In this document: one piece after another, positions 1 through 33,132 of the stretch
Numbering within the stretch: position 1 is the stretch's first letter
Layout of the letters: every line of letters starts with the position of its first letter
Source: Pseudomonadales bacterium
GTDB lineage: Bacteria > Pseudomonadota > Gammaproteobacteria > Pseudomonadales > Pseudohongiellaceae
Direction: 5' to 3'
DNA: 33,132 bases
Assembly (NCBI GenBank): GCA_028279115.1
Contig: JANQSV010000109.1
Location: forward strand, 1 to 33,132
The notes under the pieces: model-generated
What the model was told of the DNA's origin: nothing
Databases searched by the model: none
What the model saw: only the letters and a program-made list of their open reading frames with translations
Position numbers and translations under genes: made by a program

Positions 1-6
1 GCCGCA

Positions 7-1107
7 TTGCTTTCATGGTTTGCAGTTCAAACCGATATGGATTCTATTCATGAAGAAGATTCGGAACACCTATCGTTACCTTCAACAATCACGGAAGAAG
101 ATTCAGAGTATCCATCGTTTCCTTCTCCAATCGCGGGAGAAGATGCGTTTCCAAATGAACCTTTTGAAGCTCAGCGAGACACTAACGGGAACAGGTCAAC
201 ATCCCTTCCGATGGAAAGTAATCAGGTTCAAGAAACAGCTTATGTCAGAATAAATAGAATGATTGGTTATCAACCAGACCCGTTTGTTAATGCGCGAGAA
301 AAGTACGAAGAAGAATGGAGCCAAATTGTCGCAGAAATGGAATTGTCAGATAATGACAGACTTCGCTTCGAACAACTATGGATTGACCATGAGGCTTACA
401 ATCTGGATTTGATTCATCAGATGCAAATGGGGACCATTAGTGCAGAAGATTGGACGAAAGGAACCAGATCTGAATCCGAATTGGAAGAAAATCTAAGGCA
501 ATTTCTTTCTGCTGAACAGATGGAAATTTATCGAAATCACTCACAAAATTTAGTGGATATTCATATGTCGGAAAGGGCTGCCATGCAAGAAGAACTAATT
601 GCGAACCAGTATACCGATATTATCTGGGCTAGTAATATAAACGACCTTCCCACAGTGCTTGCCTATATCGCGTCTGGAGCCGATCCAAACGCCATGCCTC
701 TCGATGGTAGTACGACACCACTGCATAATGCTTCGCGGAACGGTAACCTTGAAATGATTCAGGCACTTATTCAGGCCGGAGCAGATGTTAACTCAACTAC
801 CAGTGGTCCCGACCTTCTCAACTTTGCCCCACTGCACGAAGCGGCATACGTCGGCAACGTTGAAGCAATTCGGGCACTTGTGGCGGCTGGAGCCGACATA
901 AACTATTATCCGTCGGATTCCTTGCATGCCACCGCACTAAGACGAGCAGCCTTTGCGGGACATAAGGACGCGGTAGCGGAATTACTTGCTTTGGGAGCGG
1001 ACGCGACCGGCGACTATGGAAAGTATGCGCTTATGTATGCAAGACTAATAGCCCAAGATTTCGAAATAGAACAAATGCTGATAAACGCAGGAGCAAGAGA
1101 CGATTAA
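7..1107 (+). CDS. Ankyrin-repeat protein (5' end possibly outside window)
   Basis: C-terminal half has consecutive ankyrin repeats (DGSTTPLHNASRNGNLEMIQALIQAGADVN; FAPLHEAAYVGNVEAIRALVAAGADIN). The frame is open to the window edge. Confidence 0.85.
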   Translation: MLSWFAVQTDMDSIHEEDSEHLSLPSTITEEDSEYPSFPSPIAGEDAFPNEPFEAQRDTNGNRSTSLPMESNQVQETAYVRINRMIGYQPDPFVNAREKYEEEWSQIVAEMELSDNDRLRFEQLWIDHEAYNLDLIHQMQMGTISAEDWTKGTRSESELEENLRQFLSAEQMEIYRNHSQNLVDIHMSERAAMQEELIANQYTDIIWASNINDLPTVLAYIASGADPNAMPLDGSTTPLHNASRNGNLEMIQALIQAGADVNSTTSGPDLLNFAPLHEAAYVGNVEAIRALVAAGADINYYPSDSLHATALRRAAFAGHKDAVAELLALGADATGDYGKYALMYARLIAQDFEIEQMLINAGARDD

Positions 1108-1521
1108 TGAAGCGCTTCGCTTGACTTGTCTTGTCTATAAGTGCATCCATGCACTTGTAACACGATACATCCCTGGTCCTGGTAATCGTCCGCGAATAAC
1201 CGTCACCTTGAACGTGAAAGACCACAGCCGCGAGACAGCGATGCAATGGGACTACTGAACTAAGATTGTAATCAGACAAGGACGGAGCAATAGCCATGTC
1301 AACAGAACCGGACAGCCGAAACGAGAGGCCTAGGCCCGGGGAGGTCGGCGAGCAGAGAGGCGCCAAGTGCTCGGTATCCTGCCCCTGCATGCCTGCTGTG
1401 ATTATCCCAGCCTGACGGCGACTAACAATTTTGCCAATCTGAAAGAGCTATTCTCTTCGAGACTTCTTTTCCCGGTTCAAATCGGCTTTAGAAAAGATAC
1501 CGTTGATTTTGCACGGCGTGA

Positions 1522-1708
1522 GTCGTTGCTGGGCCAGGGGGTGTTCAGCGGGCGTGTGAGGCATGGATGCCGAACGCGAAGCCTACAGGGGTGAAGGCAA
1601 GCGTTTATGAAGCGTAGCTTCATGCGCAGCCGGAACGACGCCAAGCTATGCTTGGCGGCTGGACCGTATTCACGGCGTCCGCTGAACACCCCCTGGCCCG
1701 GCGGCGAC
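1522..1708. repeat. Intergenic hairpin element bracketed by a ~30-bp inverted repeat with a 21-bp perfect core
   Basis: gggccagggggtgttcagcgg (1531-1551) is the exact reverse complement of ccgctgaacaccccctggccc (1679-1699). Internal hairpins: atgaagcgtagcttcat (1607-1623) and cgccaagctatgcttggcg (1639-1657). A related copy is at 32983-33132 in opposite orientation. Confidence 0.9.
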
Positions 1709-1784
1709 GGATCGAAACCACAAACGCAGATAGACATGCCGAGGGATGTGCCAGTATGCTTGTGGCTCGGAAATTGGGGGGCTC

Positions 1785-3263
1785 ATGAAGGAATCCGATA
1801 ATCCGGGCGCAAGCGAACGTCACGAAACGACACCTTCGATTCTACAGGCGCTGCTTCCCGTATTTGCGCTGATCGCGCTGTTGTCATTCTCGGTCTATCT
1901 GTATGGCGAAGACGCCAGTTCCGGTTCGAACCAGATCGCCCTGCTGATCGGCGCCGCCGTTGCCGCGACCGTCGGCTGGCGCAACGGCATCGGCTGGCAG
2001 CAGATCGAGAACGCGATCGTTTCCGGCATTTCCATCTCGCTCAAGCCGATCCTGATCCTGCTTTGCGTGGGACTGCTAATCGGAAGCTGGATCATGGCGG
2101 GCACTGTCCCGACCATGATCTATTACAGCCTGCTGATTCTGGATCCTTCGATTTTCTATTTCGCCTCCTGCCTGATCTGCGCCCTGATCGCCCTGAGCAT
2201 CGGCAGTTCCTGGACCGTCGCCGGCACAGTCGGCATCGCGCTGATCGGCGCCGCGGCCGGCCTGGGCCTGTCGCCGGCGATTACCGCCGGCGCCATCATC
2301 TCCGGCTCCTATTTCGGCGACAAGATGTCGCCCTTGTCGGAAACGACCAATCTGGCGCCGGCTGTGGCGGGGACCGATCTCTTCAGCCATATCGGCCATA
2401 TGACCTGGACCGCGGTGCCGAGCATACTCATCGCCCTGCTGATCTATGCCCTCATCGGCCTCAATATCGACAGCGGCGCGAGCGCGGACGATCTCGCGAT
2501 CACCATGAACCTGCTCACCGAGAACTTCATGATTTCGCCGGTGACGCTGTTGCCCGTTCTCGTCTTGCTGGTGATGGCCAACCGAAAATTGCCGCCGATT
2601 CCCACCATTCTCGCCGGCGGCGCCCTCGGCGTCGTGCTGGCCCTGCTGTTCCAGCGCCCGGCGATCCTCGCTCTGCCCGGCGACGCGCCGAACCTGTTCC
2701 TCGCCCTGGTCAAGGGCGTGTGGACGACTTTCTTCGACGGCTTCGTGCTGCAAAGCGGCAATGCCACGCTCGACGATCTCATGTCCCGGGGCGGCATGAT
2801 TTCCATGTTGAACACGATCTGGCTCATTCTCTGCGCAATGATTTTCGGCGCTTCGATGGAACGCGTGGGCCTCTTGCAGCGGCTGGTGGACTACGCGCTA
2901 TCTTTCGTGCATAGCACCGGCAGCCTGATTGCCACGACGATCGTTACCTGCATCGGCGCCAACATCATCACTTCGGACCAGTACATCGCCATCGTGCTGC
3001 CGGGGCGCATGTACAAGCTCGAATACCAGAGCCGCGATCTCGACGTGAAAAATCTCTCCCGCACGCTGGAGGATTCGGGCACGATCACTTCGCCGCTGGT
3101 GCCCTGGAATACCTGCGGCGCCTACATGAGCGGCACCCTGGGCGTCGCCACGCTCGCCTACTTCCCTTTCTGTTTTTTCAACATGGCCTGTCCGGTGATC
3201 GCCGTCATCTACGGTTTCCTGAATTTCAAGATCGCTCCCGCGCTGGAACAGCAGGCCGCCTGA
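1785..3263 (+). CDS. nhaC: NhaC-family Na+/H+ antiporter
   Basis: Multi-TM protein with SGSYFGDKMSPLSETTNLAPAVAGTDLF and PLVPWNTCGAYMSGTLGV, typical of the NhaC family. Start chosen at 1785 after a G-rich RBS. Confidence 0.85.
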   Translation: MKESDNPGASERHETTPSILQALLPVFALIALLSFSVYLYGEDASSGSNQIALLIGAAVAATVGWRNGIGWQQIENAIVSGISISLKPILILLCVGLLIGSWIMAGTVPTMIYYSLLILDPSIFYFASCLICALIALSIGSSWTVAGTVGIALIGAAAGLGLSPAITAGAIISGSYFGDKMSPLSETTNLAPAVAGTDLFSHIGHMTWTAVPSILIALLIYALIGLNIDSGASADDLAITMNLLTENFMISPVTLLPVLVLLVMANRKLPPIPTILAGGALGVVLALLFQRPAILALPGDAPNLFLALVKGVWTTFFDGFVLQSGNATLDDLMSRGGMISMLNTIWLILCAMIFGASMERVGLLQRLVDYALSFVHSTGSLIATTIVTCIGANIITSDQYIAIVLPGRMYKLEYQSRDLDVKNLSRTLEDSGTITSPLVPWNTCGAYMSGTLGVATLAYFPFCFFNMACPVIAVIYGFLNFKIAPALEQQAA

Positions 3264-3265
3264 AG

Positions 3266-4246
3266 TCACAACTGGTTGCGCAGGATCAATTCCGCCGGAT
3301 AGGGTTTCATGTACCAGGATTCCGCGATGTAGGGATGGGGGTGTTTGCGGAAGAAGTGATTGAGCAAGGTGATCGGAACGATCAGCGGCACCAGGCCCAG
3401 GCGATAATCCTCGATCGTCCGCACGAGTTCCCGCCTGTCGTCCGCGGCCAGACTTTTCTTCAGGTAGCCCATGATGTGTTGCAATACGTTGACGTGCTTG
3501 CCGCGGGTCGCGGAAATTTTCAACACCGCCATGAGCCCCCGCAGATATTCGCCGGCGACCTGCTCGAGATCGGACTTGCCGGCGTCCGCGAGCAGTCGGC
3601 CGAGCGCGAGATATTGCGCCTGGTCGTGGCTCATGACGATCAGTTTGTGGCGGGCGTGGAATCGCGTCAGCGAAGCCGCGCTCAAACCGGCTTCAAACAG
3701 GGCGAACCAGCGCCGCAGAACGAACACGCGCTGGATGAAGTTCTCGCGCAATACGGAATCGCCCAGGCGGCCTTCCTCTTCGACCGGCAGCCAAGGAAAC
3801 TCCCGCATCAGGGCGTCGGCGAAAATGCCGCTGCCATCGCGCGCGGGCGTCTCGCCGCGCCATACCCGGACGCGCTCCATGCCGCAACTGGGCGAATCCT
3901 TTTTCAGAATGTAACCGCATAGTCCCGCCGCCCAATCCCGCCTGCGGGCGAGTGATTCCCGCAATGCCCGCGTGTGATCGACAGCCGGGTCGTCAATTTG
4001 CACACAGCGGATTTCGCCGCGTTCCGCGCACACTAGCCGGACGGGTTTGCGCGGGATGCCGAGGCCGATTTCCACTTCCGGGCAAAATGGCCGGAATTCA
4101 AAGTACTTGCCGAGCGTGCCGGTGATATACGAATGCCGCTTGTGACCGCCGTCATAGCGAACCTGATCGCCGAGCAGGCAACTACTCACGCCGACCGGAA
4201 TCTTCGCCCCGGACGCGTCTTCCGCCTCGTTTACATCGGGCTCCAT
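3266..4246 (-). CDS. DUF523 + DUF1722 (YbgA-like) protein
   Basis: N-terminal GVSSCLLGDQVRYDGGHKR (DUF523); C-terminal FHARHKLIVMSHDQAQYLALGRLL and HPHPYIAESWYMKPYP (DUF1722). Confidence 0.85.
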   Translation of the reverse strand: MEPDVNEAEDASGAKIPVGVSSCLLGDQVRYDGGHKRHSYITGTLGKYFEFRPFCPEVEIGLGIPRKPVRLVCAERGEIRCVQIDDPAVDHTRALRESLARRRDWAAGLCGYILKKDSPSCGMERVRVWRGETPARDGSGIFADALMREFPWLPVEEEGRLGDSVLRENFIQRVFVLRRWFALFEAGLSAASLTRFHARHKLIVMSHDQAQYLALGRLLADAGKSDLEQVAGEYLRGLMAVLKISATRGKHVNVLQHIMGYLKKSLAADDRRELVRTIEDYRLGLVPLIVPITLLNHFFRKHPHPYIAESWYMKPYPAELILRNQL

Positions 4247-5088
4247 TGTTCTGCTTTCTCTCCCGTGCGGTGGCGGCGCGCGCGCCCTTCCCGCTCGAGT
4301 TTCTCCAGATGCGCCAGCATGGTCCTCTCTGCCCAGCGATGCATGGACTTGTCGACATCGTCGTAGACGACCACCACCAGATCTTCCAGCGTACAGGTTC
4401 CGATGCCCGCCAGACTGCGCGCGATCTTGCTTTCCCGGCGCATCCGATGCTCGATCAGCTTGCCGATTTCCGCATGCGGATCATGGATCAGATTGCCGTG
4501 GCCGGGCGCGAGATAACGCAGCGGCAATTGCTGTAATTCTTCCAGGCTGTCGAGATAGTCGCTCATGTTGCCGTCCGGCGGCAGGATCACCGATGTCGTG
4601 CCCTGCAACACATGATCGCCCGTGAACAGCAACTGCTCTTCGCAAAGCAGAAAGCAGAAATGATTCGAAACATGCCCCGGCGTATGCAACATGCGGATCG
4701 TATATTCGCCGCAATCGAGTACATCACCGTGACGCCATTCGCGCCCAGGCGTAAAACTCAGGTCGTTGTAACCGTGTTCAGGCGCCGGCAGCCCCACCAA
4801 TTCCGCGCCGGTAGCGCACTGCAACTCGACCGCGCCGGGCGAATGATCGCCATGAGTATGAGTGGCCAATATGTACTCCAGCCTGCGGTCGCCAATAGCC
4901 TCCAGAAAACTCCGCAACTGGTCGCTATCCCGGGGACCAGGATCGATCAGACTAAGCCTCGATTCACCAATCAGATAACTATTCGTGCCCGGCCCCGTCA
5001 TCGGCCCCGGATTACGCCCCAGAATCCGAAACACAGGCACCTCGCACTCTGAAATACGCTCTGGAACTCCGGCAACGACTGTTCGCAT
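4231..5088 (-). CDS. MBL-fold metallohydrolase (LACTB2-like)
   Basis: THTHGDHSPGA metal-binding motif, NSYLIGESRLSLIDPGP, HTPGHVSNHFCF and APGHG. Confidence 0.88.
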   Translation of the reverse strand: MRTVVAGVPERISECEVPVFRILGRNPGPMTGPGTNSYLIGESRLSLIDPGPRDSDQLRSFLEAIGDRRLEYILATHTHGDHSPGAVELQCATGAELVGLPAPEHGYNDLSFTPGREWRHGDVLDCGEYTIRMLHTPGHVSNHFCFLLCEEQLLFTGDHVLQGTTSVILPPDGNMSDYLDSLEELQQLPLRYLAPGHGNLIHDPHAEIGKLIEHRMRRESKIARSLAGIGTCTLEDLVVVVYDDVDKSMHRWAERTMLAHLEKLEREGRARRHRTGEKAEQWSPM

Positions 5089-5223
5089 GACAAAATCCTG
5101 TTTCCTTCAATGGTAAATAGGGCCAATAGCGCATTATGACAAACTCGCAACGGCTGCCCCATTTGAAACTGTGGGAGTTGCCGCCCTCGGCGCATGAGGC
5201 GGCCAACCGCGACCACTGTCGAG

Positions 5224-6276
5224 CTATGATGTCGCGACCGCCGCTTTCCGTTGCCAATCGCTCGCAGCGCCGAGCACGGCCAATTGCCCGTGTTCAACCA
5301 GACAAATGGGCACATTCATCAAGAACGGATTAACGGTCCCCTTGTTCAGAAACCTTGTCATGAAGGATTCATTGCGCCGGATAAGGTCCGATAGTTGTGA
5401 TAAGACTCCGCCAGCCAAATAAACACCTCCATGCGTTCCCGAAGCGAGCGCGAGGTCGGCCGTCATGCTCCCCAGCGCTCCACAAAAAACATCGATCGCA
5501 CGCGCGGCGATCGGATCACTTCGCGCGCGCGCGGCATCTGCGATGTCCGCCGGGTCGCCTAGCAAGGCCGCTCGCCCGGAAATCCCGCAAAGCGTCTGGT
5601 AAAGGGTCAAGAGACCAGGTCCGGATAAAATCCGCTCCATCGGCACATGACCGTCATCAGGCATCAGCACTTTCAGGATTTCCAGCTCAAGCCGTGACGA
5701 TGGCGCGAAACTCATCTGTCCAGCTTCACAGTCAAGCACGACCGGATCACCATTTCCGCATGGTACACGGATTGCCGCGCCAAACCCGGTTCCGGCGCCA
5801 ATTATGAGTATTGGTTGGCTGGCATTGCAGAACAGCAAACCATTTAAAGGTTCAACAACATTGGCGTCAATATGATCAATCCCATGCGCCAGCGCATAGA
5901 AATCGTTGATAATATTAACCGCGCTAAAACCTAACCGCTTTTTGATTTCGTCCACTCGAATACCCCATTTGAGATTGGAATTAACGACATTCCCACCGGA
6001 TAGGTATCCCGCCACAGCAATCGATATCCCACCAATGTTTGGCGTGTTGTGTTCAGTCAAGAAAAGCTCGATCAACTCCTCAAGACGCGCAAAATCAGCA
6101 CAAAAATATTTTTGGTAGCTTATTATCTCAGCTTGCGAATCCGACCCACCGGGAACATCCACAACAGCAAGTCTGGCATGCGTGCCGCCAACATCCGCGG
6201 AAAGCACAAATTGCCTTTGCTCCCGATGCCGCTCTCCAATGCGCCGGAAAAGACCATAATCGTTGGTAACAGTCAT
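5224..6276 (-). CDS. glk: Glucokinase-family sugar kinase (candidate GlcNAc/glucose kinase)
   Basis: LSADVGGTHARLAVVDVPGG phosphate-binding motif, AGTGFGAA, DCEAGQMSFAPSS and GGVYLAGG. Confidence 0.85.
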   Translation of the reverse strand: MTVTNDYGLFRRIGERHREQRQFVLSADVGGTHARLAVVDVPGGSDSQAEIISYQKYFCADFARLEELIELFLTEHNTPNIGGISIAVAGYLSGGNVVNSNLKWGIRVDEIKKRLGFSAVNIINDFYALAHGIDHIDANVVEPLNGLLFCNASQPILIIGAGTGFGAAIRVPCGNGDPVVLDCEAGQMSFAPSSRLELEILKVLMPDDGHVPMERILSGPGLLTLYQTLCGISGRAALLGDPADIADAARARSDPIAARAIDVFCGALGSMTADLALASGTHGGVYLAGGVLSQLSDLIRRNESFMTRFLNKGTVNPFLMNVPICLVEHGQLAVLGAASDWQRKAAVATS

Positions 6277-6285
6277 TCCCCTCTC

Positions 6286-8022
6286 CTAATGCTGTTTTAT
6301 CGCCGCCAGAGATTCGGCAGGCGCCGGGCCGCGAATACGGACAATGACATAAGCGCCTGTCGCCGCCGCCACACCGAGATTGATTATTGCCCAGAAGACA
6401 TCGCCATAAAGCAGGAATCCAATACCAAAGAGAGTGCCGTAGGTGCCCGCGATCGCCGCGGCGGAGAGGCCCAATCCTTCGAAGAGTTCGCGCCGCGGGG
6501 CGCCTGTCGGCCATGCAATCCGCTTGAAACGGTTTTGCGTCTCACCGGACTCCGGAGACGTCAGCAAAGTAACGGCAACCCAGCCAATCGTGGTCACACC
6601 GACACCCAGCACATATTGCATCCAGTCAGCCATGTCCGGCCCCAGAAATTCGAGCCAGATATTAATCGCAAAAGAAATAATCATAGCCGAGATCTCACTC
6701 CAGGCATTAATGCGAGACCAAAACCAGCGCAGGAAGAACAACAACCCGGTCCCGGCGCCGATTGCGAGGAGAAGTTGGAATGCCTGCAAAGCATCTTCGA
6801 GGATGAGCGCGAAGGCGCCCGCGGCGACCATGAGAAGGATGGTTAAAAGGCGCCCGGCTCTCACTTGCTGTTTTTCGGATGCTTCGGGCGCGATAAACCG
6901 GACATGGATGTCCTTGACCAAATAGGAGGCCCCCCAGTTCAGGCTGGTTGAAATCGTCGACACATAGGCAGCCACCAGAGATGCCGCGACAATACCAAGA
7001 ACCCCCGGCGGCAGCAGGGACAACATGGCGGGATAAGCAAGGTCATTCTGAATGAGACCGCGATCAACATGCGGCAGAGCTGCCGCCAGACTGTCGAGAT
7101 CAGGGAAAACGATCAGAGACGCCAACGCCACCAGCAGCCATGGCCAGGGGCGCAGCGCTATATAGGCGAAATTGAAGAAAGCGGTTGCCGCCATGGCGTG
7201 GCGCTCGTCGCGGGCGGACAACATGCGCTGCGCCACATAACCGCCGCCACCGGGCTCGGCCCCCGGATACCAGGCACTCCACCATTGCACCGCCAAGGGC
7301 ACCAGCAATAAAGGCACAAAACTGTTCGGATCGGAAAAGTCGGGCAGGAAACTCTTTTTATCGACCACGTTCGGGTGCTCAATGAGCTGGCTCAAACCGC
7401 CCACATCAATATGGTTGAGAGCGAAATATGCGGCAAGACACGCGCCGACAAGCGCAACAACGAACAGAATCATATCCGTAATCAGAACTCCGAGCAGACC
7501 GCCAATCGCCGAGAAAGTGACGGTCACAAACCCGGCGACAAGCACAAGCTGGAGCGGTGAAACGCCAAAGAGAACAGCGCCGAATTTGATCGCCGCCAAG
7601 GTCACATTCGCCATGATCATGACATTGAAGAACAGGCCCAGATAGGCCGCCCGAAACCCTCTCAGAAAGGCTGCGGGTTTGCCGCTGTAGCGCTGTTCAT
7701 AGAATTCGATATCCGTGCTGACGCCAAGTCGCCGCCACAGTCGCGCATAGACAAAAGCCGTGATCATTCCGGTGATGAGAAAACACCACCAAGCCCAGTT
7801 TGCGGCCACGCCGTTGGATCGTACAAGGCTGGCAACAAGATTGGGCGTATCGGCTGCGAATGTGGTGGCAACCATGGACGCTCCCAAAAGCCACCAAGGC
7901 ATATTCCGCTCACCCAGAAAATAGGATGAACTGTTCCTCGATGCATATCGGCCAACCAGCAGGCCAATGACAACAATGGTTACCATAAGCCCCGCCACAA
8001 TTACCCAATCAACCGCCGCCAT
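6286..8022 (-). CDS. Sodium:solute symporter (SSS family), candidate GlcNAc/sugar transporter
   Basis: Multi-TM protein with SSYFLGERNMPWWLLGASMVATTFAADTP and FSAIGGLLGVLITD. Sits in an operon with the kinase and SIS protein. Confidence 0.85.
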   Translation of the reverse strand: MAAVDWVIVAGLMVTIVVIGLLVGRYASRNSSSYFLGERNMPWWLLGASMVATTFAADTPNLVASLVRSNGVAANWAWWCFLITGMITAFVYARLWRRLGVSTDIEFYEQRYSGKPAAFLRGFRAAYLGLFFNVMIMANVTLAAIKFGAVLFGVSPLQLVLVAGFVTVTFSAIGGLLGVLITDMILFVVALVGACLAAYFALNHIDVGGLSQLIEHPNVVDKKSFLPDFSDPNSFVPLLLVPLAVQWWSAWYPGAEPGGGGYVAQRMLSARDERHAMAATAFFNFAYIALRPWPWLLVALASLIVFPDLDSLAAALPHVDRGLIQNDLAYPAMLSLLPPGVLGIVAASLVAAYVSTISTSLNWGASYLVKDIHVRFIAPEASEKQQVRAGRLLTILLMVAAGAFALILEDALQAFQLLLAIGAGTGLLFFLRWFWSRINAWSEISAMIISFAINIWLEFLGPDMADWMQYVLGVGVTTIGWVAVTLLTSPESGETQNRFKRIAWPTGAPRRELFEGLGLSAAAIAGTYGTLFGIGFLLYGDVFWAIINLGVAAATGAYVIVRIRGPAPAESLAAIKQH

Positions 8023-8060
8023 GTTTCCTCCGTGCAGTCTTCCTGATCATTCTTGAAATT

Positions 8061-8279
8061 CTAAATACGCCCGCATCGCGCATGATATCCAGTGCATTGG
8101 TGACAAGGGTGATTGGAAAACCAATCATATCCAAAATGACGGCGCGCGACCGCCATGGTTCGGATCGTATCCACGATTGGCCTTCCATCAGCAAAAACGC
8201 CGATGGCGGCCCCGCTTGCAGCCCAACGCGCGGCTTTGCCGTCGCCCGGCAAGATTCGTGCGCCACGCAACACATGCAT
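8061..8279 (-). other. Short ORF coupled by TAATG to the SIS gene; possible truncated gene
   Basis: ATG (8279-8277) overlaps the SIS stop TAA (8281-8279). 72-aa product MHVLRGARILPGDGKAARW...; family not identified. Confidence 0.3.
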
Positions 8280-9316
8280 TAACGGGTCACCGTCACTTTA
8301 TTCAGGAAAGGTGGGTTGTCGGGATTCAGCCCCCGCTCGTGCGACAATGCATTAACCATGCGGTAAAAGGTCTGGATTTGCAGAACCGGGGTCAGCACTG
8401 GCACATTTGAGATCGAGAGCGCGGGCAGGTGGACGGCGCCCGGCAGCGCAGCACCAACGGAAAAGCACTTCGCGCCTCGTTCCGAAAAACTCTCCGCCAG
8501 TTCCCCATAGCTGTTTGCAGCTTCGTCCGACGGCACAAAAAACAGAACAGGAAAACCATCCCGCACAATTGTCATAGGTCCATGTTTAACTTCCGCGGCG
8601 CTAAAAGCTTCCGCGTGAAGCGCGCAAGTTTCCTTGAACTTCAACGCTGCTTCTTCGGCGACAGCAAGCCCAGCACCACGTCCGACAACGAACAGGCTTG
8701 AAGCCTCGGAAAAAGACGGCAGACATACCGACCAGTCGAGTTGCCAGGCGGATTCCAATTGCCCGGGAAGCAATCTCACGGCTTCAACGCCCGCGGCATT
8801 TCCCGTCAGGCAAAACACAAGATTGGCTAGCGCGGTCAATGAGCAGATGTAGGACTTGGTCGCCGCAACACTCTGCTCAGACCCCGCGGAGATCGGCAAG
8901 ATAAAATCTGCGATCTCTGCAAGTGGGCTCGAAAGGTCATTGGTAATCGCAATGACTCGCGCACCATTTCTGGCGGCGAATTCGGCTGATATGACCAAGT
9001 CATCACTCTGCCCGGACTGGGAAATACAAATAAAAAATGCATCACCCAACCGCATCGAAGATTGATAAATGGATGCGACAGAAGGCGCAAAGGAAACGAC
9101 GGGGACGCCAAGTTGGGTTTCAAATAGATATTTGCCGTAAAGCCCTGCATGGTCGGAACTCCCCCGCGCGCACATTAGCACAAAAGATGGTGGCCGAATG
9201 TTGAATTCCAACGCGATCGCCGCCAGCCCATTTTCCATATCCGTAAATTGGCTTTGCACCGATGAACTCGAACTACTTGCTTCTTTAAACATCAATGATG
9301 TTTCCGCGACTGACAT
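8279..9316 (-). CDS. SIS-domain protein, candidate glucosamine-6-phosphate deaminase (NagB-II type)
   Basis: CARGSSDHAGLYGKYLFE, ISQSGQSDDLV, SEQSVAATKSY and EVKHGPM: duplicated SIS domains as in the GlmS isomerase half, with no glutaminase domain. Confidence 0.88.
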   Translation of the reverse strand: MSVAETSLMFKEASSSSSSVQSQFTDMENGLAAIALEFNIRPPSFVLMCARGSSDHAGLYGKYLFETQLGVPVVSFAPSVASIYQSSMRLGDAFFICISQSGQSDDLVISAEFAARNGARVIAITNDLSSPLAEIADFILPISAGSEQSVAATKSYICSLTALANLVFCLTGNAAGVEAVRLLPGQLESAWQLDWSVCLPSFSEASSLFVVGRGAGLAVAEEAALKFKETCALHAEAFSAAEVKHGPMTIVRDGFPVLFFVPSDEAANSYGELAESFSERGAKCFSVGAALPGAVHLPALSISNVPVLTPVLQIQTFYRMVNALSHERGLNPDNPPFLNKVTVTR

Positions 9317-9360
9317 AGTATCACCCCTTGACCCTTACTGATCCGGCGCGTTATCAAAAA

Positions 9361-9376
9361 ATGACAACGATATTTT
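9361..9376. promoter_or_regulatory. Possible degenerate LacI-type operator upstream of the SIS-SSS-glk operon
   Basis: ATGACAACGATATTTT keeps the left half and central ACG of the motif found at 9705, 16647 and 16870; the right half is poor. Confidence 0.3.
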
Positions 9377-9431
9377 TTGTAAAGAAAACTTTTTGCCTCG
9401 CAATTCCCCACTCGCTTCACGCGTCTCTTTA

Positions 9432-9557
9432 TCATCGCGCCATCCGACCATTATCAACCTTAAGGACCGCCCCACTTGCCGTCCGCCCCGCGTCACTTGC
9501 GAGATACGTCACCGCCCCAGTCACGTCACTCACCCGACCGACATGATCCGGAAACAA
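9432..9557 (-). pseudogene. C-terminal remnant of a short-chain dehydrogenase/reductase (SDR)
   Basis: Minus-strand frame reads LFPDHVGRVSDVTGAVTYLASDAGRTASGAVLKVDNGRMAR* (typical SDR C-terminus). An in-frame stop lies immediately upstream and no SDR core is present. Confidence 0.65.
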
Positions 9558-9704
9558 CGGTCATATCCATGATCACAAGCTCCGTGCGCCCGCAACTCGC
9601 CGCAATCCCACCCCGCAACGCTTCCAACACACCACGAGCGCAGCGCGGAAATCACCGCAGATCCGAAGCCCGCTTTTGCACCTTCCGAATAGTCGCTCTA
9701 AAAT

Positions 9705-9720
9705 ATGATCACGTAGTCAT
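9705..9720. promoter_or_regulatory. Candidate LacI-family operator upstream of GH18
   Basis: ATGATCACGTAGTCAT, a near-palindrome matching the sites at 16647 and 16870. Confidence 0.55.
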
Positions 9721-9817
9721 TTTATAGGAAAAACCGATGCAATCAAGGATTCTTCCCCGGCGACCAAGCCGCCTTGCCGGAAGCAGGCGCAAGGATAAAA
9801 AGGGTACGAAACTGAAA

Positions 9818-11008
9818 ATGTGGCGCCTCGCGCTGATTGGAATGCCGCTGATGACCGGAAGCGCTCTACAGGCAAGCACACAAAACGAAAAGCCGATTAT
9901 CGCTTCTTACTATTCCAGCACAGGGTCATCTGAGAAAGTGGCCGAAATTCCAGCCGCCAAGCTTTCTCATGTTCTCTACGCTTTCCTTACGCTTTGCGGC
10001 GACCATCGAACGGCTGGTCCGGCTGCCTCGGCGCGTGTGGCGGCCGCCTGCGCGAATCAGCCGGACTTCACGGCAACCCGCATTGGCGGCCCTGCCGAGA
10101 CGGAAGAACTCGCGGCCTTCGAAACGCTCAAAGCGGAACATCCACACTTGAAAGTCCTCGCTTCGTTTGGCGGATGGAACCTGTCCGCTCCTTTCCGGCA
10201 AATGGCGAAATCAGATGCCGGCCGGCGGCGCTTTGTCCGCACAGCCATCGAAATCATCAAGGATCATCCGGCTTTTGACGGCATTGATATCGACTGGGAG
10301 TATCCCGGGGGTGGCGACAATTCCTCTCTCCCGCTTGGCTCGGACGAAACCGCAACGGAACGTTACGCCTTCCGGGCAATGATGCGGGAGCTGCGCATTG
10401 GCCTGGACCGTCTCAGCGTGAAAACCGGGCGATCCTATTCCCTCAGTGCGGCTGTCAGCGGCGCGGCCCGGCAGACCGCGTCGATCGACTGGGCGGGAAC
10501 AGCGCCTCACCTGGATATGGTCTTTGCGATGACCTATGACTTCGCGGTCGGCGATGGCGCCGCGACCCATCACGCCAATCTTTATCCTGTCCCAGGCAAG
10601 ACCGCACTCAGCGGGGTCGAGATGATTGAGAATCTTCATATTGCGGGCATTCCCGAGGACAAACTGGTCCTGGGCGCCGCTTTTTATGCAAGAGGCTGGG
10701 AAGGCGCTCGATATCGGAATGGCGCGGTGGTCACACAGGACGCGTCCCAATCCATCGGATCATTTCGTTTCCGGGATTTGCGGGCCAACCCGCCGGACGG
10801 GTATGAATATGCCTATGATACCGATGTGGAGGCGGCGTTTCTGATCAACCGGGAAACTGACGGTTTTATAAGTTTTGATGATCCGCGATCAATTGCCGCA
10901 AAAACGGATTTTGTCAAAAAAAGAGGTCTTGCGGGAATTTTTTCCTGGCAGATAGAGCAGGATGATGGCGCGCTTCTCGACGCCATACATCAAGGCCTCG
11001 CGGAATGA
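9818..11008 (+). CDS. GH18 chitinase, secreted
   Basis: Catalytic motif FDGIDIDWEYPG, MTYDFAV, and a C-terminal GIFSWQIEQDDG. Signal-peptide-like start MWRLALIGMPLMTGSALQAS at 9818; the frame is open from 9737. Confidence 0.9.
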   Translation: MWRLALIGMPLMTGSALQASTQNEKPIIASYYSSTGSSEKVAEIPAAKLSHVLYAFLTLCGDHRTAGPAASARVAAACANQPDFTATRIGGPAETEELAAFETLKAEHPHLKVLASFGGWNLSAPFRQMAKSDAGRRRFVRTAIEIIKDHPAFDGIDIDWEYPGGGDNSSLPLGSDETATERYAFRAMMRELRIGLDRLSVKTGRSYSLSAAVSGAARQTASIDWAGTAPHLDMVFAMTYDFAVGDGAATHHANLYPVPGKTALSGVEMIENLHIAGIPEDKLVLGAAFYARGWEGARYRNGAVVTQDASQSIGSFRFRDLRANPPDGYEYAYDTDVEAAFLINRETDGFISFDDPRSIAAKTDFVKKRGLAGIFSWQIEQDDGALLDAIHQGLAE

Positions 11009-11147
11009 TGACGGCATCGCGGTGAAATGGGGCGTTCCCGAGGGTAGCCAACGATGTCAAAATTAACTGGACAGGATACTACAGGACACTTGTTAACATT
11101 TTGTCGCCCGGGAAAGCATTGGGACCGGAAAAGTCATCCCGCTTGAT

Positions 11148-13571
11148 CTATGAACGGGTCTCGCCGCCGCGCAGGGGCTGCACCCAGTCAATCACCCAGA
11201 ATGGATCGATTTCAGCGCTGGCAAATTGGAAGCAAAGGTCGTGTTCACCGGCACGCGGCTCAATATCGCCTTCGATCGTCTCCAGACCAAGCCCATCAAG
11301 TCCCGCCAGGGGCAGCCGGGCGATAATGTCGCCCTCGCATGTATCCTGTCGAATCAGCAATTCACCTTCAGCCGTTTCCGGTTCGGGATGGGTAATGCTG
11401 TTGACGGCGTCGCCAACTTGAAAATTGAATGGAATCTGACCGATGCTCAGGCGCATGCCAGTTACATCATCAAGCCGCGCATCTTCATAAATCCAGCATG
11501 GATTGAAAATATCGACATTATAGACAGCACGCTCACCGCGAACCGGCCCGTCATCCTCCAGCCGAAGCACCAGTCCCTCACTACACATTTTCAGATCATC
11601 GTCTTCCCGGCGCTCAATGGTTTCAACTGTGAAAGTCCGTTCAACCGTATCGGCCAGCACACGACCATCATGAAAGGCATTTGCCCGGATGGTGACTGGC
11701 AGCGATTGTTCGAACGGCGCATCGAAGCGCGGCGAAGACGAGGTTGGCTCGGACCCGTCCAGCGTATAGCGGATTTCACCAAACCCTGTCTGGTTTTCCA
11801 GCCGCATCCGGATCAGATCGTTGCCCGCTGTGCGATCAATTCCGACATCGACCTGAAAAGCGCTGTCGGCGTAAGCCAGGCCAAGCGCCTCATATCGCCG
11901 GAACTGAACTGTAAGCCGTTTCAGGAACTCATTGAAATCCTTCGTTTCGCCATCCGTCCAGGCGATTTCGGCCACGGCTGACGCACGCGGAAAGGACATA
12001 TGCGTGACGCGCTCCCGCAGCCGCATATGCTCGGTCCAGATATTCGCCTGGATTCCCAGTATGTGTTTGGCTTCCTCATCGGTAAGCTCATCCGGCCGCG
12101 GATCGTAGACATAGATGTCTTCGAGTGTCTGAACATTGGGTTCGGGGCGCCCGGCCGGTTCATCCCGCAGGCTGCTTTGCGCAAAATCGAAATACAGCAG
12201 CGGCCCCGGGGTCATGACAACATCATTCCCCCGCTTGGCCGCTTCAATGCCGCCAATTTCGCCCCGCCAGGACATAACCGTCGCATGCGGAGACAGACCG
12301 CCTTCCAGGATCTCATCCCAGCCAACCAGTTTACGGTCGTTCTCATGCAGAAACGCCTCGATACGGCGGACAAAATAGCTTTGCAGTTCCTCTTCGGTGT
12401 TGACACCAAATTCACGCATGCGCTCCTGAACCCGCGCCGATGCCTTCCATCGATCCTTTACGGCTTCATCTCCGCCGATATGAATATATGCGCCGGGGAA
12501 AAGCGCCATGACTTCATCCAGGACATCCTCAATGAAGGCGAATGTCTCTTCCTCAACATTGTAGAGATGAGGATAGATTCCCCAATCCGCGCGGAGTTCG
12601 ATCTCTTCACCGGTCACGCCATATTCCGGATAGGCAACCAGCAGGGCCTGCGCATGTCCCGGCATTTCAATTTCGGGAACAACCGTGATGTATCGCTCGG
12701 CGGCGTAGGCCACAATATCGCGCACCTCTTCCTGGCTGTAAAAACCGCCATAGAGACGTGGTTTGCCAGTCACCGGGTCAATATCCGCCCGAGCCGCCTC
12801 GCCCGGCTGAACCCGATACGCTCCAACACTTGTCAATCGTGGATACTTTTTGATTTCCAGACGCCAGGCCTGATCATCAATCAGGTGCCAGTGAAACACG
12901 TTGAACTTATGCAAAGCCATCCAGTCAATGAACTGCTTTATATAGTCAGTGGACTGATAGTGACGCGCGCTATCGAGCATCAATCCACGCCAGACGTAAC
13001 GAGGCGTGTCCATAATCGTGAGCGCCGGAAGTTCAATCGCGGCTCTTTCGCTTTCAACGGATGTCAACATCTGCCAGAGTGTTGTTGCCGCATTGAACAG
13101 GCCGGCGCCTTCACCCGCGCCAAGGCTCACGCCATCATCGGCAACAACAAGCTCATACGCGTCGGAAGCCGTCGCTCCAGGCGCGGTCGCCGTCGTCCGG
13201 AAGACAATGCCGCCCCGCCCATTCCCGCCGGACTCCTGAACCGTCAACTCGAAATCAAACCGCGTGGTCCGCGCCATAAGATCAATAAAGTATTCAGCGA
13301 TGCGGATCGCCTCCGTATCCTGACCGGACACTTCGACCTGGATTGCATTGCTCACGAGGAAGGCGCCCCGCCCCGGCTTTATCACAGCCGGGGCCGGAAT
13401 AATGGATAAGGTATCGGCGGACACTGCAACAGGTGTCAGACCCCGGGAACCTGCCGGATCAGGCCGGGTCGCAGCCGACTGCTCGCCGGCGCACCCTGAA
13501 ACCGCAAGATTGGCGGCAACCATTGCGGCGCCCGCCATTGCCGTCCTCATCCCCGTTAACATTGTCTTCAC
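11148..13571 (-). CDS. GH20 beta-N-acetylhexosaminidase, lipoprotein, with C-terminal extension
   Basis: YIHIGGDEAVKD catalytic motif, WRGLMLDSARHYQ, KFNVFHWHLIDDQAWR; lipobox-like LAVSGCAG at the N-terminus. Confidence 0.92.
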   Translation of the reverse strand: MKTMLTGMRTAMAGAAMVAANLAVSGCAGEQSAATRPDPAGSRGLTPVAVSADTLSIIPAPAVIKPGRGAFLVSNAIQVEVSGQDTEAIRIAEYFIDLMARTTRFDFELTVQESGGNGRGGIVFRTTATAPGATASDAYELVVADDGVSLGAGEGAGLFNAATTLWQMLTSVESERAAIELPALTIMDTPRYVWRGLMLDSARHYQSTDYIKQFIDWMALHKFNVFHWHLIDDQAWRLEIKKYPRLTSVGAYRVQPGEAARADIDPVTGKPRLYGGFYSQEEVRDIVAYAAERYITVVPEIEMPGHAQALLVAYPEYGVTGEEIELRADWGIYPHLYNVEEETFAFIEDVLDEVMALFPGAYIHIGGDEAVKDRWKASARVQERMREFGVNTEEELQSYFVRRIEAFLHENDRKLVGWDEILEGGLSPHATVMSWRGEIGGIEAAKRGNDVVMTPGPLLYFDFAQSSLRDEPAGRPEPNVQTLEDIYVYDPRPDELTDEEAKHILGIQANIWTEHMRLRERVTHMSFPRASAVAEIAWTDGETKDFNEFLKRLTVQFRRYEALGLAYADSAFQVDVGIDRTAGNDLIRMRLENQTGFGEIRYTLDGSEPTSSSPRFDAPFEQSLPVTIRANAFHDGRVLADTVERTFTVETIERREDDDLKMCSEGLVLRLEDDGPVRGERAVYNVDIFNPCWIYEDARLDDVTGMRLSIGQIPFNFQVGDAVNSITHPEPETAEGELLIRQDTCEGDIIARLPLAGLDGLGLETIEGDIEPRAGEHDLCFQFASAEIDPFWVIDWVQPLRGGETRS

Positions 13572-13678
13572 CTGATCGCTCCCGAAACACTTTTTCCGTG
13601 ATGGCCGAACTTACCAGCCCTGGTCAAGCGAGCCCGCCACAAAACCGGACGAACCGTCCCTCTTCTTGAAAGAAAAGA

Positions 13679-16534
13679 CTACAGCTTGAACCGCGCACCG
13701 AAGAAGAAACGGCGCCCAAATCGACCCTGACCACCAATCCGCTGCGGCACGGCAAAATAGTTTTCGACGGTGTCCTCGTCAGTGAGATTCAGGCCCTCAA
13801 TAAAGAGGGTCACAAATCCCCGGGTGTAGCTGGCATTGAAATCGACCTGCTGAATGCCTTCCGCGAACCGGTTCTGCCCGTTGGACACACCGAGGAAGTA
13901 ATCACTGCGATAGTTGTAAGAGATTCGGGTCGAGATCGAGCCTTTTTCATAGAAAATGCTCGAATTGACCGTATTCCGTGATTGACCGGGAAGACCCGCA
14001 AAGGCGGAGTCGGATACGGAGTTTTCAGAGAAGGTATAGTTTGCACTGACACCAAAGCCATCGAAAGGCTCAGGCAGATTATCAAGATAATGCAGCGCAG
14101 CCAACTCGAAGCCGTAGATTTTACCTCCACCACCGTTCACAGGCCGGGTCACGAGAACGTTCACGAGATTATTCGTGTCACCGCCGAGTGGCACGAACTC
14201 ATTTTCCTGACCACTGACCGTGAAGGAGAGAATATCCTTGTAGAAAGCAGCCGCGGAGACCGCATTCCCTTCGCCATAATAGTATTCGGCTGAAAGATCG
14301 TATCCGTTTGCCACAAAATTATCGAGATCCGGGTTTCCGCTATTAGCCTGCAAGGTCTCTTCAATCACTACAATCGTTGGCGACAATTCGCTGAAGGTCG
14401 GACGCGCAAGCGTTCTGGCCGAGCCAAAACGAACGATGAGATTTTCGGTCAGATCAGCCGCCAGGTTGAAACTTGGAAGAATGTCTGTCTGACTGTCATT
14501 CCGCATGAACGGCTCAGGCACGCCATTGGTAATCAGATTTGCTTCAGACTGCCTCTCAAGATGCGTAATCCGTGTACCTAGATTACCCCGAAGGCTCAGT
14601 CCGCCAATATCACTGGAGAAGTTCACCTGCGCATAACCCGCATAGATGTCTTCCGCGATATCAAAGAACTCGTCAATGCTTGTCACTTCAGCACCCGCAA
14701 AGACGGAGTCATTGCCGTTGCCTTTCCCGAAAAGCTCATCAATCGCCTCGGGATCAGGGATCAGGAAAGCGCTGATCGCATCCTCGAAGCCGCTGCTCAG
14801 GAAGTCATCCGGAGTTTGTGACGGATTGAGCTGACCGAGGTTCAGACCAAAAATGCTGATACCGTTTGCATCAAGGAAGTTCTGAGCGACATCGCCGAAG
14901 GAGGCGACCGTCTGATTGCGATCCTGCGAAACACGGCGGGATTTGAAGCCGGCCTGGACACTTTCGAAGAAACCACTATCGAAATTATAGGTCACATCAA
15001 ACTGGGTATGGAACTCGTCCTGCACCTGATCAAGATTGATGAAGTTGACGAAGCTGAAGAATTGACCCGTAGGATCAAGCAGATCGACGCCGACAGACTG
15101 CTGACCGTTTTCCTGTACGCTGAGATCGAAAGTTTGATCACCAAACCCAACTGTCTCAAAGAAGCGATTGTCGGATTTCACATTGGCGCGTGTATATCCG
15201 ACACTCGTGAAGACTTCGAAATTCCGACCGACCGGCGCCCAGGTTGTCCCAAGATCAACCGCAAATGTGTCAACCATGGAATCGCGATCAAAGGAATCAA
15301 GCGCTGTGGTGAAAACGTTTCCACGAAGACCGGTAAAGTTGACCCCTTCCGTGATCCGCTGCGGAATTGTTCCTGAAATGATCGTCTGGTTTTCAATTAC
15401 GGCATTATTGACGGGTTCAACGATATTGCCCGCGCCACCTGTCCGCAAAGGCAACAAGAGGAAGTTATTGTTTACACCCGTTTCCCGCAACTGCGAGTAA
15501 AGGCCGGTCAGGTGGAAGTTCAGGTTTTCAGTCGGCTGCCATTCGATGGCGCTCGATCCGCCGGCGCGCTCCCGTACAGTCGGAAAGTACGTGTTCGCCA
15601 GAAGATCCGGGAGGAACAGACCATCCGGCGATTGGATCCCCTGAATAACAGGGTTCCCATTCTCATCAATCGTTTCGATACCCTGAATCGTCGGAGCATT
15701 TTCCGGAAGCACGCCAAAACCGCGGGTTGGATCCAGCGTTCCCGCCGGAACCACACCAAAGTCCAGAACACCATCGGAGTCGAGATCGACCGGACGCTGC
15801 GAGAAGCTCAGCGGGCCGGCAGCGTCGCCACGGATGCTCCGTTCGGTGTATGCGCCAGACAAAATGACACCAAACTTATCGTCTGGCGACCGCCACCCGG
15901 CGCTGAGAGAGAAGCGCGGGTCGACTTCGTCGGCCAACGGCGCATAACCACCTTCAATTGATCCGGCCAGCAAATATCTGTCCGCCAAATCGAGAGGGCG
16001 GCGCGTCTTGAGAATAACCGTTCCGCCAACTCCGCCCTCATCAAGCCGCGCTTCCGGCGTCTTATATACCTCGGCAGACGAAATAACTTCCGAAGCGATC
16101 AGAGCAAAGTTGAAGCTGCGACTGGGCTGTTCGTCCTCAAACTGGTTGGATGACGCAATGAACTGCCCATTCAGCAAAGTCAGGTTTTGTTCGGGCCCCA
16201 GGCCGCGAATGGAAATCCGCTCGCCCTCACCCCGACTGCGATCAATCGCAATCCCCGGAATACGCTGAAGCGCCTCGGCAATGTTTTCATCCGGAAAGAC
16301 ACCGATGTCTTCCGCCGAGATGGCATCAACAATCGCATTCGAGTTTCTCTTGACGTCCTGAGCGCGGAGCAAACTTCCGCGAACGCCGATCACCTCCACT
16401 TCATAAATGACAGCTCTTTCATCTTCACGGATCTCATCTTGCTCAGCAACAGGCTGCGCGTCTTGCGCGTACATCGTGCCGGCCAGCATTGCGAAGACGA
16501 GAACGCTTGCGGATGATTTAAGGATATTCACCAT
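13679..16534 (-). CDS. TonB-dependent receptor (candidate chitooligosaccharide uptake)
   Basis: Plug domain IAEALQRIPGIAIDRSRGEGERISIRGLGPEQNLTLLNG; C-terminal GRRFFFGARFKL ending in an aromatic strand; signal peptide present. Confidence 0.92.
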   Translation of the reverse strand: MVNILKSSASVLVFAMLAGTMYAQDAQPVAEQDEIREDERAVIYEVEVIGVRGSLLRAQDVKRNSNAIVDAISAEDIGVFPDENIAEALQRIPGIAIDRSRGEGERISIRGLGPEQNLTLLNGQFIASSNQFEDEQPSRSFNFALIASEVISSAEVYKTPEARLDEGGVGGTVILKTRRPLDLADRYLLAGSIEGGYAPLADEVDPRFSLSAGWRSPDDKFGVILSGAYTERSIRGDAAGPLSFSQRPVDLDSDGVLDFGVVPAGTLDPTRGFGVLPENAPTIQGIETIDENGNPVIQGIQSPDGLFLPDLLANTYFPTVRERAGGSSAIEWQPTENLNFHLTGLYSQLRETGVNNNFLLLPLRTGGAGNIVEPVNNAVIENQTIISGTIPQRITEGVNFTGLRGNVFTTALDSFDRDSMVDTFAVDLGTTWAPVGRNFEVFTSVGYTRANVKSDNRFFETVGFGDQTFDLSVQENGQQSVGVDLLDPTGQFFSFVNFINLDQVQDEFHTQFDVTYNFDSGFFESVQAGFKSRRVSQDRNQTVASFGDVAQNFLDANGISIFGLNLGQLNPSQTPDDFLSSGFEDAISAFLIPDPEAIDELFGKGNGNDSVFAGAEVTSIDEFFDIAEDIYAGYAQVNFSSDIGGLSLRGNLGTRITHLERQSEANLITNGVPEPFMRNDSQTDILPSFNLAADLTENLIVRFGSARTLARPTFSELSPTIVVIEETLQANSGNPDLDNFVANGYDLSAEYYYGEGNAVSAAAFYKDILSFTVSGQENEFVPLGGDTNNLVNVLVTRPVNGGGGKIYGFELAALHYLDNLPEPFDGFGVSANYTFSENSVSDSAFAGLPGQSRNTVNSSIFYEKGSISTRISYNYRSDYFLGVSNGQNRFAEGIQQVDFNASYTRGFVTLFIEGLNLTDEDTVENYFAVPQRIGGQGRFGRRFFFGARFKL

Positions 16535-16646
16535 TTAAGGCCTCCCAGTGCGCGAAAACCACCTTGACAGACTGTCCAACCAGATCGGCCACCTCAATTC
16601 GCGACCGCCGCGGACAGGCTCAATAGAGTGAGGAGGCTACAACAAA

Positions 16647-16662
16647 ATGATTACGTGGTCAA
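16647..16662. promoter_or_regulatory. Candidate LacI-family operator upstream of the TonB receptor
   Basis: ATGATTACGTGGTCAA; 14/16 identical to the palindrome at 16870. Confidence 0.55.
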
Positions 16663-16869
16663 TAGCAAAGCCACATATTTCAGGATCATCTCAAAATTTC
16701 CGTCGAATGCTTGAGGCGCTGCCGGGAATTCCCGGATCCAGCCTCTTTTTCTAGATATTTATTACCAAGATGCCATCCGGGAGCAAGGTGGCGTGACACA
16801 CGGTCGCTCCCGCCCCGGCAGCCGGCGAGTGGCGAAGCATAGAGAAATAAGGGTGAAAACTTCTTGCAA

Positions 16870-16885
16870 ATGATTACGTAATCAT
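16870..16885. promoter_or_regulatory. Candidate LacI-family operator upstream of PP2C
   Basis: Perfect palindrome ATGATTACGTAATCAT. Confidence 0.6.
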
Positions 16886-16977
16886 TTAATGTCCATCCGA
16901 ATCTTCGTGTGGAGGTGTCAGCGTGCCGGCCTCACCCCGCCGCAACGTTTGACGACAAAAGATGCGAGTATGATCGA

Positions 16978-17832
16978 ATGGGTATCACTCTTTCCTATCA
17001 TCGCTCTGACAAGGGCGATGGGCAATTTAACGAAGACACCTACGGAGCAACGAAAAGCATGGCTTGGCTATTGGATGGCGCGACGGGTCTCGACAGCTTA
17101 CTCATCGAAAACAGATCCGCTGCGAATTGGTTCGTCAATACCTTTTCCGATGTATTGAAAATACTGAGCAACGAACTGACAGATATCTCAAGCATGGATT
17201 TGCTAAGGCAAGTCTCTGACAAGGTGCGAGATCTTTATCAACAACAAATCAAAAATTGTCCCGCCGATACTTTGCCTCCTTCGAGCACCTTGGTTATGGT
17301 GAGAGAATTTGATGAAAAGATTGAGATTTGCGCACTCGGAGACTCTCGCGCAATCTTTGATCTCAAGGAAAGCGGGATCACAACATTCGGCTCCTCTCCA
17401 ATAGAGGATTTCGATAATGAAGTATTGCAAAAGCTGGAATCTCTACGACTCGAAGATCCAAACATTAGTCTACCCCTGGCTACTGAGCATCTGCATTCGG
17501 ACCTGATGACTATCCGGCAACGCAAGAACACTGCAAATGGTTATTGGGTTTTATGTCCAGTAGACAACCCATTTGATCATATGCAAGTCATTCAGCTAGA
17601 AAAAGATGAGATTGTTGGAGGTGAAATTCTTGTCGCAACTGATGGCTTTCTGAGATTGTCGGAAGTGTTCGGGCACTGCGACAATGGGCATCTTTTGCGC
17701 ATGAACGATAGTCAACTCGGCGCAACATTTGAAAAGTTGCGTCAATTGGAAAAAGGAGATCAATCCGCTATCCACTATCCACGTCTGAAGTGCTCTGACG
17801 ATGCGACATGCTTGAGAGTAGATATTCTCTAG
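16978..17832 (+). CDS. PP2C-family (PPM) protein phosphatase
   Basis: SDKGDGQFNEDTYG, WLLDGATG, ICALGDSRAIF, ILVATDGF and CSDDATCLRVD match the PPM metal-binding motifs. Confidence 0.8.
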   Translation: MGITLSYHRSDKGDGQFNEDTYGATKSMAWLLDGATGLDSLLIENRSAANWFVNTFSDVLKILSNELTDISSMDLLRQVSDKVRDLYQQQIKNCPADTLPPSSTLVMVREFDEKIEICALGDSRAIFDLKESGITTFGSSPIEDFDNEVLQKLESLRLEDPNISLPLATEHLHSDLMTIRQRKNTANGYWVLCPVDNPFDHMQVIQLEKDEIVGGEILVATDGFLRLSEVFGHCDNGHLLRMNDSQLGATFEKLRQLEKGDQSAIHYPRLKCSDDATCLRVDIL

Positions 17833-17851
17833 TACGAATATTGTGTGAGCG

Positions 17852-18153
17852 CTATGGAAGCGCCGGCCAGAGGTTCGGCGGCGTCCACCGCCGTTCCCGG
17901 TGCGGAGCCGGCCGCAGTCCGTCGTGTTCGTCCAGGTCTTCGCATCCCGGCGTCAGTGCGCACACCCGCTGTCGGACCATCGCCCGGAGCGGATGTTGGC
18001 AACTGGCCTTGCGGCGCGAATCGGTCAGCGCCCGCACGACCCGGACGGTCAATCCGGCATCCGACCGACCTGACGCAAAAGCGACATGCCGCCGTCGGCG
18101 CTGACCGCGCTACCAGAAAAACCGATCTCCATAACGCGGCTCGACTTGGAAAA
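17852..18153 (-). pseudogene. Frameshifted N-terminal remnant of an IS1380-family-like transposase
   Basis: Minus-strand reads FSKSSRVMEIGFSGSAVSADGGMSLLRQVGRMPD, then one frameshift, then LTVRVVRALTDSRRKASCQHPLRAMVRQRVCALTPGCEDLDEHDGLR. Layout resembles the (S/T)SDGG...LR...QRVxALALGYEDLNDHDxLR region of IS1380 transposases. Confidence 0.7.
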
Positions 18154-18318
18154 CGAACGAACTCCGGGATACAATCCGCCATGAGCGGAGTGTCCTTGGA
18201 TATCAGCCCAAGCAACTTGAATTATATCGAAATACGGGTGCTCCGCCTGCCCCGTTCATGCGACATTCGGGTTAACTTGACGATGTTTGCCCAAGCAGAT
18301 TTTGGAGAAAGATGACTG

Positions 18319-19368
18319 ATGCGCCCAACAATTCGAGACGTTGCCAAGCTCGCCGGTGTGTCTGCAAAAACAGTCTCTAGAACCATCAATGATGAATCGA
18401 CTGTTCGCCCACAGACCAAAGAGAAGGTCAGAGCGGCAATCCAAGAGCTAAAGTTTCATCCAGATCTCTCGGCTCGCGATCTGCGCGGCAACACATCTTA
18501 TTCAATTGGTCTTGTTTATGCCAACCCAAATGCCAACTATGTCATAAGCTTACAGAAAGGTACACTAAAACGTTGCCGAGAAGTTGGCTACGGACTTCAG
18601 ATTTTCCCATTTGATACATCCGATATGGATGTTGAAATGCTTACCAATCTTCTGTCCAAGTCACGCTTGGCAGGTTTGGTTTTAGCCCCTCCGATGTCCG
18701 AAAACCGTGAATTGCGCGAAGCGCTAAACAAGCTGGATATTCCATTTGTTGGAATCATTTCAAGTACGACTGAAGAGGCCTTATCAGAAAATACTGTCGA
18801 AAAAGTCGTTGATATCGTACTTGAAGATGAAAAGGCGGCATTTGAGATTACAGAGCACTTGATCTCAATCGGTCATAGAAGGATCGCATTCCTGCCAGGA
18901 GATACATTGCATGGTTCAACTCGAGCTCGATTAAGAGGATACAGATCTTGTCTACAGAGTTTCGGCTTTGACGTACGATCTGAACTTATTCCCGACGGCG
19001 ACTACAGCTTTTCATCAGGTTTTAAGAGAGCTGGAACGCTGCTCGCAATATCTAACCCGCCGACAGCAATAATTGGCTGCAATGATGAGATCGCATGTGG
19101 AGCGCAAATGGCAGTCATCAGCCAAGGAGTAAGAGTTCCCAGCGACGTATCGATTGCGGGTTTCGAAGACAGCCCGTTCTCCAAACACACCTATCCGCAC
19201 ATAACGACGGCGCGCCAGCCAACAGAAGGGCTCGGTCACATGGCCGCTTCGGAACTCCTCAAACTGGTTCGGCCGACGAATGACCATAAAGCATCGCCCA
19301 AACGAGCCATCCGTCTCAAACCGGAGCTGATTATCAGAGGATCGACAAGTGTCAGATCAAAGCAGTAA
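18319..19368 (+). CDS. LacI-family transcriptional regulator
   Basis: N-terminal HTH TIRDVAKLAGVSAKTVSRTINDESTVRPQTKEKV; periplasmic-binding-like effector domain. Confidence 0.92.
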   Translation: MRPTIRDVAKLAGVSAKTVSRTINDESTVRPQTKEKVRAAIQELKFHPDLSARDLRGNTSYSIGLVYANPNANYVISLQKGTLKRCREVGYGLQIFPFDTSDMDVEMLTNLLSKSRLAGLVLAPPMSENRELREALNKLDIPFVGIISSTTEEALSENTVEKVVDIVLEDEKAAFEITEHLISIGHRRIAFLPGDTLHGSTRARLRGYRSCLQSFGFDVRSELIPDGDYSFSSGFKRAGTLLAISNPPTAIIGCNDEIACGAQMAVISQGVRVPSDVSIAGFEDSPFSKHTYPHITTARQPTEGLGHMAASELLKLVRPTNDHKASPKRAIRLKPELIIRGSTSVRSKQ

Positions 19369-19574
19369 TATTCTCTTTTCACCGTCATATCGCTCCGCGG
19401 CGCGAAGCCATATCGACCCTCGCGCGGGAAGGCGGGGATTTCCTCTCTGATCCGAATAGCGCGCCTTGCGCGGGGAAGCGGTGTCGAACTGGCGTTTCGG
19501 GGCAATCCGCGACATAATCTCGCACCGCTTACCGGTCCATTTTCAGGCTAAGTTTACACTGGCAAATATCCTCA

Positions 19575-20756
19575 ATGTACAAGATTCAGACTTTCAACTC
19601 GATCGCGGACAAGGGACTGAAGATATTTCCTGCCGACATCTACGAAGTTGGTGATTCTACTCCGAATCCTGACGCGATCCTGTTGCGCAGCCACAAGCTC
19701 GACCCAAAGGCCGTCAACGATGGGCTGCGCGCCGTGGCGCGCGCCGGCGCCGGCACCAACAACGTCCCCGTGTCCGCTTGCACCGAAGCGGGAGTCGTGG
19801 TCTTCAACACGCCGGGAGCCAACGCCAATGCCGTCAAGGAACTCGTGCTTTGCGGATTGCTGCTCGCATCCCGCGATATTCTGCAAGGCATCCGCTTTGT
19901 TGAGGAAAACAACAATCTCCGCGATCACGCCGAATACTCCAGCCTGATCGAACGGAACAAAAAGCAGTTCAAGGGCGCCGAAATAGCCGGCAAGACCTTG
20001 GGCGTGATCGGACTGGGCGCCATCGGTTCGCAGGTTGCCGAGATGGGAATCAGGTTGAACATGAAAGTGCTGGGCTACGATCCCGCGCTTTCGGTCGACG
20101 CTGTCCGGCGGCTCCCGAGGCAGATGGCGCGAATGGAAAGCCTTCAGGCTCTGGCGGCCAATTCGGATTTCGTCTCTCTGCACCTGCCGGTGCTCGACGC
20201 CACCCGGGGACTTATGAACGGAGAATTGTTCTCGGTAATGAAACCCGGCGCCTGCCTGCTCAATTTCGCCCGCGAGGAAATCGTCGACGCGGTCGCCTTG
20301 CGGCAGGCTCTCGATGCGGGCCGACTGGCAAAATACGTCAGCGACTTCCCCCGCCCCGACATGCTTGGCGGAAAGAACATGATCTTCATGCCGCACATCG
20401 GCGCCAGCACCAGGGAGGCGGAAGAGAATTGCGCGGTGATGGCGGTGAACCAGTTACGCGACTTTCTGGAAAACGGCAACATCCGGAATTCGGTGAATTT
20501 TCCCGATCTGTATCTCGATCCGGCGCCGAATGCATCGCCCGGCGCGAGATTGGCGGTTGCCAATCTGAACGTTCCGCGTATGCTCGGGCAGATCACGTCG
20601 ATTCTCGCCGACCAGAACATCAACGTGATTGACATGCTCAACAAGAGCCGGGACGATGTCGCCTACAACCTGATCGATCTCGAACACCCGGCTTCGAATT
20701 CGGCGCTGAACGCCATGCGCAACATCGAACACGTGATCAAGGTTACCGCCATCTAG
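19575..20756 (+). CDS. serA: D-3-phosphoglycerate dehydrogenase
   Basis: GKTLGVIGLGAIGSQVAEMG Rossmann motif, GRLAKYVSDFP, MPHIGASTREAEENCA; C-terminal ACT-like region. Confidence 0.9.
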   Translation: MYKIQTFNSIADKGLKIFPADIYEVGDSTPNPDAILLRSHKLDPKAVNDGLRAVARAGAGTNNVPVSACTEAGVVVFNTPGANANAVKELVLCGLLLASRDILQGIRFVEENNNLRDHAEYSSLIERNKKQFKGAEIAGKTLGVIGLGAIGSQVAEMGIRLNMKVLGYDPALSVDAVRRLPRQMARMESLQALAANSDFVSLHLPVLDATRGLMNGELFSVMKPGACLLNFAREEIVDAVALRQALDAGRLAKYVSDFPRPDMLGGKNMIFMPHIGASTREAEENCAVMAVNQLRDFLENGNIRNSVNFPDLYLDPAPNASPGARLAVANLNVPRMLGQITSILADQNINVIDMLNKSRDDVAYNLIDLEHPASNSALNAMRNIEHVIKVTAI

Positions 20757-20782
20757 GAATGCTGTTTATGAACCCGGGCGCA

Positions 20783-21874
20783 ATGACAAACCGCGTTTAC
20801 AATTTCGGCGCCGGGCCAGCAATGTTGCCCAGAGCCGTCATGCGGCGGGCGCGGGAGGAGTTTCTCGATCATCGCGGCATCGGCGCCTCGGTGATTGAAA
20901 TCAGTCATCGCTCGCGTGAATTCATGGATATCATCGAGGCCGCCGACACCCTTTTGCGCGAGCTGGGGGGAATTCCGGAAAACTATCGCAATCTGTTCGT
21001 GCATGGCGGCGCGCAGATGCAGTTTTCGGCCGTCCCGATGAATCTGATCGCCCGCAGGCCGCAACGGAAAGCCGCTTATGTGGTTTCGGGCAACTTCGCC
21101 AACATGGCGGCGAACGAAGCGGCGCGTTACGGCGAGATCGATACTTCCTGCAATAGCGCGGAGAGCAATTTCGACCGCGTTCCCGAGTTCGACGCGCATG
21201 CCGTAGACGCGGAATCCTCTTACATTCATATCACCAGCAACAATACGCTATACGGTACCCGCTGGAACGCGTTTCCCGATACCGGCGATATCCCTCTGGT
21301 CGCCGACATGACATCGGAATTGCTGTCGCGGGAAATGGATATTGATCGTTTCGGCTTGATTTTCGCTTCGCTGCAAAAAAACCTCGGACCTTCGGGTCTC
21401 GCCTTGGTGATCATCCGCGAAGACCTGCTTGATCACGCCATGCCGGAGACTCCGGGCCTGCTCAACTACCGGATCTGCGCCGACAAGTATTCGCTGGCCA
21501 ACACCATCAACACTTTTGCCGTCTACATGATGAAACTCGTGCTGGAATGGCTGCGGGACGAAGGCGGCGTCGAGGCAATGGAGCGGCGCAACGCGGACAA
21601 GGCCGAGATCCTTTACGAAGTGATCGACGGCAGCGATTTCTATGCCGGCAACGCATACGCGCCCCATCGTTCACATATGAACGTCACCTTCAATCTGGCG
21701 GAAAACGATCTGCTCGATACCTTCCTGCGCGAAGCGGAATCCAACGGACTTTACGCATTGAAGGGACATCGCAAGGTCGGCGGCGCCCGAGCGTCGATCT
21801 ATAACGCCATGCCGGTCGAAGGCTGCCGGGCGCTCGCCGATTTCATGCGGCATTTCGAGCGCCAGCGCGCCTGA
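20783..21874 (+). CDS. serC: Phosphoserine aminotransferase
   Basis: YNFGAGPAMLPRAVMRRAREE, VIEISHRSREF, SLQKNLGPSGLALVIIR, GHRKVGGARASIYNAMP. Confidence 0.93.
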   Translation: MTNRVYNFGAGPAMLPRAVMRRAREEFLDHRGIGASVIEISHRSREFMDIIEAADTLLRELGGIPENYRNLFVHGGAQMQFSAVPMNLIARRPQRKAAYVVSGNFANMAANEAARYGEIDTSCNSAESNFDRVPEFDAHAVDAESSYIHITSNNTLYGTRWNAFPDTGDIPLVADMTSELLSREMDIDRFGLIFASLQKNLGPSGLALVIIREDLLDHAMPETPGLLNYRICADKYSLANTINTFAVYMMKLVLEWLRDEGGVEAMERRNADKAEILYEVIDGSDFYAGNAYAPHRSHMNVTFNLAENDLLDTFLREAESNGLYALKGHRKVGGARASIYNAMPVEGCRALADFMRHFERQRA

Positions 21875-21890
21875 CCATTGCCGAGCGCCG

Positions 21891-22931
21891 ATGGCCATGT
21901 CCAAGGCGTGCCGCATCATTCATTGCGACTGCGACAGCTTTTACGCTTCGATCGAGGAGCGCGACAATCCCGCACTGACGGGCAAGCCTGTCGCGGTGGG
22001 AGGACTGCCCGAGCAACGCGGCGTGGTCGCCACCTGCAATTATGTGGCGCGCAAATTCGGCATCCATTCGGCCATGCCGTCCGCCACCGCGAGACGGCGT
22101 TGCGCCCAGCTCATCATCATCCGTCCGGACATGGAAAAATACCGCCAGGTCTCGCGTCAGGTACACGTGATTTTCCGGCGCCACACCGAAATCATCGAAC
22201 CTCTTTCGCTGGACGAGGCCTATCTCGATGTGGCCGACCGCGCGGAATTCGACGGCGACGCCGTCCGCATCGCCGAAGCCATACGGACGGCCGTGCGCAA
22301 GGAAATCGGCATCACCATCTCCGCCGGCATCGCACCGAACAAGTTGCTCGCCAAGATCGCCAGCGAATGCAACAAGCCCGACGGTCAATTCGTCGTCGAA
22401 GCGGATCAGGTGGCGAACTTCATCGCGCAACTGCCGGTTTCCCGGCTCCATGGCGTCGGCAAGGTCACCGCCGCGAAGCTGAGTCGCCTGGGCATCGAGA
22501 CCTGCGGCGAATTGCAAAGGCTTTCTCGTGAAGATCTGCGCGAACGCTTCGGTCGTTTCGGCCAGAGGCTGCACGAACAATGCCGCGGCATCGACAAGCG
22601 GCGGGTGGAAGTGGACCGGATTCGCAAATCGGTTAGCGTGGAAACGACGTATCCCAGGGATCTGCCCGATCTGACAGCGTGCCTCGAGGAATTGCCGGGA
22701 CTTGTCGAGCAATTGCGGCGGCGCGTGGAGCACATGCCGAAAACGCCGCAAATCAGCAAGCAGGTCGTCAAGATCAAGTTCCATGACTTCAGCCAGACTA
22801 CGGTGGAAATGCCATCGGACTCGCTGAACATGGAAAATTATCGCAACTTGTGCGAGACCGGCTTCCAGCGTGGAGACAAGCCAGTACGGCTGCTTGGCGT
22901 AGGCATCCGCCTGCCTGAACCGCAGCAGTAA
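21891..22931 (+). CDS. dinB: DNA polymerase IV
   Basis: RIIHCDCDSFYASIEERDNP, GVVATCNYVARKFGI, SLDEAYLDV, GIAPNKLLAKIASECNKP. Confidence 0.95.
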   Translation: MAMSKACRIIHCDCDSFYASIEERDNPALTGKPVAVGGLPEQRGVVATCNYVARKFGIHSAMPSATARRRCAQLIIIRPDMEKYRQVSRQVHVIFRRHTEIIEPLSLDEAYLDVADRAEFDGDAVRIAEAIRTAVRKEIGITISAGIAPNKLLAKIASECNKPDGQFVVEADQVANFIAQLPVSRLHGVGKVTAAKLSRLGIETCGELQRLSREDLRERFGRFGQRLHEQCRGIDKRRVEVDRIRKSVSVETTYPRDLPDLTACLEELPGLVEQLRRRVEHMPKTPQISKQVVKIKFHDFSQTTVEMPSDSLNMENYRNLCETGFQRGDKPVRLLGVGIRLPEPQQ

Positions 22932-22944
22932 TGTGTGAATTCCG

Positions 22945-23150
22945 CCAAGTTGCGCATGCCATCCCTAGCGCGAAATTATTGATTTCGTCAACGCCCGGTC
23001 TCGACATCCATGTCGAGCCGTTCGTCCAACCACCGAGCACAGCTCGGTGTCGCTCGGCCTGCGCATGAAGCTGCGCTTCATAAACGCTTGGCCTCGCCCC
23101 TCAAAAAGCTTTGCTTTTTGTCGGCTGCGCCGACCGGACCTCACCCCGCT
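22945..23150. repeat. Modular hairpin repeat, copy C (five hairpins)
   Basis: Hairpins at 23000-23017 (ctcgacatccatgtcgag), 23031-23049 (caccgagcacagctcggtg), 23065-23081 (atgaagctgcgcttcat), 23102-23120 (caaaaagctttgctttttg), 23120-23134 (gtcggctgcgccgac). Confidence 0.85.
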
Positions 23151-23433
23151 GATGCTCCTCGAAAGCCTTCATCTGTTCGAGCGTGGCTTCGGTCTGATAT
23201 AGCTCTTTCCATTGCCGATAAGGCATGCCGTAGACCATTTCGCGGGCGGCTTCGTATTCTATGTCGAAACCCCGGGACTCGGCTTCCGCCTTGTACCATT
23301 TGGAAAGGCAATTGCGGCAGAAGCCGGCCAAGGTCATCAGTTCGATGTTCTGCAGATCCTTCCTGCCGCGCAAATGTATCACCAGACGCCTGAAAGTGGC
23401 GGCCTCGATTTCGAGTTGCTGTTGATCGTTCAT
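23101..23433 (-). CDS. DUF1244-domain protein
   Basis: MNDQQQLEIEAATFRRLVIHLRGRKDLQNIELMTLAGFCRNCLSKWYKAEAESRGFDIEYEAAREMVYGMPY is characteristic of DUF1244. Its last codons read into the hairpin repeat. Confidence 0.85.
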   Translation of the reverse strand: MNDQQQLEIEAATFRRLVIHLRGRKDLQNIELMTLAGFCRNCLSKWYKAEAESRGFDIEYEAAREMVYGMPYRQWKELYQTEATLEQMKAFEEHQRGEVRSAQPTKSKAF

Positions 23434-23756
23434 GCGCGATGGCTCTTGTCCACGGATTTCAATTGCCGTTCCGCGGCGTTGAATGCGTCCCTGATCGCGA
23501 CATAGAGATCTTCGTGGGCGTGATTGTCGTGTTGCTCCTGGTTCACCCTCACTTCCTTCTGCGGCGTATGAATTTCCAGACCCACCGAATACACCTTGCC
23601 CTTGTGCCTGTGATTGTGCGGCGAATCGAGCACTACCCGACCGCTGATAATTCGCTCGCAAAAGCGCTCAAGCTTGGTAATCCGCTTGCGGACGGCTTCC
23701 TGCAAGGCTTCGGTTTGATCGATATTGTGGAAATAAATCTGGAATTCATTGTTCAT
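23430..23756 (-). CDS. HPF/RaiA-family ribosome-associated protein
   Basis: MNNEFQIYFHNIDQTEALQEAVRKRITKLERFC...VDSPHN-like...AHEDLYVAIRDAFNAAERQLK. The 3' end overlaps the DUF1244 start by ATGA. Confidence 0.8.
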   Translation of the reverse strand: MNNEFQIYFHNIDQTEALQEAVRKRITKLERFCERIISGRVVLDSPHNHRHKGKVYSVGLEIHTPQKEVRVNQEQHDNHAHEDLYVAIRDAFNAAERQLKSVDKSHRA

Positions 23757-24024
23757 GAATCGCGCTCCCTGGTTGCTTGGGCGAAGGCGACCGGCGGCCG
23801 AAGCCATGCGGCGACCGTCGCGGGGTAAGAAATGTGTGGTTGCGGGATTGCCGTTTCCGGCGGAAAGGGCCAGCTTATCGAGCCCCGCGCCTGATCTTGC
23901 GGTGGGAAGAAAACTCAAACGCATCCCGGTTCCCTTGTGACTACGCTTTCAGCATATACCCTCAAGTTCACGCTGTGCAAGTGAATTTAGACTCTGTGGC
24001 TTCGATCCGTCGCCGACCTTCCTT

Positions 24025-24066
24025 GCGTCATTCTGCGCGGAGCGCAGCGAAGTCGCAGAATGACGC
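24025..24066. repeat. Perfect 13-bp-stem hairpin, intergenic
   Basis: gcgtcattctgcg (24025-24037) pairs with cgcagaatgacgc (24054-24066). Confidence 0.85.
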
Positions 24067-24090
24067 TGGGGTTGTTGGCTTCGATCTAAT

Positions 24091-24215
24091 TTGCACATGC
24101 CATCCTTAGCGCGACTTCAGTTGCTTCGACTACGTCCAGTCTCGCCACCCATGGCGAGCCGTTCGGCCCTCAAGAAGCTGCGCTTCTTGTCGGCTGCGCC
24201 GACCAGGCCTCACCC
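24091..24215. repeat. Modular hairpin repeat, copy D
   Basis: Same leader as copy C (gcacatgccatccttagcgcga). Hairpins at 24141-24158 (ctcgccacccatggcgag), 24171-24189 (caagaagctgcgcttcttg), 24189-24203 (gtcggctgcgccgac). Confidence 0.85.
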
Positions 24216-24319
24216 TCGCACGCCCGCTGCACGCTCCCATCGCGACAGCGGCTCACGCAGTGCGCGCCGAAAGGGTCGTCAGTTTGTGTCAGAATGCGCT
24301 TTTTCGATAGGAGAACGAG

Positions 24320-25501
24320 ATGTCGAGACTTGTTTTTTTGTTGCTGATTCTTGTCTGGATTCCGGCTCAGGCGGCTGAGTCTGACGACAGTGAGGTGTTG
24401 GCGAGGCTGGCCGAATCCGGGGAACAAACCAGCCTGCTTTTCTGGTCCCAGGAGGATCGCAGAATCGGTTTCCGCAATATGCCGAGTCTCAATCCCGCCC
24501 GGCTGATCGAGAACGGCGATTCGCCTTTTCCGCTGGCCAGCGCGCCGGTAGATCTTGCCGGCGTGAGTTATGAGTTGGAAGGCAACCGCTTTCGATTGAG
24601 CGACTATCTTGCAAACCCCGCCCATATGGGACTGATCGTCGTCCGGGGCGACGAAATCCTGTTCGAAGACTATTCCGGCGGAAACAGCGGGGAAAGCGTC
24701 TGGATATCCTTTTCGGTAACGAAATCGGTTACTTCGATGCTAGTCGGCGCGGCCATCCGGGATGGTTTCATCGAAAGCGTCGATGAGCCTGTCGTCAACT
24801 ATCTGCCAAGATTGCGCGGTTCGGGTTACGAACAGGCGAGTATCCGCGATGTCCTCAACATGGCCTCGGGAGTACGCTGGAACGAGGATTACGCGGATCC
24901 GGCCTCCGACGTGGCCAACGCCGGCGCCGCCAACGGCGTTGCGCTGGCCGGTTACCTTTCCACTTTGCCGGTCGGGGCCGATCCGGGCGAGGTCTTCAAT
25001 TACAACACCGGAGAGACCAATCTTGTCGGCGAGATTCTGCGGGCGGCCATCGGCAACAATGCCGCGACATACCTGACTCACAAGATCTGGCGCCCCTTCG
25101 GCATGGAATACGACGCCTGGTGGGCGCTCGGCGGAGCCGGCGGCGGCGAACTCGGCGGCTGCTGCATCAGCGCCACCTTGCGCGACTACGCGCGCCTCGG
25201 TCTGTTCGCCATGAGCGGCGGCCACCTGCGCGACGGAACTCCGGTGTTGCCGGAAAACTGGATGGCGGATTCGACCCGGCCCTCGAAAGGCTATGACGGT
25301 TATGGCTATCTCTGGTGGCTATTCGACGACCGGAGCTACGCCGCAAGGGGTATTTTCGGTCAGTTGATCCGCATTTATCCCGACGATGATCTGGTCATCG
25401 CCGCCCATGGCAACGCCGAAGCCCCGGTGGACACGGAGTTTCACGCGCACCAGCAAGCCGCGGTGCAAGCGATTCGGGATTACCTGGTTTCTTCCCGATA
25501 A
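24320..25501 (+). CDS. Serine hydrolase, beta-lactamase/6-aminohexanoate-dimer-hydrolase-like, secreted
   Basis: Signal peptide; WISFSVTKSVTSMLVGAAI (SxxK), YNTGETNLVGEIL, DGYGYLWWL. Confidence 0.85.
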   Translation: MSRLVFLLLILVWIPAQAAESDDSEVLARLAESGEQTSLLFWSQEDRRIGFRNMPSLNPARLIENGDSPFPLASAPVDLAGVSYELEGNRFRLSDYLANPAHMGLIVVRGDEILFEDYSGGNSGESVWISFSVTKSVTSMLVGAAIRDGFIESVDEPVVNYLPRLRGSGYEQASIRDVLNMASGVRWNEDYADPASDVANAGAANGVALAGYLSTLPVGADPGEVFNYNTGETNLVGEILRAAIGNNAATYLTHKIWRPFGMEYDAWWALGGAGGGELGGCCISATLRDYARLGLFAMSGGHLRDGTPVLPENWMADSTRPSKGYDGYGYLWWLFDDRSYAARGIFGQLIRIYPDDDLVIAAHGNAEAPVDTEFHAHQQAAVQAIRDYLVSSR

Positions 25502-26076
25502 CACCAGTGCCAGGGTTCATAAGCTATGCCGCGGTTGTCGCCGCGGGGGTAGCTCATGTGGAAGCCGAACTTCCCCGCGTGTCCGCTTAGCCATTGGAAG
25601 GCGCTGGTGGTTTCGAATTCTTCGGTGAGGATCTCGCAGCCGGGAGCGCCGATATCGATGGCCCGTCCGGTATGGTGTTCGCTATAGCCGGGCGCCGCGT
25701 TGACCGCGAGAATCCGTTTGATCGAATGTCCGCGGGCGAGTTTGCGGGCGATCAGGTCATGCTGATATTGCGGGCTGCGCCAAGCCGAGACCAGGAAGAT
25801 TTCCACTCCCGCATCGGCGGCGGCGTTTTTCATTCCGGTCCAGGCGGTAAAGGCGGCTTCGGTAAGCTGCTGGGGGCGGCCGAAGCAATCCGGTTCAGTC
25901 GGCACGAGCTTTTCGGGAACCCGCTGCAGGGGCAAAAGAGACCGCGCCCGGTAATCCGGCGCGATCCCGAGAGCCCGGTGGAGCGTTTGTATTGTCGTTT
26001 CGTAATCAGCCACGGGGGCTAGTTGAAGCGCCGCTCTGCCTGGAAAAAGATTCTGCGACTTCGCACAGAACGACAT
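25480..26076 (-). CDS. D-alanyl-D-alanine carboxypeptidase family (VanY-like)
   Basis: SAWRSPQYQHDLIARKLARG, YSEHHTGRAIDIG, HMSYPRGDNRGIAYEPWHW. The first ~12 codons may be repeat-derived and the true start may be internal. Confidence 0.82.
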   Translation of the reverse strand: MSFCAKSQNLFPGRAALQLAPVADYETTIQTLHRALGIAPDYRARSLLPLQRVPEKLVPTEPDCFGRPQQLTEAAFTAWTGMKNAAADAGVEIFLVSAWRSPQYQHDLIARKLARGHSIKRILAVNAAPGYSEHHTGRAIDIGAPGCEILTEEFETTSAFQWLSGHAGKFGFHMSYPRGDNRGIAYEPWHWCYREETR

Positions 26077-26158
26077 GCCTCCTCTATCATTCCGCGTGTA
26101 GCGCAGCTGCGGAATCTCTTCGGGGATTCCGGGAAGCCGCTGAAACCCCCGCGCGATT

Positions 26159-27022
26159 TCAACGCGGATAACTCTGGACTACCGTCTCGATCCAGCGTTG
26201 TTCGTTGATGAAGCCCTGGCCCCAGGATTCATATTCCGGCCCGAGCCCCTCGGCGACGATCTCCTCGGTGCTCATCCGCAGGGAGCGCGAGACCCGGATC
26301 GCGGTCGATGTGTCCTTGATCATGTTGTAGAAACCTAGCAGATCGGCCTTGTTGGCCAGCGGGCCATGACCGGGGATGACCCGGGTGTCGTCGTCGATCC
26401 ATGACAGGACTTTCTCCAAGTTCGACAGATAGCCTTGCACGCTGCCGCCGCTGGCGATGTCGACGAAGGGAAAGCCGCCATTGAAGAAATGATCGCCCAT
26501 GTGAATGACATTGGCGTCTTCAAACAGCACCACGCTGTCGGTATCGGTATGACCGGTCGGCATGTGAATCAGCGTAATGTCCTCGCCGTTGAAGTGAATC
26601 GTGACGTTGTCGTTGAAAGTGACGACAGGCAAGGCTACCGGCGGCGATTCTCCGTCGATCATGCGCAGGCGCACGTTCTCGTGCGCCACGATCACCCCGC
26701 CGGCGCCGAATTCAACGTTGCCGCCGACGTGGTCGCCGTGGAAATGCGTATTGAGCACGAATTTCGGCGTATCCGAGCCGAGCGTTTCGAGCGCCGCGCG
26801 GATGCGATCGGCGAGCGGAGCGAACTGATCGTCGATGATGAGAATGCCGTCTTCGCCGGCCGACACGCCGATATTGCCTCCCTGTCCTATCAGCATGGAA
26901 ATGTTGCCGGCCACCGGAACGGTCTGGATCGTGACATTGGCGAACGGATCGTCCTGGGCCAATGCGCCGGTTGAGAGAATAACCGCTGCGATGAATGCGA
27001 GCATACGGGTCAGGTATTTCAT
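26159..27022 (-). CDS. MBL-fold metallohydrolase, secreted
   Basis: Signal peptide; NTHFHGDHVGGN, HMPTGHTDTDSVV, VIPGHGPL. Confidence 0.88.
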   Translation of the reverse strand: MKYLTRMLAFIAAVILSTGALAQDDPFANVTIQTVPVAGNISMLIGQGGNIGVSAGEDGILIIDDQFAPLADRIRAALETLGSDTPKFVLNTHFHGDHVGGNVEFGAGGVIVAHENVRLRMIDGESPPVALPVVTFNDNVTIHFNGEDITLIHMPTGHTDTDSVVLFEDANVIHMGDHFFNGGFPFVDIASGGSVQGYLSNLEKVLSWIDDDTRVIPGHGPLANKADLLGFYNMIKDTSTAIRVSRSLRMSTEEIVAEGLGPEYESWGQGFINEQRWIETVVQSYPR

Positions 27023-27093
27023 GGTGCCTCCTCGATGACCTGGCGGCGGAAAAGATGCATTATGCCACGCCGAAGCGGGCGGGCAACGTTCGA

Positions 27094-28620
27094 CTACTTT
27101 ACTTCGACCGCGTGTTCCTCGGCGATTTTGCGGCGCCAGTGCGCAGGCCCCGATTCGTGCACCGAGCCGCCGTGACAGTCAACCGCGACGGTTACCGGCA
27201 TGTCTTCCACCTCGAATTCGTGGATCGCCTCCATGCCGAGATCCTCGAAAGCGACGACCCGGGCCTTGCGAATGGCCCTTGAAACCAGATAGGCCGCTCC
27301 GCCGACCGCGATCAGATAGACCGCCTTGTGCCTGCGTATGGCGTCCACTCCCACGGGGCCGCGTTCGGCCTTGCCGATCATGCCGAGAATGCCGGTACGG
27401 GCAAGCAGGCCGTCGGTGAACTTGTCCATGCGCGTGGCCGTGGTCGGACCGGCGGGCCCGATCACTTCGCCGCGCACCGGATCGACCGGGCCAACATAGT
27501 AAATGAAACGGTTTTCAAAATTTACGCCCGCGGGCAACGGCTCGCCGGCGTCGAGCATGTTCAACAATCGCCGGTGCGCCGCGTCGCGGCCGGTCAGCAA
27601 TGTGCCGGAAAGCAGCAAAGTATCGCCAGGCTGCCAGCTTGCGATCTCCTCCCTTGAAACGGTATCGAGATCGACCTTGCGCGAGCCGGCGGTTGCATCC
27701 CAGTCAAGCACCGGCCACTGGTCGAGCGATGGCGGCCGCAATTCCGCCACGCCGCTGCCGTCGAGAGTGAAATGCGCGTGCCGGGTCGCCGCGCAATTGG
27801 GAATCATGGCCACCGGCAGCGATGCGGCATGGGTCGGATAGTCGAGGATTTTCGCATCGAGCACGGTAGTCAGTCCGCCGAGCCCCTGGGCGCCGATGCC
27901 AAGCCGATTGGCCCGGTCGACGATCTCCAGGCGCAATTCTTCCTTGCGATTCCGCGGTCCGCGTTCGCGCACCTCGTGGATGTCGATCGAATCCATCAAG
28001 GCTTCCTTGGCGAGCAGCACTGCCTGCTCGGCGGTGCCGCCGACGCCGATGCCGAGCATTCCCGGCGGACACCAGCCGGCTCCCATTCCGGGCAGGGTTT
28101 CCTCTACCCAGTCCGCCAGGCTGTCGCTCGGATTGAGCATGGCCATGCGCGCCTTGTTCTCGGAACCGCCGCCTTTGGCCGCCAGCCGCACGTGGATGGT
28201 GGAACCGGGAACCAGGCGCGTGTGTATGACCGCCGGCGTATTGTCTCCGGTGTTTCTGCGTTTGCCGATCGGGTCGGCCAGGATCGAAGCGCGCAGCACG
28301 TTGTCGGGCAGCAGGTAGGCCCGGCGCACGCCCTCGTTGACCATGTCCGCAACCGGCATGTCGCCTTCCCAGCGCACGTCCATACCGATATCGAGGAACA
28401 CGGTCACGATGCCCGTGTCCTGACAGATCGGGCGCCTGCCTTCCGCGCATAGCCGCGAGTTCACCAGGATCTGGGCGAGAGCGTCCCGAGCCGCGGGAGA
28501 TTGCTCCCGCTTCCAGGCCTCGTGCATGGCGGCGATGAAATCAGGCGGATGGTAATAGGAAATGTATTGCAGCGCGTCCGCCACGCTCTGGATCAGATCC
28601 TCGTTACGAATCAGCGTCAT
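27094..28620 (-). CDS. Class I fumarate hydratase (Fe-S)
   Basis: RRPICQDTGIVTVFLDIG, GGGSENKARMAML, GIGVGGTAEQAVLLAKEAL, YYVGPVDPVRGEVIGPAGPTTATRMDKFTDGLL. Confidence 0.93.
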   Translation of the reverse strand: MTLIRNEDLIQSVADALQYISYYHPPDFIAAMHEAWKREQSPAARDALAQILVNSRLCAEGRRPICQDTGIVTVFLDIGMDVRWEGDMPVADMVNEGVRRAYLLPDNVLRASILADPIGKRRNTGDNTPAVIHTRLVPGSTIHVRLAAKGGGSENKARMAMLNPSDSLADWVEETLPGMGAGWCPPGMLGIGVGGTAEQAVLLAKEALMDSIDIHEVRERGPRNRKEELRLEIVDRANRLGIGAQGLGGLTTVLDAKILDYPTHAASLPVAMIPNCAATRHAHFTLDGSGVAELRPPSLDQWPVLDWDATAGSRKVDLDTVSREEIASWQPGDTLLLSGTLLTGRDAAHRRLLNMLDAGEPLPAGVNFENRFIYYVGPVDPVRGEVIGPAGPTTATRMDKFTDGLLARTGILGMIGKAERGPVGVDAIRRHKAVYLIAVGGAAYLVSRAIRKARVVAFEDLGMEAIHEFEVEDMPVTVAVDCHGGSVHESGPAHWRRKIAEEHAVEVK

Positions 28621-29113
28621 GGTTCAAGCTTTCCTGAATTTGTCTGTTCATTCTGTGTCTTTCCGCGCAAAGCGACTCAAGGCATCCATGCTCTTCGCCC
28701 CTGTGGGACGGCGCTTCGCGCCGTCCAAAATGGCGATTCCGCCATTTTGCCGCAGAATCTCGGCGGAGCCCTCTGGAATTTCCGCGTCTGACAAAGGTCA
28801 AGCCCAGAAACAGAATCAAGGCGGCAAATACGGCCACAATCATGCCCGCAGCCAGCGCGGCAAGCCCTCGCGCCGCCGCCTCGGGGCCGGATGCGATTGT
28901 ATCGAGAGCGACCGCCATCAAGGCGGGCACCGCCGTTTCTTCCTCGCTGCGGGGAAAGACTGGCGTAAGAATCAGCGCCGCCATGAAGGTGCGCAATATC
29001 CAGGCGGGCAAGCGTCCGAGGAGAGCGGTGAATTTCCAGAATGTCAGGAAGAAAACAGCGCCGGACGCCAGGTAAATGAACCAGATCAGAACGTAACTCG
29101 TGTCACCGGCCAT
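28604..29113 (-). CDS. Small integral membrane protein of unknown function with repeat-derived C-terminal tail
   Basis: Predicted TM segments (YVLIWFIYLASGAVFFLTFWKF; GLAALAAGMIVAVFAALILFLGLTF). Start taken at MAGDTSY. The C-terminus reads through two hairpins. Confidence 0.6.
   Translation of the reverse strand: MAGDTSYVLIWFIYLASGAVFFLTFWKFTALLGRLPAWILRTFMAALILTPVFPRSEEETAVPALMAVALDTIASGPEAAARGLAALAAGMIVAVFAALILFLGLTFVRRGNSRGLRRDSAAKWRNRHFGRREAPSHRGEEHGCLESLCAERHRMNRQIQESLNHDADS
28706..28748. repeat. Two adjacent perfect 9-bp hairpins inside the 3' end of the membrane-protein ORF
   Basis: ggacggcgcttcgcgccgtcc (28706-28726) and aaaatggcgattccgccatttt (28727-28748). Confidence 0.85.
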
Positions 29114-29274
29114 ACCGGCGTCTTCGCTTCGCTGGCGACCCCTCGCCGATGAGGTCAATCATATCATGCCAGATCACAGATTCTGCGACTCCGCTTCGCT
29201 CCGCGCAAAATGGCGGAGTTGGGAGTTGTCATCCCGCGCGCAATCGCGGGATATTCTCATCGGTAAACTCGGAT

Positions 29275-30438
29275 TCACGGATTCGCAACCGGCATCAAGC
29301 GGTTAAGCACGGGCGCCAGCACGTCCTGCCGCCAGCCCCGCATTTCCGGAGGCCAATCGATGCTTCCCGTCAATGAATGGGAATGTACAATTTGCTGCAA
29401 TTGCTTCTTTCTGCATAGCAATTCGGGACTGACCTCGATGCGTTTCGCCTCCTTGCCAACCGCCTCGCGGCATTTCTTCAGCATGCCGCGCTGGGTGTGA
29501 TCGAGCGGCGCGAACCTTGCGTTCCGGCGCGGCGCAGGGGAATCCGATGGTTGCTGCGTCAGGAATTCGGCGAGACTGGACGCGAACCTTTTGATGAATT
29601 TGGGATTGACCCAGGGCGCCTTGCGAATCCTGTCCGAAGATATGGACGCAAACTTCCCCAAATACCGGGCAAGCTCCGAGAGATCCTTGTCCTCGACCAG
29701 CCAGTTGCGAGGCAGGTCCCTGGATCTGATCTCCCTTTCGCGCCAATGGCATAATTGCTGCAGCAGGTACAGGCTGCGGTCGTCCAGCGAATTGTGATCC
29801 TTGATCTGCAAGTAACTGGACAGCCAGCTTCGCGGGTTCTCGTCCTGTTCCGCCCCGTCGCGCAAGCGGCGGCAATCCTCGGCGAACCAGTCTTGCGCGT
29901 TCTTGCGGCGCAGGTCCGCATCGAGCTTGTTCCGGAGTTCCAGCAGAAACCGGACGTCATCCGCCGCGTATTGCAATTGCGATGAGCTCAACGGCCGTTG
30001 CAACCAGTTCGAACGCGTCTCCGACTTGCGCAGTTCCGCATCGCAGAATCTGCTTACCAGATCCCGATAACTGAGACTGAATCCGGCTCCGAGGAAAGCT
30101 GCCGCGAGTTGTGTGTCGAACAGGTTCGCCGGCGCGCTGCCCAGCAATCGATGCAGCAACCCGATATCTTCGCCGGCGGCGTGGATGATGACCTGGGTTT
30201 CCGACTGCAAGCGCCGGAAGGGCGCCCAGTCGGAAATGCTCAGCGGATCGACGAGAAAGCAGCCCGATTCGGCCGCGAGCTGCAACAAGCCCACCTTGGC
30301 GTAAAAAGTCCTTGTACGGATGAACTCGGTATCCAGACCGATTGCGGGCAATTCGCTCCAGGCCTCGCACAATTCGGCGAAGCGGGCCTGGTCGCTGACG
30401 TATTCGTATTTTGCGTCCCTGGCGCTTTGACGATGCAT
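29275..30438 (-). CDS. rnd: Ribonuclease D
   Basis: IGLDTEFIRTRTFYAKVGLLQLA (DEDD), NLFDTQLAAAFLG, QLQYAADDVRFLLEL; HRDC-like C-terminus. Confidence 0.93.
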   Translation of the reverse strand: MHRQSARDAKYEYVSDQARFAELCEAWSELPAIGLDTEFIRTRTFYAKVGLLQLAAESGCFLVDPLSISDWAPFRRLQSETQVIIHAAGEDIGLLHRLLGSAPANLFDTQLAAAFLGAGFSLSYRDLVSRFCDAELRKSETRSNWLQRPLSSSQLQYAADDVRFLLELRNKLDADLRRKNAQDWFAEDCRRLRDGAEQDENPRSWLSSYLQIKDHNSLDDRSLYLLQQLCHWREREIRSRDLPRNWLVEDKDLSELARYLGKFASISSDRIRKAPWVNPKFIKRFASSLAEFLTQQPSDSPAPRRNARFAPLDHTQRGMLKKCREAVGKEAKRIEVSPELLCRKKQLQQIVHSHSLTGSIDWPPEMRGWRQDVLAPVLNRLMPVANP

Positions 30439-30442
30439 CGAA

Positions 30443-31048
30443 TCAGGCGCTCTTCATGTTCGTGCGCCCTGAGAAGGCATGCGCCAGCGTACCGCCATCG
30501 GTAAACTCGAGTTCGCCGCCGACGGGAACGCCGTGAGCAATTCTCGAAACCGCAACCTCGGCATCGCGCAATTGCTCGGCGATGTACCATGCCGTTGCGT
30601 CGCCTTCCACGGTGGCGTTGCAGGCCAGGATCACTTCCTCGAAACCACCTTCAGCGATACGCTCCAGCAGCAGGCCGATGCCGAGTTGTTCCGGACCGAT
30701 GCCGTCGATAGGAGACAGATGGCCCATCAACACGAAATACAGGCCGCGATAGGTGCCCGCCTGTTCGATCGCCAGCACATCCGCCGGCGATTCGACCACA
30801 CAGCAGAACTTTCGCTCCCGCGCGGGATTGGCGCAGATTCCGCAGACAGGCTCTTCGGTAAGATTGCGGCATTGGCGGCAATTGCCGATTTTCTCCAGCG
30901 CTCCGGCCAGCACTTCGCTGAGGCGCCGGCCGCCCTGCCGGTTCCGCTCGAGCAGGTGCAAACTCATGCGCTGGGCCGATTTCCGCCCCACTCCCGGCAG
31001 GCAGCGGAAGGCTTCGATCAATTCCTCGATCAATGGACTCGAACTCAT
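30443..31048 (-). CDS. recR: Recombination protein RecR
   Basis: [21 protein letters not shown]4 zinc region [43 protein letters not shown] Toprim. Confidence 0.96.
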
Positions 31049-31055
31049 GGCGGAC

Positions 31056-31376
31056 CTAGAACGGAAACTTGAATCCTTCCGGCAGGCCGGCGAATCCCGC
31101 CATGCCGCGCATGGCCTGCCGACTTTCCTGTTCGATCTTGCGCACGGCGTCGTTGATCGCCGCGCAGATCAGGTCTTCCAGAATCTCCTTGTCTTCGTTT
31201 TGCAGGGCTTCGTCGATTTCAACCCCGATGGCATCGAAGCTGCCGTTCATGCGAACTTTTACCGCGCCGGCGCCGGATTGACCGACGACGACGGTGGCGG
31301 CCAGTTCCTGTTTCGCCTGCTCCATCTTGTTCTTGACCTGTTTGGCCTGTCTCATCAGTTCGTTGAAATCGGTCAT
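31056..31376 (-). CDS. ybaB: YbaB/EbfC nucleoid-associated protein
   Basis: [41 protein letters not shown], between dnaX and recR. Confidence 0.95.
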
Positions 31377-32809
31377 TGCTCACCTCGGCGTTGAGAGGGG
31401 GTTACGCTTTCCCTGATCACCTTGCCGGAAAAATTTCTTACCAGTTCCTGCACGTTCGGGAGATTCTCGAATTCGGCGACCAGGCCGGCGGCCGTGTCGG
31501 GCGGTTCTTCCACGGCGGCTCCGCCGTTGCCCATGTTTATCGGCGCCGATTCCAATATTTCAGCCTCTGTTTGAAGATTTTCAGGTTCATCGTCGGCAAA
31601 TTCAGCCGCGGCTTCCCTGACCTCGGGCTCGGGCTCTTCGGCATCGCGGTCTCCCTCCCGCAAACCCGTTTCCTCCTCGCCGCCGCCGGAAGAACCGGAA
31701 TCGCCTTGCGCCACGGGAACGACGGGATCGGGCGCAAACACCAGCATGCGCAAAAGCAGCATTTCGAACGCCGAGCGCATGTCTCCGGGCAGGTAGAGTT
31801 CTTCCCTGCCCTTGTTGCCGATCTGATAAAAGAGTTGCAGATCCTCGGCGCTGAATCCGGCGGCGAGTTCGATCACTTCCCTGCGGTCGCCCTGGCTGTT
31901 GTCGATAGCTTCGGGATAAGCCTGCGCGATCGCCAGGCGATGCAAGGTGGAAAGCAGGCTGTCCAGGGTCTGGGCATAGTCCGGAATCTGGCCCGCCAGT
32001 TCGCCGGTGATCGCCAGCACCGCGCGCAAGTCTCCCGAGGCCATCGCCTTGAGCAATTCAAAAACCTGCTGCCGGGGCGGAATCCCCAGCATTTCCACGA
32101 CCGACCCGGCGCTGATCGGGCCCTGGCAATAGGAAATCGCCTGGTCAAGCAGGGTCAGGGCGTCGCGCATGCTGCCGCCCGCCGCGGTGGCGATCTGCCA
32201 GAGCGCGTCCTGCTCGCATTCGATTTTTTCCTGTTCGAGAACCGGCCCGAGATATTTCACGATCGTGTTCGGGCCCAGGTTCTTCAGATGGAATTGCAGA
32301 CAGCGCGAAAGAATCGTTACCGGCAGTTTTTGCGGATCGGTCGTGGCGAACAGGAATTTGACGTGATCCGGCGGTTCTTCCAGCGTTTTCAGCAGGGCAT
32401 TGAAACTGTGGGTGGAAAGCATATGCACTTCGTCGATCAGGTAGACCTTGAAGCGCGCCTGGGCCGGAGCGTATTGCACGTTTTCCAGCAATTCCCGGGT
32501 ATCCTCGACCTTGGTGCGCGAGGCGGCGTCGATTTCGTACAGATCGAGAAAACCGCCTTCGCCGATCTCGCGGCAGGCGCCGCAGGCGTTGCAGGGATTC
32601 GAACTTACGCCCTGCTCACAGTTGAAACACTTGGCGAGGATGCGGGCCAGCGTGGTCTTGCCGGTTCCCCGGGTGCCGGTAAACAGGTAGGCATGATGCA
32701 GGCGCCCGTTATCGAGCGCGTTGATCAGCGTCCTGAGGACATGCTCCTGTCCGGCGACCTGGCTGAAATCGCCGGGCCGCCACTTCCTGGCGAGTACCTG
32801 GTAGCTCAT
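31373..32809 (-). CDS. dnaX: DNA polymerase III subunit gamma/tau
   Basis: MSYQVLARKWRPGDFSQVAGQEHVLRTL, TGTRGTGKTTLARILAKCFNCEQG, NPCNACGACREI, LIDEVHMLSTHSFNALLKTLEEPP. Confidence 0.96.
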   Translation of the reverse strand: MSYQVLARKWRPGDFSQVAGQEHVLRTLINALDNGRLHHAYLFTGTRGTGKTTLARILAKCFNCEQGVSSNPCNACGACREIGEGGFLDLYEIDAASRTKVEDTRELLENVQYAPAQARFKVYLIDEVHMLSTHSFNALLKTLEEPPDHVKFLFATTDPQKLPVTILSRCLQFHLKNLGPNTIVKYLGPVLEQEKIECEQDALWQIATAAGGSMRDALTLLDQAISYCQGPISAGSVVEMLGIPPRQQVFELLKAMASGDLRAVLAITGELAGQIPDYAQTLDSLLSTLHRLAIAQAYPEAIDNSQGDRREVIELAAGFSAEDLQLFYQIGNKGREELYLPGDMRSAFEMLLLRMLVFAPDPVVPVAQGDSGSSGGGEEETGLREGDRDAEEPEPEVREAAAEFADDEPENLQTEAEILESAPINMGNGGAAVEEPPDTAAGLVAEFENLPNVQELVRNFSGKVIRESVTPSQRRGEQ

Positions 32810-32848
32810 GCCTGCCCGTCATCGCATGTCCGCGTTCGAGTGGTAGCC

Positions 32849-32946
32849 CTTGCCAGCCACACCGCGGCACATGCGTCAGTTACTACCGTTGCTCCCTTCC
32901 GGGCCTGGCGGGGTTCATAACCTGTCATTGCGCGGGGACCGGCAAG
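32849..32946 (-). ncRNA. ffs: Signal recognition particle RNA (4.5S, small bacterial type)
   Basis: Minus-strand core gccaggcccggaagggagcaac, flanked by pairing ends cttgcc...ggcaag; lies just upstream of dnaX. Ends approximate. Confidence 0.85.
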
Positions 32947-32982
32947 AGTTACCACGGGAAATACTATCACGCCCAGATTTTT

Positions 32983-33132
32983 GTGGCTTCGATCCGTCGC
33001 CGTCGGGTGGCGCGGGGTTTAGCGGACGCTGTAAATACGGCCCAGCCGCCAAGCACAGCTTGGCGTCGTTCCGGCTGCGCATGAAGCTGCGCTTCATAAA
33101 CGCTTGCCTCCACCCCTGTACGCTTCGGCCCC
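32983..33132. repeat. Modular hairpin element, copy F (runs off window end)
   Basis: Opposite-orientation relative of 1522-1708: hairpins 33047-33065 (cgccaagcacagcttggcg) and 33081-33097 (atgaagctgcgcttcat), with the shared end ttgtggcttcgatccgtcgcc. Confidence 0.85.

Follow-up and report, generated by a model that had tools for sequence, protein, structure and literature searches.

A PP2C-fold phosphatase gene in a predicted chitin/GlcNAc regulon and its relatives in distant amino-sugar loci

Background

Among the closest described counterparts of the locus analysed here is the NagR (LacI) GlcNAc regulon of gammaproteobacteria, which combines a LacI-family regulator with a TonB receptor, GH18 and GH20 enzymes and NagB-II, transporter and kinase genes, and which has even, CG-centred boxes (PMC5343134). 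All of these components recur in our window, a stretch of 33,132 nucleotides (contig JANQSV010000109.1) from a Pseudomonadales bacterium of the Pseudohongiellaceae, but its operator reads AATGATTACGTAATCATT and not AATGACAACGTTGTCATT, its cluster lacks nagA, and a gene for a PP2C phosphatase has been added. Stand-alone phosphatases are known from other sugar catabolic regulons: NagD, encoded in the nag operon, and AraL, from the arabinose operon, are sugar or nucleotide phosphatases (PMC3207120), and MupP is comparable. These enzymes belong to the HAD superfamily, whereas the window enzyme is a PP2C, and the analogy is one of role only.

The window protein shares the metal-site motifs NED, DG, GD[SC], [ST]DG and DD with the bacterial PP2C/PPM phosphatases (PF13672; best solved matches 5d2u and 2j82). 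To our knowledge, the PP2C enzymes described so far act on proteins. The family around the window protein differs from them in sitting in amino-sugar regulons with no kinase partner nearby, and in features of its active site that are discussed below.

Gene content of the locus

The PP2C-fold phosphatase gene (P0001) occupies positions 16978-17832 on the plus strand and encodes 284 amino acids. Its assignment is based on the open reading frame, a family alignment and a match to PF13672 (PP2C_2; E = 2.4e-7, 30.9 bits with a cut-off of 24), which places it within PP2C/PPM at the family level. Judged from its homologues, which start approximately 10 to 18 residues before the NED motif, translation most likely begins at the ATG at 16978 and not at the GTG at 16909. 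This ATG is itself without a clear ribosome-binding sequence; a GGAGG (16911-16915) located between the predicted operator and the ATG precedes a 9-codon GTG frame (16923-16952), a possible leader ORF.

The gene for a TonB-dependent receptor of the TIGR01782 type (13679-16534) lies on the minus strand, with a GH20 beta-hexosaminidase gene (11148-13571) downstream of it on the same strand. A GH18 (chitinase family) gene follows on the plus strand (9737-11008), and the minus strand further encodes a SIS-domain protein (8279-9316), whose best NCBIfam match is NagB-II glucosamine-6-phosphate deaminase at a score below the family cut-off, a sodium:solute symporter (6286-8022) and a glucokinase-family sugar kinase (5224-6276). 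On the other side, 486 bp downstream of the PP2C gene and on the same strand, is the gene for a NagR-like LacI-family regulator (P0002; 18319-19368, plus strand), recognized by Pfam and by its relatives in GlcNAc loci. The phosphatase and lacI genes are thus neighbours, as the original prediction held, and it was also right about the kinase: no Ser/Thr kinase is encoded among the window ORFs scanned, and the single Hanks-type kinase gene of this genome is located on a separate contig (C191). nagA is absent among the window ORFs scanned as well; the nagA gene of this genome is found on contig C360, where a second amino-sugar locus (L142; symporter, BadF, NagA, SIS, MurQ, NamZ) is present which contains no PP2C gene. 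Loci resembling it exist in other members of the genus (L143-L145).

The gap between the PP2C and lacI genes (17833-18318) is GC-rich (approximately 62-65%), and its ORFs have no Pfam match. One fragment of it is 79% identical over 115 bp to contig C266 and another 88% over 56 bp to contig C48; the gap may be a decayed repeat or the remnant of a mobile element.

Predicted operators and their regulator

The palindrome AAATGATTACGTAATCATTT (16868-16887) is perfect over 20 bp and the longest of its kind in the window (the runner-up measures 14 bp), and dinucleotide shuffles of the window produced no match to it. We predict that it serves as operator for the NagR-like LacI protein. The best palindrome of the window does precede the PP2C gene, as had been claimed; the distance, put at about 93 bp in the original prediction, is 90 bp to the ATG at 16978. 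A second copy (16646-16663) precedes the receptor gene and shares the divergent receptor/PP2C intergenic region with the first, 223 bp apart from it, and a third (9704-9721) is located before the GH18 gene. With up to two mismatches to the core WNTGATTACGTAATCANW, the whole 3.35-Mb assembly contains three sites, all of them in the window (9704, 16646, 16869), and none that matches the reversed control pattern. In shape the operator is even and CG-centred like LacI operators, a property of most LacI-family sites (PMC4052901). Only a poor site (9360, mismatched at 6 of 18 positions) was found upstream of the NagB-II-like gene, and a sigma-70 scan detected no promoter above threshold overlapping the palindrome.

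The regulator itself has relatives with 44-50% identity in 31 other genomes among the 392 searched in the order; the best relatives in other genomes of the genus are approximately 40% identical. NagA and/or NagB-II-like genes are present in nine of ten inspected loci of these relatives, and the remaining locus (L164) contains only BadF-, NagX- and receptor-like genes. Eight of the ten have boxes with at most three mismatches from AATGACAACGTTGTCATT; L162 and L168 have none. The recognition helix reads GVSIKTVSR or GVSFKTVSR in all ten relatives compared with GVSAKTVSR in the window protein, and the perfect box in the window is AATGATTACGTAATCATT compared with the usual AATGACAACGTTGTCATT. The recognition helix and the operator of the window LacI thus seem to have changed in parallel, and this lends indirect support to its using the palindrome.

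Set against the NagR regulon, the locus shows a NagR-related LacI gene adjoining GlcNAc/chitin genes and palindromes before targets (n = 3), but neither nagA in the regulon nor a predicted operator elsewhere in the genome. On sequence grounds it is well supported that the window PP2C shares a regulon with the chitin/GlcNAc genes. The view that the phosphatase is wired into this regulon is strengthened by the predicted operator that it has in common with the chitin/GlcNAc genes, by the adjacent NagR-like LacI gene, and by the recurrence of its family in amino-sugar loci.

Distribution of the PP2C family

Among close relatives the gene is rare. A search with P0001 found PP2C in none of 57 relatives (36 belong to the same genus), and a profile of the family (A2) detected it in only five further genomes among 295 of the order; it is missing from all ten inspected NagR-type loci. 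Several members of the genus possess a NamZ-MurQ-GntR-SIS-NagA locus that contains no PP2C gene, and BadF and symporter genes accompany it in some of them. From this distribution, the window PP2C is best described as a patchy acquisition and an accessory gene. A PP2C gene is present between GntR and SIS in a locus of this same type on a metagenome-assembled contig (L065). Although the record title gives uncultured Sphingomonadales, the NamZ, GntR and receptor of L065 share approximately 70% identity with their counterparts in the window's genus, which could reflect horizontal transfer, misbinning of the contig or a closer relation than the title says.

Such a record could suggest a mere passenger, acquired horizontally between the receptor gene and lacI, with the palindrome mainly serving one of these two. 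That neither the close relatives searched nor the ten inspected NagR loci have the gene is in line with this, as are the fragments in the PP2C-lacI gap resembling other contigs and the single divergent intergenic region common to receptor and PP2C genes. However, this region contains two separate operators, one near each gene. Members of the family also form part of amino-sugar loci in several lineages, at times with genes that overlap, and a mere passenger is unlikely to do so repeatedly. We consider the passenger explanation improbable.

In distant bacteria, however, the family recurs. Full-length relatives, identified by protein similarity alone, are encoded on plasmids of Sphingopyxis, Novosphingobium, Croceicoccus, Cupriavidus and actinobacteria, and the proteobacterial relatives in amino-sugar loci are 22-31% identical to the window PP2C. 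A profile search of further genomes with annotation of marker genes in loci of 13-20 kb yielded 27 proteobacterial loci, that of the window among them, and 12 of these (11 without L101, which has BadF and GntR) are amino-sugar loci, in a sample biased by a profile built from members in such loci; the 15 loci outside provide an informal contrast only. All five sphingomonad-type loci and all five loci of one small order are amino-sugar loci; the Cupriavidus locus is not. In the sphingomonad-type loci the neighbours comprise varying sets of AnmK, NagA, SIS, MurQ, GntR, receptor and symporter genes, and a GntR regulator is present in most amino-sugar PP2C loci. The PP2C gene overlaps nagA by 4 bp in two loci of the small order (L113, L114), and overlaps of 1-4 bp with nagA or anmK in some loci indicate that the genes are probably co-transcribed. 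In two other loci we noted a CutC-family gene between NagA and PP2C (L111) and an ORF of the same length at the same place (L112), which looks like the same gene.

In a tree of 29 rows the locus label switches at least three to four times among 27 of them, and the window PP2C forms a long branch of unsure placement. Upstream of the PP2C genes in L065-L069, whose control is of the GntR type or unassigned, GGTAT words occur 12 times compared with 2.0 expected (maximum of 1000 shuffles: 8); we infer that they represent the box of the GntR regulator. There are also genomes and loci with a full GlcNAc/MurNAc pathway that do without PP2C. The conserved neighbourhood asked of this gene thus exists for its family in GlcNAc/MurNAc loci of distant bacteria and is absent from the close relatives searched. 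The description of the phosphatase as an unusual component applies to the window's genus but not in general, since amino-sugar loci repeatedly have PP2C as an accessory gene. Our searches of the open-access literature found no description of a PP2C subfamily linked to loci of GlcNAc/MurNAc catabolism.

In actinobacteria the company is different. On plasmids of Kitasatospora and Verrucosispora the PP2C relative follows a GntR/UTRA regulator, in Streptomyces uncialis it is fused to a UTRA domain, and other actinobacterial plasmid relatives follow a protein with a weak helix-turn-helix match; no sugar genes are annotated near the actinobacterial plasmid relatives. This context speaks for a link to regulation more than for a purely catabolic role. 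An unusual domain pairing was seen on a Streptomyces plasmid (L071, 5995-7880), where the PP2C-UTRA fusion is followed by a gene for a P-loop kinase (AAA_33, zeta-toxin-like).

These regulators bear on the possibility of a true protein phosphatase, induced together with the pathway, which would dephosphorylate a Ser/Thr-phosphorylated pathway protein or regulator and reverse the action of a kinase encoded elsewhere. Membership in the PP2C fold family fits such a signalling role, as do the repeated position of relatives beside GntR/UTRA regulators, with one type fused to UTRA, and the Hanks-type kinase gene on contig C191. Yet no protein kinase was found in the window ORFs scanned, and the kind of regulator varies (LacI here, GntR elsewhere), so that a common phosphorylated regulator site is unlikely. 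We regard a protein phosphatase as a serious possibility, though rather more doubtful than probable; the specific proposal that the enzyme dephosphorylates the regulator, the transporter or the receptor is pure inference.

Active site and substrate

The metal-binding aspartates D20, D33, D122, D222 and D274/D275 are kept in all 29 members of the family, and the PP2C motif residues D20, D33, G34, D122, D222, G223, D274 and D275 are invariant in 29 of 29 rows of the alignment. The active site, whose integrity had been raised as a question, is therefore intact at these metal-binding motif aspartates. Beyond them the family departs from other bacterial PP2C/PPM proteins. It has invariant residues of its own (W51, R180, R255, E258, R269 and K271 in the 29 rows) and it lacks the phosphate-clamp Arg three residues before NED: this position is Gly15 in the window PP2C and not Arg in its relatives, whereas the solved cyanobacterial-type enzyme 2j82 has an Arg three residues before its NED-like motif. 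The phosphate-binding Arg before the NED motif is not found in all PPM branches, and SpoIIE/RsbU-type PP2C members are likewise without it. Because of these members, the missing Arg is no proof that the substrate is a small molecule. An AlphaFold2 model built from two sequences only reached a pLDDT of 43.5, a single-sequence PDB search with the window PP2C gave no matches, and matches to caspase-7 and leiomodin in a PDB comparison were discarded as noise.

The kinases encoded beside members of the family are small-molecule kinases: AnmK, BadF and glucokinase-family proteins, and the P-loop kinase in L071. A phosphorylated amino sugar is suggested as substrate by the neighbouring sugar kinases, by the absence of a protein kinase close by, by the change at the phosphate-binding position and by the examples of NagD and AraL; what the PP2C fold family generally does, together with its pairing with regulators, points to a phosphoprotein. 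We slightly prefer the former. That the enzyme is a regulon phosphatase acting on a phosphorylated amino sugar of the pathway is our tentative first choice by analogy, with a chance somewhat below even. Weighing against it are the actinobacterial relatives, which have no annotated sugar genes around them, the 15 proteobacterial loci of other kinds, and the full GlcNAc/MurNAc pathways that manage without PP2C.

According to this preferred reading, the window protein would be a metal-dependent phosphatase of the PP2C fold from a family of patchy distribution, whose members have joined amino-sugar (GlcNAc/MurNAc/chitin) regulons as accessory genes on repeated occasions. The palindrome at 16868-16887 would be the binding site of the NagR-like LacI, which would keep the PP2C, receptor-GH20 and GH18 units repressed until released by GlcNAc (or its phosphate) derived from chitin. 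The phosphatase would then strip phosphate from an amino-sugar phosphate, such as GlcNAc-6-P, GlcN-6-P or a relative of MurNAc-6-P, and might thereby limit sugar-phosphate build-up and weaken the signal for induction, a role already suggested for AraL and NagD in their sugar operons. A more general version, in which a PPM/PP2C subfamily paired with LacI or GntR/UTRA regulators hydrolyses phosphorylated amino sugars in place of phosphoproteins and so erases the inducer of its own regulator, seems to us rather unlikely.

Other roles were considered. A function as a substitute for MupP was rejected, as two sphingomonad loci carry a HAD phosphatase gene together with the PP2C of this family. The gene has no PADLOC match that would indicate a defence system, and phage cargo was dismissed as well (no PHROGs match for P0001, one weak phage record, no relative on a viral contig).

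Conclusions

Our analysis suggests that the window PP2C is an uncharacterised phosphatase which helps to manage the use of chitin or cell-wall sugars, and that it belongs to a PP2C subfamily with an unexpected but recurrent home in amino-sugar loci. Should the substrate prove to be a sugar phosphate, the PP2C fold would gain a role in metabolism; should it be a protein, the use of amino sugars in such bacteria would have a layer of phosphorylation that nobody has looked for.
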